Positions 1 through 64,000 of a stretch of DNA of 64,000 nucleotides are shown here, in pieces (position 1 is the stretch's first letter; every line of letters begins with the position of its first letter). This stretch comes from Chakrabartia godavariana. GTDB lineage: Bacteria; Pseudomonadota; Alphaproteobacteria; Sphingomonadales; Sphingomonadaceae. Both the position numbers and the translations under genes were made by a program. The stretch is from the NCBI GenBank assembly GCA_005518185.1, contig RKSN01000002.1, forward strand, positions 434,001 to 498,000, given 5' to 3'. The notes under the pieces were generated by a model. The model searched no databases and had not been told where the DNA came from. It saw only the letters and a list, made by a program, of their open reading frames with translations.

Positions 1-287
1 CGTGCCTTGCCATGAAGACGCATCAGGTCCGCGCCACGCGCGACCTGCGCGCCTTCGTCGACCAGAATCTCGACAGTCATCTCCGGATCGAGATGCTGGA
101 AGAAGGCTTGTGCAATCGGCAGGCCCGCAACCACAATCGCATCGCGGCTGTCCATCACGCCCGCGAACCGCGCGTCCGCCGGGATCACGCTTTCCGACGT
201 CACGTCGCGGCCCGTCGGCCCCAGATCCTCCGCCAGCGTCGCGTGGACGAACGAGTCGAGATCGAACTGGGGCAGATCAAAGGGCAT
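1..287 (-). CDS. nadC: Quinolinate phosphoribosyltransferase, N-terminal part (cut by window edge)
   Basis: The visible 95 residues are the N-terminus of nicotinate-nucleotide pyrophosphorylase, which turns quinolinate and PRPP into nicotinate mononucleotide in de novo NAD synthesis. The stretch EDLGPTGRDVTSE followed by an Asp/Gly-rich beta domain (VIPADARFAGVMDSRD) matches the family's conserved start. Translation begins at the ATG at 287 and the gene runs off the left edge. nadA, acting one step earlier, lies 1.5 kb away on the same strand, separated by a nitrobindin-like gene and an opposite-strand toxin-antitoxin pair. Confidence 0.9.
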   Translation of the reverse strand, partial: MPFDLPQFDLDSFVHATLAEDLGPTGRDVTSESVIPADARFAGVMDSRDAIVVAGLPIAQAFFQHLDPEMTVEILVDEGAQVARGADLMRLHGKA

Positions 288-449
288 TGCAGGCGCTTTC
301 AAAGGTCTGGAAGTGGAGGAAGTTGAGGGCCTCGACGCCCCTGAATCCGTGCTTTGTAGGAAAGGCACAACTTCCGGAAGCAAGCGGCAAGGCGGCAGCG
401 CAGATCATGCCCGCCAGCTAGGCGAAATGAGGCGGTGTAGGAAAGTTTT

Positions 450-1079
450 TTATGCCGCGACCGGATTGGGCGTCGGCGCCTCCACGCGGCGCAGCCGGTT
501 GGTATCGCGGTGGTGGAACGGCGCGTCCTGTCCCTTCACCTGCATTACCGTATCCTCGTCATAGGACCATGTGCCATCGTCATGCACCGTGACGGTGATC
601 GTGAAGCTGTCGGTGCGGAAATTCTCTTCCAGATAGGGGTTGGAGCAAATGCCATAGGCCGTCGTCCCGCGCTCCGCCGTCAGGGTGAACGTCTTCGCAT
701 CCGCCTTCGCCTTGCCGACCGCGAGCACCGTCTGCCCGCGCGGAATGGTCAGACTGTGCATCACGGTTTCGGTAGCAGGCTCCCACAGCCAATAGCCGAC
801 CTGATCGTGATAGGTACCGATCTCGCCCGGCTTGGTCATGCGCGTGTGATAGCGCAGGGCATAGAGCAATTGCGGCCCGTTATTGCCGGGATCAACCGGC
901 TGAAGGCTGATCCGCTCCACAAACCCCTGCGTCCGCGCGCCTTCCCGCTTGGGCGCGATATCGACACCGCCCTCGCCTTCCCACACGCCGGCCAGCGGCG
1001 CCAGCGGCCCGAGATTGGCCAGGGTGTCGGGGCTGCAGTTTGCCGGATCGGCATAGATATCGTCGGGATAGGTGGACAT
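450..1079 (-). CDS. Heme-binding beta-barrel (nitrobindin/FABP-like) protein
   Basis: A 209-residue soluble protein with GVWEGEG near residue 31, the GxWxGxG signature of the nitrobindin-like/FABP-like family, and a C-terminal FHHRDTNRLRR segment where family members carry the heme-ligating histidine region. Relatives bind heme b and react with NO or peroxynitrite; a detoxification or sensing role here is inference. The start at 1079 is preferred over an upstream in-frame ATG at 1112 because a GGGGAG ribosome-binding site sits just ahead of it. No signal peptide is visible, so it is probably cytoplasmic. Confidence 0.8.
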   Translation of the reverse strand: MSTYPDDIYADPANCSPDTLANLGPLAPLAGVWEGEGGVDIAPKREGARTQGFVERISLQPVDPGNNGPQLLYALRYHTRMTKPGEIGTYHDQVGYWLWEPATETVMHSLTIPRGQTVLAVGKAKADAKTFTLTAERGTTAYGICSNPYLEENFRTDSFTITVTVHDDGTWSYDEDTVMQVKGQDAPFHHRDTNRLRRVEAPTPNPVAA

Positions 1080-1159
1080 GGATGGGCTCCCCTTAATCGG
1101 ATCACACTTCATGCTGTTGCACGTCAGAAGGAATGTCCATGATCTTAGTCAAACGCGCG

Positions 1160-1187
1160 TTGACAAAAATAGCATTTTTGCTATGTT
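1160..1187 (+). promoter_or_regulatory. Promoter with embedded palindromic operator for the toxin-antitoxin operon
   Basis: A consensus -35 box TTGACA (1160-1165) and a -10-like TATGTT (1182-1187) are 16 bp apart. The spacer holds a perfect dyad, ATAGCA-TTTT-TGCTAT (1169-1184), that runs into the -10 box, a typical place for an autoregulatory antitoxin to bind. The predicted transcription start is close to 1194, at the start codon itself. Confidence 0.65.
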
Positions 1188-1193
1188 TGTGTG

Positions 1194-1517
1194 ATGGCGT
1201 GGAGTGTCAGCGTTCTGAATGAAACGGTGGCGCAGGAGCTTGATGCTCTGCCGCTGGACATGAGGGCAAAGCTCGCGCGGATCGTCGAGTTAATCGAAGC
1301 GCTTGGCCTCGAAAAGGTTCGCGAACCCTATGTGAAACATTTGCAGGACCGCCTCTGGGAAATGCGGATGACGGGTCGGGATGGCATTTCCAGAGCGATC
1401 TATGTCACCGCCAGCGGCAAGCGCGTCGTGATTGTCCGGGCGTTCATCAAGAAGACGCAGAAGACACCGCGCAGTGAATTGGAACTGGCACGCAAACGTG
1501 CCGAGGAGTTGAAATGA
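1194..1517 (+). CDS. Type II toxin, RelE/HigB family (phage Gp49-like)
   Basis: A 107-residue basic protein with the Gp49/HigB-like fold signature: LPLDMRAKLARIVELIE early, then LWEMRMTGRDGISRAIYV and a VVIVRAFIKKTQKTP strand. Members are ribosome-dependent mRNA endonucleases in toxin-antitoxin modules. The antitoxin gene overlaps its 3' end by 4 bp (ATGA), so the two are translationally coupled with the toxin first, the HigBA order. ATG 1194 is chosen; a GTG directly before it at 1191 is possible. No ribosome-binding site is visible and the promoter -10 ends at 1187, suggesting a leaderless message. Confidence 0.85.
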   Translation: MAWSVSVLNETVAQELDALPLDMRAKLARIVELIEALGLEKVREPYVKHLQDRLWEMRMTGRDGISRAIYVTASGKRVVIVRAFIKKTQKTPRSELELARKRAEELK

Positions 1518-1825
1518 CCAAGACCATTCCGTTCGGGAAGATCGCCGAAAAGTGGCGTTCTGACCCCGAGTTTCAGAGCGAGTATGACGCGCTTGAGGAA
1601 GAATTCGCTCTTGCCTCTGCCCTCATCAAGGCGCGTTCCGAAGCGGGGCTGACGCAAGAAGAGCTCGCGCGCCGCATGGGCACCACCCAGAGCGCTATCG
1701 CACGGATGGAGGGCGGAAAGTCTCGACCGTCGACCACAACATTGCAGAAGCTGGCTGCAGCAACGGGCACCCGGTTGCGCGTGAGTTTCGAAAGCCCGCA
1801 ACCGAACAAACGTTCGGCGGCCTGA
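1514..1825 (+). CDS. Antitoxin, HigA-type XRE helix-turn-helix protein
   Basis: A 103-residue protein with a canonical XRE helix-turn-helix around residues 40-65 (LTQEELARRMGTTQSAIARM) followed by EGGKSRPSTTTLQKLA. It would neutralise the preceding toxin and bind the palindrome within the promoter. The gene starts inside the toxin stop codon (ATGA overlap). Its stop lies only a few bases from the convergent end of nadA. The pair sits as an opposite-strand insertion within a region of NAD biosynthesis genes. Confidence 0.88.
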   Translation: MTKTIPFGKIAEKWRSDPEFQSEYDALEEEFALASALIKARSEAGLTQEELARRMGTTQSAIARMEGGKSRPSTTTLQKLAAATGTRLRVSFESPQPNKRSAA

Positions 1826-1830
1826 CGGCG

Positions 1831-2820
1831 TTAAGGCCGCGCCCCCAGATCCCCCTGCCCCACGGTGCCGCTGGCCATGTCCAGCATCCGGTCGAGCGAC
1901 TTCTTCGCCTGCAGACGCAGCCCTTCCTCGATGTGGACCTGCGGCTTCAGGTCGCGCAGAGCGAGGTAGAGTTTTTCAAGTGTGTTTAATGCCATGTACG
2001 GGCAGATGTTGCAGTTGCAGTTGCCGTCCGCACCGGGCGCGCCGATGAAGGTCTTGTCCGGCATCGCCAGTTCCATCTGGTGGATGATGTGCGGCTCGGT
2101 TGCGACGATCAGGGTGTCGCCCGGCATCGTCTTGGCATAGTTCAGGATGCCGCTCGTCGAGCCGACATAGTCGGCGTGTTCCACGATATGCGCCGGGCAT
2201 TCGGGGTGCGCGGCGACAGGAGCACCGGGGTGCTGCGCCTTGAGCTTCACCAGCTCGGTTTCCGAAAACGCCTCATGCACGATGCACACGCCGGGCCAGA
2301 GCAGCATGTCACGGCCCAGCTTGCGCTTCAGATAGCCGCCCAGATGCTTGTCCGGGCCGAAGATGATCTTCTGCTCAGGCGGGATCTGCGAGAGGATCTT
2401 TTCCGCCGAAGAGCTGGTCACGATGATGTCGGACAGCGCCTTCACCTCGGTCGAGCAGTTGATGTAGGTGAGCGCAATGTGGTCGGGATGCGCCTCGCGG
2501 AAGGCCTTGAACTGGTCGGGCGGGCAGCTGTCTTCCAGGCTGCAGCCCGCGTCCATGTCGGGCAGGATCACGGTCTTTTCGGGCGAGAGGATCTTCGCCG
2601 TCTCCGCCATGAAGCGCACGCCGCAAAAGGCGATGACCTCCGCATCGGTCGCCTGCGCCTTGCGGCTGAGTTCAAGGCTGTCGCCCACATAGTCCGCCAG
2701 ATCCTGAATTTCCGGGCGCTGGTAATAATGCGCGAGGATGATGGCGTTGCGGTCCTTGCGCAGACGTTCGATTTCTGCGCGGATATCGACACCGGCAAGG
2801 CTGGTGGTGGGGACGTTCAT
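1831..2820 (-). CDS. nadA: Quinolinate synthase A
   Basis: NadA condenses iminoaspartate with dihydroxyacetone phosphate to quinolinate using a [4Fe-4S] cluster. The 329-residue length fits the family, and hallmark segments are present: AHYYQRPEIQDLADYVGDSL, GVRFMAETAKIL, TYINCSTEVKA, and the C-terminal cysteine region CNCNICPYMALNTLEKL. It is the last gene of a minus-strand unit with the DUF4230 gene 27 bp upstream. nadC is further along the same strand; no nadB is visible in the window. Confidence 0.95.
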   Translation of the reverse strand: MNVPTTSLAGVDIRAEIERLRKDRNAIILAHYYQRPEIQDLADYVGDSLELSRKAQATDAEVIAFCGVRFMAETAKILSPEKTVILPDMDAGCSLEDSCPPDQFKAFREAHPDHIALTYINCSTEVKALSDIIVTSSSAEKILSQIPPEQKIIFGPDKHLGGYLKRKLGRDMLLWPGVCIVHEAFSETELVKLKAQHPGAPVAAHPECPAHIVEHADYVGSTSGILNYAKTMPGDTLIVATEPHIIHQMELAMPDKTFIGAPGADGNCNCNICPYMALNTLEKLYLALRDLKPQVHIEEGLRLQAKKSLDRMLDMASGTVGQGDLGARP

Positions 2821-2846
2821 CGGGGCATCCTCTTGGATTGAAATGT

Positions 2847-3440
2847 TCAGCGACCGGCGAAGGTCACGTCCACCTTCGCCTCTATACCGGCGGCGGCCAG
2901 CGGCATAGCAAAACTGGACTGCACGGCGCGCACCGTGGCGTCGCGGGCGAGCTTCATCGTGACGTCGCCGGCCGCCTGACGGATCACGTCGTCGCGCGCC
3001 TTGGCCCGGTTTTCGGCGTCAAGCGCGGTTTCGACATCGGTGAGCGCCATGAGGACAGCGCCGCTGCCATATTCGCGCGCCTGCCCCAGATCGAATTCGG
3101 GTCCGGCAATCTGGAGCGGCGGCAGGCGGACGGACAGCGTGTTCGTGTCCTTGTTCCAGCTCAGGTCCTCCTGGCGCAGGCGCGCCATGTCGACCTCATA
3201 GCGGACCATGGCGGGCAGGATGAGCGTCTTTTCCGCGCTGAAGCCCAGCTGCGTCTTGCGCGAGGTGACGACCGTCACGAAGCGCGCGGCAAAGGCGGAC
3301 AGGCGGTTCTGTTCCTGAAGCGCGGCGAGGCTGGAGGAGACAACCGTCTCCACCGGCGGATTGAACCGGCGCTGGAGCATCCAGATACTGCCGCCTGCAA
3401 TCACCGCGAGGCCGAGCAGCAGGACGAGGAGGCGCTTCAT
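2847..3440 (-). CDS. DUF4230 domain membrane-anchored protein
   Basis: A 197-residue protein with an N-terminal hydrophobic anchor (MKRLLVLLLGLAVIAGGSIW) and a periplasmic domain of DUF4230 type (ETVVSSSLAALQEQNRLSAF; LILPAMVRYEVDMARL). The family function is unknown. The ATG at 3440 overlaps the stop of the upstream metallo-beta-lactamase-fold gene by 4 bp (ATGA), so the two are coupled, and nadA follows 27 bp downstream. Any functional link to NAD synthesis is only positional. Confidence 0.75.
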   Translation of the reverse strand: MKRLLVLLLGLAVIAGGSIWMLQRRFNPPVETVVSSSLAALQEQNRLSAFAARFVTVVTSRKTQLGFSAEKTLILPAMVRYEVDMARLRQEDLSWNKDTNTLSVRLPPLQIAGPEFDLGQAREYGSGAVLMALTDVETALDAENRAKARDDVIRQAAGDVTMKLARDATVRAVQSSFAMPLAAAGIEAKVDVTFAGR

Positions 3441-4318
3441 GCGGCCAGCTTCCATCCCGCCTCCTCATTGCCAAACACCAGCCCGCGATCGCGCAGGTCG
3501 ATCAGGTGTGCCAGCACCGACCGTCCGGCCGCGCCATGCAGGCGCTTGTCGACGCCCTTGTACATGCTGAGCACCATGTCGGGGATATGGCCCGTCCCCG
3601 CCTCCAGCAGGCGAAGAATCTGGCCCTCGCGCTGCTTGCGGTGGCCCATCATCCCGCGGACGAGCCGCTGCGGCGTCTCGATCGGCGCACCGTGCGCGGC
3701 ATAATAGACCACGTCGTCGCGGTCCATCAGCAGGGCAAGGCTCTTCATATAGGCCGCCATGTCGCCATCGGGCGGGGAGACGACGCTGGTGGACCAGCCC
3801 ATCACATGATCGCCCGTAAACAGCGCCTTTTCTTCAGCCAGCGCAAAGCAGAGATGGTTGGACGTGTGCCCCGGCGTCGCCAACGCCGTCAGGGTCCAGC
3901 CGGGGCCGGAAATCGTCTCACCATCGGCCAGTACGCGGTCGGGCACATAGGTCGCGTCGAAGCTCGCATCGGCGCGCGGGCCATCATCTTCCAGCACGAG
4001 CGGCGCGCAGCCGATGATCGGCGCGCCGGTCGCGGCCTTCAGGGGCGCAGCAGCTGGCGAATGATCGCGGTGGGTGTGCGTGCAGACAATGGCCTTCACC
4101 GTCTCCCCCGCCAGGATGCGGATCAGCGCCTCGACATGATGCGGATCATCGCCCAGCGGACCGGGGTCGATCACGGCGACCTCGCCGGTGCCGACGATAT
4201 AGGTCTGCGTCCCCGTATAGCTGAAATGTGAGGGGTTATGCGCCAGCACGCGGCGGATCAGCGGGCTGATCCGCTCGGCGACGGCATAGGGTTCTTTGGA
4301 GAGATCGGGCACGTCCAT
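3437..4318 (-). CDS. Metallo-beta-lactamase-fold hydrolase (LACTB2-like)
   Basis: A 293-residue hydrolase with the zinc-binding HTHRDH motif at residues 81-86, GHTSNH further on (third metal ligand), FTGDHVMGW, and a C-terminal winged-helix-like tail (GRSVLAHLIDLRDRGLV). This arrangement resembles LACTB2-type or glyoxalase-II-like hydrolases. The substrate cannot be read from sequence. First gene of the MBL-DUF4230-nadA unit. Confidence 0.82.
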   Translation of the reverse strand: MDVPDLSKEPYAVAERISPLIRRVLAHNPSHFSYTGTQTYIVGTGEVAVIDPGPLGDDPHHVEALIRILAGETVKAIVCTHTHRDHSPAAAPLKAATGAPIIGCAPLVLEDDGPRADASFDATYVPDRVLADGETISGPGWTLTALATPGHTSNHLCFALAEEKALFTGDHVMGWSTSVVSPPDGDMAAYMKSLALLMDRDDVVYYAAHGAPIETPQRLVRGMMGHRKQREGQILRLLEAGTGHIPDMVLSMYKGVDKRLHGAAGRSVLAHLIDLRDRGLVFGNEEAGWKLAA

Positions 4319-4413
4319 CGCGCATCATGTGGCGAAAGATGCCGCGATGTTCAAGCAGGGGCCGGGGGATGCGTCAGGTGGGATGAAGCCTGACAACACC
4401 CCCCGGTCTTGGT

Positions 4414-4445
4414 CTCCGGCCGTAAAAGGGAGTAACCGGCCGGAG
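4414..4445. repeat. Inverted repeat downstream of the secreted-protein gene
   Basis: CTCCGGCCG (4414-4422) and CGGCCGGAG (4437-4445) form a perfect 9-bp stem with a 14-base loop. It lies just past the 3' end of the gene at 4453-4893, so it may end that transcript, but no run of T follows on the minus strand. Confidence 0.45.
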
Positions 4446-4452
4446 GGGAAGA

Positions 4453-4893
4453 CTATTCCTTCGGGTAATCCTTATGCGCGCCGTTCAGCCGCGCGATTTC
4501 CTTGTCGAGCGCGGCGAGCGCCTTGTCGCGCACCGTGCCGGCATCTGCCATGTCCTTGGACAGCCGGTCGCGCGCTTCGGAGAGCTTCTTCGCCATGTCG
4601 GCATCGGTAATGCCGGGCGCGCCGCAAATGACGACCTTCGACTTGCGGACCTGCCCGTCCTTTCCGGGTTCCTCATTCTCGGTCGCGAAGGTGCGGCCAC
4701 CGGGCGCGCAATCGGCAATCGCGATTTCCTTTTCCGCGCGCAGGTCGCCCGCCCCGTCATGATGGCGGATGATGATGGTCTGGGTCACCTTGGGTTCGGG
4801 CTCGTTCGCGGCAAATGTGGGGGAGGCCAGCGCGAGCAGCGTCCCCGTCACAATCGCGGTGCCAAGGGCGATGAAGGCCTTGTCTGAAACCAT
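4453..4893 (-). CDS. Secreted protein sharing a C-x27-C domain with the adjacent BlaR1-like sensor
   Basis: A 146-residue protein with a signal peptide (cleavage expected after PTFA, about residue 28) and no named family that I recognise. The mature part has two cysteines, C62 and C90, separated by 27 residues, then an amphipathic helical region (KLSEARDRLSKDMADAGT). The C-terminus of the upstream M56 peptidase has the same layout: C386, 27 residues, C414, then a QAR/RI helix. It is co-oriented with that gene, 24 bp downstream, and probably in the same operon. Confidence 0.7.
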   Translation of the reverse strand: MVSDKAFIALGTAIVTGTLLALASPTFAANEPEPKVTQTIIIRHHDGAGDLRAEKEIAIADCAPGGRTFATENEEPGKDGQVRKSKVVICGAPGITDADMAKKLSEARDRLSKDMADAGTVRDKALAALDKEIARLNGAHKDYPKE

Positions 4894-4917
4894 GATCTTC
4901 CTCCTCTTCTCTTATTT

Positions 4918-6327
4918 TCAGGACAGCGGCAGGTCCGCGTCCCTGTCCTTGGGCATATGCATGTCGAGCGACATCAGGATCGACTGGCGCAGCTCGGCTG
5001 GAATGGTTGGGTCTCCGGCGATCCGCGCACGCGCCTGGGCGAGCGACGCCGCAACCAGTGCACGCGTCGCCTTCGCATCGGGTGCGCAGACCGCAATGCG
5101 GATCATGCGCGTCGGGCCGTCGGGCAACGCGATCTGCGTCTGATAGCTGGAGAGCGTCGCGCCGTCGCCGCAGCGGGCGGGCATGGCGGCAGAGACGGTC
5201 GTGCTGATCGGCTGGACCGGAACCGGGGCACCGGCATCAGCGAGCACCAGATCAGGGCCGCGACCAGCAACATCGGCGGGCTCGACCGGCGGAAGGGCCG
5301 CGGCGGGCGGTGCGGGCGGCACCGGCACGGCGGGCACGGTCGGACGGGCCTTGGGCGCAGCCGGGACAGAGGGTGCCTTGGGCGGCAGTGGCACATCATT
5401 GCGGGCCAGCAGCGGCGCAACGGGCGCCACAACATGGCTGGCCCGCGCGGCGATGCCGGTGGATGCGGTCAGCGCGAGCCCGCCGACAACGACCAGCCCG
5501 GCGACCGCCGCGCCGCCGCGCATCGGGGCAAGACGGCCCTCGACGATGCGGCGCAGGCGGGTCTTGAGGCCGGTCCTGGCGGTCATCGTGCAGGCGGCCA
5601 GCGGCACGCCGCCCGTCGCCGATTTGACGAGGGCCGTGCCATAGGCATGGCGGTCCGACGCGCTGGCGCCGCGCAGCACCATGGCATCGCAGGCGGCTTC
5701 CTGATCGAGCCGGAAGGCGCGCCAGGCGATGTGCGCCACAGGATTGAACCAATGGAGCGCGAGCACGGCGAGCCCCGCAAAATTGGCGATCAGGTCGCCG
5801 CGCCGATGGTGCGCCACTTCATGGTCAAGCGCGAACCGCTGTTCGGCGGCATCATAGCGTTCGGCAAAATCGGCAGGCACGACCACCATCTTGCCCCGCA
5901 CGCCAAAGGCCAGCGGCGACCGGACGCGGGGACTGGCCTGTACAACGAAGGCGTCGTGATCGCACAACGGCGCGCAATCCCGCCGCACCCGCGTGGCAAA
6001 GCGGCGATAGGAAACCAGATGCCAGCCCAGAAAGCCGAGGCTGCCCACCGCCCAGAGGAGAGCGATCCCCGCCAGCCAGTGCGCCCCGTCCGCAGGCACG
6101 ACCGGTGTTGCCCGGTCGATCAGCAGCGAGACCCTGGCGACGGGCGCAACCTCGGCGGCGCTCCAGCTGTGCGGCAGCGGCGGCAGGACCATGCGCAGCG
6201 CCGGGAGCAGCCACAAGGCATAGGCGATGCGCGGACCGAAACGGCGGCTTACCGGCTCGCGCAGGGCCAGAACAAGGAGCATCAGCAGCGTTGACGCGAC
6301 CAGCGTCTCGATCATCCAGCCGCTCAT
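4918..6327 (-). CDS. BlaR1-type M56 metallopeptidase sensor
   Basis: A 469-residue integral membrane metallopeptidase. Membrane segments lie at about 6-23, 36-50, 85-104 and 260-285. The zinc motif HEVAH is at 169-173, with GDLIANFAGLAVLALHWFNP after it, as in BlaR1/MecR1. BlaR1 cleaves or inactivates the BlaI repressor on receiving a signal. Here the C-terminal beta-lactam-binding domain is absent, replaced by a Pro/Ala-rich linker (about 305-365) and a small Cys-pair domain (C386, C414). It overlaps blaI by 4 bp. The ligand is unknown and need not be a beta-lactam. Confidence 0.85.
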   Translation of the reverse strand: MSGWMIETLVASTLLMLLVLALREPVSRRFGPRIAYALWLLPALRMVLPPLPHSWSAAEVAPVARVSLLIDRATPVVPADGAHWLAGIALLWAVGSLGFLGWHLVSYRRFATRVRRDCAPLCDHDAFVVQASPRVRSPLAFGVRGKMVVVPADFAERYDAAEQRFALDHEVAHHRRGDLIANFAGLAVLALHWFNPVAHIAWRAFRLDQEAACDAMVLRGASASDRHAYGTALVKSATGGVPLAACTMTARTGLKTRLRRIVEGRLAPMRGGAAVAGLVVVGGLALTASTGIAARASHVVAPVAPLLARNDVPLPPKAPSVPAAPKARPTVPAVPVPPAPPAAALPPVEPADVAGRGPDLVLADAGAPVPVQPISTTVSAAMPARCGDGATLSSYQTQIALPDGPTRMIRIAVCAPDAKATRALVAASLAQARARIAGDPTIPAELRQSILMSLDMHMPKDRDADLPLS

Positions 6328-6692
6328 TTCTTCAGCTCCTGCAGCAGGGCTTCGATCTCGGCGATATCTTCGGGCGTCAGCTTCTCAGCGTCCGCAAATT
6401 GCGCAACGAGCGGGCTGAGCCTGCCGCCGAAAAGGCGGTCGACAAGGCGGCCGGATTCATGCGCGACATACTCGGTGCGCTCAATGGCTGGACGGTAGAG
6501 GAACTTGCGGCCCTGCGTTTCAGTCGTCAGCGCATCTTTCGACACAAGCCGCGACAGCAGCGTCTTCACCGTCGCCAAGGTCCAGCTCTGCGAACCGGAC
6601 AGGCGGTCGTAGATGGACTGGGCATCCAGCGGTGCATTGTCCCAAAGGACTTCCATCACCGCATGTTCCGCGTCGCTGATCCGTTCGGCCAT
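6324..6692 (-). CDS. BlaI/MecI/CopY-family repressor
   Basis: A 122-residue penicillinase-repressor-type regulator: N-terminal winged helix (ISDAEHAVMEVLWDN; TLATVKTLLSRLVSKDAL) and a C-terminal dimerisation part (IEALLQELKK). Such proteins bind TACA/TGTA dyads and are inactivated by their M56 partner, encoded immediately downstream with an ATGA overlap. A matching operator lies 47 bp upstream of its start, consistent with autoregulation. Confidence 0.9.
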   Translation of the reverse strand: MAERISDAEHAVMEVLWDNAPLDAQSIYDRLSGSQSWTLATVKTLLSRLVSKDALTTETQGRKFLYRPAIERTEYVAHESGRLVDRLFGGRLSPLVAQFADAEKLTPEDIAEIEALLQELKK

Positions 6693-6738
6693 CTGCGTCG
6701 GCTCCTGTCCAGTGCGAGTCTCGCCCGCTTCTTGTGAC

Positions 6739-6748
6739 TACAAATGTA
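6739..6748. promoter_or_regulatory. Predicted BlaI operator
   Basis: TACAAATGTA is a perfect copy of the TACA-N2-TGTA dyad recognised by BlaI/MecI-type repressors and lies just upstream of the blaI-like gene. Binding here would autoregulate the repressor, sensor and secreted-protein operon. Confidence 0.65.
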
Positions 6749-6829
6749 ATCGATCGCCTGAACGGCAGATGAATGTGCAGAAGACGGGGCTTCGGGCGCC
6801 GGAGCCAGAGCCCCGAACGGCTTGCCTCC

Positions 6830-6926
6830 GTCGGGAATTTTGACAGGTCTGGCCTTTGGTTAATCTGGCTTCACCATCGAACGCGTCGGAAATCCGACAC
6901 GGACACAGTCTGGCACGCAGCCTGCA
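6830..6926 (+). promoter_or_regulatory. Sigma-54 promoter with two upstream dyads (unit A)
   Basis: TGGCACGCAGCCTGCA (6911-6926) has the invariant GG and GC of the -24/-12 elements exactly 10 bases apart. Upstream are a 15-bp imperfect dyad, GTCGGGAATTTTGAC (6830-6844), and a perfect 14-bp dyad, GTCGGAAATCCGAC (6885-6898). They look like enhancer-binding-protein sites. Distances between dyad 1, dyad 2 and promoter (55 and 26 bp) are identical in unit B although much of the sequence between differs. TGGTTAA and CTTCACC boxes between the dyads are approximately conserved. Confidence 0.75.
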
Positions 6927-6936
6927 TCTCTCTTTG

Positions 6937-7022
6937 TGTTCCCAACGAGCGTTCCCCAAACGCTTCTAAAGGGCGGGTCGATTGCTCCTCTGGTCTCGCA
7001 TCGATCCGCCCTTTCCCGTTTC
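6937..7022 (+). ncRNA. Candidate sigma-54-driven small RNA, copy A
   Basis: The predicted transcript starts about 12 bases after the -12 GC, near 6937. It forms hairpin 1 (AGCGTT / AACGCT, loop CCCCA, 6948-6964) and hairpin 2 (15-bp stem 6968-6982 with 7000-7014, 17-base loop 6983-6999) followed by CCCGTTTCT, which could act as the terminator. The loop contains CTCCTCT, complementary to a purine-rich ribosome-binding site. No plausible reading frame is present. A second copy lies at 7423-7508. No known RNA family was recognised. Confidence 0.65.
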
Positions 7023-7039
7023 TAAATAGCCGCCAAGCA

Positions 7040-7298
7040 GTGCTCCGGGCCGGAGCCTAGGCATCGTACGCACATCCGCTGTCACACAGCCGTCGCCCCG
7101 TGCCTGACACGGGGCTGGGCAGAGCGTCCTCGGGTTTCAGCTCCGAGCGGCCAATCGGCCATTGGCACCGGAGATCCAGCCATTCGCTCTCCATCCCGAA
7201 GATGGGATGACAAGAAAAGCCAGGCCCCGTGTCAAGCACGGGGCGACGGAGAGGGTCTTGGCGCTCGGACATGGGCTCCGGCTCAAGGCTGGAGCACG
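7040..7298. repeat. Composite inverted-repeat element between the two small-RNA units
   Basis: Two pairs of palindromic sequences face each other. The outer pair is GTGCTCCGG...GGAGCC (from 7040) against GGCTCC...GGAGCAC (7274-7298). The inner pair is CCCCGTG-CCTGA-CACGGGG (7096-7114) against CCCCGTG-TCAAG-CACGGGG (7225-7243). No coding potential is visible in the middle. It resembles a dispersed intergenic palindromic repeat or a small MITE-like insertion. Confidence 0.6.
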
Positions 7299-7315
7299 GA
7301 CATGATGGCCACCCT

Positions 7316-7412
7316 GTCGGAAATTCTGACAACCCCCCACATGGTTAAAATTGCTTTCACCACCGCAGCCGTCGGATTTCCGGCACGCGTTCAAACTGGC
7401 ACGCGACCTGCA
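7316..7412 (+). promoter_or_regulatory. Sigma-54 promoter with two upstream dyads (unit B)
   Basis: TGGCACGCGACCTGCA (7397-7412) again gives GG-N10-GC. Dyad 1 reads TGTCGGAAATTCTGACA (7315-7331) and dyad 2 GTCGGATTTCCGGC (7371-7384). Spacings of 55 bp (dyad 1 to dyad 2) and 26 bp (dyad 2 to promoter) match unit A exactly, which argues for function rather than chance. Confidence 0.75.
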
Positions 7413-7422
7413 TTGTTATAGG

Positions 7423-7508
7423 CGTTCCCAACGAGCGTTCCCCAAACGCTTCTCAAAGGGCGGATCGACAGCTCCTCTGGTCTCGCGTCGGTCCGCCCTT
7501 TCCCGTTC
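7423..7508 (+). ncRNA. Candidate sigma-54-driven small RNA, copy B
   Basis: Nearly identical to copy A. Hairpin 1 (7434-7450) is unchanged. Hairpin 2 pairs 7455-7469 with 7487-7501 around a loop (7470-7486) that differs from copy A at one base of 17. The closing pair changes from T-A to C-G between copies and two other stem positions change only between Watson-Crick and G-U pairs, so the stem is preserved by compensating changes. It lies upstream of the convergent grxD terminator and has no reading frame. Confidence 0.65.
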
Positions 7509-7523
7509 TGGAAAGCCCCTTCC

Positions 7524-7590
7524 CCGTTCGTGTCGAGCGAAGTCGAGACACCTTGGCGCCGCGTCCCTCGACGTCGCTCGGGACGAACGG
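7524..7590. repeat. Dispersed intergenic palindromic repeat, copy 1
   Basis: Bounded by CCGTTCG and CGAACGG, with internal palindromes around TGTCGAG...GAGACA and GTCCCTCGACGTCGCTCGGGAC's two arms. A shorter relative occurs at 63848-63903, also in an intergenic gap. Confidence 0.6.
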
Positions 7591-7613
7591 AAGTAGAAGT
7601 CTCGAACCCAAAG

Positions 7614-7641
7614 AAAAAACCGCGCAGGTTTCCCCGCGCGG
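7614..7641 (-). terminator. Rho-independent terminator of the DUF1476-bolA-grxD unit
   Basis: On the minus strand CCGCGC (7641-7636) pairs with GCGCGG (7625-7620) and is followed by six T (7619-7614). It lies 27 bp beyond the grxD stop. Confidence 0.8.
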
Positions 7642-7667
7642 CTCTCAAACCCGAACCTGATCCGAGA

Positions 7668-8003
7668 TCAGGCGGCGGTGGTCGGCACGCCCTTTTCGGC
7701 GAGAAGGTCGGCCAGTTCGCCGGCTTCGTACATTTCCATCATGATGTCCGATCCGCCCACGAATTCGCCCTTCACATAGAGCTGCGGGATGGTCGGCCAG
7801 TCCGAAAACTCCTTGATGCCGGTGCGGATCTCCGCATCCTGCAGCACGTCGACGCTCGCAAACTCGACGCCAAGGCGTTCGAGGATGGCGACCGCGCGGC
7901 TGGAAAAGCCGCACTGCGGGAAATAGGGTGTGCCCTTCATGAACAGCAGAACGTCGCTGCTGTTCACAAGTTCGCCGATACGGGCCTGGGTGGCGTCCGT
8001 CAT
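7668..8003 (-). CDS. grxD: Monothiol glutaredoxin, Grx4 family
   Basis: A 111-residue monothiol glutaredoxin with the CGFS active site at residues 31-34 and the family segments [21 protein letters not shown] and [16 protein letters not shown] glutaredoxins carry [2Fe-2S] clusters with glutathione and work with BolA in iron-sulfur trafficking. bolA lies directly upstream, 10 bp away, on the same strand, which supports a functional pair. A strong terminator follows. Confidence 0.95.
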
Positions 8004-8013
8004 GTCTGTCTCC

Positions 8014-8247
8014 TCAATCGGGCACTGCAGTCACAAGCTGCAGCGCGTGTAATTCCCCGCCCATGCGACCGCCGAGAGCGGCATAGACCGCCTGGTGCTG
8101 CCGCACGCGGGGCATGCCCCTGAACGCGGCAGACGTCACCTTGGCGGCATAATGATCGCCGTCCCCCGCAAGATCGGTGATCTCCACCGCCGCATCCGGG
8201 AATGCGGCGCGGATCAGCTCTTCAATCTGGGAGGCGGCCATCGGCAT
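8014..8247 (-). CDS. BolA-family protein, glutaredoxin partner
   Basis: A 77-residue BolA/IbaG-type protein: [19 protein letters not shown], then [18 protein letters not shown] and the C-terminal [10 protein letters not shown] containing the conserved histidine that contributes to cluster binding with Grx4. It lies between the DUF1476 gene (3 bp upstream) and grxD, so all three are probably one transcript. Confidence 0.9.
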
Positions 8248-8250
8248 GGC

Positions 8251-8574
8251 TTATTTCGATTCCATCAGCTGGCGACGAGCTTCGACCGTGCGGTCGGCCA
8301 GCGCCTGACGCACGTCTTCGTCGCTGGTGTCGACACCGGCCGCCGTCAGATCGCCCAGAACCTTGCGGATCACGTCTTCGTCACCGGCTTCCTCAAAGTC
8401 CGCCTGCACGACCGACTTGGCATAGGCGTCGGTTTCTTCGGCCGTCAGGCCCATCTTGGCGGCCGCCCACTGTCCCACCAGCTTGTTGCGCCGGGCAGTA
8501 ATGCGGAACGACATTTCCTGATCGTGCGCGAACTTGTTTTCGAACGCGTTTTCGCGGTCGTCAAAGGTGGTCAT
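8251..8574 (-). CDS. DUF1476 protein (F1F0-ATPase inhibitor zeta-subunit family)
   Basis: A 107-residue, strongly helical protein beginning MTTFDDRENAFENKFAHDQE, the characteristic start of DUF1476. In Paracoccus this family is the zeta subunit that blocks ATP hydrolysis by the F1F0-ATPase. The inhibitory role here is inferred from that family. It heads the unit with bolA and grxD, a common alphaproteobacterial arrangement. Confidence 0.88.
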   Translation of the reverse strand: MTTFDDRENAFENKFAHDQEMSFRITARRNKLVGQWAAAKMGLTAEETDAYAKSVVQADFEEAGDEDVIRKVLGDLTAAGVDTSDEDVRQALADRTVEARRQLMESK

Positions 8575-8656
8575 GGGGAGTCCCTTCTCTCTTGCCTGTT
8601 GTGTCTGAAATAGGAGCTCCGGGCCCGCCGTTCAACGGCGAATGCCCGGCGCCGCC

Positions 8657-9658
8657 TCAGTCATTGGTGACGACGAGCTTCCCGATCGCTTCGCGCCGCG
8701 CCATCTTGGCGATGGCCTCACCACCCTTGGCGAGCGGGAACGTGTCTGTCACGCGCGGGTTGATCTTGCCATCCTTCCACAGGCGGAAGAGGCGCGCGAT
8801 GTGATCGCGGTTCTTGTCCGGATCGCGCATCGTGAAGGCGCCCCAGAACACGCCGCACACGTCGCAGCTCTTCAGGAGCGTGAGGTTGAGCGGCAGCTTC
8901 GGGATGCCCGCCGGGAAACCCACGACGAGATAGCGGCCTTCCCAGGCGATGCAGCGGATCGCCGGATCGGCATAGTCGCCGCCGACTGCGTCATAGATGA
9001 TGTCCGCGCCATTGGGGCCGACGGCCTTTTTGAAGGCTTCCGACAGCGCCTTGGACTGGTCCTTGTCGAACGGTGCGCGGCCATAGATGACCACGTCCGA
9101 GGCGCCCGCTTCCCGCGCGACCTTCGCCTTTTCCTCCGACGAGACGGCAGCGATGACGCGCGCGCCAAAGGCCACGCCGAGTTCAATCGCGGCAAGGCCC
9201 ACACCGCCGGCCGCACCGAGGATCAGGAGCGTATCGCCTTCCTTGATATGGCCCCGGTCCAGCAGAGCGTGGATCGACGTGCCATAGGTCAGGATCAGCG
9301 CGGCACCTTCGGCAAAGCTGCGCTCGGCGGGAAGTTCATAGGCCGTTGCGGCATTGAGCACGACCTTTTCGGCCATGCCGCCATTATTGCCCGTCGTGCC
9401 GAGCACGCGGTCCCCCACCTTGAACTTCGTCACGCCTTCGCCAATTGCTTCGACGACACCGGCAACTTCGCTGCCGGGCGAGAACGGCCGGGGCGGCTTG
9501 AACTGATACTTGTCCTCAATGACAAGGACGTCGGGATAGTTGATCGAGCACGCCTTCACGGCGACGAGAATCTGCCCCGGACCGGCGACGGGATCAGCCA
9601 CGTCCTCCAGAACGAGCGTTTCGGGGCCACCGGGTTCCTTCGACAATAGTGCCTTCAT
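8657..9658 (-). CDS. NADPH:quinone oxidoreductase (zinc-independent MDR family)
   Basis: A 333-residue medium-chain dehydrogenase/reductase without structural zinc cysteines. It shows the N-terminal GroES-like fold ([29 protein letters not shown]) and the nucleotide-binding [17 protein letters not shown]. Relatives reduce quinones or enoyl compounds with NADPH. The ATG at 9658 overlaps the leuD stop by 4 bp (ATGA); the longer in-frame extension inside leuD is rejected. The true substrate is unknown. Confidence 0.85.
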
Positions 9659-10251
9659 GCTGTCACGCCTCCTGCCTGCCATGGCCATGCTGACGTCGCA
9701 CGGCTCTCATATGCGGAAATCTTGTCGTCCATCGCCAATGTCAGGCCGACTTCGTCAAGGCCTTTCAGCAGGCAATTCTTGCGGAAAGCGTCAATTTCAA
9801 AGGTAAACCGGTCCTGAAACGGCGTCGTGACCGTCTGGCTTTCCAGATCGATATGGATGGGGTCGGTCTTGGCGACCTCCATCAGCCGGTCAATCGCCTC
9901 TTGCGGCAGAACGACGGTCAAAATGCCGTTCTTGAACGCATTGCCGGAAAAGATGTCCGAAAAACTGGGCGCGATCACCGCCTTGATGCCGAGATCGAGC
10001 AGCGCCCATGCGGCATGTTCGCGGCTGGAGCCGCAGCCGAAATTGTCGCCTGCGATGAGAATGGGGGAGCCCGCATAGGCCGCGCTGTCGAACAGATTGT
10101 CCGGGTCCTTGCGCAGCGCTTCGAACGCGCCCTTGCCAAGGCCGGTGCGGCTGATCGTCTTCAGCCACTCTGCCGGGATGATGACATCGGTATCGACATT
10201 TTTGAGGCCGAACGGATAGGCCTTGCCTTCGATCGTGCTGACCGGTTCCAC
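9655..10251 (-). CDS. leuD: 3-isopropylmalate dehydratase small subunit
   Basis: LeuD is the swivelling-domain subunit that isomerises 2- to 3-isopropylmalate in leucine synthesis. Hallmarks are [33 protein letters not shown] and [18 protein letters not shown]. The GTG at 10251 (giving M-EPVSTIEG) is chosen because homologues begin here and AAGGGA precedes it; an upstream TTG at 10308 would overlap the preceding gene. The leuC partner is not in the window. Confidence 0.92.
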
Positions 10252-10304
10252 GCGTGAGATTCCCTTAAAAGATGCGGTCCGATTGGCCCTGCTTTCCGCC
10301 CGCG

Positions 10305-11069
10305 TCAACCCCGCCAGAGCTTCACAAGCGCGCCAAGTGCCGATGCAATCAGAAGAATGACGACCGCAGTCCGCCAGAGCCGTTCCGGGATGATGCCAAA
10401 AAAGCGCGAGCCGACATGATTGCCGAGGAGCATCAGCGGAAAGACCGCCGCCGCGAGCAGGACCAGCGGCCCATCAAGCAGACCGCGCAGCCAGGCCGTC
10501 ATCGTGCCCGCCGTGGCGGCGGCAAAGAAGACAAGGATCATCGACCCGCGCGCCGCCATGGGCGTCACCCCGCTGCGCACGAAATAGAGGATGACGGGCG
10601 GACCGGGCATGGCGGCAAAGCCGTTCAGCAGCCCCGCGGCGACACCGGTCGCGGCAACATGCGATGGCGCGCGGCTCGGCAGAGGCGCACGCTTGACCAG
10701 AAAGATGCCGAAGCAGCCAACCGCAATCGCCGCGATGAGCAGGCGGGCGACATCGGGCGAGGTGCCCGAGAGGATCAGCAGCCCGAGCGGCGTCCCGACC
10801 ATCGCGCCCGCCGCCACGCCCGCGACGATTCGGGTGTCGATATGGCCGATCGCCTTGCTGACGCCAAAGGGGCCGATCAGCATCTGAAGGACGATCGCAA
10901 GGAGCACCGCCTGCGTCGGGGGAATGACGAGGCCCATCAGCGGGACCGCCAGAATGGCGAAACCAAATCCGGTCAGGCCGCGAACGGCGCCTGCCCCCAG
11001 AACAATGGCGCACAGCGCCGCAAATACAGCCGGGTCCAGCCCCAGCCCGGCAGTTATAAATCCTGACAC
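10305..11069 (-). CDS. TauE/SafE-family sulfite exporter-like membrane protein
   Basis: A 254-residue integral membrane protein with about eight hydrophobic segments and the two repeated TauE/SafE motifs ([32 protein letters not shown]). Family members export sulfite, sulfoacetate or other organic anions; the substrate here cannot be assigned. It lies upstream of leuD on the same strand with a 53-bp gap. Confidence 0.85.
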
Positions 11070-11141
11070 GCATCCCCCTTTTCGGCCTGCTGTGCAGTGC
11101 CGTTGGGGAACGCTAGCTCACGGATTGGAAAGCGGAAAGGC

Positions 11142-11651
11142 CTATCGCCGCGTCGGGCGCTTGCGGCGCGGCGCATCGGTGCCCTTGCGCGTGTTGGTGC
11201 ACTGGTCCTGCACCTCACGCGTACAGGGCGGGTAGACCGCCTGCGGCGCCGGTGCGGGCACCTGTGCGAGCGGCGCCCAGCGGATGCCGCCTTGCCCGGC
11301 CATGCCGCTTTCTCCGGCCGGGGGTGCAGCCGGCATCCCAGGACTGGCCGGGGTCTGCATCGACGGGTTGGCAGGATCCGCCGGCGTCGCCGGGGTGGAG
11401 GGCATCGGGGTTTCCGCCGGGGATGGCGTGGCCGGCGTCTCGGGCAGAGGCTGCGGCGATGTCGGGTTGTCGGGCGGGCTCGGCACGCCGGGCGACGGCG
11501 TCATCGGGCTTTCGCCGGGGCGCGGCGCACCGGGCACTTCGGGCGGCGATCCCGGCATTTCCGGCATCGTCGTCTGGGCGAGCAGCAGGGCCGGATAGGC
11601 CATCGCGCTGAGCGGAAGCACGGCGCTTTTCATCATTTTGCGGACCAACAT
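11142..11651 (-). CDS. Proline-rich secreted protein of unknown function
   Basis: A 169-residue protein with an N-terminal signal sequence (LPLSAMAYPALLLAQ) and a long low-complexity Pro/Ser/Thr region of about 90 residues full of P-x-P and TP repeats, then a short conserved-looking tail with two cysteines (YPPCTREVQDQC) and a basic C-terminus. The start at 11651 has GGAGAGA just ahead of it; the longer frame upstream is not supported. I do not recognise the family. The Pro-rich part may span the periplasm or bind the cell wall. Confidence 0.65.
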   Translation of the reverse strand: MLVRKMMKSAVLPLSAMAYPALLLAQTTMPEMPGSPPEVPGAPRPGESPMTPSPGVPSPPDNPTSPQPLPETPATPSPAETPMPSTPATPADPANPSMQTPASPGMPAAPPAGESGMAGQGGIRWAPLAQVPAPAPQAVYPPCTREVQDQCTNTRKGTDAPRRKRPTRR

Positions 11652-11804
11652 CTCAGTCTCTCCAAAGTTCGCGGGACGGGGAGAAGAGGCAACGCCCGGC
11701 AGAGGACGTGGTTCCCGCCGATCGTCCTTGTGCGCCATCAGCGGTTGGCTTCGGACGATGAGGCGGCGATTGCGCCACTGACGCCCAGCGGCTAGCCCCG
11801 GACG

Positions 11805-12050
11805 ATGTCGACCATCCTCATCGAAGCCATTGGCTGGGCAGGCGCCGCGCTGATCCTCGCAAGCTACATCCTGCTGTCCACCGGACGGCTGCACGGCCAG
11901 TCCGCCATCTATCAATGGATGAACGTGTTCGGTTCGGCCGGGTTCGTCGTGAACAGCGGCTGGAACGGGGCCATCCCCTCAGTCGCGCTCAACATCGTGT
12001 GGATGGCGATGGGCCTTTTTACCCTCTGGCGCATCCGCGCCGCGCGCTGA
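11805..12050 (+). CDS. CBU_0592-like small membrane protein
   Basis: An 81-residue protein with three hydrophobic segments (about 7-25, 34-50 and 55-74) and the pattern IGWAGAALILASYILLSTGRL...YQWMNVFGS of the CBU_0592 family. No biochemical role is known. It converges directly on the ygfZ-like gene, whose stop codon is adjacent. Confidence 0.75.
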   Translation: MSTILIEAIGWAGAALILASYILLSTGRLHGQSAIYQWMNVFGSAGFVVNSGWNGAIPSVALNIVWMAMGLFTLWRIRAAR

Positions 12051-12716
12051 TCAGTCCGCCGCCAGTGCAGGCGCCAGCCAGTCAGGTATGATCGCATCGC
12101 CGGGATCGGCCACAGACCGTCGCTCCACCCGGCCATCAGGCAGCACGAACAGACGCCGGTTGACCTTCTGCCGGTAATTCATCCGCGCGGTGTTTTCCTG
12201 CCCGACATAGCAGCCCTTGGTGAAGCTGACGCCGTTGAGCTCACCCGCGTTGGTCTCCAGCCAGAGCGTCTTGTCCTGCCCCAGTTCGTCCACACCTTCT
12301 GGCACCCCGAGGGAGAGGCGATGCGCGTGATAGCCAGTGGCTGCGCCATCGGGCGGCGCAATCCAGCGGCGGCCCAGCGCAGCGAGGCGCGGATCGGGCA
12401 CGCCTGCCTCCCCCGCCGGTGCCCAATGGACCGCGAGACTGTCGTCGCGTGCAATGGTGATCGCGCGGCGCAGCCGGTACATGGACAGCCGCTTGGCGAG
12501 TGCCTCCGCCTGCGTCGCCTCGCAATCGATCAATACATCCGCGCCATCCGCCCAGAGAATGAAGTCGAACAGCGCCTTGCCCTGCGGCGTCAGCAGCCCC
12601 GCCCAGACGGGCAGCGGCCCCAGCACGTCGTTCGTGACAAGCCCTTGCAAAAATCCGCGAACATCCTCACCGGACAATCGGATGACGGCGCGGTCGCCCA
12701 ATGTGGTATCAGCCAT
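12051..12716 (-). CDS. ygfZ: YgfZ/GcvT-domain protein for iron-sulfur cluster enzyme maintenance
   Basis: A 221-residue tetrahydrofolate-binding protein of the GcvT fold carrying the KGCYVGQE signature with its conserved cysteine. YgfZ supports repair or assembly of certain iron-sulfur enzymes. ATG 12716 (MADTTLGDRAVIRLSG) is taken rather than the in-frame ATG three codons upstream. pyrC diverges on the other strand 47 bp away. Confidence 0.85.
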   Translation of the reverse strand: MADTTLGDRAVIRLSGEDVRGFLQGLVTNDVLGPLPVWAGLLTPQGKALFDFILWADGADVLIDCEATQAEALAKRLSMYRLRRAITIARDDSLAVHWAPAGEAGVPDPRLAALGRRWIAPPDGAATGYHAHRLSLGVPEGVDELGQDKTLWLETNAGELNGVSFTKGCYVGQENTARMNYRQKVNRRLFVLPDGRVERRSVADPGDAIIPDWLAPALAAD

Positions 12717-12763
12717 GCGCCCCATCTAGGATGTCCTGATCAAAATCCCAAGCCGGAGCTGCA

Positions 12764-13801
12764 ATGACCGACCGTATCACCCTCCGTCGCCCGGACGACT
12801 GGCATGTGCACCTGCGCGATGGAGACATGCTGGCTGCCGTTGTGCCCTATACCGCGCGCCAGTTCCGCCGCGCGATCGTCATGCCCAATCTGAAGCCGCC
12901 GGTCACGACCGTGGAACAGGCCATCGCCTATAAAGCGCGCATCATGGCGGCGCTTCCGGCGGACAGCGACTTCGAGCCGCTGATCACCTGCTATCTGACC
13001 GATGATGCCGACCCAGAGGAGATCGAACGCGGCTTCGCGACGGGCGCCTTTACCGCGGTCAAGCTCTACCCCGCCAACGCCACGACCAATTCCGCGCACG
13101 GCGTGACCGACATTGCCAACGTCACCCGCGTGCTTGAGCGGATGCAGAAAATCGGCATGCCCTTCCTCATCCACGGCGAGGTCACCGATCATGATGTCGA
13201 CGTGTTCGACCGCGAGGCGGTGTTCATTGACCGGACCATGACCGGGCTGGTGCGCGACTTCCCGGAGCTGCGCATCGTCTTTGAACACATCACGACACAG
13301 GAGGCGGCCGCGTTTGTCGCCGACGCCAGCCCGAACGTGGCGGCAACGATCACGCCCCAGCATCTCCACATCAGCCGCAACGCCATGCTGGTCGGCGGCA
13401 TCCGTCCGCACCTCTATTGCCTGCCCATCGTCAAGCGGGAGGTGCACCGGCTCGCGCTGCGCAAGGCGGCCACCTCAGGCTCGCCCAAATTCTTCCTTGG
13501 CACCGACACCGCCCCCCATGCGATTGAGACCAAGGAAACATCGTGCGGCTGCGCGGGCATCTTCAACGCGCCGTTCGCGATCGAAAGCTATGCGCAGGTC
13601 TTTGACGAGGAAGGCGCGCTTGACCGGCTGGAGGCCTTTGCCTCGCTCAACGGCCCAGCCTTTTACCGCCTGCCCGTCAACGACGGGACGATCACGCTGG
13701 AGCGCGCGCCGGTCCGCGTGCCGGAGAGCATTGCGGCGGCAGGCTCGGCGCTCGTCCCCTTCCATGCGGGCGAGGACCTGCCCTGGCGTCTGGTCGACTG
13801 A
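12764..13801 (+). CDS. pyrC: Dihydroorotase, homodimeric type
   Basis: PyrC cyclises carbamoyl aspartate to dihydroorotate in pyrimidine synthesis. The 345-residue protein has the metal-binding HVH at residues 14-16, the carboxylated-lysine segment [24 protein letters not shown] and the C-terminal GTDTAPH motif, all as in the E. coli-type enzyme. It is followed by a strong stem-loop terminator shared with the convergent eipA gene. Confidence 0.96.
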
Positions 13802-13809
13802 TATAAAAA

Positions 13810-13833
13810 GGGCCGCAACCTGCGTTGCGGCCC
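13810..13833. terminator. Bidirectional terminator between pyrC and eipA
   Basis: GGGCCGCAAC (13810-13819) pairs perfectly with GTTGCGGCCC (13824-13833) around a CTGC loop. A run of A precedes it, giving a T tail on the minus strand for the convergent eipA transcript. Confidence 0.8.
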
Positions 13834-13894
13834 TTGCAGTTTGGTGCGACCCGAAAAACTTCTTATCGTTGATCCGGTCCCATCCGCAGCCCCC

Positions 13895-14641
13895 TTAAAA
13901 GGGCAGCCAGCGGGATTTTTCGCTGAACTTCATATACCCGACATTGGCGCCAAGCCGGACTCCGACGCCCAGCCTGATCGGAATGATCGCCACATCCCCG
14001 CGCCGCAAATAGGTGGCGGAAAGGCCACCCACGAAATAGGCCCGGCCCTCCACCTGCGGATAGCGGCGATACAGGTCCTGGCTGTCATAGAGGTTGTAGA
14101 CGAGGATGAACGTCTTGGCCGCATCGCCGCCGACGTCAAAGCCGAGCGACGGGCCGGTCCAGTAGACGGGCCGTTCCCCCTCGACCGTGTGCATCATCGT
14201 GCCGGAGCCATAGCGGATGCCAACGCCGAACGCGCCCGAGGCTTCGCGGCCCGCAATATAGGCGTTGGGCTCGCCCTGGTCCTTCAGGACCTTCTCGATC
14301 ATTTCCGCCAGACCCTTGGCCCCTTTGCCGAACACGCCTTCGGCCGCGCCGATCAGGTCGTCCTTCTTGTAGGTTTTGGCCGGCATTGCGGCGGCGGCCT
14401 TGTCCACACCCGTCTGAGTGCGTGGCCCGGCGCTGTCCTGCGGCCCGGAGACGTCGGACTGAATCACATCTGTTTGAGGCGTGGCGTCGCTCGACGGCCC
14501 GGTCGCGGGCGGTGCCGCCGGCACCTCATAAGGCGCGCTCGGGTCCACCTGCTTGATCTGGGCCGACGCCGGTGCGGCTGTGACCAACGTTGCAGCCAGC
14601 CCGATGGCCAGTCGGCGCGCCCATTGCCCGATCATGCACAA
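13895..14641 (-). CDS. EipA-family envelope integrity protein (DUF1134)
   Basis: A 248-residue periplasmic protein with a signal peptide ending near PASA and a C-terminal DUF1134 domain (about residues 90-240; VGIRYGSGTMMH, DVGGDAAKTFILVYNL, GGLSATYLRRGDVAIIPIRLG). In Brucella and Caulobacter, EipA is a small periplasmic barrel needed for envelope integrity. The segment between signal and domain is a variable Pro/Asp/Ser-rich linker. It may start at 14641 or two codons later. Confidence 0.88.
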   Translation of the reverse strand: MCMIGQWARRLAIGLAATLVTAAPASAQIKQVDPSAPYEVPAAPPATGPSSDATPQTDVIQSDVSGPQDSAGPRTQTGVDKAAAAMPAKTYKKDDLIGAAEGVFGKGAKGLAEMIEKVLKDQGEPNAYIAGREASGAFGVGIRYGSGTMMHTVEGERPVYWTGPSLGFDVGGDAAKTFILVYNLYDSQDLYRRYPQVEGRAYFVGGLSATYLRRGDVAIIPIRLGVGVRLGANVGYMKFSEKSRWLPF

Positions 14642-14807
14642 CTCCCAATTTGATACGCAGCATCGATAGAATCCCGTCCGCCCGCGCCTGCAAGCCGAGA
14701 GCGATGAAACGAGTCGGATTTGCGCCTATTTGAATCGAATTTCGCGCCGCATGGGGCATTGTATAGTCAGAAAGCCCCCGCTATAGCCGCCCCAGCCAAG
14801 CGCATCC

Positions 14808-14900
14808 GGAGACGTGGGTGAGTGGCTGAAACCAACGGTTTGCTAAACCGTCGTAGGGGGATTACTCCTACCGAGGGTTCGAATCCCTCCGTCTCCGCCA
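14808..14900 (+). tRNA. tRNA-Ser (GCU anticodon)
   Basis: A complete class II tRNA with acceptor GGAGACG / CGTCTCC, anticodon loop TTGCTAA (anticodon GCT at 14842-14844), a long variable arm (CGTAGGGGGATTACTCCTACCG), T-arm GGGTTCGAATCCC and encoded CCA. It reads AGC/AGU serine codons. Its 3' end doubles as the left attachment site of the island to its right. Confidence 0.97.
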
Positions 14901-14901
14901 C
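14887..14901 (+). other. Left attachment site (attL) within tRNA-Ser
   Basis: CTCCGTCTCCGCCAC, the last 14 bases of tRNA-Ser plus one, recurs in the same orientation at 42979-42993 beside a tyrosine integrase gene. Confidence 0.75.
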
Positions 14902-15196
14902 CGCTCCACGCATTTTGGTGCATTTTTGCCCGATAGCCTGTGAGTTACCAAAACCGCTCCCCAAAAACTTGCTCGCTTGTTTCTTTGAGCGACGGCAGCT
15001 TGCCATTCAACGGCCGGTCGCCGCAAACTAGGCCCGGCCAATGAGGTTGGCTGTGTTTTACATCTTACCTAGCCGCAAGTGGCTGACTGCTAACGAGCAA
15101 GCCGGCTGTCGGCAAAGCGCCCCGGAAGCCGTCGTCCAGCGGACCGAACGATAGTCCCGGGCCCTGCCGCCCGGGAGTCGTCCGATCTGGGATCGA
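14902..15196. other. Gene-free stretch inside the left island end
   Basis: About 295 bases between tRNA-Ser and the end of the TonB receptor gene. I see no convincing reading frame, RNA or strong terminator. Confidence 0.5.
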
Positions 15197-17350
15197 TCAG
15201 AAGTCGATCGACGCAGATGCCTTGAAGGTCCGGGGTTGTCCCTGCAGTAGAGCGGCATTGAACACGTCGAATGCCGACGCCCAGTAACGCTTGTTGGCGA
15301 CGTTATCGACCGTGAAGCGCAGTGTGACCGGCTTTTCGCCCGCAGCGAACACATAGCGTGTGCCGACATCAAACCGGGTCCAGCTGGCGATCTGCAGCGT
15401 GTTCGCGACATCGACGGGCTGGCTGCCCGTATGGACGACCCGACCTGTGAGTGTCAGGCCGGAAATGCCTGCAACGTCCCATTCCACATTGGCGTTGGCT
15501 GCAAAGTCGGGGACGCCGACCGCTTTCTTGCCATCATTGGTGCCGCCCGCCGTCTGGCGAAGCTTGGCATCGATGATCGACAAGCCACCAATGAGGCGAA
15601 GTCCTTTCGTTACTTCGCCGGCCAGGCTCAGTTCAATCCCGCGGTTACGCTGCTTTCCGAACAGACCATAGACTTGGCCAGCCGCTGGATTGGCTGGATC
15701 GACGGACACCGCAAATGCGCTCGGCCTATCGATCTGGAACACCGCAACACTGGCATCGAGGCCGCCGAAATTGACCTTGCCGCCGGCTTCATACTGCGTC
15801 GATTTAAAGGGCGCGAATACCTCGCCGGGGTTAGTGAGAAGAGGATCCAACGGTGCCGTCGGGCCCTGTTGCAGGCCTTCGATGCGGTTCGCGAAGAGCG
15901 ACACGCCCGAGGCCGGCTTGATCACAACGCCCACAACGGGCGTGATCGCGTTCTCATCATAGGTGCTGTCGAGCTGACCGCCATTGTAATAGTTGTAGCT
16001 CTTGACCTGAATGGATTGCAGACGAAGCCCACCTGTCACGAGAACGCGGTCTCCCCAAAAGCCAATGGTGTCGGATGCGAACATGCTCGACAGCTTTGTG
16101 CGCGAGATGGGGAACGGATCGCGGAGATTGCCGCCGACAAATGCGGAGGCCGGAATGGCGGCAACCGGGGTTTTGTAAATGTTCGTTGCGAACCCCGCAA
16201 AGCCGGGGCCGTAGAGGAAGTCGAAAGCGTTGCGGTTGGTCTGCCAGATGGTGTTGCCACCGAGATTGATCTCGTGCGTGACAGCAGAGCCGAGCTTCAC
16301 GCGGAAGCCGCCTTCAACTGCTTCGTTATTGTCTGTGCGCGGAACAAAAAGTGCGTTGCCGTTGGCGGCACCGGTTGTTGCATTCAGCACGGTTATGCCG
16401 CCGTAAATGCCGTCCTCGCTGCCGTCGCGCGCGCCGGCTGTGATGTAGAGCATCGCGTTGTCCGCCACGTCATATTCGAAACGGGCGGTTCCAAACACGT
16501 CCCGCAACGTGGTGTAGGTCCAGGGCTGAGCGTAGTTCTGATCCGCTTTGGGAACGGCCGGGATGACCGTTGTGCCAATCGTCACCTTGGGGCGCAGCCC
16601 CTTCACCTCGACCTTCTGGTAGCCGAGATCAAGCGTCAGCCGCGTATTGTCCGTGCTCCAATCAAAGGCGCCGCCGATCACTGCGGTTCGACGAAACTCG
16701 TCGTTGATCGACACGTCGCCGCTGCGGAAGGCCCCGTTGATGCGGACACCAAACTCCGCGCCCGATCCGAAACGCCTCGCGACATCAAAGCTGCCGCCGA
16801 GGTTGGCGTCCGAGGTATAACCAAGCGTGACGCGGTTGAGCGGGCCCTGTCCCGCCCGCTTGAGCTGAAGGTTCACGCTGCCGCCAATGCCCGAGCCGCC
16901 GGGGGCGGCGCCGTTGAGGAAGGCGGACGCACCGTTCAGCACCTGGACGCTTTCAAACAATTCCGGCGCGACGAGTTGGCGCGGAGAGATGCCATACAGG
17001 CCATTCATGCCAACATCGTCGCCGAACAGCTGGAACCCCCGGATGACAAATTGCTCGGAGGCGTTGCCAAAGCCGTAGCTGGTGCGCACGGTCGGATCGT
17101 TTTCAAGCACTTGGCCCAAGGTCTGGGGCTGCTGGTTGAGGATCAGCGCTTCGTTGTAGGACCGGACGGTAAAAGGAACATCCTCCGCCTTTTTGTTACC
17201 GAGCGCGCCAAGATCGCCCTCCGCAAAAACCTTGGTTTCATTCTGTCGCTGCGCCGTCACGACAATCTCGTCCGACTGGGCAAGCGCAGGAAAGGCAGCG
17301 AGCGCCAGTGCAGTTGCGGAGGTCGCGGCGAGAAAACGGGGGAAGTTCAT
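15197..17350 (-). CDS. TonB-dependent siderophore receptor
   Basis: A 717-residue outer-membrane receptor. A signal peptide (cleavage near FPALAQ) is followed by a TonB-box-like DEIVVTAQ, a plug domain (DPTVRTSYGFGNASEQFVIRGF; LNGASAFLNGAAPGGSGIGGSVNL) and a beta-barrel ending in a terminal Phe (KASASIDF). The plug pattern is that of ferric-siderophore receptors. It is the last gene of a three-gene unit with PepSY and a small membrane protein, behind a Fur box. Start 17350 overlaps the upstream stop by 4 bp. Confidence 0.9.
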   Translation of the reverse strand: MNFPRFLAATSATALALAAFPALAQSDEIVVTAQRQNETKVFAEGDLGALGNKKAEDVPFTVRSYNEALILNQQPQTLGQVLENDPTVRTSYGFGNASEQFVIRGFQLFGDDVGMNGLYGISPRQLVAPELFESVQVLNGASAFLNGAAPGGSGIGGSVNLQLKRAGQGPLNRVTLGYTSDANLGGSFDVARRFGSGAEFGVRINGAFRSGDVSINDEFRRTAVIGGAFDWSTDNTRLTLDLGYQKVEVKGLRPKVTIGTTVIPAVPKADQNYAQPWTYTTLRDVFGTARFEYDVADNAMLYITAGARDGSEDGIYGGITVLNATTGAANGNALFVPRTDNNEAVEGGFRVKLGSAVTHEINLGGNTIWQTNRNAFDFLYGPGFAGFATNIYKTPVAAIPASAFVGGNLRDPFPISRTKLSSMFASDTIGFWGDRVLVTGGLRLQSIQVKSYNYYNGGQLDSTYDENAITPVVGVVIKPASGVSLFANRIEGLQQGPTAPLDPLLTNPGEVFAPFKSTQYEAGGKVNFGGLDASVAVFQIDRPSAFAVSVDPANPAAGQVYGLFGKQRNRGIELSLAGEVTKGLRLIGGLSIIDAKLRQTAGGTNDGKKAVGVPDFAANANVEWDVAGISGLTLTGRVVHTGSQPVDVANTLQIASWTRFDVGTRYVFAAGEKPVTLRFTVDNVANKRYWASAFDVFNAALLQGQPRTFKASASIDF

Positions 17351-17580
17351 GGGTGGACTTTCTTCTTGCTTGTTGTTTCGGGGAGGACTTGCCCGCGCCG
17401 CCGCCACATTTCAGTGAAGACGGCGATCGGCAGGATCAGGAGAGTTATGGCGAGCAGATCACGCCATCCGTCCCCGGTCAGGCCAAGGATAAGACCAGTC
17501 AGGCTGGTGGCCATCAGGATGAGCGGTGCGGCGAAGACCCGGCGGAGCCGTTGCGGCGGAAGGCGTGCGGGTCGTCTCAC
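17347..17580 (-). CDS. Small two-helix membrane protein of the PepSY-TonB operon
   Basis: A 77-residue protein with a basic N-terminus (MRRPARLPPQRLRR), two hydrophobic segments (about 15-33 and 39-58) and a charged tail. It overlaps both neighbours by 4 bp (ATGA-type coupling), so it is translated with the PepSY protein and the receptor. No named domain is recognised. It probably assists the PepSY membrane protein in iron release or reduction. Confidence 0.7.
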   Translation of the reverse strand: MRRPARLPPQRLRRVFAAPLILMATSLTGLILGLTGDGWRDLLAITLLILPIAVFTEMWRRRGQVLPETTSKKKVHP

Positions 17581-18734
17581 GCGCTGGCCTCCAGCGCGGC
17601 GCCTCGCAAAATCTCCTCGACGCGTGCGTCAGCAGTGGCCGAATTGCGCCGCAACCACAGCAGAAGGCCCGTCCACAGCACCCTGATCGTCAGCAGGGTC
17701 ATCGCAGCCCAGATCGGCTTCAGTCCGAGCCCGCCATAGTCGCCAAAGTGCAGCGGCTTGGACAGCATCAGTGCCTGGTTGACGGCAGGCATATCGGCCA
17801 TGTCGGTGAGCTTGCCAGTTTCGGCGTCCACAAGCGCGGGGGTGAGAACATGGCTCGTGAGTGGCGTACTTCCCTGAAAGAAGATGGCGTAATGATGCGC
17901 ACTGCTCCACGCGCCGCCGGGAAAGCCGATGAACTGAGGGGACAGGCCAGGCTGCGCCGCTCGCGCCGCGGCCATGGCGCGATCGACCGATCCGTAGCGC
18001 GTCGGCGGCAGCGGCGCTTCCCCTTCATAGGCCGACACCATTTCTCGCAGGGCACCGTTGCGCCAATTGTCCGTCAGCGGATCTGCGAACGCGTTGATCA
18101 CGCCGGTCAAGCCGACGACGAGCGTCCAGCCGAGCGTCACAGCACCGAGGAGATTATGCTCGTCCAGTCGCGCCGTCCGCACGCTCTTTTCCGTCCGCCA
18201 TGCGCCAAACGGCAACCGGCGCATGAACGGCGCATAGAGAACGAGGCCTGACAGGATCGCCAGCACGAACAGCACGCCCATGGCGCCCAAGAACAGCATC
18301 CCCGGCAGGCCAAGGAACATGTCGGTGTGCAACTGCAGAAGGAAATCCATCACGCCTTCATCGCGCACTTCGCCAATGCTCTCGCCGGTCGAGCGGTTGT
18401 ACGAGAAAAGGCGCATGTCCGTCTCGGCCGCGTCGGGGACCGGTCCCGTTGTCACCGTGATGACGGGGTTGTCCTGACTGAAGCCGACGAACAGAGGAAC
18501 GCCGCCCCCCGCGTCACGCAGAGCCTTGGAAATGATACTGTCCAGCGGCAGCCCCTCAGCGGCGGACGCCGGTCCTTCCAGCTTTGACGATGCGCCATGT
18601 TCGCTGACCGCTTCAATCTCTTCGTGGAAGATGAGCGGCAAGCCGGTCAGGCACAACATGAGCAGAAACAGCGTGCAAACCAGGCTGCTCCATTTGTGGA
18701 TCAGGAACCAGGATTTGATTGTCCGACGTGTCAC
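17577..18734 (-). CDS. PepSY-associated transmembrane protein
   Basis: A 385-residue inner-membrane protein with the N-terminal WFLIHKWSSLVCTLFLLMLCLTG helix pattern of the PepSY-TM family split by its usual His, and further helices near 195-215, 240-260 and 345-365, with periplasmic PepSY-like segments between. Family members near siderophore receptors are proposed to act as ferric-siderophore reductases. The GTG at 18734 is used as start. The Fur box lies 64 bp upstream. Confidence 0.85.
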   Translation of the reverse strand: MTRRTIKSWFLIHKWSSLVCTLFLLMLCLTGLPLIFHEEIEAVSEHGASSKLEGPASAAEGLPLDSIISKALRDAGGGVPLFVGFSQDNPVITVTTGPVPDAAETDMRLFSYNRSTGESIGEVRDEGVMDFLLQLHTDMFLGLPGMLFLGAMGVLFVLAILSGLVLYAPFMRRLPFGAWRTEKSVRTARLDEHNLLGAVTLGWTLVVGLTGVINAFADPLTDNWRNGALREMVSAYEGEAPLPPTRYGSVDRAMAAARAAQPGLSPQFIGFPGGAWSSAHHYAIFFQGSTPLTSHVLTPALVDAETGKLTDMADMPAVNQALMLSKPLHFGDYGGLGLKPIWAAMTLLTIRVLWTGLLLWLRRNSATADARVEEILRGAALEASA

Positions 18735-18797
18735 TCTGGCTGGGCCGACTCTGCAAAAGAACGCGGCCGACCTAAGCGCGCATTGTCAGTTCGTCAA

Positions 18798-18812
18798 TGA
18801 TAATCATTCTCA
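18798..18812. promoter_or_regulatory. Fur box
   Basis: TGATAATCATTCTCA matches the 7-1-7 Fur consensus TGATAATNATTATCA at 14 of 15 positions. It lies 64 bp ahead of the PepSY gene and predicts iron repression of the PepSY-TonB unit. Confidence 0.8.
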
Positions 18813-19006
18813 ATAGCAGAAAATGACTCGCCGCGGATTGAACCATCCCGGTCTCTGAGAAGTTGTCTGATGTGTAGCAAACCTTGAGTGCGTTCTAAGC
18901 GTTAAAACCAGGCGTGCATCCAAACGAGCTTTTGGTGCCGTCCGACATCTCCTTGAAACGGCAGTTATGTTCGCGGACGCGCGGCTCTTTCAGCAGCTAA
19001 ATGGCA

Positions 19007-19117
19007 CTAGTGGCTGCAATAGGGGCATCGCTCGTTGCCGTCTGCAGAGCGAACATAACCGCACAGCGCGCACATGGTCGGAACCAGCCAACGGAGGAAC
19101 TTGATCAGCCTTTTCAT
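19007..19117 (-). CDS. 36-residue zinc-ribbon-like peptide coupled to cobA
   Basis: A short reading frame starting in the cobA stop codon (ATGA overlap at 19117-19114) and ending at TAG (19009-19007). It encodes a basic, Trp-containing N-terminus (MKRLIKFLRWLVPT) followed by CALCGY and CPYC, two CxxC knuckles 15 residues apart, the pattern of a small zinc ribbon or rubredoxin-like knuckle. It is the last gene of the nirB-nirD-nasA-cobA run, every junction of which is overlapping or nearly so. It is too short for usual gene callers. Function unknown. Confidence 0.6.
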   Translation of the reverse strand: MKRLIKFLRWLVPTMCALCGYVRSADGNERCPYCSH

Positions 19118-19905
19118 AATACCGGCGTCTCCCGCGTGGCGTCCTGAGCGCCGCAACTTGCCGTCAGATCGCCATCCAATTTGCGCAAAGCTTCCCCAAT
19201 GAGCAGCATTGCTGGACCGGAACCTAGGGCTGCGCGCGCGGCCATCGGCAAGAGATCGAGACGGGTGCGGAAATGACGTTCGTCGGAGAGACTGGCATTC
19301 TCAACCAAGGCCACGGGGGTATCGACCGGGAGACCTGCGGCGATCAATTCGCGTGACACTTTGGCCGCCGCAGCCTTGCCCATGTAGACGGCAAGCGTCG
19401 CCTGCGGGTCGGCGAGCACTTCCCAATCCATGTCCAGTTCCTCGCCCGCGCGGGCATGGGCGGTGACCAAAACGAGTTTCCGCGCCAGTCCTCGCAGCGT
19501 CAGCGACGCGCCGAGCCCCGCAGCCGCAGCGCTTGCCGCCGTCACGCCGGGGCAGATCGAGACCGCGATTCCGCCCGCCCGACATGCGTCCATTTCTTCG
19601 GTGGCGCGCCCGAAAATGGAAGGGTCGCCGCCCTTCAACCGGACGACCCGTTCTCCGGAACGCGCGGCGGCAACAATAATCGCATCTATATCGCCCTGCG
19701 CCTTGGAATGTCGTCCCGATCGCTTCCCGACCGACACACGTCGCGCCGTTGGCTTCGCCAGGTCAAGAATATGGGCCCCTACGAGTGCGTCGTAGAAAAT
19801 GACGTCAGCAGCACGTATGAGCCGCTCCGCCTTGCGGGTCAGAAGTTCGGGGTCGCCGGGTCCCGCACCGACCAACCAGACTGTTCCGCTTGGAAAATCG
19901 ATCAT
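19114..19905 (-). CDS. cobA: Uroporphyrinogen-III C-methyltransferase (SUMT)
   Basis: A 263-residue methyltransferase making precorrin-2, the siroheme precursor needed by NirB. Motifs are VWLVGAGPGDPELLT at the N-terminus, VRLKGGDPSIFGRATEE, and CPGVTAASAAAA. Only the methyltransferase domain is present; the dehydrogenase/ferrochelatase part of CysG is absent and must be encoded elsewhere. The ATG at 19905 overlaps the nasA stop (ATGA). Its position at the end of the nitrate genes fits cofactor supply. Confidence 0.93.
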   Translation of the reverse strand: MIDFPSGTVWLVGAGPGDPELLTRKAERLIRAADVIFYDALVGAHILDLAKPTARRVSVGKRSGRHSKAQGDIDAIIVAAARSGERVVRLKGGDPSIFGRATEEMDACRAGGIAVSICPGVTAASAAAAGLGASLTLRGLARKLVLVTAHARAGEELDMDWEVLADPQATLAVYMGKAAAAKVSRELIAAGLPVDTPVALVENASLSDERHFRTRLDLLPMAARAALGSGPAMLLIGEALRKLDGDLTASCGAQDATRETPVL

Positions 19906-22481
19906 TCGGCAGCCTCCTTTGCCTCTTCGAGGACTTGTGCCAGCAGACGCGCGATTGCCGGACGACAGGACCCGCAATTGGTTCCGGCGCCCGTAGTCTT
20001 GCCGATTTCGCCCGTGCTCAAAGCGCCATCACAGACGGCCTCGCGGATGTCGTTGGCGCCGACGCCGTGGCAGACACAGATCGTCACGCCGCGATCGCGC
20101 TGCCGCCCGCCCGGCCGGCCGGCGAGAAGGCAGGGGGTGTCCGGCCTTGCAACGTCCAGCTGAGCGGCAATCCAGTCGCGCGGGGGCAGTTGGCCCGACC
20201 GCGTCATGAATAGCGCCGCGCGGAGGCTGCCGCCTTCTGCCAGCACCACCGTCCGGTGCATGCCGCGTTTGATGTCTTCCGCCTCAAGACGGATGCCTGC
20301 GGGAAGGAGGGCTGCAAGGTCCTGCACCTGGTCGCCAGCCAGTTCAAACAGCCAGCCGCCCTTGATGCGCGTCCTGCTCCACCAGAGCAGTGGCGGCAGT
20401 GTCGGCATCTCGCGGCTGACGAGAAAGGCGCGCCATTGGGGCGTAACCGGCACTACCCGTGCAGGCGTATCCTTGAAGCCTGGCTGGCCCGAAATGGGGT
20501 CGACCTCCGCCAGCGCCAACCGGTTGGACCGGCCTGCGGACGCCATCTCATCGGTCCAGTGCATGGGAACGAACACATCGCCGCTACGCTGCCCGGTTGT
20601 CACGTGCACGCGAAAGACCGATGCCCCCGCCTTTGTTTCAACGCGCGCGAGGCCCGTGTCGGACACGCCGAAGGCAGCCGCATCCTCCGGATGGATCTCA
20701 AGCAGCGGTTCCCGACGATGCAGAGACAAGGTCGGCGAAAGGCCGGTCCGTGTCATCGTATGCCAATGATCCCGGTAGCGGCCGGTGTTCAGACGGAGCG
20801 GATAGCGGTCACAGGCCGGACGGATTGCCGGCGACTCCACGGCGATCAAACGCGCCTTGCCATCAACGTGGCTGAACCGCGCTTTGAGCGGTGCTCGCCC
20901 ACCCCATTGAGAGGGTTCCATATCCTCATATTGCGCGTCGCTAAGGACCGAGAGCGGTCGGAGATCAAACGCCTTGCCGTGGGTCTGCGAAAGCGCCGTC
21001 ATGGACGCGTACTCACGGAAAATCTCGGCTGGACGGGAATAGGCGAATTCCGCGTGCCAACCCATGCGCGTCGCCACATCGGACAGGATGGCCCAGTCTG
21101 CGCGCGCCTCACCGGGCACCGCAAACAATGCGCGCTGTCGGCTGATCCGCCGCTCGCTGTTGGTGACGGTGCCCTCCTTTTCGCCCCAGGCGAGTGCTGG
21201 GAGCCGGATATGCGCCAACCGTGCCGTATCCGTGTCGGCGACAACGTCTGAGACAATGAGCGTTTCGCACCGCGCCAAAGCCTCGCGCACGAAGCCGGCA
21301 TCGGGCATGGAGACGGCCGGGTTGGTCGCCATTACCCAGAGAAATTTGACCCGCCCGTCACGAACGGCCCGGAACATATCGACCGCCTTGAAGCCCGGCC
21401 CCGCGCACAGGTTAGGCGTATTCCAGAAGTCCGCCACATCGGCGCGCTCCGCTGCTGAAAAACCAAGATGACAGGCCAAAGTGTTGGCAAGACCACCCAC
21501 TTCACGCCCGCCCATGGCGTTGGGCTGGCCGGTGATGGAAAATGGCCCGGCGCCGTCTTGGTTGATCCGGCCAAGTGCGAGATGCAGGTTGATGATCGCA
21601 TTGGCCTTGTCCGTGCCGGAACGGGATTGGTTTGCCCCTTGGCTGAACAAGGTGATCATGCGCGGGTGCGCGGCAACGAGGTTGGCCAACGCCGCAAAGT
21701 CGGCAGCGTCAATTCCATGTGCAGCGGTATCGAGCCGCTCGACAAATCCATCCGGGACAACGCAGCGGCTTGCAAGATAGGCCGCGTCAATCAGTCCGCG
21801 CTCACGCATGGCACCCAGCAGCGCGTTGAATAACGCCACGTCGCCATCAGGAGCGAGCTGGATATGCACATCCGCCTGCTCCGCTGTTTCCGTCCGTCTT
21901 GGGTCAATGACGACCAGCTTTGTCCCTCGCGCCGCGCGGGCCGCTTCGATCCGTTGCCAGATGACGGGATGACACCAGGCGGTGTTGGAGCCGACGAGCA
22001 GGATCAGGTCTGCCGCATCAAGGTCGTCATAGGTGCATGGCACAACATCCTCGCCAAAGGCCCGGTTGTGCGCGGCGACGGCGCTTGCCATGCACAGGCG
22101 ACTGTTGGTGTCGATATTTGCTGACCCGACGAAGCCCTTCATCAGCTTGTTGGCGACGTAATAGTCCTCGGTCAGGAGTTGGCCGGAGACGTAAAAGGCG
22201 ACGCTGTCTGGCCCGTGAGCGGCAATCGTCGTCCGCATCCTCTCTGCCACCTGATCGAGAGCGTCGTCCCAGCTTGCCCGACGGTCGCCGATCATGGGGT
22301 GGAGGAGTCGGCCCTCCAGCCCAACTGTTTCCCCGAGGTGCGTGCCCTTCGAACAGAGCCGTCCGAAGTTGGCGGGATGGTCCGGATCGCCTTTGATCGT
22401 GACCGAACGTTCGGCGGTCCCTTCGGCCTTGATGCCGCAGCCGACTCCGCAATAGGCGCACGTGGTCCGGACCGTCGCCAC
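19902..22481 (-). CDS. nasA: Assimilatory nitrate reductase, catalytic subunit with C-terminal BFD domain
   Basis: An 859-residue molybdopterin (bis-MGD) oxidoreductase that reduces nitrate to nitrite in the cytoplasm. The N-terminal [4Fe-4S] motif is CAYCGVGC with a fourth Cys in GRLCSKG, followed by the molybdopterin domains (NSRLCMASA; ANQSRSGTDKANAIINLH) and a molydopterin-binding C-domain (LNTGRYRDHWHTMTRTG). A BFD-like [2Fe-2S] domain (CVCHGV...TNCGSCRP) ends the protein, as in NasA forms lacking a separate electron-transfer subunit. GTG 22481, 4 bp after the nirD stop, is the likely start. Confidence 0.93.
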   Translation of the reverse strand: MATVRTTCAYCGVGCGIKAEGTAERSVTIKGDPDHPANFGRLCSKGTHLGETVGLEGRLLHPMIGDRRASWDDALDQVAERMRTTIAAHGPDSVAFYVSGQLLTEDYYVANKLMKGFVGSANIDTNSRLCMASAVAAHNRAFGEDVVPCTYDDLDAADLILLVGSNTAWCHPVIWQRIEAARAARGTKLVVIDPRRTETAEQADVHIQLAPDGDVALFNALLGAMRERGLIDAAYLASRCVVPDGFVERLDTAAHGIDAADFAALANLVAAHPRMITLFSQGANQSRSGTDKANAIINLHLALGRINQDGAGPFSITGQPNAMGGREVGGLANTLACHLGFSAAERADVADFWNTPNLCAGPGFKAVDMFRAVRDGRVKFLWVMATNPAVSMPDAGFVREALARCETLIVSDVVADTDTARLAHIRLPALAWGEKEGTVTNSERRISRQRALFAVPGEARADWAILSDVATRMGWHAEFAYSRPAEIFREYASMTALSQTHGKAFDLRPLSVLSDAQYEDMEPSQWGGRAPLKARFSHVDGKARLIAVESPAIRPACDRYPLRLNTGRYRDHWHTMTRTGLSPTLSLHRREPLLEIHPEDAAAFGVSDTGLARVETKAGASVFRVHVTTGQRSGDVFVPMHWTDEMASAGRSNRLALAEVDPISGQPGFKDTPARVVPVTPQWRAFLVSREMPTLPPLLWWSRTRIKGGWLFELAGDQVQDLAALLPAGIRLEAEDIKRGMHRTVVLAEGGSLRAALFMTRSGQLPPRDWIAAQLDVARPDTPCLLAGRPGGRQRDRGVTICVCHGVGANDIREAVCDGALSTGEIGKTTGAGTNCGSCRPAIARLLAQVLEEAKEAAE

Positions 22482-22485
22482 CGCG

Positions 22486-22827
22486 TCAGGCCGCCTTCTT
22501 GCCCAGAACGGCTTCGCGCAAAAGGTAGATGCGGCCAGCATCAACCTTCAATGGGATCGTCGGAACGCATCCCTTGTCGTCGCCCTGCGCTTCGCCGGTC
22601 TTGAGCGAAATATTCCAGTTGTGAAGCGGACAGGTCACGACGCTGCCATGGACGATGCCCTGGCTGAGGGGGCCGGCCCTATGCGGGCATTTGTTGACGA
22701 GCGCGTAGAATTGGTTGTCGAGGGTGTGGAAGACCGCAATTTCCTCGCCGCCCTGAACCGGAAGCGTGCGGGCGTTGCCGGGCGAGATCTGGCTCACCGG
22801 GCCGATATCGAGCCAATCACCGATCAT
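22486..22827 (-). CDS. nirD: Nitrite reductase small subunit
   Basis: A 113-residue Rieske-fold protein partnering NirB. Unlike the E. coli NirD, it retains both Rieske ligand pairs, CPHRAG and CPLHNW, so it could carry a [2Fe-2S] cluster. The ATG at 22827 overlaps the nirB stop by 4 bp (ATGA). It lies directly between nirB and nasA in the coupled run of reductase genes. Confidence 0.93.
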   Translation of the reverse strand: MIGDWLDIGPVSQISPGNARTLPVQGGEEIAVFHTLDNQFYALVNKCPHRAGPLSQGIVHGSVVTCPLHNWNISLKTGEAQGDDKGCVPTIPLKVDAGRIYLLREAVLGKKAA

Positions 22828-25322
22828 TGGGCCATCTCCAGATTGAGCGGGCGCACCTCGGCGAGGTGCTGGTGCAGCTCGGCCTCGTCGCCGGCCACAC
22901 GCTTCGCCCAAGGATCGTCCTGCATGAATTGCTGTGAGTGACGGAAGCGTGCGGCAAGCCTGGCCACAGCATCTGGATCGTCGAACAGGGCCGCCTGCAC
23001 GTGCGCCAGCCCAACCCGCTCGATCCATGGTGCCGTCCGTTCGAGATACCAGGCCTGTTCGCGGTAAAGCTGGATGAAGGCAGCGCAGATATCCATCGCC
23101 TCCACTTCGGTTTCGACCTTGCAGAGCAGGTCGGTCGCGCGAACCTTGATGCCGCCATTGCCACCGACGTGCAGTTCATAGCCGCTGTCGACGCAAACAA
23201 CGCCAAAGTCCTTGATCGTCGCTTCGGCGCAATTGCGCGGGCAACCCGAGACCGCAATCTTGAACTTGTGAGGCATCCAGCTGCCCCAGGTCATTCTTTC
23301 CAGCTTGACGCCGAGCCCTGTTGAATCCTGCGTGCCGAAGCGGCACCATTCCGAGCCGACGCACGTCTTTACGGTGCGCAGTGACTTTCCGTAGGCATGG
23401 CCGGAGACCATCCCTGCAGCGTTCAGGTCCGCCCAGACGGCCGGCAAATCTTCCTTCTTGATCCCGAAGATGTCGAGCCGCTGACCACCGGTAACCTTGA
23501 CCATCGGCGCGTTGAACTTCTCGACGACATCCGCGATCGCGCGCAATTCTTTGGGATTGGTCAGCCCGCCCCACATGCGCGGCACGACCGAGTAAGTTCC
23601 ATCTTTCTGGATGTTGGCGTGAAGTCGCTCGTTGACGAAGCGGCTCTGCTGATCGTCGATATAGGCACCGGGCCAAGCGCAGAGGAGGTAATAGTTCAGC
23701 GCCGGGCGACAGGAGGCACAACCGTCTGGCGTCGCCCAGTTCAGTTCCTGCATCACCTGGGGAATGAGCTTCAAGTCTTTCTCAACGATCAGCCGGCGAA
23801 CGTCTGAATGGGTGAAGGTGGTGCACTTGCACATCGTCTTCGGCCCGGCCGCGACCTCATCGCCCAGCGTCAGCTTCAGCAGGCTTTCGACAAGGCCTGT
23901 GCAACTGCCGCAGCTGGCAGACGCCTTGCACTGGCTGCGCACCGCATCGAGGCTGCATGCGCCCGCATGGATCGTTTCGACGACCTTGCCTTTGGAAACG
24001 CCGTTGCAGCCGCAGATCTCGGCATCGTCCGAAAGCGCTGCAACGGCGGCATTAGGGTCCGCAAGGGCGCCTCCTGCCGCAAAGGCCTGACCGAATATAA
24101 GAGCTTCACGGATCCCCGAGATATCCTCGCCCTTCTTCAGCAGGTCGAAATACCAGCTGCCGTCCGCAGTATCGCCATAGAGGACGGCACCAACCAGCCG
24201 GTCGTCTTTCACGATGACGCGCTTGTAGACCCCTCGAGATGCGTCGCGCATGACGATATCTTCCGCGCCGTCCGCGCCCGAGAAATCGCCGGCAGAAAAC
24301 AGGTCGATGCCTGAGACCTTGAGCTTGGTCGACGTGACCGAGCCTTCATAGCCCGAAGGCGACCCGGTCGCGTGATCGGCAAGCGCGCGACACATGTCCC
24401 ACAACGGCGCGACTAAACCGTAGCACGTACCGCGATGCTGGACACATTCGCCCACCGCCATGATGGCAGGGTCCGAGGTAACCATGTGATCGTCGACAAT
24501 AATACCGCGCTCGACGTCCAGTCCCGCCGCCTTGGCAAGGCCCGTGGCCGGACGGATGCCGACCGCCATCACGACGATGTCGGCCGCAAACTCTTGCCCA
24601 TCCTTGAGGCGGACACCTGTGACATGGTCATCCTTGCCCTGGATCTCGGCTGTGTCGCCGCCTGTTACGATGGTCTGGCCGCGCCGTTCTAGCGCTGCCT
24701 TGAGCAGATAGCCCGCCGCTTCATCGAGTTGCCGCTCCATCAGCGTCGGCATCAGGTGGACGACGGTCACGTTCATGCCACGCAACGAAAGGCCGTGCGC
24801 CGCCTCCAGACCGAGCAAGCCCCCGCCGATGACGACGGCGTTCCCGCCCTTGTCTGCTGCGGCGAGCATTTTGTCGACGTCGTCGAGATCGCGGAATGTG
24901 ACCACGCCTGCCAGCTCATGGCCGGGTACGGGAATGATAAACGGATCGGACCCCGTGGCGATCAGCAGCCGGTCATAAGGCTCGATACGCCCGGATCTGG
25001 TAACAACCGTCTGCGTCTGGCGGTCGATCACGGTGACAGGATCACCCGACACGAGCGCAATTTCGTTTTCTGCATACCAGTCTGCGGTGTTGATGACGAT
25101 ATCGTCGAATGTCTTCTCCCCGGCGAGCACGGGCGACAGCATGATGCGGTTGTAGTTCACGCGTGGCTCTGCGCCGAAGATGGTGATCGCGAACCGGCCG
25201 GGGTCGCGTGCGAGGATCTCCTCAACGGCTCGACACCCTGCCATGCCGTTGCCGATCACAACGAGGCGCTCGGCAACACCGGTCCGGGTGTCGGAAGGCT
25301 GGAATTGGACTGGCGCGTTCAA
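22824..25322 (-). CDS. nirB: NAD(P)H nitrite reductase large subunit
   Basis: An 832-residue enzyme reducing nitrite to ammonium. In order it has an FAD/NAD(P)H domain (LVVIGNGMAGCRAVEEIL; IIPVPGHELAGVVTFRDLDD), two BFD-like [2Fe-2S] segments (CGCNGVSKG...CGSCTG and CKCTTFTHSD...CASCRP), and the siroheme/[4Fe-4S] domain (CVGSEWCRFG; SGCPRNCAEA). The start is a TTG at 25322 behind AAGGAG. The open frame extends upstream to 25478, but that stretch is the regulatory leader RNA and should not be counted as protein. Confidence 0.92.
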   Translation of the reverse strand: MNAPVQFQPSDTRTGVAERLVVIGNGMAGCRAVEEILARDPGRFAITIFGAEPRVNYNRIMLSPVLAGEKTFDDIVINTADWYAENEIALVSGDPVTVIDRQTQTVVTRSGRIEPYDRLLIATGSDPFIIPVPGHELAGVVTFRDLDDVDKMLAAADKGGNAVVIGGGLLGLEAAHGLSLRGMNVTVVHLMPTLMERQLDEAAGYLLKAALERRGQTIVTGGDTAEIQGKDDHVTGVRLKDGQEFAADIVVMAVGIRPATGLAKAAGLDVERGIIVDDHMVTSDPAIMAVGECVQHRGTCYGLVAPLWDMCRALADHATGSPSGYEGSVTSTKLKVSGIDLFSAGDFSGADGAEDIVMRDASRGVYKRVIVKDDRLVGAVLYGDTADGSWYFDLLKKGEDISGIREALIFGQAFAAGGALADPNAAVAALSDDAEICGCNGVSKGKVVETIHAGACSLDAVRSQCKASASCGSCTGLVESLLKLTLGDEVAAGPKTMCKCTTFTHSDVRRLIVEKDLKLIPQVMQELNWATPDGCASCRPALNYYLLCAWPGAYIDDQQSRFVNERLHANIQKDGTYSVVPRMWGGLTNPKELRAIADVVEKFNAPMVKVTGGQRLDIFGIKKEDLPAVWADLNAAGMVSGHAYGKSLRTVKTCVGSEWCRFGTQDSTGLGVKLERMTWGSWMPHKFKIAVSGCPRNCAEATIKDFGVVCVDSGYELHVGGNGGIKVRATDLLCKVETEVEAMDICAAFIQLYREQAWYLERTAPWIERVGLAHVQAALFDDPDAVARLAARFRHSQQFMQDDPWAKRVAGDEAELHQHLAEVRPLNLEMAQ

Positions 25323-25352
25323 AGCTTTTCTCCTTGGCCAGCGCGCAACACG

Positions 25353-25458
25353 AAAAGGCCGCCACGGATCGCCCCTGTCGGGTGCGATACGGGCGGCTTC
25401 CTTGCCACGCGTCTGTCGATGTTCAGGCGGAGGTTCTGTTCTGCCCGCCCTTGGGCAG
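25353..25458 (-). promoter_or_regulatory. NasT-type (ANTAR) antitermination leader of nirB
   Basis: Read on the minus strand: hairpin P1, CTGCCC-AAGGGC-GGGCAG (25458-25441), and hairpin P2, GTGGC-AAGGAA-GCCGC (25408-25393). Both have a six-base loop with A at position 1 and G at position 4, the signature bound by ANTAR antiterminators. The 3' arm of P2 is also the 5' arm of a terminator (GCCGCC...GGCGGC, 25397-25358, then TTTT), so P2 and terminator are mutually exclusive. NasT bound to P1-P2 should permit nirB-nirD-nasA-cobA transcription. Confidence 0.85.
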
Positions 25459-25481
25459 ACCTCCAACTTGGGTTTCAAACT

Positions 25482-25530
25482 ATGTGATTCGGGCAGGCGG
25501 TGGCAAGCACTTTTTGCACTTCAACATACT
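25482..25530 (-). promoter_or_regulatory. Probable promoter region of the nirB operon
   Basis: On the minus strand, GTTGAAGTGCAAAAA followed by CGAATCACATAGTTTGA resembles the region ahead of the second leader (GTTGCACTGCAAAAA, CGAATCACTTAATCTTGA). A sigma-70-like TTGCCA / TAGTTT pair 18 bp apart is possible. Conservation between the two copies is the main evidence. Confidence 0.5.
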
Positions 25531-25544
25531 CCGCTATGGCGGAG

Positions 25545-26795
25545 TCAGTACGCCAACTCCATCTGCAGCCAGAATTTCCGGGTATCGGTTCCAAACGCGC
25601 GTGCACGATAGTCTGCGAATTTCGCCAGCACAGACATTGCGCCTCGCTTGAAGCCGACACTCGCATCAATCTCGTTTCCGAAGTGGCTATTGCCCTGCGC
25701 TGCAGAGAAACGATGTCCTGTAATGCTGGCCGCAAGGCCCGGCAGGACTTTGACGGACGGGAACTTGAATGTCGCCCCTGCATACACATCCTCCAGCCCG
25801 GCTGCCGGCGTGACGAGGAACAGGTCTGCCCAGCCGTTGAACTTGTGCAGCGTGGCCATGGGGGTCTGGAAAGCGCGGGTGCCCGTCCCACCCAAGCGTT
25901 CATACCCTGCCGTCGCCGCCAAGCGGCCGGTTGCCAGCGAACCTTCACCGGCAAAATAGGTAACGTCATAGTCTGCCGGATTTCCGTGCCAGCTGCTCTG
26001 GCGCGCCACGCTCGCCGCCACTGACAGTTTGGTGGCCTTTGCGACGGCGAAACTGCTCGTTGCGCGCACCCCATAAGTCTGGGTGTCGGCATTGGACAAG
26101 CCCAGCGGACCGATCTGATCCTTGGCTGCGTAATCGAGCAGATAGGCAAACGCCTTGGCCTGAATTGGCCCGATCTTCGTCGACGCGCTCAAAAAGGCGA
26201 AATCGCCGTCGTAGGATTGGCGTGGTCCTGCGTCGATGCCGAAGATCGTCCGCTGCGCGACAGCGTAGGTGGCGTCCAGATCCAACGGGCCGGCAGTTGC
26301 TTCGGCGCGCACGGCATCGAACGTTTGTTCGTTCTGCCGCCAACCGACCGAGCCAACAAAGCGTTGGTCATCCAGGTTGATCCGCTGTCGGCCCAGCGTC
26401 AGCGTGAACGGCTTCGATCGATATTGGAGCTGCAGCCGGTTCATCTCGATCGTCATCGGATCGGGGATTGTCGCATAGGCCGTGCGGCGCTGGCTCGAGG
26501 CAACCACGAAGGGAAAGGCGTTATAATTGTTGGCAATTGCGGCCGACCCTTCAACTTCGGCCAGAAATGCCAGCCCGGAACGGTGGGTTCCCTCGACACC
26601 CGCACGCAGGCGGAGCGTCATGCCGTCGCCATTGAGTGTTGGCGTATCGACGCCTTCGTAGCGAAGCCGCGCCTCGAGGATCGGATCGAGCGTGACCGTG
26701 TCGGTAATCTTGATAGGCGCGCCGGGGGCAGCGGCAAGCGCGGGTTGCGCGCAAATGGTCGCAGCGAGGGCTGCCGCATGGAGAATGCGGATCAT
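25545..26795 (-). CDS. Alginate-export-family outer-membrane porin
   Basis: A 416-residue outer-membrane protein with a signal peptide (ending near PALAAA) and the beta-barrel pattern of the alginate_exp family (LRYEGVDTPTLNGDGMTLRLRAGVEGTH; LTLGRQRINLDDQRFVGSVGWRQNEQTFD), ending in an aromatic residue (LQMELAY). In nitrate clusters such porins probably admit nitrate/nitrite; this is inferred from position. AGGAG precedes the ATG at 26795. The longer frame upstream runs into narK and is rejected. Confidence 0.82.
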   Translation of the reverse strand: MIRILHAAALAATICAQPALAAAPGAPIKITDTVTLDPILEARLRYEGVDTPTLNGDGMTLRLRAGVEGTHRSGLAFLAEVEGSAAIANNYNAFPFVVASSQRRTAYATIPDPMTIEMNRLQLQYRSKPFTLTLGRQRINLDDQRFVGSVGWRQNEQTFDAVRAEATAGPLDLDATYAVAQRTIFGIDAGPRQSYDGDFAFLSASTKIGPIQAKAFAYLLDYAAKDQIGPLGLSNADTQTYGVRATSSFAVAKATKLSVAASVARQSSWHGNPADYDVTYFAGEGSLATGRLAATAGYERLGGTGTRAFQTPMATLHKFNGWADLFLVTPAAGLEDVYAGATFKFPSVKVLPGLAASITGHRFSAAQGNSHFGNEIDASVGFKRGAMSVLAKFADYRARAFGTDTRKFWLQMELAY

Positions 26796-26845
26796 GAAAT
26801 GCTCCTGTGAGATGCCGGGGCGGACCTCGTCCGCCCCGATGCGTG

Positions 26846-28099
26846 TCAGATGCGTGCGCCCTGAAGCGCGGCACCCCAGGTCGTGCGCCAGCGACGCTTG
26901 ACGGCAGTCAGTCCGACCAACGCCACGACCGCAAGGGCGGCAAAAATGAAGAAGCCAATCGACGTGCTGCCGGTCGCTTTCTTGATCGCGCCAAGCGAAG
27001 ACGCGAGATAGAAGCCGCCCAGACCGCCACCGAAGCCGACGAGGCCGGTCATCACACCGATTTCCTTCCGAAAGCGCTGAGGCACAAGCTGGAAGACGGC
27101 ACCGTTCCCGACGCCAAGCGTGCCCATCACGGCGACAAACAGGCCAATCGCAAGCGCAAGCCCATTGGTCGCCGCCAGGGCAATCACCGCAAGCAGGACG
27201 GCTGCGATGACATAAACCACCGTCAACGTTCGGATGCCACCGAAACGGTCCGCCAGTGCGCCGCCCACGGGGCGCAACAGCGAACCCATAAATACCGCAG
27301 CCGCTGTGCAATAGCCGGCAATGATTGGTGTGACGCCGAAGCTATCGGTGTAGAAGGTCGGCAGCGAGCTCGACAGGCCGACAAAGCCACCGAAGGTGAC
27401 AAAGTAAAACAGCATGAACCACCAGGCGTCCTTTTCCTTCAGGACGTCGGCATAAGCGGCGATCGGCTTGGGCTCCGGCTGATCGGGGCTGTCCTTCGCC
27501 GCGACGAGATAGAACGCGAACACGAGCACAAGCGGAATGAGCGCAAGGCCAAGCACGTTGTTCCAGCCGACTGCCTTCGCCAACAGGGCCGCGAACAGCG
27601 AGGCGAACACGGTTCCCGAATTTCCCATGCCGGCGATCCCCATCGCTTTGCCTTGATGCTCGGGTGGATACCAGCGGCTGGCCAGCGGCAACGAGACAGC
27701 AAAACTGGCGCCGGCAAATCCGAGTATGACGCCAACGGCTAGGATTGCCTCATAACTGTTGATGCCGAACCACCAGGCCGTGAACAGGCCACCAATGACG
27801 ACGAGCTGATTGATGATCCCAGTTCGCTTGGGTCCGATCCGGTCGACCATCAGGCCGTTGATGAGGCGGATGACGGCACCGGCAAGCGTGGGGACAGCGA
27901 CCATGAAGCCTTTCTGCGCAGCATCAAGGCCCAGGTCCTTGGAAATGATCGGCGCAAGCGGGCCAAGCATCACCCAGCACATGAAGGCGATATCGAAATA
28001 GAGAAACGCGGCGAGCAGCGTCGGCCGGTGGCCGGACTGCCAGAATGGTTTGCCCAAGGGTATTTTCGGAACAGCGGTGTTCATGGCGAGTGTTGCCAT
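26846..28099 (-). CDS. narK: Nitrate/nitrite MFS transporter
   Basis: A 417-residue twelve-helix MFS transporter of the nitrate/nitrite porter family, with the nitrate-signature-like segments GFAGASFAVSLPLASRWYPPEHQGKAMG and VGFGGGLGGFYLAS (each Gly-rich), and the conserved GSLLRPVGGALADRFGG loop. It would import nitrate. The porin gene follows 50 bp downstream. Its start faces the divergent phosphatase-kinase 96 bp away. No antitermination leader is present directly ahead of it; the nearest is 1.8 kb upstream, beyond the kinase. Confidence 0.92.
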   Translation of the reverse strand: MATLAMNTAVPKIPLGKPFWQSGHRPTLLAAFLYFDIAFMCWVMLGPLAPIISKDLGLDAAQKGFMVAVPTLAGAVIRLINGLMVDRIGPKRTGIINQLVVIGGLFTAWWFGINSYEAILAVGVILGFAGASFAVSLPLASRWYPPEHQGKAMGIAGMGNSGTVFASLFAALLAKAVGWNNVLGLALIPLVLVFAFYLVAAKDSPDQPEPKPIAAYADVLKEKDAWWFMLFYFVTFGGFVGLSSSLPTFYTDSFGVTPIIAGYCTAAAVFMGSLLRPVGGALADRFGGIRTLTVVYVIAAVLLAVIALAATNGLALAIGLFVAVMGTLGVGNGAVFQLVPQRFRKEIGVMTGLVGFGGGLGGFYLASSLGAIKKATGSTSIGFFIFAALAVVALVGLTAVKRRWRTTWGAALQGARI

Positions 28100-28195
28100 C
28101 GTTTAGGCCCTCCTTGCTCTTGACGGAATGGGTGGGAACACGATCCTCGCGCGTACGGGCGACGTGCACGTGCGTACGAGGGGCGAAACGGATCG

Positions 28196-29887
28196 ATGCG
28201 TGGTGACGGTGAACTTGTTGTTGCGGCCGGCTTTGCGAGCCTGAGGGGGCCAAGGGCCGAGAATCAGGACTTTGGCGGCGTGCATATGGCGTCCGCCCTG
28301 GAGCGTGCGCGCCACGGCCTCATTGCGGCCGTGGCCGACGGCGTGTCGGGCGGGAACGGCGGACGGCAGGCGGCCGAGCTCGCGGTCCGCGCCCTGATCG
28401 ACGGCTTTTACGCTCAGGCGGACACGATCGGCCCTGCTAAGGCCATGCAGGCACCGCTCGCCGCCTATAACCGGTGGCTGCACGCTCAAGGCCGAGGCGA
28501 GAGCATGGCCAATGCAGCGACGACATTCACCGCTGTCGCGCTGCGCGGCCGTCGCGGGCACCTCGTGCACACCGGCGACAGTCGTGCTTGGCGCTTTTCG
28601 AACGGCCGGTTGACCTGCCTCACGACGGACCATGTGCGCCCCGAACCCGACTTGCGCCACGTCCTCATTCGCGCGATCGGCATCGAACCCGAGTTGCGGC
28701 TGGATCACGCCGACATCGAACTCGCCGAGCATGACCGGATCCTGCTGACGACCGACGGCATCCACGGGGTGCTGAGCGCGGCCAAGATTGCCGCTATTCT
28801 TGCCGAGAACGGAAGCGCGGAAGCAGCGGCCCACACAATGGCGCAGCGTGCGATCGACGCGGGCGGTCAGGACAATGCAACCGCAGTGCTGATCGATATC
28901 GTCCGCCTGCCGCCGCCTGACCATGACGGCATCCTCGCCGGACTGTCTGACCTTCCCTTCGTCGACCCGCCGACGCCAGGCGAAAGCATCGACGGCTTTC
29001 GAGCGGACGCGGTCCTTTCGGAAGGTCGCCATGCCGTCCTTTTGCGCGCCACCGACAATGAGGATGGAAGCCGCGTCGTTCTCAAATTTCCGCGTCGCGA
29101 AGTGCTTTCGGAACGTGCCTTGAGGCTGGCTTTCGCGCGGGAAATGATGCTGGCCCAGCGGATTACCAGCCCGTTCGTACTCGCGGCGCAGGCCGTTCGA
29201 CCCGAACGTCAGACCGCGCTTTACGGCGTCCAGCCCTTCATCGATGGGGAGACGATGGCGCAGCGGATGGAGCGACCCTTGCCCTCGCTGAAGACGGGTC
29301 TTGACGTTGCCATCAAACTCACACGCGGCGTCGCTGCCATCCACAGACTCGATGTCGTTCATCGCGACATCAAACCCGACAACGTCATCCTGGCTCCTGA
29401 CGGTGGTCTCAAACTCATCGACCTGGGTGTTGCGCGGCTGCCTCGGGTGGAAGACTTCCGAGTTGATGAAATTCCCGGCACCCCGGGGTTCATGGCGCCG
29501 GAACAGTTTGAGGGAAATGCAGGCGATGCCCTGACCGACCAGTTCGCCTTGGGTGTAACCCTCTATCGATGGTTCACCGGGAAATGGCCCTACGGGGAAC
29601 AGGAAGCGTTCCAACGGCCCCGTTTCGGACGCCCGGCACCCCCGTCGCGCCATCGCCCCGAAATTCCAAGTTGGCTCGACGACGCGCTCCTGACCGCCAT
29701 TGACGTCGACCGCGAGGGGCGTTTCGCCGACGTTGTCGAACTGCTCCGTGTGCTGGAAGGTGGCGGTCCGCTTGATCACGGACCGCGCCGAACCGTGCCG
29801 CTGATCGAACGCAGTCCCGAGCGCTTCTGGCAAATGGTCAGCGCGTTGCTGGCCACCGCGCTGGTGGCATCGCTTCTTCGGCGCTGA
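28196..29887 (+). CDS. Bifunctional PP2C phosphatase / Ser-Thr protein kinase, membrane-anchored
   Basis: A 563-residue fusion. Residues about 10-235 are a PP2C/PPM phosphatase (LIAAVADGVSGG; LVHTGDSRAWR; LLTTDGIHG; GGQDNATAVLI). Residues about 265-520 are a Hanks-type kinase (VVLKFPRRE Lys strand; HRDIKPDNVILAP near 387; IDLGVAR; GTPGFMAPEQ). A C-terminal hydrophobic helix (MVSALLATALVASLL) anchors it. Such fusions occur in nitrate-assimilation clusters of several proteobacteria, but the substrates are unknown. It is the only gene of the cluster on the plus strand. Confidence 0.92.
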   Translation: MRGDGELVVAAGFASLRGPRAENQDFGGVHMASALERARHGLIAAVADGVSGGNGGRQAAELAVRALIDGFYAQADTIGPAKAMQAPLAAYNRWLHAQGRGESMANAATTFTAVALRGRRGHLVHTGDSRAWRFSNGRLTCLTTDHVRPEPDLRHVLIRAIGIEPELRLDHADIELAEHDRILLTTDGIHGVLSAAKIAAILAENGSAEAAAHTMAQRAIDAGGQDNATAVLIDIVRLPPPDHDGILAGLSDLPFVDPPTPGESIDGFRADAVLSEGRHAVLLRATDNEDGSRVVLKFPRREVLSERALRLAFAREMMLAQRITSPFVLAAQAVRPERQTALYGVQPFIDGETMAQRMERPLPSLKTGLDVAIKLTRGVAAIHRLDVVHRDIKPDNVILAPDGGLKLIDLGVARLPRVEDFRVDEIPGTPGFMAPEQFEGNAGDALTDQFALGVTLYRWFTGKWPYGEQEAFQRPRFGRPAPPSRHRPEIPSWLDDALLTAIDVDREGRFADVVELLRVLEGGGPLDHGPRRTVPLIERSPERFWQMVSALLATALVASLLRR

Positions 29888-29928
29888 TCGCCTGTGGCCC
29901 AACTGACCGACCTTTCTTTCGCGCACGC

Positions 29929-30030
29929 AAAAAAGCCGCCTCGAACGACCCTGGATGGATCGGAACGGGCGGCGACGTTGCCACGCAATGACTGATTATC
30001 GCGCGTTGCGCTTATTCTCCCACCATTGGG
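29929..30030 (-). promoter_or_regulatory. Second NasT-type (ANTAR) antitermination leader
   Basis: On the minus strand: P1, CTCCC-AATGGT-GGGAG (30030-30015), and P2, GTGGC-AACGTC-GCCGC (29984-29969), each with an A1/G4 hexaloop. The P2 3' arm overlaps the 5' arm of a terminator (29973-29935) followed by six T (29934-29929). The promoter-like sequence upstream (about 30045-30105) matches that of the nirB leader. Downstream on this strand is the whole antisense of the kinase gene and then narK. Confidence 0.82.
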
Positions 30031-30110
30031 AGGCACTTCGACGACGACTCAAGATTAAGTGATTCGCTGCAAAACGCAAAATGTTTTTTGCAGTGCAACA
30101 AGCCGGAATG

Positions 30111-31319
30111 CTATCGGAGCGCCGCAAGATAACCCGTCAGATCATCGGGGTCGAACGCGCGGCCATCGAAAAAGCTGTTGTTATCCAAAAAGATTACACC
30201 TTGCTCCATCCCAACCGAGGTCATTGATTGAAGGCTTCCTTCGACCTTTGAGCTGGCACCTGGCAAGGGCTCTGGCGTCCCACGCAAAGCGCTTCGATAA
30301 ATGTCCGGACGAAAGACACGCGCGGCTTGGTGGGCCTCATCAGCATCAATTGTGCCGCCCTCCCAGCGAACCATTTGCGTGTACAGCCACTCCGCTTGAC
30401 TGACCCAAGGAAAGCTCGCTGCCTCCCGATGCTGGAACATGAAGTCAGGAAAATGCACGGTCGGGCCACCTGCGCAGAGCAGCAGCTGGTCCGAAATGGC
30501 CCGGCGGATGAGATCGGCGGACCCATCCAGATACTCCGGGCGCGCCAATATCTCGGCATTTGCATCCCAATTGCTCGGATCGACAAAGTGACGCGCCGCG
30601 GCAACCAAAGCGCGGATCAGCCGCTCAATATCGTCGCGGCGGCCTTCGAGGACCGGCTCACGCAAGGCCAGTACCTTCTCCACGCCGCGTCGCCAGATTT
30701 GTGCGGTCGCGAGCACAATCCGTCCAACCCCGCGTTCGACTGCGACCGAGTTCCACGGCTCCCCGACGCAGATGCCATCAACCTCGCCCGCCTCCAGTGC
30801 GTCGGCGCAGAAGGGCGGCGCAACGGTGATGACTTCAACGTCGAAATCCGGCTGGATGCCGCATGAAGCCAGCCAGTAGCGCAGCATATAATTGTGGCTG
30901 GAATAGCGGTGGACAACGCCGAAACGCAGCGGCTGTCCCGATTCTCGCCGTTCTGTCGCCACCTGTTTGAGGCGGGCGCCGACAATGGTCGGCTCTCCGA
31001 GTTCAGTCGCCGGACAAATAGCATTAGCGAGATCGGGCGACGCCGTAATCGCATTGCCGTTCAGACCAAGCACATAGGGCACAGCAAGGGGAGATGCGGG
31101 GCGCCCGCGCCCCAGGGTTGTCGCGATGGCAAGCGGGGCGACCAGGTGCGCAGCATCGCTGTGTCCGTACAGGAGGCGATCGAGCACTGTTGCCCAGCTC
31201 ATGTCACGGACAAGCGAAAGCGATAGCCCCTGCGCCTCGGCAAAGCCGTGCTCTCGCGCGAGGATGGGCAGGCAGGCGTCCACCAATGGAAGGAAGCCGA
31301 TCGTCAACTGCGTCGTCAT
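30111..31319 (-). CDS. nasS: Nitrate-sensing NrtA/CmpA-like protein
   Basis: A 402-residue periplasmic-binding-protein-like protein of the NrtA/CmpA family lacking a signal peptide (it begins MTTQLTIGFLPLVDACLPIL), as expected of the cytoplasmic sensor NasS. NasS binds NasT without nitrate and releases it when nitrate or nitrite binds. Family segments are GVVHRYSSHNYMLRYWLA, VDGICVGEPWNS and FPWVSQAEWLYTQMVRW. It overlaps nasT by 4 bp (ATGA), and no transporter permease or ATPase genes are nearby, both of which favour a sensor over a transport component. Confidence 0.9.
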   Translation of the reverse strand: MTTQLTIGFLPLVDACLPILAREHGFAEAQGLSLSLVRDMSWATVLDRLLYGHSDAAHLVAPLAIATTLGRGRPASPLAVPYVLGLNGNAITASPDLANAICPATELGEPTIVGARLKQVATERRESGQPLRFGVVHRYSSHNYMLRYWLASCGIQPDFDVEVITVAPPFCADALEAGEVDGICVGEPWNSVAVERGVGRIVLATAQIWRRGVEKVLALREPVLEGRRDDIERLIRALVAAARHFVDPSNWDANAEILARPEYLDGSADLIRRAISDQLLLCAGGPTVHFPDFMFQHREAASFPWVSQAEWLYTQMVRWEGGTIDADEAHQAARVFRPDIYRSALRGTPEPLPGASSKVEGSLQSMTSVGMEQGVIFLDNNSFFDGRAFDPDDLTGYLAALR

Positions 31320-31897
31320 GCGGCGCCTCCCATCAATTTGTGCGCGGTCACGACGGCCTCGGCGATGTCAGAAAGGCGTCTGCCCTGGTTCATCGCAGTC
31401 TTTCGCAATTCCGCATAGGCCTGCGGTTCGGTGAGAGCACGGCTGTCCATCAGTATGCGTTTCGCCGCGTCGACGGTTTCGCGCTCTGCCAGCTTGCCCT
31501 TTGCTTCCGCAAGATCGGCCTGCAGACGGGCAAAGGCGTTGAAGCGTCGTACCGCCAGATCGAGGATCGGCCGGATACGGTGCGGAGCGAGGCCATCCAC
31601 CACATAAGACGAAACGCCTGCGTCGATCGACGCCGCGATGGCTTCATCATCGCTGTCGTCGACAAACATGGCGATGGGCCGGTCGAGCGCGCGGCTCACC
31701 GCGAAATACTCTTCCAAAACGTCGCGGGACGGATTGCCGAGGTCCATGAGCACAATGTCTGGCGCGATTTCTTCAATCCTGGCGACCAATCCGCGGCGTT
31801 CTGTCAAAACAAACAGATCGCAATCGGCGAAGGCAGAAAGCCCCTCGCAAAGCACGGCTGCGCGCGTGGCACTTTCGTCGACAATGGCGATCCGCAT
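31316..31897 (-). CDS. nasT: ANTAR-domain antiterminator response regulator
   Basis: A 193-residue protein with an N-terminal receiver-like domain (MRIAIVDESATRAAVL; DIVLMDLGNPSRD) and a C-terminal ANTAR RNA-binding domain of three helices (LAERETVDAAKRILMDSRAL; AYAELRKTAMNQGRRLSDIAEAV). It should bind the two hexaloop leaders upstream of nirB and at 29929-30030. Start 31897 is chosen because AAGGCGG precedes it; the 14-residue extension is unlikely. nasS is coupled downstream. Confidence 0.92.
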   Translation of the reverse strand: MRIAIVDESATRAAVLCEGLSAFADCDLFVLTERRGLVARIEEIAPDIVLMDLGNPSRDVLEEYFAVSRALDRPIAMFVDDSDDEAIAASIDAGVSSYVVDGLAPHRIRPILDLAVRRFNAFARLQADLAEAKGKLAERETVDAAKRILMDSRALTEPQAYAELRKTAMNQGRRLSDIAEAVVTAHKLMGGAA

Positions 31898-32137
31898 GGC
31901 CGCCTTGTGCAATCGTGTTTGGCGCGGCGCAACGGGCAAACCATCGCCCGCCTCTCATAAGGGAAAAAATGTTCGCCTAGCTCACTTCGCTGAACGAACG
32001 GCGGGTCTCGATGACTAATAGCGCAGTATCTTACGTGTGATTTGTCCGCGGGAGCTGATCATTATCGACAGCCCACCGGCGACCCGCGCTCTGCACATAT
32101 CGATCAATGGACTAACTTCGCTTGTCGGACGCCGCGC

Positions 32138-32341
32138 TCATTTGATTAGCTCCCATCCATCGACCTTCAGTGCCAGCGCTAGTCGCTCAATCACATCAAC
32201 CGTGGCCGCGTAACGACACCGCTCCAGAGCGCTCACATAGGTACGGTCGATGCCACCTGCGTCAGCCAAATCCTCTTGCGACATACCTCGCTCCATTCGG
32301 GTTCGCCGCAAGTTTTCCGCAAGAGTTTGACGCAGTGACAT
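32138..32341 (-). CDS. Short XRE-family helix-turn-helix regulator
   Basis: A 67-residue protein that is almost only an XRE DNA-binding domain: NLRRTRMERGMSQEDLADAG, then IDRTYVSALERCRYAATVDVIERLALAL. Such minimal regulators are typical of islands and can control restriction-modification genes (C-protein-like). A GAGTATACTC palindrome lies 40 bp upstream of its start, in the gap shared with the divergent membrane-protein gene. Confidence 0.8.
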   Translation of the reverse strand: MSLRQTLAENLRRTRMERGMSQEDLADAGGIDRTYVSALERCRYAATVDVIERLALALKVDGWELIK

Positions 32342-32380
32342 CCTGGCGGAGGGCTGCCATCTGGCGTGTATTTAACAACG

Positions 32381-32390
32381 GAGTATACTC
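32381..32390. promoter_or_regulatory. Candidate operator palindrome
   Basis: GAGTATACTC is a perfect 10-bp palindrome in the divergent gap between the XRE regulator and the membrane-protein gene. It is a plausible autoregulatory site. Confidence 0.4.
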
Positions 32391-32445
32391 TACATTAAGC
32401 TTGCGCATATCGCGTTGAGGGCAAGTAGGTGCGGAAGGGGACGTA

Positions 32446-32763
32446 ATGGGATTGGTCGATGTAGCACTATTAGCGAGTGGCGGCGTCATTCTGGCGGGCA
32501 TCGCATATCCAGCTTACGCACGCTCCCAAGCAGGTTGGAAGATTGGAGCTTGGTCGAGCAGCGCCGGAATTAGCGTTTGGTTTGGGCTCGGTGCTTTGGC
32601 CTATCTGGCGGGCATGTGGTCACTATACGGCTGGATTGGCGCATTGCTCGCAATCCCTCTCGCGTTTCTAACAGGGCTTGTCCTCATGCTCGTTGTCCGT
32701 CGCCATGTGCAACTTCTTGCGCTGGTCGGCCCCATCTTAGCGAACATCTGGTTCGTGACCTGA
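32446..32763 (+). CDS. Small membrane protein of unknown function
   Basis: A 105-residue protein with three or four hydrophobic segments (about 4-22, 40-58, 62-82 and 90-103) and little else. The ATG has GAAGGGGA ahead of it, supporting a real gene. It is divergent from the XRE regulator with a palindrome between them. No family recognised. Confidence 0.6.
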   Translation: MGLVDVALLASGGVILAGIAYPAYARSQAGWKIGAWSSSAGISVWFGLGALAYLAGMWSLYGWIGALLAIPLAFLTGLVLMLVVRRHVQLLALVGPILANIWFVT

Positions 32764-33091
32764 TTTGGCAATGTTTCGCAAAAATGGATCGGCGCGGACG
32801 CGATACTACGAGCAGACACCAAACCCACAATAGGAAGTCGCCGAAAAAAAGGCGCAAATCCATGGAAGGGCGCGATGCATGACCGCGCCGCAAACCTCGT
32901 GAGCGAACGCCGTCCTCACCCAAGATTGGTTAATGAAAATCGGCCTGTGGCGACGGATCGCTAAACGGCGTATCTAGTTGTGCGATCGAATGCCGTCGAC
33001 TTGGGAAGTCCTGCAAGAAGGGCTCGCGATGGCCCATCTTCAATTGGTCTCCTCGAGTTGGCTCTGAGCGGGCGCGACCTGAAGGTCGCGA
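32764..33091. other. Gene-free stretch between small membrane protein and HTH protein
   Basis: About 330 bases with AT-rich patches (for example GAAAAAAAGG). No convincing gene, terminator or repeat seen. Confidence 0.4.
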
Positions 33092-33766
33092 TCATGCTCG
33101 GGAGCAAGTTTCCCCCACCCCCATGGTAACTGTATGTGTATTGGATTCCCGAACAATGGCTGGCGACACATTTCCGCCATTTTCGGGATTTGCGGTATTG
33201 GATTCCAGTACCGCTATGACCGGATTTTCTTCAAACGAGGCGGTCAGCGTATTGGAATCCAATACCGGCATTCTGTTTTTCTCCTTCTCCTGACGGTACC
33301 GCGACAGCGCCTCTTTGCCTGCCTCTGCACGCTTCTGGGCTCGCGGGCTCGTTGGGACGGCTTTGAGATAGTCGTGCGTAGCGGCCATGCTTGCACCAGG
33401 CACCGACTCGAACGTGAGGCGCCAGCAACGAGCACGCGACGTATCAGCGGCCTTCACCTCGAAATGGGCATCCGCTGTGCACACGATGAAGCCCATCTCC
33501 TGCAATTCGTCAAAGGCATTGCTCGCGGCGGTGAGATCCACGACGCCCATCAATGCAGCGCCGTCACGAACGGACAGCCAAAGTGCGCCATTGTTTTTCC
33601 CTTTGTGCCTGCGGATCAGCTCAAAGAGCAACGAGCGGGCATTCGGCGATAGCGAGCGATATGCCTCCGAATCCATCACACGGTGCTCGAGCTTGACGTA
33701 TGGGAGGTACTCGTTGCGACCAGTCTGGTTCGGCTTGTTCTTCGCTGATTTCTTTCGACCACCCAT
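33092..33766 (-). CDS. Mobile-element DNA-binding/replication-type protein (tentative)
   Basis: A 224-residue protein with a basic N-terminus (MGGRKKSAKNKPNQTGRNEY) and a probable winged-helix region (YRSLSPNARSLLFELIRRHKG; VDLTAASNAFDELQEMGFIVC). Similar proteins accompany AlpA-type regulators on integrative elements and may act in replication or control. The C-terminus is low-complexity and repeats an SNT motif (LDSNT, LESNT, RESNT). AGGAGG precedes the ATG at 33766. The function is not established. Confidence 0.6.
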   Translation of the reverse strand: MGGRKKSAKNKPNQTGRNEYLPYVKLEHRVMDSEAYRSLSPNARSLLFELIRRHKGKNNGALWLSVRDGAALMGVVDLTAASNAFDELQEMGFIVCTADAHFEVKAADTSRARCWRLTFESVPGASMAATHDYLKAVPTSPRAQKRAEAGKEALSRYRQEKEKNRMPVLDSNTLTASFEENPVIAVLESNTANPENGGNVSPAIVRESNTHTVTMGVGETCSRA

Positions 33767-33927
33767 GCGGCCTCCTGTCGTCGCTTTGCGCGCCAGAACC
33801 GACATAAGCAGTCGTAAGGCGCGCTTGCGGGCGAATGAATTGAGGGTTAGGTTAGTCGCGGAATGGGCCGCCACAGCTATTCCGCGACACCCCGCCTTTG
33901 TGCGGGGTTTCGCTTATGGGGCCCACG

Positions 33928-34110
33928 TCACTGTGCGCCCGAGAGCAGCTCTTCGAGGCTGTCGGCCGGGATCAGCGTGCGGCCGCACACCTTCACGGCA
34001 CGCAGGCGGCCCGCAGCAATATGGTTGAAAATTGTTGTCTTCCCGAGGCTCGTGGCCTCGCAGGCCTCACGGATGCTGTAGGCAAGTTTGACAGGGTCTG
34101 ATCGGGTCAT
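33928..34110 (-). CDS. AlpA/excisionase-type helix-turn-helix protein
   Basis: A 60-residue MerR/AlpA-like DNA-binding protein (YSIREACEATSLGKTTIFNHIAAGRLRAVKV; LIPADSLEELL). These proteins regulate or assist integrase action on P4-like elements, consistent with the tyrosine integrase 8 kb away. ATG 34110 chosen; a GTG at 34140 is possible. Confidence 0.82.
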   Translation of the reverse strand: MTRSDPVKLAYSIREACEATSLGKTTIFNHIAAGRLRAVKVCGRTLIPADSLEELLSGAQ

Positions 34111-34491
34111 TTTCGGCTTGCTCCGTTCTAAAACGGGCAACCATTTATACCATTGTGCGCAAGCGTCAAAAACGTAGATATATCAGTGTTTTAATCGGCG
34201 CTCTTTGATCTATGGACAGTCATTCGACCGACACCAAGTGACACCGGTCACCCCATAGAGTCCCGGTGCAAGTTATGACGCGAAGAATGCGCGAAAAATT
34301 TCAGATTTACCCTACGCAATCGGCCAACTAGTGGGCCGAACCGTCCCAAGCATCTCGCTTGATGCTTCATGCTCCTACACTGAAGGTACTGGCTAAGCGT
34401 TGGGCGGCTCCCGAACAATATTGTTCCATTTAGACCCATTATTCAAATCATTTTGATTGCATCGATACTGTTCGCTTTGCATATCCGCGTC
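34111..34491. other. AT-rich gene-free stretch before hsdR
   Basis: About 380 bases, visibly lower in GC than its surroundings (for example TAGATATATCAGTGTTTTAA). It probably holds the promoters of the alpA-like gene and the hsd operon, but no box can be assigned with confidence. Confidence 0.45.
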
Positions 34492-37212
34492 ATGGCGACG
34501 CCGGAGCAAAAGGCCCGAGAACTGATCGACGCGCAGCTGGCGGCGGCAGGCTGGGTTGTTCAGGATCGCGAGGAAATGAGCCTCGGCGCGGGTTTGGGTG
34601 TTGCGGTCCGTGAATATCCGCTGGCGACCGGACCGTGTGATTACCTGCTTTTCGTCGACCGGAAGGCCTGCGGCGTCATTGAAGCCAAGCCCGAAGGTGT
34701 GACCCTTTCAGGCGTCGCCGAGCAGGCCAGCCGGTATCAGCACCAGTTGCCCAGCCATTTGGCAGCCTGGGGTGACCCGCTGCGCTTCGACTATGAAGCA
34801 AGTGCCTCTGAAATCCTCTTCAGCGACCGTCAGGACGCCGATCAGCGCTCGCGCTACCTCTTTAGCTTCCACCGGCCGGATACGCTCCACGAGTGGCTTA
34901 AAACGGAATCCTCGTTGCGAACGCGCCTTGGGTCCATGCCGCCGCTCAACGTGGACGGCCTGCGTGACTGCCAGATCGAGGCCATCACTGCGCTTGAGAA
35001 GTCCCTGGCAGAGGGAAAGCCGCGCGCGCTCGTGCAGATGACGATGGGCGCGGGGAAGACGTTCACCGCAGCCACCCAAGCCTATCGCCTGCTCGCCCAT
35101 GGCGGCGCAAAGCGCATCCTCTTCCTTGTCGACCGCAACAACCTCGGACGGCAAACGCTCAAGGAGTTTCAGGCCTATCGCCCGCCGGGAACAGGGCGCC
35201 TCTTTACGGAGCTCTACAACGCCCAGCGGCTCGGTCCGCACGGTCTCGACCCCAACGCATCAGTCGTGATCTCCACGATCCAGCGTGTTTACGCGCAACT
35301 CTGCGAGGAAGAGCTGTCGGAGGAAGAAGAGGAAGGCAGCGGCTATGAGGCGGAGGGCGCCCCGGCTAGGCAGGTTGCCTACAACCCTGCCATGCCGCCC
35401 GAGACGTTCGACTTCGTCATCGTCGATGAATGTCACCGGTCGATCTACGGCAACTGGCGGCAGGTGCTCGAATATTTCGATGCCTTCACCATCGGGCTGA
35501 CGGCCACGCCCTCGGTCCACACGCTCGGCTATTTCCAGAAGAACCTTGTCGCCGAATACCCCTATGAACGCTCGGTGATCGACGGGGTCAATGTGCCCTT
35601 CGAGGTTTTCCGCATTCGCACGGAAATCGGTGAGAAAGGCGGCAAGATCGACGCCGGCTTCGCCGTGCCCAAGCGGGATCGCCACACACGGCGGCAGCGC
35701 TATGAGGAGCTGTCGGAAGACCTCATCTACACACCGACAGAGCTCGACCGCTCGGTCATCGCGCCGAACCAGATCCGGCTCATCCTCGAAACCTATCGGG
35801 ACACCCTGCCCACCACGCTGTTCCCCGGCCGGACTGAGGTGCCCAAGACCCTCATCTTCGCCAAGGACGATCACCACGCGGAGGAGATCGTCCACATCGC
35901 CCGCGAAGTGTTCGGCAAGGGCAACGCGTTCGCCAAGAAGATCACCTATGCGGCGGACGACCCGGAAAAGCTCATCGCGGAGTTCCGGAACAGCTACAAC
36001 CCGCGCATTGCCGTGACGGTCGACATGATCGCGACCGGCACCGACATCAAGCCGGTCGAGGCGCTGATCTTCCTGCGTGACGTCCGCTCATCGCTCTACT
36101 TCGAGCAGATGAAGGGGCGCGGCGTCCGCACGATCAACGACGCCGACCTGAAAATGGTGACGCCCGATGCGGAGAAGAAGGAACGCTTCATCCTGATCGA
36201 CGCCGTCGGCGTGACGGAGAGCATCAAGCAGGTCGCAAAGCCGCTGGAGCGCAAGCGTGATGTCAGCTTTGAAAAGCTGCTCGAACATGTCGCAAGTGGC
36301 CGCAGTGATCCCGAGCTTGTCTCCTCCCTCGCCGGCCGGCTGGCGGCGCTGGCCAAGAAGCTCGCCCCGCAGGATCTGGAAGAGATTGAGGCGGCGTCCG
36401 GCGGCCATTCCCTCCATGACATCGCCAGCCAGCTTCTCGACAGCATCGACAATGACAAGGTGGCGGAAGCAACGCCCCCGCCCGTCACGGAAGCCGCTCT
36501 CGACAGGACCGGGCAGCACATGAGGGAAACGGCGCTGCGTGTGCTGGCCGACGCGCCGAAACTGCGCCGCGTGCTGGTCGATCTGAAGAAGCAGTCCGAG
36601 GTCTATATCGACGAATTCACGCGCGATGCCGTGATCTCGACCGGCTTTGACGAGAAAGCCGCGCGGGAGACGGTCGCGAGGTTCAGCGACTTCCTCGACC
36701 AGCATCAGGATGAGCTGACGGCGCTGACGATCCTCTATGGCAAGCCCGCCCGCAATCAGAAGCTCACCTATGGCAGCATAGAAGAGCTTCGCAGCGCGCT
36801 GGCCAAGCCGCCCTGGCTTCTGGAACCCGTGTCGATTTGGGCGGCCTATAAACGCCTCTCAGAGGGAAAGATTACGGCCAACCCCACGAGGGTTCTGACC
36901 GACATCGTCGCCCTCGTGCGCTACGCCCTAGGGCAGCGCGAAACGCTCCAGCCCATGTCGGCGGACATGGCCGGCCGCTTCAACCTCTGGCTGGGACGCG
37001 AAAAGACTGCCGGCCGCGCCTATTCCATGGATCAGCTCGGCTGGCTGGAAGCGATCCGTGACCACCTCGCTGCCAATATCGACCTGTCTTTACGCGATCT
37101 TCAGGAACAGCCGGGCTTTGTCGAACGCGGCGGCGTCATCGCCGCGCGGCGGGCATTCGGGGATCGGCTGAACACGATCATTGAAGAGCTGCCGGAAGCG
37201 CTGGTGGCATGA
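34492..37212 (+). CDS. hsdR: Type I restriction enzyme R subunit
   Basis: A 906-residue restriction/translocation subunit. An N-terminal nuclease domain has the D...EAK pattern (GPCDYLLFVDRKACGVIEAKPEG split over strands). The SF2 motor has Walker A TMGAGKTF near residue 182, DECHR near 312 and a helicase C domain (MIATGTDIKPVEALIFLRD; GRGVRT). The C-terminal region is EcoEI-R-like (FLDQHQDELTALTILY). ATG 34492 is chosen over an upstream TTG. The stop is followed closely by hsdS. Confidence 0.95.
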   Translation: MATPEQKARELIDAQLAAAGWVVQDREEMSLGAGLGVAVREYPLATGPCDYLLFVDRKACGVIEAKPEGVTLSGVAEQASRYQHQLPSHLAAWGDPLRFDYEASASEILFSDRQDADQRSRYLFSFHRPDTLHEWLKTESSLRTRLGSMPPLNVDGLRDCQIEAITALEKSLAEGKPRALVQMTMGAGKTFTAATQAYRLLAHGGAKRILFLVDRNNLGRQTLKEFQAYRPPGTGRLFTELYNAQRLGPHGLDPNASVVISTIQRVYAQLCEEELSEEEEEGSGYEAEGAPARQVAYNPAMPPETFDFVIVDECHRSIYGNWRQVLEYFDAFTIGLTATPSVHTLGYFQKNLVAEYPYERSVIDGVNVPFEVFRIRTEIGEKGGKIDAGFAVPKRDRHTRRQRYEELSEDLIYTPTELDRSVIAPNQIRLILETYRDTLPTTLFPGRTEVPKTLIFAKDDHHAEEIVHIAREVFGKGNAFAKKITYAADDPEKLIAEFRNSYNPRIAVTVDMIATGTDIKPVEALIFLRDVRSSLYFEQMKGRGVRTINDADLKMVTPDAEKKERFILIDAVGVTESIKQVAKPLERKRDVSFEKLLEHVASGRSDPELVSSLAGRLAALAKKLAPQDLEEIEAASGGHSLHDIASQLLDSIDNDKVAEATPPPVTEAALDRTGQHMRETALRVLADAPKLRRVLVDLKKQSEVYIDEFTRDAVISTGFDEKAARETVARFSDFLDQHQDELTALTILYGKPARNQKLTYGSIEELRSALAKPPWLLEPVSIWAAYKRLSEGKITANPTRVLTDIVALVRYALGQRETLQPMSADMAGRFNLWLGREKTAGRAYSMDQLGWLEAIRDHLAANIDLSLRDLQEQPGFVERGGVIAARRAFGDRLNTIIEELPEALVA

Positions 37213-37233
37213 TGTTGGGTATTGGGGGTTAAG

Positions 37234-38646
37234 TTGGCACGGGGGCGGAAAGAAGCGGCGGTTGAAGCCGGACCGGTCGAAGGGCCATGGGACTTGCCGG
37301 AGGGCTGGCGCTGGGCGCGGCTGGGCGGCCTGGCCGACTTCATAAACGGAGCAGCCTTTAAGCCGGCAGATTGGCACGGAGAAGGAACGCCAATCATACG
37401 CATCCAAAATCTGACCAATCCAGAAAAGGCCCCTAATCTGACGCGTCGAGTGCTCCCAGCGAAGTATGTTGTCGAAGCTGGCGATATCCTCCTGAGTTGG
37501 TCGGCGACACTCGATGTTTTCGAATGGCGTGGGCGGACCGCTTGGCTCAACCAACACATTTTCAAGATCGCCGACATTCGAGACGATATCGATAAGCGCT
37601 ACTTTCGGTTCTTGCTCAAGAATGAGGTCGAGGCACTCAAGCGCAGCGAGCACCTCCATGGCTCAACCATGATGCACATCAACCGAGGGCCCTTTATGGC
37701 GCATCCGGTTCCGGTGCCGCCTCTGAGCATGCAAAAGTTAATTGCCGCCCGCATCGACGCCTTGTTCGCCGAGATCGACGAAGGCGAAGCGGCGCTGGCC
37801 GAGGCGCGGGCGGGTGTGGAGACCTATCGCAAGGCGCTGCTCAAGGCAGCGGTCACCGGCGAGCTGACCGCCGACTGGCGCCGCGACAACCCGCCACAGG
37901 AAACCGGCGAACAGCTCCTAGCCCGCATCCTCGCCGACCGCCGCGCCCGCTGGCACGCCGACCCCAAAAATGCGCGGAAGAAATATGTCGAGCCGACCGG
38001 GCCGAATACGGACGGCCTGCCGGAACTGCCCGAGGGGTGGACGTGGGCAAATCTCGACCAGCTTTCGACTCACGAAGTTCGTAACGGATTGAGCGTGAGG
38101 GATGTGTCCGAACCCACCGAGGTTCGCGCTTTGCGCCTGAGCGCGCTGTCGGGGAGCGAGGTGGACTGGTCCGTGTTCCGGTACCTGCCTCGGACACTGG
38201 CATCTGTTCAAGGCTATCTCCTTCAGGACGGGGATATGCTCGTCAGCCGTGCGAACGGCTCACCAGAATTGGTTGGAAAGGCTTCTCTTTGCGTTGCACC
38301 GGCAACAGATATCATCTTCCCCGACACTGCGATCCGCTACCGCCTGCTGGGAGGGCCGGACCTACGTCAATGGATCGTGCGTGTCTGGAACAGCCTGCTG
38401 GTACGACATCAAATTGGTAAATTGGCCAAGACGACTGCCGGTATTCTCAAGGTTTCGCAGAGCGACATTAGCCGCATAGCCGTGCCAATACCTTCAGAAA
38501 TGGAAATGTGCTCGGCAAGTCGATTGGTCGGAGAGGGGCTGTCCATGGCAGCGCATGACGATTTGATGCACCAGATCGGTGGTTCAGCCTGCTCCCTCCG
38601 CCATTCCATCCTCGCTGCCGCCTTCAGGGGAGAGCTTGCCGCATGA
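37234..38646 (+). CDS. hsdS: Type I restriction enzyme specificity subunit
   Basis: A 470-residue HsdS with two target-recognition domains: the first starts at LPEGWRWARLGGLADFINGA, the second at LPEGWTWANLDQLSTHEVRNG. Conserved helical spacers lie between and at the end (IAARIDALFAEIDEGEAALAEA; SILAAAFRGELAA). The recognition sequence cannot be read off. TTG 37234 behind GGGGG is the preferred start; a TTG four codons earlier is possible. It overlaps the HEPN gene by 4 bp. Confidence 0.93.
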   Translation: MARGRKEAAVEAGPVEGPWDLPEGWRWARLGGLADFINGAAFKPADWHGEGTPIIRIQNLTNPEKAPNLTRRVLPAKYVVEAGDILLSWSATLDVFEWRGRTAWLNQHIFKIADIRDDIDKRYFRFLLKNEVEALKRSEHLHGSTMMHINRGPFMAHPVPVPPLSMQKLIAARIDALFAEIDEGEAALAEARAGVETYRKALLKAAVTGELTADWRRDNPPQETGEQLLARILADRRARWHADPKNARKKYVEPTGPNTDGLPELPEGWTWANLDQLSTHEVRNGLSVRDVSEPTEVRALRLSALSGSEVDWSVFRYLPRTLASVQGYLLQDGDMLVSRANGSPELVGKASLCVAPATDIIFPDTAIRYRLLGGPDLRQWIVRVWNSLLVRHQIGKLAKTTAGILKVSQSDISRIAVPIPSEMEMCSASRLVGEGLSMAAHDDLMHQIGGSACSLRHSILAAAFRGELAA

Positions 38647-39242
38647 ACCAGCCATTCAAATGTCTCGAAGCACTGGAAAAAAACCTTGCCGATGTAGGGG
38701 AGCTGATAGCGGCCCACGAGGCTCTGACGGGCGGAGGAAGGGGGCGACCTGCCCAGGGAATGGGCAAGGCCGTTTCCCGCGCGGCAATCGTTATGCTGTG
38801 CGCGTCGCTAGAGGCGTTTGTGGAAGACCAATTTGAGGAAGGAGCCGCGATTTTCTACGATAGGTCCGAAGCGCAGCTCAAACCCATGTTCGAACAGACG
38901 AGCAAGAAGCTAAATCACCCCGGGAAGAAGGAGGTGACAAAGCTTTATTCGCACATCGGCATTTTGGACCTTTTCGCGCTGATCCGCTGGAGAAATATGG
39001 CCAACAAGACTGTGTTGGCCCGCTATGAAGAGTTGGTCGCTCTTAGGGGACGCATTGCGCATGGCCGAAAGCCGAATGTTTCTCTCGCGACGGTCCGATC
39101 TCTCCATCAGTTCGTTCAACAGTTCGCAGTTGTCACGGAGCGGCTCGTCAGAGAGCACGTGCATAGGCACACTCAAAGAGCCCTACCTAAAAGGCGAGGA
39201 CGTCAAACAGCCGCCGTTGGGTCGAAGGTGGCGGCCGCATGA
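38643..39242 (+). CDS. HEPN-domain protein embedded in the hsd operon
   Basis: A 199-residue helical protein resembling the RiboL-PSP-HEPN/MAE_28990 type: AIVMLCASLEAFVEDQFEEG in the first helices and LRGRIAHGRKPN, an R-x4-H motif typical of catalytic HEPN ribonucleases, near residue 140. It overlaps hsdS and hsdM by 4 bp each, so it is made together with them. HEPN proteins are frequent effectors in defence systems; acting as a backup toxin when the R-M system is lost or inhibited is inference. Confidence 0.8.
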   Translation: MNQPFKCLEALEKNLADVGELIAAHEALTGGGRGRPAQGMGKAVSRAAIVMLCASLEAFVEDQFEEGAAIFYDRSEAQLKPMFEQTSKKLNHPGKKEVTKLYSHIGILDLFALIRWRNMANKTVLARYEELVALRGRIAHGRKPNVSLATVRSLHQFVQQFAVVTERLVREHVHRHTQRALPKRRGRQTAAVGSKVAAA

Positions 39243-40690
39243 ACGAACACACCCTCATTTCTAAAGTGTGGAACTATGCCCAAGTCCTGCGCGACGAAGG
39301 CATCGGCTATGGCGACTATGTCGGCCAGATCAGCTTCCTCCTGTTCCTCAAGATGGACGAGGAGCGGACCGAGTATCTCGGGGAGCCGTCCCTGATCCCG
39401 GCCGAGTACCAATGGTCAACGATCCGATCCAAGACCGGCGAGGCCCTCGACCAGCATTACAAGACGGCACTCACCGAGCTTGCCAAGCGCACCGACTTTG
39501 TCGGCACGCTGTTCCTCAAAGCCGAGAGCAAGATCAACGATCCTGCGCGGCTCCAGCGCCTTGTGAGCCTGATCGACGGCGAGACGTGGATGGGCGTGAA
39601 CGTCGACGTGAAGGGGGCGATCTACGAAGGCCTGCTTGAACGCAATGCAGGCGAGGTCAAAAGCGGCGCGGGCCAGTATTTCACCCCCCGTCCGCTCATT
39701 CAGGCAATGGTGGAGGTTGTCGATCCGGAACCGCATGAGACGGTCTGCGACCCGGCCTGCGGCACCGGTGGGTTCCTGCTCGCCGCCTATGAGCACATGA
39801 AGCGGAAGCCCGCTGCCGCAGACCGGCGGGTGGCCACGGCGCTGCGCGAAGAGAAGTTCCGCGGCTATGACATCGTGTCAGAGGTAGTGCGGCTGTGCGC
39901 CATGAACCTCTATCTGCACGGCATTGGCGGCGATAAGTCGCCCGTCGTCCCGGCCGATGCCCTCGCGAACGACAGTGGAGAACGCTTCGACATCATTCTC
40001 GCCAACCCGCCCTTTGGCAAGCGGCAGTCGTTCCGCATCGTCAATCAGGAAGGCGATATCGAGAGCGAGCGTCAGGACTATGTCCGTGAGGACTTCACGG
40101 TCACCACCTCCAACAAGCAGCTCAACTTCCTTCAGCACATCATGACCGTCCTGAAGCCCGGCGGCACGGCGGCCGTCGTCCTGCCGGATAACGTCCTGTT
40201 CGAAGGCGGCGCCGGCGAGGCCATCCGCAGACGCCTGCTGAAGGATTTCAACTTCCACATGCTCCTGCGCCTGCCCACGGGCATCTTCTACAAGCAGGGC
40301 GTGAAGGCCAACGTCCTCTTCTTCGAAAAGGTGGCCGCTGGCGAGCGGATCGCCACCGAGGAGCTGTGGGTCTACGACTTTCGCACCAACCAACGCTTCA
40401 CCTTGCGCGAAAGGCCGCTGAAGCGCGCCGACCTCGACGACTTCGTGGCCGCATACAAACCCAACCACCTGCGCCACACGCGCGAGCCGAGCGAACGCTT
40501 CCGGAAGTTCACCTACGAAGAGCTCGCCGCGCGCGACAAACTCAATCTCGACATCTTCTGGCTGAAGGACGACGGACACATCGACCCCGACAGCCTTCCT
40601 CCGCCGGATGAGGTGGCCGCCGAGATCGTCGAAAACCTCGAGGCTGCCTTGGAGCGCTTCCGCAAGGTCGCTGCGGAGTTGGCCGGGTGA
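39239..40690 (+). CDS. hsdM: Type I restriction enzyme methyltransferase subunit
   Basis: A 483-residue N6-adenine methyltransferase. The N-terminal helical domain (LISKVWNYAQVLRDEGIGYGDYVGQISFLLF in parts) precedes the methylase core with the SAM motif DPACGTGGFLLAAYEH and catalytic NPPFG. It also has AGQYFTPRPLIQAMVEV and GILLRLPTGIF-like segments (LLRLPTGIFYKQGVKANVLFF in parts) typical of HsdM. It is the last of the R-S-HEPN-M block, an unusual order for a type I operon. Confidence 0.95.
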   Translation: MNEHTLISKVWNYAQVLRDEGIGYGDYVGQISFLLFLKMDEERTEYLGEPSLIPAEYQWSTIRSKTGEALDQHYKTALTELAKRTDFVGTLFLKAESKINDPARLQRLVSLIDGETWMGVNVDVKGAIYEGLLERNAGEVKSGAGQYFTPRPLIQAMVEVVDPEPHETVCDPACGTGGFLLAAYEHMKRKPAAADRRVATALREEKFRGYDIVSEVVRLCAMNLYLHGIGGDKSPVVPADALANDSGERFDIILANPPFGKRQSFRIVNQEGDIESERQDYVREDFTVTTSNKQLNFLQHIMTVLKPGGTAAVVLPDNVLFEGGAGEAIRRRLLKDFNFHMLLRLPTGIFYKQGVKANVLFFEKVAAGERIATEELWVYDFRTNQRFTLRERPLKRADLDDFVAAYKPNHLRHTREPSERFRKFTYEELAARDKLNLDIFWLKDDGHIDPDSLPPPDEVAAEIVENLEAALERFRKVAAELAG

Positions 40691-40827
40691 AACGGGCGCC
40701 CAAGCGCGTCAGGTTCGATAGTGACAGCTTCCACCCGGGCCTCGCCCGGTCCCGCTGGCGCCACCTGCGAGCCACCATGCAAGATTTTTGCCGCAAAACC
40801 TCACTGGCCCTGCGCGGAAACTTCTAA
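40687..40827 (+). CDS. Possible 46-residue peptide coupled to hsdM (or gene remnant)
   Basis: A GTG overlapping the hsdM stop (GTGA) opens a frame to TAA at 40827, encoding a basic, Arg-rich peptide (VKRAPKRVRFDSDSFHPG...). No domain is recognised. It may be a genuine small operon member or the truncated start of a former gene. Confidence 0.35.
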   Translation: MKRAPKRVRFDSDSFHPGLARSRWRHLRATMQDFCRKTSLALRGNF

Positions 40828-41558
40828 GCCCTGCCGATGCGCTCCAGGCGCTGTGCGATCGCAATGTGGTGATCCCGCCCCTCATCGTCAGGCGCGGTGC
40901 AGGCGACCGTCCGATGCGCAGCAGCCAGGCAATCGAGCGGCGTCAATGCGCGGCGCGGGTTTGCGTTAGACCTCGAGCTCAAATCCTCGGAACCCCATGG
41001 ATTTCCATGGCAGAACGCAAATGAGAGCTGTCGGCCTGAACCATCCATTCGCAGCATGATAGACGGAAATCAGGCGCGCTCAACCTTTCGGCCACGGGTG
41101 CTCACCAGGCCGCCATCGCAGATCGAAATCGCTGATATCCAACGACGTCAAGTCCGCCTTCAACAGCGCGGGAAGGTCTGAACTTTCGACATCCTATTGC
41201 GACCCTCGCCCATGCCGTGCCAGACATTGCGAATGCCCGCTTCGATTTTGAAACCGCCACCCTCCGTGGACCAAACGGAAACGTCCTTTCCGACGTCGAT
41301 CTGGGACGACTTGCCGGAGTTTTCTCCGGCCGAGCTGGCGCGCCGGGAACGGGACGCGCTACGCTTAAAAGAGGCATTCTCCTCAATACCCTGTCACGCA
41401 GCGCGCGCAGCGGAAGACCCGGACTATTGGCGCGTGTTCTTGATGAGCGCCGTCAACATGTTCTCGGTGCCGGGCTCCGAGGTATTTTCTACTCCCACAA
41501 AAGAGCCGTCTTCAGTAGGTCCATCAGATTCAACCAAGCCAACTTGAGCACCATTATA
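40828..41558. other. Stretch between the hsd operon and the integrase with no clear gene
   Basis: About 730 bases. A plus-strand frame at 41197-41547 contains a plausible segment (IWDDLPEFSPAELARRERDA), but it lacks a supported start and overlaps other open frames. I regard the region as probable remnants. Confidence 0.4.
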
Positions 41559-42797
41559 TCACTCATTGACCATCTGAGAGATTTCATCGCCCTTTCCACC
41601 GTCACCAGAGCAGTAGGCAGCCCAGTCATCCATCAGCCGCCGCCGCTTGTCGAAAAGGTCTCCCCGCCGGTACGCACGCTCCACTTTATTTTCGATCGTA
41701 TGTGCTAGAGCCATCTCCGCGACCTCGTGGGGAAACGCCGAGCATTCGGCGGCCCAATCCCGAAAGGCTGACCGGAATCCGTGGACGGTTACCGCCACAT
41801 CCATACGTCGAAGAAGCATCGTCATGGCCATGCCCGAGAGCTTCCCACCCTTCACGGCCGGGAAGAGCCATTCGGAGCCCAGTTTTTGTGTTTCGGTGAG
41901 GATCTCCACGGCGCGCGCGGTGAGAGGCACGCGGTGCTCCTTGCCGGCCTTCATACGCTTGGCAGGAACAGTCCAGATTGCCTTGTCGAGATCGACCTCG
42001 GCCCACGACGCACCGATTACCTCGCCGGATCGTGCGCCGGTCAGGATGGTGAACTCGAGCGCTGATGCAGCCACTGCCGCCCGCTCGCGCAACCGGGCCA
42101 CAAAGGCTGGCACGTCCTCGTAAGGAAGCGCTTTGTGGTGCCCGCGCGTCAGTCGGGCCCTCGCAGGCAAGATTTGCGCGATATGGCCGCGCCAGCGCGC
42201 CGGATTCTCGCCATCCCGATACCCGCGCGCCTTTGCCGCATCCAAGACTGTCTCAATGCGGCCGCGCAACCGGCTGGCAGTCTCGGCCTTCTCCTTCCAG
42301 ATCGGCTCGAGGATCTGCAGCACGTGCGCCGTGGTGATCGAGGCCACTGGTAGGTCTCCGATAAACGGATAGGCATATGTGGTGAGCGTGTTTTTCCACT
42401 GCTGGCGATGCTTATCATTTCGCCAGCTGCCCTCATTGGCTGCCATATAGGCCTCTGCAGCGGCCTTGAAGGTGACGCTGGATGCCTTCGCGGCCTGTTC
42501 CCTTGCCAAGGCGGCCGCTTCCGCCTCCTGACGCTCAACGAGCGGGTCGATGCCTGCCTTGACCTTCAGGCGCAGCGCGGCAGCCAAATCACGTGCATCT
42601 GCGAGCGATATGCCGCCTTGTCCGGCCGGGCCGAGGCCAACGTCGCGTGAAGCACCTCGGAGCATGTAGCGGTACACCCAAGACCGCGCACCGCTCTCCT
42701 TGACGAGCAAGTGCAGCCCCTGTCCGTCCGCGTGACGGCCCGGCTTGGCATTCTTCACGGCCAGCGGGGTCAAGGCATTGAGCAGCTTCTTGGGCAT
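41559..42797 (-). CDS. int: Tyrosine-type site-specific integrase (P4-like, Arm-binding domain)
   Basis: A 412-residue integrase. The N-terminal DUF4102 arm-binding domain (LTPLAVKNAKPGRHADGQGL; SWVYRYMLRG) precedes a core-binding region and a catalytic domain with Arg (LTGARSGEVIG), HGFR (His-x-x-Arg), LAHTI and the tyrosine in VERAYRRGD. P4-type integrases insert into tRNA 3' ends. It lies 182 bp inside the right repeat of the tRNA-Ser tail and points into the island. Confidence 0.95.
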   Translation of the reverse strand: MPKKLLNALTPLAVKNAKPGRHADGQGLHLLVKESGARSWVYRYMLRGASRDVGLGPAGQGGISLADARDLAAALRLKVKAGIDPLVERQEAEAAALAREQAAKASSVTFKAAAEAYMAANEGSWRNDKHRQQWKNTLTTYAYPFIGDLPVASITTAHVLQILEPIWKEKAETASRLRGRIETVLDAAKARGYRDGENPARWRGHIAQILPARARLTRGHHKALPYEDVPAFVARLRERAAVAASALEFTILTGARSGEVIGASWAEVDLDKAIWTVPAKRMKAGKEHRVPLTARAVEILTETQKLGSEWLFPAVKGGKLSGMAMTMLLRRMDVAVTVHGFRSAFRDWAAECSAFPHEVAEMALAHTIENKVERAYRRGDLFDKRRRLMDDWAAYCSGDGGKGDEISQMVNE

Positions 42798-42978
42798 CGG
42801 CCATCCCGTCAGGTGTCGGAGCCATCGTTACCAAAAACGTTCCCCTATGTGAAGGTGGTTTTATGGGAACGACATTGGTCCAATATGAACGTCCGTCTCT
42901 GCTGCAACCTCAATAAATATCTGATATGCGAGCTTCGTGCGAACCAATCGGAAAAACCTCGGTCGCCAGTTTGGCGGA

Positions 42979-42993
42979 CTCCGTCTCCGCCAC
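42979..42993 (+). other. Right attachment site (attR)
   Basis: CTCCGTCTCCGCCAC is an exact direct repeat of the tRNA-Ser 3' end at 14887-14901. The rest of a tRNA is absent here, as expected for the displaced chromosomal end after integration. Confidence 0.75.
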
Positions 42994-43029
42994 TTTCCCG
43001 CAATTCGTGCGCCCGCAAAGCCGAAATGG

Positions 43030-44166
43030 CTAGAATTTGCGATAGGCGATCCGGTCGGCCTGATAGGAGCCGAGCCACAGGTCCCGGCCGACGATGATGG
43101 CCGAGGACACGCCGTTGAAAGCCGGATTGCGCGGCCCTTTCGTCAGCAGCTTGAACGTCCGGCGGCGTGGATCGAGGATGGCCACGCCATAGCCGCGCGG
43201 GCACAGCATACGGTCCGCCACACCATCGATGATCTTGCGGACGCCGCCGCACGCCGGTTCGTCGGAGACCATGCCGGCGGCGAGGAGGCGGCCGCCGTCA
43301 TAGTGGATATTGTCGGGCATGAAGCCCGGTGCCTTCACCACCGCCTTCGGGCCGGTCACGCTGTCCCGCGCGAAAATCGCAACCGCGCGCCAGCCAAAGG
43401 CCACCACATAGAATTCCCGGTCGTCACGCGCGGTCTGCAGGCCATTATTTCCGGGGAGTTCGGTGCCGGGGATGAGCTGGAAAGCGGCGTCGCCGGGGCG
43501 CCGCTGAAAGACGCCGCCGGTCGCCGCCCCGCGCTCAAAATCGGTGATCGTCGTCCCCGGCCGGGTCAGAACGGTCACGAGCACCGTGCCATCCTGATAG
43601 GTGGCCACCGCATTGCCGACATGGCCTTCGGGCATCAGCAGGCAGCCCTTCCAGACGAGCCGGGGTTCGGTCGACGGGCGATCCCAGAGAATGTCAAAGA
43701 CCTCGACGCTTTCCCGCCCGCCGTGATTGACCACGTGAAGCATGGCGCGGCCCCGTCCCGTCGCGCGCAGGCTCAGGCCGCGCGCGTTGAACAGTGCAGG
43801 ATCGGGCGGTGTCGCGCAGTCGGGAAAAGCGACGGGATCGCGGCCAATCTGGTCAGCGCGGGCCTCAAACAGGCGGCGCTGTGTCTTGCGGCGGCTGTCG
43901 ACCAGCTTCAGGCCTGATCCGGGGCTGAAGCCGCTGGCGATGATCCAGCGCGTCCCGGGGATACGCGCCAGATCTTCCGGCCGGTCCGCGCCGCAAATGA
44001 AGTGCAGGCCCGCGGCCGGCGCGCAACTGTCCACCGCCGGCCGACCCGCCGCCTGTCCGGGTGCCTGTGCCGCCAGCGGCGCTGTGTAGAGGGCCCACAG
44101 CACAAGGACCGCAAGGGCCATGAACCGGTTGCGACAGCGGATCAGAAAGGGCAGGAAAAACGGCAT
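43030..44166 (-). CDS. Secreted protein of unknown function, possible beta-propeller
   Basis: A 378-residue protein with an N-terminal signal or anchor (FMALAVLVLWALYTAPLAAQ) and repeated beta-rich segments that may form a propeller as in SMP-30-like or strictosidine-synthase-like proteins (NHGGRESVEVFDILWD; MPEGHVGNAVATYQDGTVLV; DLWLGSYQADRIAY). The resemblance is by pattern only. The start at 44166 has CGGAGC ahead; the longer open frame upstream runs through the divergent gene. It is the first gene outside the island. Confidence 0.6.
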   Translation of the reverse strand: MPFFLPFLIRCRNRFMALAVLVLWALYTAPLAAQAPGQAAGRPAVDSCAPAAGLHFICGADRPEDLARIPGTRWIIASGFSPGSGLKLVDSRRKTQRRLFEARADQIGRDPVAFPDCATPPDPALFNARGLSLRATGRGRAMLHVVNHGGRESVEVFDILWDRPSTEPRLVWKGCLLMPEGHVGNAVATYQDGTVLVTVLTRPGTTITDFERGAATGGVFQRRPGDAAFQLIPGTELPGNNGLQTARDDREFYVVAFGWRAVAIFARDSVTGPKAVVKAPGFMPDNIHYDGGRLLAAGMVSDEPACGGVRKIIDGVADRMLCPRGYGVAILDPRRRTFKLLTKGPRNPAFNGVSSAIIVGRDLWLGSYQADRIAYRKF

Positions 44167-44194
44167 CTGATTGCTCCGGAAAGTGAGGCCCTGA

Positions 44195-44737
44195 ATGTCC
44201 AGCCTAGATCGTCGCACGGCCTTGGGAATAGGCCTTGTCGGCCTTGCCGCACCTGTCGGCGCCATCGCCCCGGCCATGCGCGAGGCACCTTCGCTTGAGC
44301 TTGTGGCCACGCTGCGCATCAATGTGGCCGCGCCGCAGGAGCAGGGCATGATCGACGGCAAGCGGAAGCGCTTCATCCCCATTACCGGCGGGTCAATGGA
44401 CGGCCCGCGCCTCAAGGGCGAAGTCCTGCCCGGCGGCGGTGACTGGCAGGCCATTCATGGCGACGGCCTGACCGAAATCTTCGCGCGCTATGCCCTGCGT
44501 ACCGACGATGGCATCATGATCGGCATCACCAATCCCGGCGTGCGCGTGGCGAGCGCAGAGGTCACGCGCCGGATTGCATCGGGTGAAGAGGTCGATCCAC
44601 GAGACTATTACTTCCGGTCCACACCGGTCTTCGACGTGACGGAGGGCCGCTATGACTGGCTGCGGCGCAAGGTCTTTGTCGGGCGCGGCATCCGCAAGCC
44701 AGACCATGTCCTGCTGGAGGTCTTCGAGGTCGGCTGA
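44195..44737 (+). CDS. DUF3237 protein with twin-arginine-like signal
   Basis: A 180-residue protein. The N-terminus (LDRRTALGIGLVGLAAPVG) looks like a Tat signal, followed by a DUF3237 domain (ITGGSMDGPRLKGEVLPGGGDW split across strands; YYFRSTPVFDV). The DUF3237 family has no established biochemical function; it is common near aromatic-catabolism genes. It converges on the shikimate dehydrogenase gene with 2 bp between. Confidence 0.8.
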   Translation: MSSLDRRTALGIGLVGLAAPVGAIAPAMREAPSLELVATLRINVAAPQEQGMIDGKRKRFIPITGGSMDGPRLKGEVLPGGGDWQAIHGDGLTEIFARYALRTDDGIMIGITNPGVRVASAEVTRRIASGEEVDPRDYYFRSTPVFDVTEGRYDWLRRKVFVGRGIRKPDHVLLEVFEVG

Positions 44738-44739
44738 GC

Positions 44740-45639
44740 TCAGGCGGCCCGCTCCAGGCGGCGCGCGGCAAAGGCGTCGAAGCTCTGGAGCATGCGTGCC
44801 CGGTCCGCCGTCTTGCCGGTGAAGATGTCAAAGGCGTCGGCCGCCTGAAACACGGCCATGCCGCTCCCCGCCAGGGTCGCACAGCCGCGGGCCTTTGCGT
44901 CCATCAGCAGCTGTGTTTCAAGCGGGAAATAGACGATGTCTGCCACCCATTGCGACGGCTGGAGCAGGCTCGTGTCGAACGGCGTGCCCGGATAAGCGGC
45001 CATGCCGACGGGCGTCGCATTCACAATTCCATCGGCAGTCGCGACAAAGGCATTGCCGTCATCGGTCTGTGTGAGGACTGCCGATGGAAACTCGGCGGCA
45101 AGCTGTGCGGTGAGCTTTTCACGGCGCGCGACATCGGCGTCGACCAGAACCAGTTCCCGAGCGCCCAGATCAAGCAGCGCGTGGGAGGTTGCAGCCCCGC
45201 CACCGCCGGCCCCGAACTGAACGACCCGGCCCAGAGCCGCGCCAGGAAGCCCGCGCCGGACGCTTTCGCCAAAGCCGGTCACGTCGGTATTGTGGCCAAT
45301 GCGCTTCCCATCGACGAACTGAACCGTGTTCACGGCCCCCACCTTGCGCGCCGAGGGCGCGAGGTCATCGAGGAGCGGGATCACGTCCTGCTTGAAGGGA
45401 TGGGTGATGTTGACGCCCGAAAAGCCGACCAGCTGCGCGGCATCCAGCAGGCGGGGCAGGTCAGATGGGGACCATTGCCGCGCCGCAAAGTCGAACAGGA
45501 CATAGGTCAGGCGCAGGCCCTGCGCTTCGGCTTCCTGCTCATGCAGCCAGGGTGAGCGCGACGCGAGGATGTTCTGCCCGACGAGGCCGGTCAGCAGCTT
45601 GCCACCCAGCATATCCATCATGGCATTTCCCTGCGGCAT
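44740..45639 (-). CDS. aroE: Shikimate (or quinate) 5-dehydrogenase
   Basis: A 299-residue AroE-family enzyme: LGGKLLTGLVGQNILASRSP, GVNITHPFKQDVIPLLD with the catalytic Lys, NTDVTGF with the catalytic Asp, and QFGAGGGGAATSHALLDLG for nucleotide binding. It interconverts shikimate and 3-dehydroshikimate; quinate use is possible. Start 45639 follows GGAG; an upstream ATG at 45690 lies inside the TonB terminator hairpin. The locus (transporter, dehydroshikimate dehydratase) suggests a catabolic rather than biosynthetic copy. Confidence 0.88.
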   Translation of the reverse strand: MPQGNAMMDMLGGKLLTGLVGQNILASRSPWLHEQEAEAQGLRLTYVLFDFAARQWSPSDLPRLLDAAQLVGFSGVNITHPFKQDVIPLLDDLAPSARKVGAVNTVQFVDGKRIGHNTDVTGFGESVRRGLPGAALGRVVQFGAGGGGAATSHALLDLGARELVLVDADVARREKLTAQLAAEFPSAVLTQTDDGNAFVATADGIVNATPVGMAAYPGTPFDTSLLQPSQWVADIVYFPLETQLLMDAKARGCATLAGSGMAVFQAADAFDIFTGKTADRARMLQSFDAFAARRLERAA

Positions 45640-45677
45640 CGGTGCTCCGGTCGGTTGGTTCGGGTCAGAAGAAATTT

Positions 45678-45719
45678 GAACCCCCGCCATGTCAATTGGG
45701 GATGGACAGGCGGGGGTTC
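45678..45719 (-). terminator. Terminator after the TonB receptor gene
   Basis: GAACCCCCGCC and GGCGGGGGTTC form a perfect 11-bp stem 11 bp beyond the receptor stop, followed by AAATTTCTTCT on the minus strand. It may limit read-through into aroE. Confidence 0.65.
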
Positions 45720-45729
45720 GGGAGAGGCT

Positions 45730-48681
45730 TTAGAAGCCGACCTTGAGGCCCATGTAATAGGCACGGCCAATCAGGTCATAGAGCGCCGGATCGGTCGAGA
45801 TCTGCGAGCTCGCGACGAAGGGAAGGCTCTTGTCGAACAGGTTGTTGACGCCTGCACGGAACTCCATCTTGTCGTTGATCTTCACCGTGCCGAACATGTC
45901 GAACAGGTTGTAGGCCTTGACGCCGACCTGCACGTTGTTCGGCGTCAGGACGTAGCTCGTATCCTTGAGCGCGCCCTGATAGCGCCAGCGCAGGCCGAGG
46001 CCGACGACATCCGACTTGTAGCCAAAGGTCGTGAGCGCCTTCCACTTCGGCGTGGCGCGCGGCGGAACGCCGTTCGGCTGCGCACCGCCATTGCTGATGC
46101 CGGTATAGTCAAGGAAGGACGCACCCGGAAGGAGCTGGACCTTGTAGCTGTTGAGCCAGCCGATGGCCGAGTCGACATAGACCTTGCCCGATTCCGAGGC
46201 GAAGCGTGCCGGCAGGCCCCAGTGGATCTGGGCTTCGATGCCGGAGGTTTCGACCGCGCCCAGGTTCAGGAACGGCGTGGCAACCGTCGTGATCTGGCCG
46301 GTGCCGTCGCGACGGACGAGCTGGCAATATTCATTGCTCGCGCTGTAGGTCGGGTTGCTGCCATCAAGATTGTAGCACTTGTTGAGCACCGAGAGACCCG
46401 GAACCGGCGAAATGACGTTCTTGATCTTGATATTGTAATAATCGACCGAGACCGAGAAATCCCCGAACACGCCGCTGTTCGACGGTGCGTTGAAGACCGC
46501 GCCGATGTTGAACGTGTTGGCGGTTTCCGGCGTCAGCCCCAGATTGCCGGAGACCGTCTGACCGGTCGCCGTGGTCGGGAACTGATAGGTGCTGATGGCA
46601 GCAGACGGCACACCCTGGGCGACGCACAGAGCGGCGACCTGAGCGGCATTGGCACCGGTGCGCGCCGTCGAACGGACGTCGCACGGATCGCCAAGGGCGG
46701 CCGGCGGCGTGCCGATGACGAGCTGCGTGCCCTGCGCCGGCGAGTAAATTTCACCGATGTTGGGCGCACGCACGGCGCGCTGATAGCTGCCGCGCAGGAG
46801 CAGTTCGTTCACCGGACGCCAGCGACCGTCAATCTCATAGCTCTTGACCGAACCCGTTGCCGAATAGTCGGAGATACGGCCGGCAGCCCCGATCGCCAGT
46901 TCCTTGAAGAACGGCTTGTCGGAGATGAGCGGAACGTCGATCTGCGCCGCGATTTCCTTCACAGAAATGCCCGTCTTGGCGAGCGGCAGCGTGTTCACGA
47001 CGCCTTCGATGTTGCCACCGGGGGCAAAGCCGCTGAACGCCGTCAGGTCGGAATCGGGCGAGAAGGAATAGGTGTTCTTGCGATAGTTGGCGAGCAGCGC
47101 GATCTGCGCGGGGCCGGCCCCCATGTCGAACAGTTCACCGTTCACCTGGCCCTGGACCTGCGTCTGGCCGAGATGCTCCACGCTGATCGCGTTCTTCGTG
47201 ATGAAGGAGACGCACGCCGGCGACAGGGCGCGGGCATTGGCATCGCCAAACGGATTGAAGCCGCCGGTGCACAGCGAGGCGCCACCATCAGGGGCGCTCA
47301 GCAGACGCTGCACCTGCGACTTCAGCACGGCGTTATGCATCGTCTGGGTGTGCTTCGACTGATCGTAGGAGGCGAAAACGTCGAAGGACCAGCCGTCGGT
47401 GATGTCGCCCTTGAAGCCCATGAGATACTGCTGGACGACGTAGTTTTCGTCCCAGTTCTTGTCGGGCACGCCGACATAGCGGCCGTTCCAGTTGAAGTTC
47501 GCGGTCGGGTTTGCGCGCGATGCGAGGATCGAACGCAGGTCCGCCGGGATGAACGGATTGGTGACCGGAATGGTCGTCAGCGTCGGGAACTGCGTCAGGC
47601 TGCCACCGCTTTCGGTGTTCACCGTCAGGTCGACATAGAGGAACTGGCCATAAGCGGTCAGATCCGGGGTCAGGTCATAATCGCCCTTGATGAAGGCGGT
47701 CTTGCGATCCAGCGCGTTCAGAACCTGCAGCTGCTGACCCACCGGCATACGAACGTTGCCGCCGATGATGGCATAGCCGTTGGCACCGTTCGCGCCACGA
47801 TAGTTCACAGCGCCCGTCTGAACGAAGAGGCTGCCATCATTGTTGAAGCCGAGGTTCAGCAGGGGATTGCGCGTGCCGGTGATGCCATAGGTCGAAAAGA
47901 CGTTCTGGATGGCAGCCGCAGTCGGGGCGTTGGCCGCGCTCGGAACGAAGGTGCCGGTGCCGATGAACGACGACGGAACCTTGTTGCTGAAGAAGTCGCG
48001 GGCCGTGCCCTGCATCGGCTTCTGATCGGTGTAGCTGAAGGCTGCAACGACGCTGCCACGATCGTCGGCGAACTTGGTGCCGAACGCCATCGAGGCATTG
48101 AACTTCGCCGCATCACCGCGTTCGCTGATATTGTACTGCGTATCGAGGCGGACGCCGTCGAACGAGCGGACCGTCTTGAAGTTGACAACACCCGACATGG
48201 CGTCCGAACCATAAACGGCAGAGGCGCCGCCGGTGATCACGTCGATGCCGCCGATGATCGATTCCGGAATGATGTTGGTGTCGACGTTGCCATTGACGTC
48301 CGAAATCGGAAGGCGCTTGCCGTCGAGCAGGATGAGGTTGCGGTTCGGACCAAGGCCGTGAAGGCTGATCGTCGCGCGACCGCCGGTGCCCTGCCCGCCC
48401 GTTGCGGCGTTGCCCGACGTCGTGAAGCTGGGAACCTGGTTCAGCGCATCGTTGAGGTTGACCGTACCGGCTTCCTTGATGGCGCTGGTGTCAACGGTGA
48501 CGATCGGACTGACTGCCGTGTTGTTCGGGCGACGGATCAGCGAGCCGGTCACGACGATTTCGGCGACTTCGGTCGACTCGTCATCAGCCGGAGCGCTTTG
48601 CGCATAAGCGGGCGTCATCACGACGGACAACAGGATTGGAAGCGCAGACGCGCTGGCCGCAAGGCGGCGTGAGACCTTCAT
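45730..48681 (-). CDS. TonB-dependent receptor for an aromatic or plant-derived substrate (predicted)
   Basis: A 983-residue outer-membrane receptor: signal peptide (cleavage near PAYAQ), TonB-box-like EVAEIVVTGSLIRRP, plug domain (LNDALNQVPSFTTSGN; GPNRNLILLDGKRLPISD; GGASAVYGSDAMSGVVNF) and a long barrel ending in Phe (YYMGLKVGF). The plug is of the type used by sphingomonads for organic substrates rather than siderophores. Two operator-like repeats lie in its upstream region. Substrate inferred from neighbours only. Confidence 0.88.
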   Translation of the reverse strand: MKVSRRLAASASALPILLSVVMTPAYAQSAPADDESTEVAEIVVTGSLIRRPNNTAVSPIVTVDTSAIKEAGTVNLNDALNQVPSFTTSGNAATGGQGTGGRATISLHGLGPNRNLILLDGKRLPISDVNGNVDTNIIPESIIGGIDVITGGASAVYGSDAMSGVVNFKTVRSFDGVRLDTQYNISERGDAAKFNASMAFGTKFADDRGSVVAAFSYTDQKPMQGTARDFFSNKVPSSFIGTGTFVPSAANAPTAAAIQNVFSTYGITGTRNPLLNLGFNNDGSLFVQTGAVNYRGANGANGYAIIGGNVRMPVGQQLQVLNALDRKTAFIKGDYDLTPDLTAYGQFLYVDLTVNTESGGSLTQFPTLTTIPVTNPFIPADLRSILASRANPTANFNWNGRYVGVPDKNWDENYVVQQYLMGFKGDITDGWSFDVFASYDQSKHTQTMHNAVLKSQVQRLLSAPDGGASLCTGGFNPFGDANARALSPACVSFITKNAISVEHLGQTQVQGQVNGELFDMGAGPAQIALLANYRKNTYSFSPDSDLTAFSGFAPGGNIEGVVNTLPLAKTGISVKEIAAQIDVPLISDKPFFKELAIGAAGRISDYSATGSVKSYEIDGRWRPVNELLLRGSYQRAVRAPNIGEIYSPAQGTQLVIGTPPAALGDPCDVRSTARTGANAAQVAALCVAQGVPSAAISTYQFPTTATGQTVSGNLGLTPETANTFNIGAVFNAPSNSGVFGDFSVSVDYYNIKIKNVISPVPGLSVLNKCYNLDGSNPTYSASNEYCQLVRRDGTGQITTVATPFLNLGAVETSGIEAQIHWGLPARFASESGKVYVDSAIGWLNSYKVQLLPGASFLDYTGISNGGAQPNGVPPRATPKWKALTTFGYKSDVVGLGLRWRYQGALKDTSYVLTPNNVQVGVKAYNLFDMFGTVKINDKMEFRAGVNNLFDKSLPFVASSQISTDPALYDLIGRAYYMGLKVGF

Positions 48682-48710
48682 CAGAAATCCTCCCTATTAC
48701 GACTCATTCA

Positions 48711-48750
48711 ACTAACTGGTTCGTGCACCTAGTGTACTAACTAGTTCATG
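48711..48750. promoter_or_regulatory. Paired operator-like repeats upstream of the TonB receptor
   Basis: ACTAACTGGTTCGTGCA (48711-48727) and ACTAACTAGTTCATG (48736-48750) are 25 bp apart in direct orientation. They share the core ACTAACTrGTTC with sites ahead of the esterase operon and the quiC-like gene. The TetR regulator of the locus is the obvious candidate to bind them. Confidence 0.65.
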
Positions 48751-48771
48751 TCAATTGTGACACTGCAGATT

Positions 48772-50007
48772 TCAGGCCTGCTGCTGTGCGGAGACGAGGC
48801 GGCCCGCCAGAAAGGCCGCCGCCGCACAGAGGACGAGCGGGACGCAATAGGCCGCAAAGAGCAGCGTCAGCGACGTTCCGGATGCCATCAGATAGCCCCC
48901 CATCAGCGGACCGATAACGGCACCTCCGCGCCCGATGGCGACTGCCCAGCCGATGCCCGTCGCGCGGCACGCCTCGGGATAGATGGCGGCCGCAAGGGGC
49001 CACATGCCGTTATAGCCGCCCTGAAGCGTCACCCCGATCACGAATGCGACGAGGAGCGTCAGCGGCACCGACATGGAAACGCTGCCGAAGATCATCATCG
49101 CTACGCCCGAAGACAGCAGAAATGCCGGAATGATCCGCCCGAGCGGAAAGCGCGTCGACAGCATGCTCATCGACATGGTGCCGACAAAGGCGCCGAAATT
49201 GTAGAGCGCGCCCGCATAGATGCCGTTGGTTTCCGAAAGGCCCGCCTCGATCGACAATTTTGGGATCCAGCTGACGATGAAATACAGGACCATGAGGCCG
49301 GTGAACACCGCAACCCACAGCAGCAGCGTACGGGCGCGCAGGTCCGCCGCCATGAGCGCGCCGAAGGCGGGACCAGCGGGCTGGTCGTCGGCGGTCACGC
49401 GCCGGTCCGGCAGGATCATCCAGGTCAGCGGAAGCATGATGACCGTCGCAGCCCCGGCGACGAGCAGAAGCTTCTGCCAGCCCCAGATGGGCAGCATGTG
49501 CGCTGCGATCAGGCCCGTGAAGACAGCCGCCAGCGGATAGCCGGCCTGCACGATGCCGACCGCCATGTCGCGCCGGCCCTGTGGCGCGGCTTCGGCCGCC
49601 AGCGCCGCCATCGCGGCCAGCACGGTCCCGATGCCGCAGCCGACGAGGATGCGCGCCGCAACAAGCTGCCACAGGCTGGCGACGAACCCGCTCGCCATCA
49701 TGCCGACGGACATCAGGGCAAGTGCGGCAAGGATGATCTTGCGGCGGCCAAGCCGGTCAGCCAGCGGCGCGATGAAGATGCCACCAATGGCCATGCCCGC
49801 GAGCCCTGCGCTGAAGACCACCCCCATGGCGTCCGGGGCCACGCCCCAATCCCGCCCCAGTGCAGGCGCGATGTAGGACATGATGACCACGTCCATGCCA
49901 TCGACCATGTTGATCGCAAAGCACAGGGCGACGACCAGAAGTCCGGCCTTTGACCAGGCGGCGGGCGCGGACGACGGATCAGCCGCAGAAATCATCGGGG
50001 AAGCCAT
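48772..50007 (-). CDS. MFS transporter, aromatic acid:H+ symporter type
   Basis: A 411-residue twelve-helix transporter with AAHS-family motifs: DGMDVVIMSYIAPAL in helix 1, GMAIGGIFIAPLADRLGRRK in the helix 2-3 loop and ATGIGWAVAIGRGGAVIGP near the C-terminus. AAHS members import benzoates, protocatechuate, quinate or shikimate. It follows the carboxylesterase gene by 11 bp and is probably the last gene of the esterase operon. Confidence 0.88.
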   Translation of the reverse strand: MASPMISAADPSSAPAAWSKAGLLVVALCFAINMVDGMDVVIMSYIAPALGRDWGVAPDAMGVVFSAGLAGMAIGGIFIAPLADRLGRRKIILAALALMSVGMMASGFVASLWQLVAARILVGCGIGTVLAAMAALAAEAAPQGRRDMAVGIVQAGYPLAAVFTGLIAAHMLPIWGWQKLLLVAGAATVIMLPLTWMILPDRRVTADDQPAGPAFGALMAADLRARTLLLWVAVFTGLMVLYFIVSWIPKLSIEAGLSETNGIYAGALYNFGAFVGTMSMSMLSTRFPLGRIIPAFLLSSGVAMMIFGSVSMSVPLTLLVAFVIGVTLQGGYNGMWPLAAAIYPEACRATGIGWAVAIGRGGAVIGPLMGGYLMASGTSLTLLFAAYCVPLVLCAAAAFLAGRLVSAQQQA

Positions 50008-50018
50008 CGAATATCCTC

Positions 50019-51587
50019 TCAGTCGCGCGGTTTGCGGGGCTCGGCCGGTACAACAGGCGCCGCGCTGCGCAGCAGATCGAGTGTCGCATAATTGGGCCAG
50101 GGACGCACGCCCACCTGCTCGCCCAATTCCAGCACCTTGGGCGCTTTGGCTGTGAATTGCGGCCAGTCGGCGGCGGGTGCGTCGCCCTTCGCAAAGGACA
50201 CGATCATCGACGACATCCGATCCGCGAGCGTGCGGTCCGTCGCCTGCCAGTCACGCGTCGTGCGGAACAGGTTGAGCGCGTCGAGCGTGCGCAGCCAATA
50301 GGGCACGTCGCCGGTATGATAGGCCCCGACGGTCGCGGGATCGTGATCGCTGAAGGTGACGCCCGGTGCGTAAGGCTGGCGGCGCGTGAAGAACCAGACC
50401 CAGGTCGGGGACTTCTGGGCCCGCGCCCAACCCGACATCTGGACGCCCAGCGAGCTGTCGCGCTGCAGGTCCGCGACCGCACGGGGCACGTCGGCATCGG
50501 TCTGGACCTTGTAAACCTTCAGGAGCTTTTCAGCCGTTTCGGGAAACGTCGTGCGGACAGCCGCCTCAAACGCGACCCGCGTGCGAACCGGCCCCAACGA
50601 CCGGAAGGACTCATCGCGCGTGAAACCCATCATCGCGGGCACATCGCTCTGCCGCCCGGCGGCAAAAATCTCGGTCGGGGCCGCATCTAGCACCCGGCCA
50701 TCAATCGTGATCGGGCCGCGCCGGACAAAGGGCGCGGCGGCAATCCGGTCGCCACTCATATCCCGCAGCGCCTCAACATCCTTGGCGCCGAGGGCAGTTG
50801 CAAAGCGGACACCATCCGCCTCCGCCTCGGCCAGCGGCACGGGCGCCAGCAGATCGCCAAACGGGCTGCCGCTCATCCCCACGACGCGCTTGAACAGGCC
50901 TTTGGCCGCGGGGCTTGCCTGCAACAGGGCGACCGACATCGACCCGGCCGACTGCCCCATGATCGTGACGTTGGCAGGATCCCCGCCAAACGCCGCGACA
51001 TTGCGCTGCACCCATTTGAGCGCCGCAATCTGGTCCATCAGGCCATAATTGCCCGACGCCCCCTTCCCTTCGCGGGTGAGATCGGGATGGGCAAAGAAGC
51101 CCAAATTGCCGACGCGATAGGCGATGTTGATCTGGATGACGCCCTTCTGGGCCAGCCCTTCCCCGGCATAATTGGCCATGCTGGCAGAGCCGATGTTGAA
51201 GCCGCCGCCATAGATCCAGACGACCACCGGATAGGGCTTCCCCGCAGGCGCAGGGTCTTTCGGGGCCCAGACGTTGAGATAGAGGCAATCCTCGGAGGTC
51301 GCCTCATTCCCGAAATAATGGTTCATCGTGCGGTTGCGCAGCGGCTGCAGACACATGGGCGCGACGCGGTCCGCATGGAACGTCCCCGTCCAGTTTGCCG
51401 CCGGTTGCGGCGCCTGCCACCTCAAGTCGCGGACGGGCGGTGCTGCGAACGGCACGCCAAGCCAGGCCCGGACGCCCGACGGCAGGGTTGTGCCGTCCAT
51501 CGTCCCCGTTGCGACGCGGACCGTCTGCGCAGGGGATGTCGCCGTCCACGCACAGGCCAGCGCGATGGCGACGGGCCAGGTCTTCAC
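50019..51587 (-). CDS. Type B carboxylesterase, secreted
   Basis: A 522-residue alpha/beta-hydrolase of the carboxylesterase/lipase family with signal peptide (ALACAWTATSPAQ), WLGVPFAAPP, the SEDCLYLNVWAP block, YGGGFNIGSA oxyanion segment and the nucleophile elbow GQSAGSMSV. It would hydrolyse an ester in the periplasm. In this locus an ester of quinate or shikimate (such as chlorogenate) is a reasonable guess. Its start overlaps the stop of the upstream hydrolase by 4 bp. Confidence 0.87.
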   Translation of the reverse strand: MKTWPVAIALACAWTATSPAQTVRVATGTMDGTTLPSGVRAWLGVPFAAPPVRDLRWQAPQPAANWTGTFHADRVAPMCLQPLRNRTMNHYFGNEATSEDCLYLNVWAPKDPAPAGKPYPVVVWIYGGGFNIGSASMANYAGEGLAQKGVIQINIAYRVGNLGFFAHPDLTREGKGASGNYGLMDQIAALKWVQRNVAAFGGDPANVTIMGQSAGSMSVALLQASPAAKGLFKRVVGMSGSPFGDLLAPVPLAEAEADGVRFATALGAKDVEALRDMSGDRIAAAPFVRRGPITIDGRVLDAAPTEIFAAGRQSDVPAMMGFTRDESFRSLGPVRTRVAFEAAVRTTFPETAEKLLKVYKVQTDADVPRAVADLQRDSSLGVQMSGWARAQKSPTWVWFFTRRQPYAPGVTFSDHDPATVGAYHTGDVPYWLRTLDALNLFRTTRDWQATDRTLADRMSSMIVSFAKGDAPAADWPQFTAKAPKVLELGEQVGVRPWPNYATLDLLRSAAPVVPAEPRKPRD

Positions 51588-52576
51588 TTGGACGGCACCT
51601 TGAGCGTCTTGTGGAAGAAGTCGAACGTGGCGTTGGTCGCCTTCAGGGTCGCAGCCCGAGTTTCGGCAAGCGAGGCGCCGATGAAGCTGTGATCAACGCC
51701 GGGGATATAGATCGCGTCCACCGGAACCCCCGCAGCCTTCAGCCTGGCTTCCATCATGTGGGACTGCTCGACATCGACGACGGCATCCTTTTCCCCATGG
51801 ATCAGCAGCATCGGCGGGTCCTTGGCATCGACATGGGTGATCGGGCTCACCGCCGCCACCGATTCCGCCGTGCATTCTGCAGGCTTGCAGCGCAGCAGCA
51901 TGTTTTCCGCCGCATTGAGCGAGCCGTTGGCGATCGAGCGCTTGAGCATCGGCGCAAAGTCAAACACGCCATACCAGGTGACCGCCGCCTGCACGCATTC
52001 CGACCCCGCCGGTGCGGGCTTCGGATCAACGGCGGTTTCACCGCAGCTCGTCGCGACCAGTCCCGTCAGATGCCCGCCGGCGGACCCGCCCCAGACGCCG
52101 ACGCGCGTCGGATCGATGCCATATTTGCCGGCATTGTCCTTCAGGAAGCGGAGCGCCGCCCGCGCATCCTGCAACTGCGCCGGGAATGGTGCCTCGCCCG
52201 ACAGGCGATATTCCAGGCTGGCAACCACAAAGCCTTCGCTCGCCAGCTTGGCGAGCACCTGCGGGAAGTTGCTGAGCGCGCCGGAATGCCGGGTATGCCC
52301 GCCCACCCAGCCACCGCCATGGATGTAAAGCACCAGCGGCTTGGGCGCCTTCGCCTTTGGCATGTAGATGTCGATCACCATCGGGCGGAAGCCGGGCAAG
52401 CTCGAATAAACGACATCGGCAAGGCCGGTCACGCCGCCCGGAAATTTGGTGACGCGATCCGGATAGACATCGTTGAGCGAAGGCTGTTCGGAAACGGGGA
52501 AGTCGCGCTGGGCGCTTGCCGGGGCTGCAGCACAGATCGCGGCTGCGGCCACCATTGCCGAAAGGGCCAGTTTCAT
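51584..52576 (-). CDS. Alpha/beta hydrolase (esterase/lipase, HSL-like), secreted
   Basis: A 330-residue hydrolase with signal peptide (ALSAMVAAAAICAAAPASAQ), the oxyanion-hole block YIHGGGWVGG, nucleophile elbow GGSAGGHLTG, and later DPPMLLIHGEKDAVV with the acid and VDHSFIGAS with the His of the triad. It resembles feruloyl- or acetyl-esterases. It heads the esterase-esterase-transporter unit, with an operator-like site just ahead of its start. Confidence 0.87.
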   Translation of the reverse strand: MKLALSAMVAAAAICAAAPASAQRDFPVSEQPSLNDVYPDRVTKFPGGVTGLADVVYSSLPGFRPMVIDIYMPKAKAPKPLVLYIHGGGWVGGHTRHSGALSNFPQVLAKLASEGFVVASLEYRLSGEAPFPAQLQDARAALRFLKDNAGKYGIDPTRVGVWGGSAGGHLTGLVATSCGETAVDPKPAPAGSECVQAAVTWYGVFDFAPMLKRSIANGSLNAAENMLLRCKPAECTAESVAAVSPITHVDAKDPPMLLIHGEKDAVVDVEQSHMMEARLKAAGVPVDAIYIPGVDHSFIGASLAETRAATLKATNATFDFFHKTLKVPSK

Positions 52577-52589
52577 CGATTCTCTCCTA

Positions 52590-52606
52590 CCTAACTATTT
52601 CGTACA
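52590..52606. promoter_or_regulatory. Operator-like repeat upstream of the esterase operon
   Basis: CCTAACTATTTCGTACA matches the ACTAACTrGTTC core with few changes and lies 14 bp upstream of the hydrolase start, where a bound repressor would block transcription. Confidence 0.55.
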
Positions 52607-52640
52607 TTGGTAACGCGCCGGGACGCGCTTGGCAATTCGC

Positions 52641-53291
52641 CTAGCGCTTGACCCAGGCGAGGATGATTTCGGACACCTGCTCGCGGCGCTTCTTGCGCGC
52701 TTTCGGCGCGCCCATGTCGACGCCGAAATTCGCGTTGAAGGTGTAGCGGTTGGACACATTGTAAAAGCAGAGCGCGCTGATCGACATGTGCAGATCAACC
52801 GGGTCAATGCCGTCACGAAACACGCCGTCCGACACGCCCTTGTCGATGATCGCCCCCAGCTGCGCGATGATGCTCCGGTTGCGTTCCTTGAGGCCGGGCA
52901 CATGGCCGATATGCTCGCCGTGATGGATGTTCTCGTTCATCACGAGCCGGACGAAATCCGGGTTGCTCGCGTGATAGTCGAAGGTCTGCTCGATCTGGGC
53001 ACGCAACGCATCCTCGGCAGACAGGGCCCCAAGGCTTCCCGCGGCCTCCTCTTCGCGGCTGCGGATGCGGGCATAGGCCTGCTCCAGAACCGCGCGGTAC
53101 AGCTCTTCCTTGCCGCCGAAATAATAATAGATCATCCGCTTGGATGAGCTGGTCTTCTCGGCAATCTCATCGATGCGCGCGCCAGCCAGCCCCTTGTCCG
53201 CGAATTCGCGCGCGGCGACTTCCAGAATGTTGTTGCGCGTTTCGTCAGCATCGTTGCTGCGGATGTCCGACGAAGTCTTTCCACGTGCCAA
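52641..53291 (-). CDS. TetR/AcrR-family regulator
   Basis: A 216-residue regulator with N-terminal helix-turn-helix (NNILEVAAREFADKGL; IDEIAEKTSSSKRMIYYYFG) and an all-helical ligand domain (DYHASNPDFVRLVMNENIHHG). It starts at TTG 53291 behind GGGGG and lies 51 bp downstream of the quiC-like gene, possibly on the same transcript. Inducer unknown; shikimate, quinate, dehydroshikimate or protocatechuate are candidates. Likely binder of the repeated operator-like sites. Confidence 0.88.
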   Translation of the reverse strand: MARGKTSSDIRSNDADETRNNILEVAAREFADKGLAGARIDEIAEKTSSSKRMIYYYFGGKEELYRAVLEQAYARIRSREEEAAGSLGALSAEDALRAQIEQTFDYHASNPDFVRLVMNENIHHGEHIGHVPGLKERNRSIIAQLGAIIDKGVSDGVFRDGIDPVDLHMSISALCFYNVSNRYTFNANFGVDMGAPKARKKRREQVSEIILAWVKR

Positions 53292-53342
53292 AAGCTTACC
53301 CCCGCTTGATCCCTGTCTCTCTTAACGTCGCGCCCCCGGAAC

Positions 53343-55217
53343 TCAATCGGCGACGTCAGCCTTGAACCGCGCCTGCGCCGCGAGCCGGATCGTCGCGTTT
53401 GCCGCGCCATAGGCGGCATAACCCCGCCGCTCGACAATCTCGAAGAAGACGCGTTTGGCAAAGGCGCGGCTGTAGAACTGGAAATACTCCGCCTCACCAT
53501 CGCGGTCATAGAGGATGTTGAGCCGGGCCATGCGGTCAACCAGCTCGCCCTCCAGCCCGAAGCGCGCTTCGAGATCGTCATAATAGTTGCGGGGGATGTC
53601 GAGCATCGCAAGACCATTTGCCTGCGCAGCCTCGGCCGCTGCAAACACATCCGCCGTGGAAAAGGCGATGTGCTGCACCCCTGCCCCCATGTAATTGTGG
53701 ATGAAGCGCGCCGACAGCGTCTGCGCAGCCATCGACCCGTTGAGCGTCACCCGGAAGGCCTTGTCGGTGGATTCAACGGCCTGGCTCTGCACCAGCCCAA
53801 GCGTGTCGGCGATTTCCAGCTGCGGCGTCTTTTCCACGTTGAACAGCGCAACGTAATAAAGGAGCCAGGACAGGAATTCCTCATATTGCATCGTCTGGGC
53901 GATATGATCGGTCTGCAACAGGCCCAGCGGAGCCCCACCCGTCGCGTCGTCGACAGGCGTAGGGAACTCATGCGCCCAGAGCGCAGATTCACTGCCGTCT
54001 TCGATGAAGTAGATGAGGCTGCCACCCACGCCACGCACCGACGGCATCTGGATCTCATCGGGCCCGGCGGCCTGGGCAAATTTCTGAATGCCAAGCGCCG
54101 CGGCGCGTTCCAGCGCGCCCGCCGCGTCCTTGACCCGCAGCCCGATGGCGCAGACCGAGGCGCCGTGCACCACGTCAAAGCTGTGGGCCAGCCCTTCGGG
54201 GTCCGAATTGACGACGATGCTGATCCCGCCCTGCGTCCAGCGGGTCACATCCTTGCGCCGGTGGCGCGCAACCGGGCGGAACCCCAGCGCGCCCAGCATG
54301 ACACCAAGCGCCTCGGCTTCCGTGTCGCTTGCCGCAAATTCCAGAAACTCGACGCCGCGCACATCGACCCGTGCGGGCATTTCGGGCGCGATGGGCGCGC
54401 GCGGCCGCCGGGCGACCGTATCGTGCATCAGCTGGAGCGAGCGATAGCCATCCTGCGCAACGCCCGATGCCGATCCGGCCCGGAACCGGTCATTGAAGAT
54501 CTCAAGCGACCAATAGCCCTGATAGCCGATGCGATGAATCGCCTCCGCCCAATCGGCGAGCGGGAAGTCCCCCTGCCCCGGCATGTTGCGGAAATGGCGG
54601 CTCCAGCTGAGAAAATCCATCTCGAGCCGCGGCGCGTCCGCCACCTGTACGAGGAACAGCTTTTCGGCGCGGATATCGCCGATGCTGGAGGAAGGGATAT
54701 TGCGGGACAGCGAATGGAAGCTGTCGAGAATGAGACCGATGTTGGGATGATCGACATCGCGCACGATGCTCCAAGCCTCGCGGTGGTCGTGGACGTGCAG
54801 CCCCCATGCCAAGGCTTCATAGCCAATCCGCATCCCATGTTCCGCAGCCAGTTCGCCCAGCTCGCCCAGGTCATCGATGATGACATTGCGATCGCCCAAG
54901 GCAGCCGGGGAACAGTTGGAGCAGACCAACACAAGGTCCGTCTGAAGCTCGGCCATCACATCAAATTTGCGCTTCATCCGCTCAAAGGCGCGCGCGCGCT
55001 GGGGGCCCGGCATCCCTTCAAAATCCCGGAATGGCTGGAACAGCGTACATTCGAGCCCGAGGCTCCGGATCAGCGCCCCCACCTCGCGCGGGCTGCCGGG
55101 AAAGGACAGAAGGTCGTTCTCGAAAATCTCGACGCCCTGAAAGCCCGCATCGGCAACAGCGCGCAATTTTCCCTCAAGCGTGCCGCTGATCGACACTGTG
55201 GCGATAGACGATTTCAC
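53343..55217 (-). CDS. quiC: 3-Dehydroshikimate dehydratase fused to an HPPD-like domain (QuiC type)
   Basis: A 624-residue two-domain protein. Residues about 1-280 are a sugar-phosphate-isomerase-like TIM barrel with metal-ligand segments YEALAWGLHVHDH, LILDSFHSL, LVQVADAP and WSLEIFNDRF, as in 3-dehydroshikimate dehydratases that form protocatechuate. The C-terminal part is related to 4-hydroxyphenylpyruvate dioxygenase and keeps the likely ligands in QTDHIAQ, GVQHIAF and FFEIVERRGY. The size and fusion match QuiC1 of Pseudomonas. The GTG start at 55217 follows GAGAGG. Confidence 0.88.
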   Translation of the reverse strand: MKSSIATVSISGTLEGKLRAVADAGFQGVEIFENDLLSFPGSPREVGALIRSLGLECTLFQPFRDFEGMPGPQRARAFERMKRKFDVMAELQTDLVLVCSNCSPAALGDRNVIIDDLGELGELAAEHGMRIGYEALAWGLHVHDHREAWSIVRDVDHPNIGLILDSFHSLSRNIPSSSIGDIRAEKLFLVQVADAPRLEMDFLSWSRHFRNMPGQGDFPLADWAEAIHRIGYQGYWSLEIFNDRFRAGSASGVAQDGYRSLQLMHDTVARRPRAPIAPEMPARVDVRGVEFLEFAASDTEAEALGVMLGALGFRPVARHRRKDVTRWTQGGISIVVNSDPEGLAHSFDVVHGASVCAIGLRVKDAAGALERAAALGIQKFAQAAGPDEIQMPSVRGVGGSLIYFIEDGSESALWAHEFPTPVDDATGGAPLGLLQTDHIAQTMQYEEFLSWLLYYVALFNVEKTPQLEIADTLGLVQSQAVESTDKAFRVTLNGSMAAQTLSARFIHNYMGAGVQHIAFSTADVFAAAEAAQANGLAMLDIPRNYYDDLEARFGLEGELVDRMARLNILYDRDGEAEYFQFYSRAFAKRVFFEIVERRGYAAYGAANATIRLAAQARFKADVAD

Positions 55218-55252
55218 GGCCAACCTCTCGTGCCGGCGCAGCGGCAATGTTT

Positions 55253-55269
55253 ATGAACTAGTTAGTACA
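55253..55269. promoter_or_regulatory. Operator-like repeat upstream of the quiC-like gene
   Basis: ATGAACTAGTTAGTACA is the exact reverse complement of the sequence around 48734-48749 upstream of the TonB receptor. It lies 36 bp upstream of the GTG start and contains the palindromic core AACTAGTT. Confidence 0.7.
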
Positions 55270-55418
55270 TATTTCAGGCGCGGCGCGTTGGCAATATCTG
55301 ATCGCGCGGCAGGCGGGACGGTGGAGGGCGATATGTTGCACGGAGAGATGGCGCCCTCGCAACCAATGAGAGACGGCGGAAGGCACCGAAGTTGCGGAGA
55401 CATCACTGCATTGGATGA

Positions 55419-55494
<76 letters not shown>

Positions 55495-55516
55495 CCGTGA
55501 TGACGCGCCTCTAGCC

Positions 55517-56401
55517 TCAAATGCAGCCGAAGGTCCAGCCCTCGGTGCGGGCGATGTCGGGGGTCAGCCCTTCCGGTTGCCACAAGGCGTGCTGCTGGTG
55601 CGCGATGCGCAGCCAGGCGGCGGTGACGATGGCGTCGGTGGCGTGATCGTCATAGCGCGCAAGCGGCATGTGCGGGCGCGCGCCGAGCGCGTCGAGCGCG
55701 GCGTCCAGCGCAACCGCCTCCCGGATCTTGCTCAGCCCCTTGCGCACGCCGGCCGCGCGCGCGGCGATGGTTGTGTAAATCTCAACAATGACCGGCCCGT
55801 CGTCGGGCAGCGGGTCGAACGGCCAGACCGGCACCAGGCCGCGCAGGCGGTGCAGCAGCCGCATCCCCGTCAGGCTCGATTTGCCGACCTGGGCCGCACC
55901 CACGAGATTGAAGCAGCTGGTGGGCGACAGCCCCATGTCGCGCTGGACATGTTCGCACACGCGCAGGCGGCCCCGCCCTCCGGGGAAGAGATCGCCGCAG
56001 TCCCGGTGCAGCCGGAAATGACGCTTCGCCTCAGGGTGCCCGATGACGCCGGTTGCCGAAAAATGGGCATCCGCCGCGCTCAGGCCGTCGACCATCTCCC
56101 ACAATGCGAGGGCGTCGGGCGGCGTCTCCTGCCAGCCGGGGAAATAGGCCCCGGCATCAAGAAACGGGAGCGCGGGCGAGAGATCCATGCCAATGAGCGC
56201 GGGGACGCGCCGCGCGCCGAGATCGGCAATCCAGTCGAGAATCGCCGCACGAGACCATCCCCCATCGGGAACGACGAGGTCAGGCGCTGCATCACCTGGC
56301 GCCGCCACCGCCACGGCCAGCCCCTTGGGCCGGGCCACAGCCTGCCCGGACCAGTCGATCGCGACAAACCGGTTGAAGCGCTCGCCCCGGATCAGACGCA
56401 C
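55517..56401 (-). CDS. Hypothetical protein with RNase-H-like DWSG motif
   Basis: A 294-residue protein starting (GTG 56401) with RFNRFVAIDWSGQAV, an acidic strand typical of DUF429/RNase-H-fold proteins, followed by ALIGMDLSPALPF and a C-terminal YDDHATDAIVTAAWLR where a second acidic cluster sits. This distribution suggests a ribonuclease-H-like nuclease or resolvase-like fold, but no activity is established. The start overlaps the upstream gene by about 10 bp. Confidence 0.65.
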   Translation of the reverse strand: MRLIRGERFNRFVAIDWSGQAVARPKGLAVAVAAPGDAAPDLVVPDGGWSRAAILDWIADLGARRVPALIGMDLSPALPFLDAGAYFPGWQETPPDALALWEMVDGLSAADAHFSATGVIGHPEAKRHFRLHRDCGDLFPGGRGRLRVCEHVQRDMGLSPTSCFNLVGAAQVGKSSLTGMRLLHRLRGLVPVWPFDPLPDDGPVIVEIYTTIAARAAGVRKGLSKIREAVALDAALDALGARPHMPLARYDDHATDAIVTAAWLRIAHQQHALWQPEGLTPDIARTEGWTFGCI

Positions 56402-57051
56402 TTCTTTGCGTTGTACATGTTCTTCTTCCAGCACTTCTCGTCAAAGGACGGAAGCGGCTTGGTGGCGAGCCAGGATCCGATATTGGGCGCCCGGAACTGC
56501 TGCTCGATCGACGGCTTGAGCGCCGCGCGCAGTTCCGCCAGATGCTCGACCGCCAGGGTCGAGAGCCGTCCGCGCGGCGTGAACAGGGCGCGGCGGCCGA
56601 CCCAGCCCGCGGTGTGGCAGAAACCGTTCTGGCCCCGCACCGTGGAGTAGCTGGTCGTCATCTTCGTCGCAAAACCGTCGAGGGCGGCCTGTGCGGCCTT
56701 GGGCGCCTTTTTGGTGCGCTTGAAATAGCCGCTGATCGTCGTGAACGCCTTTGCGAGCTCCTCACCATGGTTGGTGAGCAGCGCATTATAGTTGGGTGTC
56801 GCGAGCAGCGTCGGAAATTGGGTGTGGCATTGCAGCGCGCCCAGCAACAGCGCCTGCCGCAGGCTCCAGGTCAGGACGGCGCTCTGTTCGGCCGGGGTCG
56901 CGCCGGGCATGACGGGATCAAAGCCCGGCTCCAGCGACGTCATCGGCTTCGCCACGAACTCCGGCGGCTTGTAAAAGACCTGCGCGGCAGCAGGTACGGC
57001 CATTCCGGTCAGGAGGGCTGCGGTACAGAGTGCGACAGAATACAGGCGCAT
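56392..57051 (-). CDS. Secreted protein of unknown function
   Basis: A 219-residue protein with a clear signal peptide (LYSVALCTAALLTGMAVPAAAQ), then a mostly helical mature part with several cysteines (QCHTQF; NGFCHTAGW; EKCWKKN; KKCV). No family is recognised. The ATG at 57051 is preferred because it gives a standard signal peptide; an ATG four codons earlier abuts an AAGGA. The next gene overlaps its 3' end. Confidence 0.65.
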   Translation of the reverse strand: MRLYSVALCTAALLTGMAVPAAAQVFYKPPEFVAKPMTSLEPGFDPVMPGATPAEQSAVLTWSLRQALLLGALQCHTQFPTLLATPNYNALLTNHGEELAKAFTTISGYFKRTKKAPKAAQAALDGFATKMTTSYSTVRGQNGFCHTAGWVGRRALFTPRGRLSTLAVEHLAELRAALKPSIEQQFRAPNIGSWLATKPLPSFDEKCWKKNMYNAKKCV

Positions 57052-57110
57052 GGGGCGGATCATTCCTTCTTGTGCGCGAATGGGGATGCCGCATTACGCC
57101 AAAGCGGTGG

Positions 57111-57146
57111 CAAAAGAAAAGGGCCGCCCGGTCTCCCGGACGGCCC
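57111..57146 (-). terminator. Strong rho-independent terminator of the small lipoprotein gene
   Basis: On the minus strand GGGGCCGTCCGG pairs with CCGGGCGGCCC (one mismatch-type wobble) around GAGA and is followed by TTTTCTTTTG. Confidence 0.85.
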
Positions 57147-57175
57147 CAATCCTGTAAATTCGCGATGAAGCGAGA

Positions 57176-57388
57176 TTACATCGCGTTCGCGGTGGTGTTC
57201 GCGTCAGCAGCGTTGGCTTCAGCGCCAGCAGCCGCGTCAACGTTCGCCATCGTGTCGTTGGCGGTGCCTTCGGTGGCAACGGCTTCGTTCAGTTCGGTCG
57301 CGTTCGCTTCAGCAGCTTCTTCCTTCTTGCCGCAAGCAGCGAGGGTCAGGCCGGCAGCGACGAGCGTAACGATTGCAAACTTCTTCAT
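57176..57388 (-). CDS. Small alanine/asparagine-rich lipoprotein
   Basis: A 70-residue protein with a lipoprotein signal (VTLVAAGLTLAACG; lipobox LAAC, Cys about 19) and a mature part made almost only of Ala, Asn, Glu, Thr and Asp in loose repeats (NATELNEAVATEGTANDT). The strong terminator and well-spaced isolation suggest an independently and perhaps highly expressed envelope lipoprotein. Function unknown. Confidence 0.75.
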   Translation of the reverse strand: MKKFAIVTLVAAGLTLAACGKKEEAAEANATELNEAVATEGTANDTMANVDAAAGAEANAADANTTANAM

Positions 57389-57480
57389 GGTATCAACTCC
57401 CTAGGCAGAAATGATCTGGACAGGGGTGCGCCCTAAATACCCAAATCGGGGTGGACATTTACAGCGTTGTCCGGCGTTGC

Positions 57481-58143
57481 TCAAGCCCTTTTGTGCGCTT
57501 TTGCCAATGTCGCAAGAAATGCCGGAAAATGGCGCTTCAGCGCGGCATCAAGGTCTTCCATCCGCGACGTCTTGCCCAGTTTTTCCAAACTGGTCACCGC
57601 AAATTCGGGCAGGCCACAGGGCACGATCCCGCCAAAGTGCGACAGGTCGGGCGCGACATTCACCGAAAAACCGTGGAACGTGACCCAACGACGGACCCTT
57701 ACGCCAATGGCCCCGATCTTCGCTTCGGCGCCATTATCCTCGGTCCAGATGCCGACGCGGCCCTCCGCGCGCCAGCATGCGACGCCAAGTTCTGCCAGCG
57801 CATCGATCACCCAACCCTCCAGCGCGTGGACATAACAGCGCACATCCTCGCCACGATTTTTGAGGTTCAGCAGGACATAGCCGACGCGCTGGCCCGGCCC
57901 GTGATAGGTATAGCGCCCGCCGCGTCCCGCCTTGAACACGGGGAATCGCGGATCGAGCATTTCTGCGGGGTCGGCGCTGGTCCCGGCGGTGTAGAGCGGC
58001 GGATGTTCGAGCAGCCAGACCTGCTCTGCGGCCGCGCCATCGGCAATTCCCGCTGCGCGCGCCTCCATTCGGGCAAGCGCCTCGGCATAATCGGTCAGGC
58101 CGGGAGAAACTGTCCAGTCGATCTGCGAATCGCCATGCGTCAT
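57481..58143 (-). CDS. lipB: Octanoyl-[acyl-carrier-protein] transferase
   Basis: LipB moves octanoate from ACP to lipoyl domains. The 220-residue protein has [30 protein letters not shown], the catalytic Lys in KIGAIGVRV and the Cys in [13 protein letters not shown] 58143 is the usual start; the longer open frame has no support. The phosphomannomutase gene ends 37 bp upstream on the same strand, so it may be transcribed with the GDP-mannose genes. Confidence 0.94.
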
Positions 58144-58180
58144 CGGGGCGGCATGGCCCTGCCTTGCGCCCCTGTCGAGA

Positions 58181-59668
58181 TCAGGCGGGAAAGCGTGCCT
58201 CCACGAGATCGAGCACAACACGGTTGATCGCTGCTGCCGTCGCGCCGCTTTCCGCCTCAGTATAGCACCGCAGTTCAGGCGCATTGCCCGAACCGCGCAC
58301 ATGGACGATCCGGCCATTGGCAAACGTCATGCGGACGCCGTCGGTATCGTCCACGCCCACAAGGTCGCCCCCTGCGATCGCGCCAAAAGCGGCGTCGAGG
58401 TGGGCGTGCAGTGCGCCCCCCTCACCTGCCCTGAGCCAGTCAAACAGGGCGTCGCGGCGCGCAGGCGCAAAATCCGGAAGCCTGTCGCTATGGGTGGTCC
58501 GCGGGGGCAGTGCTGCGATCAGGTCGGCCAGACGGCCGGGCCACGCGGCGGCGAGCGCGGCGATGATGGGGAGAACGGCATCGCGCGTTGGCAACGCCGT
58601 GAGCTGTCGCCCGTCCGCCACGACGTCGCGGGCGAGCAGAAAGCCGCCATTTGCCTCATAGCCGCACACGACGCCCGCGCCCCGCGCCAGGGCGTGGTCC
58701 ATGGCCGAGATGACATAAGGCGATCCGATCCGCGTCCGGACGACCTGATCGAACGCCCCGCACTTTTCGACGACAGTGTTGCTCGACACCGGCGTCACGA
58801 CCGTCTGCGCGCCGAGGCCGCGGGCGCAGAGCACGCCAAGGACATCGCCGCGCAACCACTCTCCCTTATGGTCCGCCAAAAGCGGCCGATCACTGTCGCC
58901 ATCGGTCGATGCAATGGCATCCAGTGCGTGTTCCGCCGCCCAGGCACGGGCGAACGCCACGTCTTCGGCGCGGACGGCCTCGGTATCAACCGGGATGAAC
59001 CGCTCCGACCGGCCAAGCCGCATCACCTCGGCGCCGAGCGCCTCCAATACACGCACCAGAACGTCGCGGCCGACCGCCGAATGTTCATAGACGCCGATCC
59101 GCAGGCCGCTGAGTGCCTTGGGGCCAAAGAAATCGACATAGCGGGCAACATAGGCCGGGGTGATATCGATGGCGGGCGGCAACGGCAGCGGGGCCGAACG
59201 TCGGTCACCGGCCCAATCGGTCGCGCATGTGCGGACGACCTGACGCAGGATGCCGGGTTCATCTGCCTTCAGGATCTCGCCATCCGGCCGATAGAATTTG
59301 ATGCCGTTGCGGTCATCGGGGATGTGGCTCCCCGTGACCATCAGCGACGGGATATGTTCGCGAAACGCCCACAGCGCGAGCGCGGGCGTCGGCACGGGCC
59401 CGCAATAGACGGGCTCCCCGCCCAGATCGTGGATCGCCTGTGCGCAGGCGACAAGAATTTGCGGTGTGCTTGGCCGGAGGTCTCCCGCCAGTGCGACGCG
59501 CCCGCCGGGCCCCCAGGCGCCCTCCTCGGCCAGCATCTGGAGAAACCCGGTCGTATATCCGTGGCAGACCCGGTCGGTCATCGCCTGCACCAGGCCGCGT
59601 GCGCCGCTCGTGCCAAAGGCGACGCCGCTCGACCGGATCAACTCGGCGACGGTGATGGGCGTTTCCAT
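58181..59668 (-). CDS. Phosphomannomutase/phosphoglucomutase family protein
   Basis: A 495-residue alpha-D-phosphohexomutase: [11 protein letters not shown] at the N-terminus, the phospho-serine loop [15 protein letters not shown] (more usually TASHNP), metal loop [10 protein letters not shown], sugar loop [10 protein letters not shown] and phosphate loop [13 protein letters not shown]. It would convert mannose-6-phosphate to mannose-1-phosphate. It overlaps manA by one base (TGATG), and manC follows the same pattern, forming a GDP-mannose operon for exopolysaccharide or LPS. Confidence 0.9.
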
Positions 59669-60480
59669 CACGCCACCCCGGTCGGTCGGGCGACCAGGCA
59701 ACGCGAATCGGACGCGAAATCCAGATGCCGCAGCGTGTCCGCATGGGCGCACTGCCCCGGCACAAAGCGCGTGCCGTCCGCCGCTGTCACCGCGCCCGCC
59801 AGAGGCAGGACCAGCAGCGGCGCATCATGGCGCGCATATTGAGCCCCGTCCGGCACGCCTGCGATCAGATCGAGATGGAAATGCGGCCCGTCGACAAGCG
59901 ACACGCTCTCATTTTCCACGGTTCGACGACGCAGTTCGGCAGGATGCGGTGTCCCCAAAGCGACGGCCAGGGCCGCGTCCAGATGCAACTCACGCGGGCG
60001 GCCATAGTCGTAAAGGCGGTAGGTGATGTCGGTGCTTTGCTGCACCTCGATCAGCGCAACCCCTGCCCCGATGGCATGCACGGTGCCCGCCGGAATGTAG
60101 AAGAAGTCGCCCACCGAAACCGGCTGCCATTGGAGCAGTTCCTCGATCGAACCATCAAGGGCGGCCGTGCGCAGCGTTGGTGCATCCACCGTCTCGGCAA
60201 AGCCCACGGCAAGGCGTGCGCCGGGTTCGGCGGCGAGGATGAACCAGCATTCGTCCTTGCCCTTCGGCCCGTGCCCCATGGCACGCGCCTGCGCATTGGA
60301 CGGATGGCATTGGACCGACAGCTTCTCGCTGGTGAAGATGAACTTGACGCGCAGATCCTCAAGCTGGGGCGGCGACGCATACCAGATTTCGCCGACCGGC
60401 TCTGTGCCCGGGTTCTCGAAGGGCGGCGGCAAATCCCTTCGCCCCCAGGGCTTCGTGACCGCCTGCGAGGGAAGCAGCAT
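59668..60480 (-). CDS. manA: Class I mannose-6-phosphate isomerase
   Basis: A 270-residue type I phosphomannose isomerase with zinc ligands in VQCHPSNAQARAMG, KDECWFIL and FYIPAGTVHAIGAG, and the catalytic-site segment YRLYDYGRPRELHLD. It supplies mannose-6-phosphate from fructose-6-phosphate. It is shorter than E. coli ManA, like other compact alphaproteobacterial forms. It overlaps both neighbours by one base each (TGATG). Confidence 0.92.
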   Translation of the reverse strand: MLLPSQAVTKPWGRRDLPPPFENPGTEPVGEIWYASPPQLEDLRVKFIFTSEKLSVQCHPSNAQARAMGHGPKGKDECWFILAAEPGARLAVGFAETVDAPTLRTAALDGSIEELLQWQPVSVGDFFYIPAGTVHAIGAGVALIEVQQSTDITYRLYDYGRPRELHLDAALAVALGTPHPAELRRRTVENESVSLVDGPHFHLDLIAGVPDGAQYARHDAPLLVLPLAGAVTAADGTRFVPGQCAHADTLRHLDFASDSRCLVARPTGVA

Positions 60481-61520
60481 CACTGACGCAATGCTCCCGT
60501 GAGCTTGCCAACTTTCTGCGCACCCGCGCGGGTCGTGACGAGGACGTCCTCCCCGTTGACGACAATGATGATGTTGTCGAGCCCGATCGCCGAAACGCGC
60601 GGGCCATCGCTGTCGACAAGCACGTTGTGGCAATCGACCAGCTCCGCCGTGCCGCGCACGGCATTGCCGGACGCATCGTGGGGCAGCGCCGCATGGAGGG
60701 CGTCCCAATTGCCGATGTCGGACCAGCCCATGTCGACCGGAACCATCGCCGCCCGGTCGGTCTTTTCCATGATCGCATAGTCGACCGAGTCACCCTTGAT
60801 GGCGTCAAACGGCGCCGCTGCCGGATGGAAGCGCGCGCCATCGGTCCGGCCATCGGCAACCGCCGCGCGGACAGCCGCTGCGATATCGGGGCGATACCGA
60901 CCGAGCTCCGCAAGATAGGCCCCGGCACGAAAGGCAAAGATCCCGCCATTCCAGGCGTGCTTCCCGCTGGCGACAAAGCCTTCGGCGCGGGCGCGATCAG
61001 GCTTTTCGATAAAGCGCGCGGTGCGGAACCCCAGATCGCCGATGGGGTCTCCGCGCTCCAGATAGCCGAAGCCGGTTTCGGGGGCCGTCGCATCGATGCC
61101 GAACGAGACCAGCCAGTCGTCCGCCGCAAGCGCCGCGGCTTTCGCCGCCGCTGCCCGAAACGCGGTGACATCGCCGATATGATGATCGCTGGGGCAGATG
61201 AGCAGGATCGCGTCTTCCGGCACGCGCAGCGCCGCCAGAGCAATGGCCGCAGCCGTATTGCGCGCCGAGGGTTCGACAATGACGTTCGACGTGCCCTCGG
61301 ATTGCGCTTCGATGAGCGCCAGATGGGCAGATCCGGCCACGATGAGCGGTGCTGCAAACCCCTCAGCACCGCAGCAGCGCGCGAGCGCCGCCTCAAAGAG
61401 CGTCCTTTCCCCGATCAGGGGCAGGAATGGCTTGGGGTGCGCGGCGCAACTGCGCGGCCAAAGCCGCGTGCCGCCGCCCCCGCACAAAATGACTGGAGTA
61501 ATCCCGCGCAAAAGTGCCAT
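60480..61520 (-). CDS. manC: Mannose-1-phosphate guanylyltransferase
   Basis: A 346-residue nucleotidyltransferase making GDP-mannose: the N-terminal signature PVILCGGGGTRLWPRS, KPFLPL, LLICPSDHHIGD, FIEKPDRARAEGFV and GWSDIGNWDAL. The separate C-terminal isomerase domain of bifunctional enzymes is lacking, matching the separate manA. ATG 61520 is preferred, though ATG 61538 is possible. First gene of the GDP-mannose operon. Confidence 0.92.
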   Translation of the reverse strand: MALLRGITPVILCGGGGTRLWPRSCAAHPKPFLPLIGERTLFEAALARCCGAEGFAAPLIVAGSAHLALIEAQSEGTSNVIVEPSARNTAAAIALAALRVPEDAILLICPSDHHIGDVTAFRAAAAKAAALAADDWLVSFGIDATAPETGFGYLERGDPIGDLGFRTARFIEKPDRARAEGFVASGKHAWNGGIFAFRAGAYLAELGRYRPDIAAAVRAAVADGRTDGARFHPAAAPFDAIKGDSVDYAIMEKTDRAAMVPVDMGWSDIGNWDALHAALPHDASGNAVRGTAELVDCHNVLVDSDGPRVSAIGLDNIIIVVNGEDVLVTTRAGAQKVGKLTGALRQ

Positions 61521-61672
61521 TTCAGTGTATCGTGACATGTCCAAAACAGCACGACCAATAACCACGGACTTTAAGGAAAGAGTGAACGCCGCTGACAAAC
61601 AGCGACCTCTCCGATTGTCGCGGCAGCGCCAATCGCGTAACGGGTCACGTCAATGAGCAGGGAGCGTGCCGC

Positions 61673-62404
61673 GTGAAGCTGTCTTACGACGCCGTCTGGC
61701 AGGACATATTGGGCATGTTGAAAGCCCATGCCGACATCATTCTGATTGTGGCAGGCGCGTTCATGTTCCTGCCGACACTGGCGCAGGCGATCTACCTGCC
61801 GCCCCCGGAGATGGACCGGTTCGATCAGCAGGCAATGCGGGATCTGGCGCTCTATTACGAAGCGAACATCGTGCCGCTTCTGTCGCTGCGTCTTGTCACA
61901 TTGCTGGGCACCGGCACCCTGCTCGCACTCTTCCTGCACCCGTCCCGTCCAACAGTCGGCGGCGCGATCAGCGCGGCCGCACGGATGCTGCCGACGCTCT
62001 TTTTCGTCTCGCTCATCGAGCAGATGATGATGCTGGGCGGGCTTGTGCTGTTCATCGTCCCCGGCCTTTATGTGATCGCACGCACGGCCGTGTCAGACGC
62101 AGCGGTCATGGCCGACGACCTTGGCAATCCGCTCAAGGCGATTGCGCGCAGCTTTGCGCTGACCCGTGGCCTTGGCTGGCAGGTCTTCGGGCTGGTGGCC
62201 ATTCTGGCCGTGGTGACGTGGGTCGCCTCGTCCGCGCTTGTCGCCATCGTCGGCATTCCGACGCAATTGCTGCTGCCGGAAGGCGGCGCACTGATCGCCC
62301 GCAACGTCCTGTCCGCCATCACGCCAACCGCGCTGATGCTGGTCTTCGTGCTCCTGTCGGCGAGCTTCTATCGCGCGCTCTCGGCCGCCAAGAACGGGAT
62401 CTGA
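61673..62404 (+). CDS. Multi-pass membrane protein, GDPD-membrane-domain/YciC-like (tentative)
   Basis: A 243-residue protein with about six hydrophobic segments, including IILIVAGAFMFLPTLAQAIY, LGTGTLLALFL, GGLVLFIVPGLYVIA and VFGLVAILAVVTWVASSAL, and a conserved cytoplasmic-looking loop (SDAAVMADDLGNPLKAIARSFALT). The pattern resembles the glycerophosphoryl-diester phosphodiesterase membrane domain and YciC-like proteins. It starts at GTG 61673 and overlaps the convergent acetyltransferase gene by 37 bp. Confidence 0.7.
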   Translation: MKLSYDAVWQDILGMLKAHADIILIVAGAFMFLPTLAQAIYLPPPEMDRFDQQAMRDLALYYEANIVPLLSLRLVTLLGTGTLLALFLHPSRPTVGGAISAAARMLPTLFFVSLIEQMMMLGGLVLFIVPGLYVIARTAVSDAAVMADDLGNPLKAIARSFALTRGLGWQVFGLVAILAVVTWVASSALVAIVGIPTQLLLPEGGALIARNVLSAITPTALMLVFVLLSASFYRALSAAKNGI

Positions 62405-62967
62405 GGCGCCGCGTCGCGCGGCAGGATGCCGACGGCGCGCGGATCAGGGAAGACTTCGACCGCCCGCGCAAATGGCACGAAGCCTGATCTGATGTAAAAC
62501 CCGAGCGCCGACGGGCCATCGAGCGTGCAGGTGTGCACCCACACGCGCGTCACGCCCGGCCGCCACGCCGCCGCCATGGCCTGCGCCATCAGCCAGCGGC
62601 CATATCCTTTTCCGTTCAGTTCCGGGACGAGGCCGAAAAAGGCGATCTCACACGCGCCCTCGGTCCGGAAGTCGAGCTCCAGGATGCCCACTTCGATCCC
62701 GGCCCGGTCGCACACGGCCCAGATGGCGACAGCATCGTCATGAATGATGTCAAGCAGCTGCGCCTCGCTGATGACGAGGCGGGAAAACCAGAGCCAGGGG
62801 GCGCCGACCCGTTCAAAGAGCGCGCGGTATTTGACCGCACTCGGCCGTTTCCAGGGCACAAGCGTCAGCGGCGCCGGGACCAGAGGCGCGGGGCTTGGCC
62901 GCTTGCGCATCTCAAGCGAGGTGACGACCGTCGCCACATCGCCCGGAGCGACCGGCGTCAGGCCCAT
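62368..62967 (-). CDS. GNAT-family N-acetyltransferase
   Basis: A 199-residue GNAT protein: WLWFSRLVISEAQLLDIIHD, GILELDFRTEGACEIAFFGLV (in parts), then the acetyl-CoA loop LNGKGYGRWLMAQAM and the final ALGFYIRSGFVPFA. Substrate unknown. It overlaps hemF by 10 bp and the convergent membrane-protein gene by 37 bp. Confidence 0.85.
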   Translation of the reverse strand: MGLTPVAPGDVATVVTSLEMRKRPSPAPLVPAPLTLVPWKRPSAVKYRALFERVGAPWLWFSRLVISEAQLLDIIHDDAVAIWAVCDRAGIEVGILELDFRTEGACEIAFFGLVPELNGKGYGRWLMAQAMAAAWRPGVTRVWVHTCTLDGPSALGFYIRSGFVPFARAVEVFPDPRAVGILPRDAAPQIPFLAAESAR

Positions 62968-63827
62968 TTCGCTTCGGGCGGCAGGCTCATCAGGATCGCG
63001 TCGATATTGCCGCCGGTCTTGAGGCCGAACAATGTCCCGCGATCATAGACGAGGTTGAACTCGGCATAGCGACCGCGCCACACAAGCTGCTGCTCTTTTT
63101 CCGCCGCGGTGAAGGGCAGGCCCATGCGGCGGCGCACGATCTTCGGGAAAACGTCGAGAAACGCCTCCCCCACGTCGCGCGTGAAGGCGAAATTCGCATC
63201 GAACGCGCCTTCGAGATGGTCATAGAAGATCCCGCCCACGCCGCGATGCACGCCGCGGTGGGGAATCCAGAAATAGTCATCGGCCCACTTTTTGAAGCGG
63301 TCATAATAATCGGCGCCATGCGGATCGCAGGCGGCCTTCAGCCGCGCGTGAAAGTCTGCCGTATCTTCGTCATACGGAAGAGGCGGGTTGAGGTCCGCGC
63401 CGCCGCCAAACCAGCGCTTCTGCGTGACGAGGAAGCGCGTGTTCATGTGCACAGCGGGCACGTGCGGATTGGCCATGTGCGCGACCAGGCTGATACCAGT
63501 TGCAAAGAAATTCGGGTCTTCGCCCGCGCCATGGATCGTCTTGGAAAACTCCTCGGAAAAGGCGCCGCCGACGGTTGAGACGTTGACGCCCACCTTTTCA
63601 AAGACGCGCCCCTTCATCACGCCGCGGACGCCGCCGCCCCCCTTGGCCTCAGGGTCATCGTCGCGGTTCCAGGCCGTATAGTCGAAGGCCGCGTCGCTGC
63701 CGGCCTCGCGCTCGATCGCCTCAAATTCGGCGCAGATGCGGTTGCGCAGCGTCTCGAACCACGACCGTGCGGCCTGCTGTTCGGCATCCAGCGCAAAGGG
63801 GACGTTGGGGATGTTCATCTGCTTCAA
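62958..63827 (-). CDS. hemF: Oxygen-dependent coproporphyrinogen III oxidase
   Basis: HemF decarboxylates coproporphyrinogen III to protoporphyrinogen IX. The 289-residue protein shows GGGGVRGVMKGRVFEKVGVN (spanning FEKVGVNVS), HMNTRFLV, WWFGGG-like RWFGGGADLNPPLPYDED, HRGVGGIFYDHLEG and RGTLFGLKTGGNIDAILMSLPP. All are family hallmarks. Confidence 0.95.
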   Translation of the reverse strand: MKQMNIPNVPFALDAEQQAARSWFETLRNRICAEFEAIEREAGSDAAFDYTAWNRDDDPEAKGGGGVRGVMKGRVFEKVGVNVSTVGGAFSEEFSKTIHGAGEDPNFFATGISLVAHMANPHVPAVHMNTRFLVTQKRWFGGGADLNPPLPYDEDTADFHARLKAACDPHGADYYDRFKKWADDYFWIPHRGVHRGVGGIFYDHLEGAFDANFAFTRDVGEAFLDVFPKIVRRRMGLPFTAAEKEQQLVWRGRYAEFNLVYDRGTLFGLKTGGNIDAILMSLPPEAKWA

Positions 63828-63847
63828 AAGGCTCCTGTTCCCTCATC

Positions 63848-63903
63848 CCGTTCGTGTCGTGCAATGTCGCGACACGTCCCTCGACGGCGCTCGGGACAAA
63901 CGG
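63848..63903. repeat. Dispersed intergenic palindromic repeat, copy 2
   Basis: CCGTTCGTGTCG...CGACACGTCCCTCGAC...CTCGGGACAAACGG is a shorter relative of the element at 7524-7590, here between hemF and the next gene. Confidence 0.6.
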
Positions 63904-63946
63904 AGTGGGAGGCCTCTAATCCCGTGCCCGCCCAATGCCAAGCCGT

Positions 63947-64000
63947 TCAACCGGCGGGCAATTGGCCCGTCTGGCGCAGCGCTTCGAAAATCGCGATGCC
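63947..64000 (-). CDS. C-terminal end of a probable tRNA (cytidine(34)-2'-O)-methyltransferase
   Basis: Only 17 residues are visible (GIAIFEALRQTGQLPAG). The ending is compatible with TrmL, whose gene often adjoins hemF in sphingomonads. Identification is tentative because the catalytic knot lies outside the window. Confidence 0.45.
   Translation of the reverse strand, partial: GIAIFEALRQTGQLPAG

Follow-up and report, generated by a model that had tools for sequence, protein, structure and literature searches.

Predicted twin sigma-54 small RNA genes with a PrsR-type upstream site in sphingomonads, and their probable pairing with the leader of the Tad pilin gene

Two tandem units in the window, the 64 000-nucleotide stretch of Chakrabartia godavariana DNA analysed here, each carry a conserved structured RNA of ~80 nt placed just after a promoter of the sigma-54 type. 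We consider it probable that they encode a pair of sibling small RNAs, made under PrsR and sigma-54, which pair with the leader of flp and repress translation of the pilin. Comparison of related genomes brings out the RNA family with its promoter and upstream site, its association with PrsR, and the coevolution of the loop with flp.

The geometry of the units had been noticed in a preliminary description of this DNA, and it is exactly as described: the offset is 486 bp, and the spacings from dyad 1 to dyad 2 and on to the promoter are 55 and 26 bp in both (Table 1). That description placed the feature at 6830–7412, and so ended it too early, as the strongest conservation lies downstream and extends to about 7018 in unit 1 and 7505 in unit 2. 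This best-conserved part comprises GTTCCCAACGAGCGTTCCCCAAACGCTTC and then a 15-bp hairpin, with a single mismatch, whose loop is GCTCCTCTGGTCTCGC. Between the units identity is 72% from dyad 1 into the transcribed part (144 bp) and rises to 91% in the downstream hairpin (53 bp). TGGCACGNNNNYTGCA is present at these two units and nowhere else in the genome of 3.17 Mb; the pattern read backward has three matches. The RNA gene is duplicated in tandem in three of the four genomes of the genus.

Transcription from a sigma-54 promoter is expected to start about 12 bp past the GC of the promoter, and in both units this position coincides with the conserved GUUCC. Neither promoter leads to a reading frame, as had been claimed: among frames of at least 90 aa none was seen to begin just 3′ of either, and on that basis we reject a downstream protein gene. 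A 95-aa frame begins upstream of unit 1 and passes through it. The picture of promoters without a gene missed the predicted product, a conserved small RNA. No PEP-CTERM gene lies downstream of the element; the structured RNA is there instead.

Table 1. Features of the two units and of their surroundings in the window.
Feature	Position	Strand	Sequence or remark
Motif 1 (predicted PrsR site), unit 1	6829..6845	+	CGTCGGGAATTTTGACA; includes dyad 1; 17 nt, 65-nt spacer
Dyad 1, unit 1	from 6830		GTCGGGAATTTTGAC
Middle element, unit 1	6858..6879	+	GGTTAA-N6-TTCACCATCG
Dyad 2, unit 1	6885..6898	+	GTCGGAAATCCGAC; genus-specific
Sigma-54 (-24/-12) promoter, unit 1	6911..6926	+	TGGCACGCAGCCTGCA
Small RNA 1 (predicted), conserved part	6938..7018	+	5′ GUUCCC, hairpin 1, hairpin 2; R1 105.1 bits; fold z -4.5
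Hairpin 2, small RNA 1	6968..7014	+	arms 6968-6982 / 7000-7014
Loop core, small RNA 1	6990..6997	+	CUGGUCUC; complementary to GAGACCAG ahead of flp start codon
Motif 1 (predicted PrsR site), unit 2	7315..7331	+	TGTCGGAAATTCTGACA; dyad 1 from 7316
Dyad 2, unit 2	7371..7384	+	GTCGGATTTCCGGC
Sigma-54 promoter, unit 2	7397..7412	+	TGGCACGCGACCTGCA
Small RNA 2 (predicted), conserved part	7424..7505	+	R1 102.5 bits; fold z -3.8
Hairpin 2, small RNA 2	7455..7501	+	arms 7455-7469 / 7487-7501; loop core CUGGUCUC at 7477-7484
95-aa frame	6773-7060		begins upstream, passes through unit 1
Inverted repeat between units	7090-7120 / 7219-7249		intergenic; 31-nt arms, 90% complementary
Inverted repeat after units	7518-7600		CCGTTCGTGTCGAGCGAAGTCGAG...GGGACGAACGG
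BlaR1-type M56 peptidase gene	4918-6327	-	adjoins unit 1 together with the BlaI-type gene
Penicillinase-repressor (BlaI-type) gene	6324-6692	-	
Glutaredoxin gene	7668-8003	-	after unit 2; G127 and G050 likewise have a glutaredoxin-like frame close to theirs
tRNA gene	14808-14897	+	
tRNA gene	55422-55494	-	

The folds of both RNAs are more stable than those of shuffled sequences (z values in Table 1). At gathering thresholds Rfam 15 finds two tRNAs in the whole window and no match to the units, and between 6700 and 7670 at E values up to 10 there are five matches, all far under their own gathering scores. On this lack of a covariance-model match we reject membership of a known Rfam family (Qrr, GlmY/GlmZ and others). 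The hairpin is followed by no U-tract, and a simple scan of the + strand from 6700 to 7700 found no terminator. A separate terminator-like hairpin lies downstream in 16 of 102 units, neither of them in the window, as compared with 0.45 in mononucleotide shuffles. We reject a plain terminator as the explanation of the conserved hairpin because the loop, the 5′ segment, the promoter and the upstream site are kept at fixed distances.

How general is this RNA? By DNA similarity alone relatives are found in 5 of 199 genomes of the family, the window's own included. A covariance model of the transcribed part (R1), built from nine sequences, matches 23 of the 199, of which 21 were judged true on inspection; the matches L032, L033 and L037 were judged false. 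The promoter lies outside this model, and in 15 of 20 loci inspected a sigma-54 promoter is found 25–30 bp before the R1 match. One locus (L031 in G129) has a variant promoter with GT at -12, and in another (L029 in G198) the RNA is longer and the promoter stands before a GTGTCCC that comes earlier in it. A second model (R2), of promoter and RNA together, was built from 24 sequences and matches 105 of the 199 genomes, spread over 62 of the 96 genera. The matches in two genomes (G040 and G192) were judged false, as was a second match in G157. Conservation in related genomes had been set beforehand as a test of the pattern, and it is borne out by these matches. In L029 and in L114 (G078) the site and promoter are shared, but the RNA is longer and different and has a strong terminator-like hairpin at its end; judged from the sequences, these two may represent a third RNA type.

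The stem is supported by compensatory change. Pairing is found in 91.7% of cells, against 80.8 ± 0.9 in shuffles, and on A5 12 of 16 pairs have double changes, with 59 double-change cells against 16.1 ± 4.3 in shuffles. With related sequences, and a structure derived from one of them, these figures are not probabilities. The covariation is lost on sliding by one to three columns. Further pair types in the stem are not in excess (19 against 19.7).

The loop core CUGGUCUC has its complement in the ribosome-binding site of flp, which encodes the Tad pilin. The pattern GAGACCAG-N0-12-ATG has 17, 15, 4 and 11 matches in the four genomes of the genus, and the backward pattern 3, 6, 3 and 6. The recurrent start region is GGAGACCAGAG-ATG of a 55-aa Flp pilin, present in three of the four genomes and twice in one of them; it was not found in the fourth, G050. 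An flp gene with the target start region lies ~7–8 kb from prsR once in each of three genus genomes. The distance between the RNA gene and flp is ~2 kb in G006 and G162, 10 kb in G145 and 15 kb in G077.

Fifty genomes were surveyed for flp, 40 of them RNA-positive and 10 PrsR-negative, and Flp genes are present in all of the former and eight of the latter. RNA and leader were compared in the 37 RNA-positive genomes with a recognised main copy (flp1), 36 of which entered the test of exact complementarity; in G124, G129 and G168 no main copy passed the motif filter. Exact complementarity of the RNA to its own flp1 leader has a mean of 8.08 nt, against 6.95 ± 0.18 when partners are swapped (0 of 2000 swaps), and the mean with second flp copies is 7.04. 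The duplex energy of loop and leader is -14.3 against -12.6 swapped (0 of 5000 swaps), with automatic picking of the loop that took the wrong hairpin in some genomes.

Loop and leader change together, as CUGG/CCAG, CCGG/CCGG, CAGG/CCUG and CCGA/UCGG. Among 23 type A genomes, counted with a fixed loop core and with G198 left out, the variable loop base forms a Watson–Crick pair with flp1 in 19 (0 of 20 000 permutations), the mismatches being in G025, G090, G108 and G169. With one genome per genus, which is a crude control for kinship, the pair is Watson–Crick in 10 of 13 (9 of 20 000 permutations, or 16 of 20 000 with the worst choice of genomes): five C–G, four U–A, one A–U and three U–U misfits. 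The whole 8-mer is perfect in 15 of the 23, including CCGAUCUC/GAGAUCGG in G083, and G155 fits at the variable base but not across the whole core. In type B (Erythrobacter-like) genomes five to seven of the eight loop positions pair with flp. Five RNA-positive genomes (G034, G049, G091, G117 and G181) gave no scorable pair of loop and flp.

There is a second region of complementarity. The 5′ segment of the RNA matches its own flp leader over 6.7 nt, as against 5.5 ± 0.17 nt when swapped (0 of 5000), and the complement reaches 10–11 nt in G094, G095 and G145. The leader contains GGAAC in 15 of 21 genomes whose RNAs begin with 5′ GTTCC and in 3 of 16 others. Likewise, CGAAGA is present in all four leaders that accompany TCTTCG RNAs, and in 3 of 33 others.

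Is flp the main target? The RNAs might act chiefly on other mRNAs while still being controlled by PrsR and sigma-54, the fit to flp being one of several or owed in part to chance, given how common such a ribosome-binding sequence is; of the alternatives this is the strongest, and we regard it as unlikely. The target scan was based on a pattern, and in G000 GAGACCAG stands also in start regions of genes for a SIMPL-domain protein (in G185 too), a PBP-like protein, a TauD-type protein and an aldehyde dehydrogenase. In the same direction, GGAGACC is shared by two of seven PrsR-negative control leaders (G032 and G036). Of 1155 other candidate start regions, drawn from the window and from the prs locus and in many cases spurious, 8 score as well as flp when hybrid energy is the sole measure. 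The longest complement to the loop among these 1155 is 7 nt, however, against 10 for flp1. A further objection is the covariation of loop and flp over genera: one position shows three types of base pair, and G083 adds another pair. The second contact fits its own leader above swaps, and the second flp copies are without the core: GGAGACC is found in none of 30 second-copy start regions (27 of them from RNA-positive genomes), whereas it is present in 26 of 37 genomes for flp1.

Some individual leaders deserve description. The start regions of the SIMPL-domain protein read AAGGAGACCAGATxATG (L324 in G000 and L317 in G185), and on this sequence the protein is a possible further target; so, possibly, is the PBP-like protein of G000 (L322). 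Two second flp copies have complements to other parts of the RNA, a 10-nt GACCAGGGAA in L378 (G050) and a 9-nt TGGGGAACG in L313 (G127), so that second copies may be targeted in a different way. No PrsR site was found within 350 bp before flp in four leaders of three genomes. G000 and G185 (L309 and L310), unlike the G127 leaders, have a sigma-54-like TGGTAA-N5-TTTGC ~74 bp ahead of the target site, with no PrsR motif. In G055 the flp leader (L357) has a loop-like CTCTGGTCTCCG of its own that folds onto the ribosome-binding site GGAGACCGG with a computed energy of -28.4 kcal/mol; on this model it may imitate the small RNA from within the leader.

It is rather improbable that the RNA mainly binds a protein or acts as a sponge, or that it activates flp instead of repressing it. 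The sign of regulation is a predicted one, and the ability of the G055 leader to fold back on its ribosome-binding site means that leader structure matters. Against this, the pairing spans the Shine–Dalgarno sequence itself, and the coevolution of loop and flp points to base pairing.

A regulatory element has been predicted before PEP-CTERM genes, consisting of a 17-nt motif ending TTTACA (or TTTGACA) and a 17-nt sigma-54 motif, with a spacer of 62.8 ± 10.6 nt and with PrsR inferred as its binder; PrsK/PrsR is there predicted to regulate exosortase/PEP-CTERM systems (Haft et al. 2006, PMC1569441, in excerpt). The units resemble this element in the 17-nt motif, the spacer of ~63 nt, the sigma-54 motif and the presence of PrsR and PrsK in the genome, and differ from it in preceding a small RNA rather than a PEP-CTERM protein gene. 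The excerpt mentions a few PrsR-type sites before other genes and names no RNA.

The upstream site lies outside the R2 model, and was tested on 85 R2 matches not used in building it. The strict form [TC]GTCG-N9-ACA is present upstream in 77. The other eight include ACG in place of ACA in L071, L072 and L082 and a TGTCA variant in L073; four were set aside, L131, L138 and L149 as judged false and L077 as mis-indexed at a contig edge. Of the remaining 81, 80 have [TC]GTCG-N9-AC, at -79 to -83 in 79 and at -71 in one. The consensus across 105 motif-bearing units is TGTCGG..tTtACA. The copies in the window end TTTTGACA and TTCTGACA, a close variant of the TTTACA of most relatives.

Dyad 1 sits within the 17-nt motif, 65 bp ahead of the promoter in both units. 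The preliminary description took both dyads for activator sites of the GTCGGA type, and this view finds no support, as dyad 1 alone is conserved in the family. The dyad 2 motif is present in 4 of 106 units, all from the genus of the window, and perfect inverted repeats with arms of at least 5 at that place are found in 15 of the 106, as against about 10 in shuffles. Between the two lies a middle element, cgttaAcCatcg in the consensus of the 106 units; it is of the ACCA type in 82 and exactly TTAACCA in 27, and we take it to resemble a CtrA half-site.

The genome encodes PrsR (682 bits, cut-off 502.6), PrsK (532 bits, cut-off 300) and RpoN. A prsT-like gene (247 bits, under the cut-off of 312), prsR, prsK and a TIGR03013 glycosyltransferase gene stand in a row ~46 kb past the end of the window. 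In scans of this genome for the full element of PrsR site and sigma-54 promoter the two RNA genes were the sole good matches found; the others (two and four in two scans) are without the T-rich right half. Across the family PrsR is above cut-off in 166 of 199 genomes. The RNA (R2) is found in 100 of these 166 and in 5 of the 33 others (Fisher p = 1.4e-6, kinship ignored), or in 98 and 5 when the two false matches are removed; an R2 match is absent in 66 of the 166. No PrsR-negative genome that is at least 99% complete has the RNA (0 of 24), and the five PrsR-negative carriers are 67–97% complete. The rpoN gene is present in all 50 genomes tested, RNA-positive or not, and thus does not discriminate the carriers. 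The guess of a PrsR-type activator in the preliminary description is supported by the motif and its spacing, by prsR, prsK and rpoN in this genome, and by the greater frequency of the RNA in PrsR-positive genomes. On these data a sigma-54-dependent activator of the PrsR type is well supported as the predicted regulator.

There are many sigma-54 activators, the PrsR site is here a predicted one, and PrsR is not above cut-off in five draft genomes with the RNA. The small RNAs could accordingly be made under another NtrC-type regulator, for which we see little probability. That idea is opposed by the agreement in motif, length and spacing with the predicted element of Haft et al., and by the co-occurrence given above together with the incompleteness of the five exceptions. 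PrsR remains our preferred activator.

Further afield, a pattern scan (site, promoter and GGTCTC) across a collection of 84 980 species gave at least 120 stretches. Among the 80 matches listed, most are from Novosphingobium, Sphingomonas, Erythrobacter, Qipengyuania, Porphyrobacter, Sphingobium and their kin, and R2 matches 75. Two R2-negative matches among those listed (L206 and L219) resemble real units, and a third (L185) runs into a reading frame; L173 and L193, which are in coding sequence, look like chance. A few of the matches listed carry other taxon names, one being a Cytophagales MAG, probably mis-binned, which R2 also matches. Across 289 genomes of the class R2 gives five matches, three of them within the family; of the other two, that in G211 has no upstream site and looks like chance, and that in G406 is near a contig edge. 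That the units are not genes, the promoters being decayed or accidental or the whole a product-less intergenic repeat, we regard as very improbable: the units are known here as sequence only and further repeat-like sequence lies between and after them, but the compensatory changes in the stem, the fixed geometry in about 60 genera and the coevolution with flp all speak against it. The inverted repeats between and after the units look like dispersed repeat elements.

The preferred mechanism may be set out as follows; transcription, binding by PrsR, the sign of the effect and the physiological switch are steps that we infer. The kinase PrsK would activate PrsR, which would bind its site, placed 65 bp ahead of the -24/-12 promoter, whereupon sigma-54 RNA polymerase would transcribe the unit. 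The transcript would start near GUUCC and fold into the conserved stem-loop, and the exposed loop CUGGUCUC could then pair with the Shine–Dalgarno region GAGACCAG of the flp mRNA just ahead of the AUG. Pairing over a Shine–Dalgarno sequence usually blocks translation, and here it would block that of the Tad (Flp) pilin. The 5′ segment of the RNA would pair at a second place, further up the leader. Because small RNA and flp leader present these contacts in one and the same order, the two cannot form a single continuous duplex; the geometry suggests a kissing complex or the participation of two molecules. We speculate that tandem copies help such two-site pairing. When the PrsR programme of exopolysaccharide and PEP-CTERM proteins is on, Tad pili would go down.

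A wider proposal is offered more tentatively, and we rate it below an even chance. In the sphingomonads the small RNA, and not sorted proteins, might be the principal and most conserved output of PrsK/PrsR, an off-switch for Tad pili with a double-kissing grip on the flp leader, coevolved with its target, with the tandem copies perhaps supplying one molecule per site. If our account is true, PrsK/PrsR controls a conserved RNA that links the polysaccharide matrix and adhesive pili in many environmental bacteria. Since the loop and the flp start site coevolve, there is a direct target that can be tested, and the small RNA could act as a readout of PrsK/PrsR activity.

We found no small RNA tied to PrsK/PrsR, nor the predicted target of this family, in the open-licence literature. 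In two features the units fit the class of sigma-54-controlled, base-pairing small RNAs: a -24/-12 promoter directly ahead of a structured, non-coding RNA, and covarying pairing with the flp leader. Sibling small RNAs driven by sigma-54 are a known kind, with Qrr and GlmY/GlmZ as examples. The Qrr small RNAs are sigma-54-dependent. Activated by LuxO in Vibrio, they are likewise several related RNAs that share a conserved core for pairing and answer to a response regulator of the NtrC type; the regulator, bacteria and target are different, and the units have no Rfam match. GlmY and GlmZ are regulated by GlrR and target glmS. These enterobacterial RNAs are siblings with sigma-54 promoters like the units, and again the regulator and target differ and Rfam makes no connection. 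Tandem duplication of regulatory RNAs is found in AbcR1/AbcR2 and in OmrA/OmrB, the latter of 88 and 82 nt in excerpts of the relevant papers, and compared with these the units have other promoters and targets and no Rfam match, while sharing the arrangement of twin genes in tandem.
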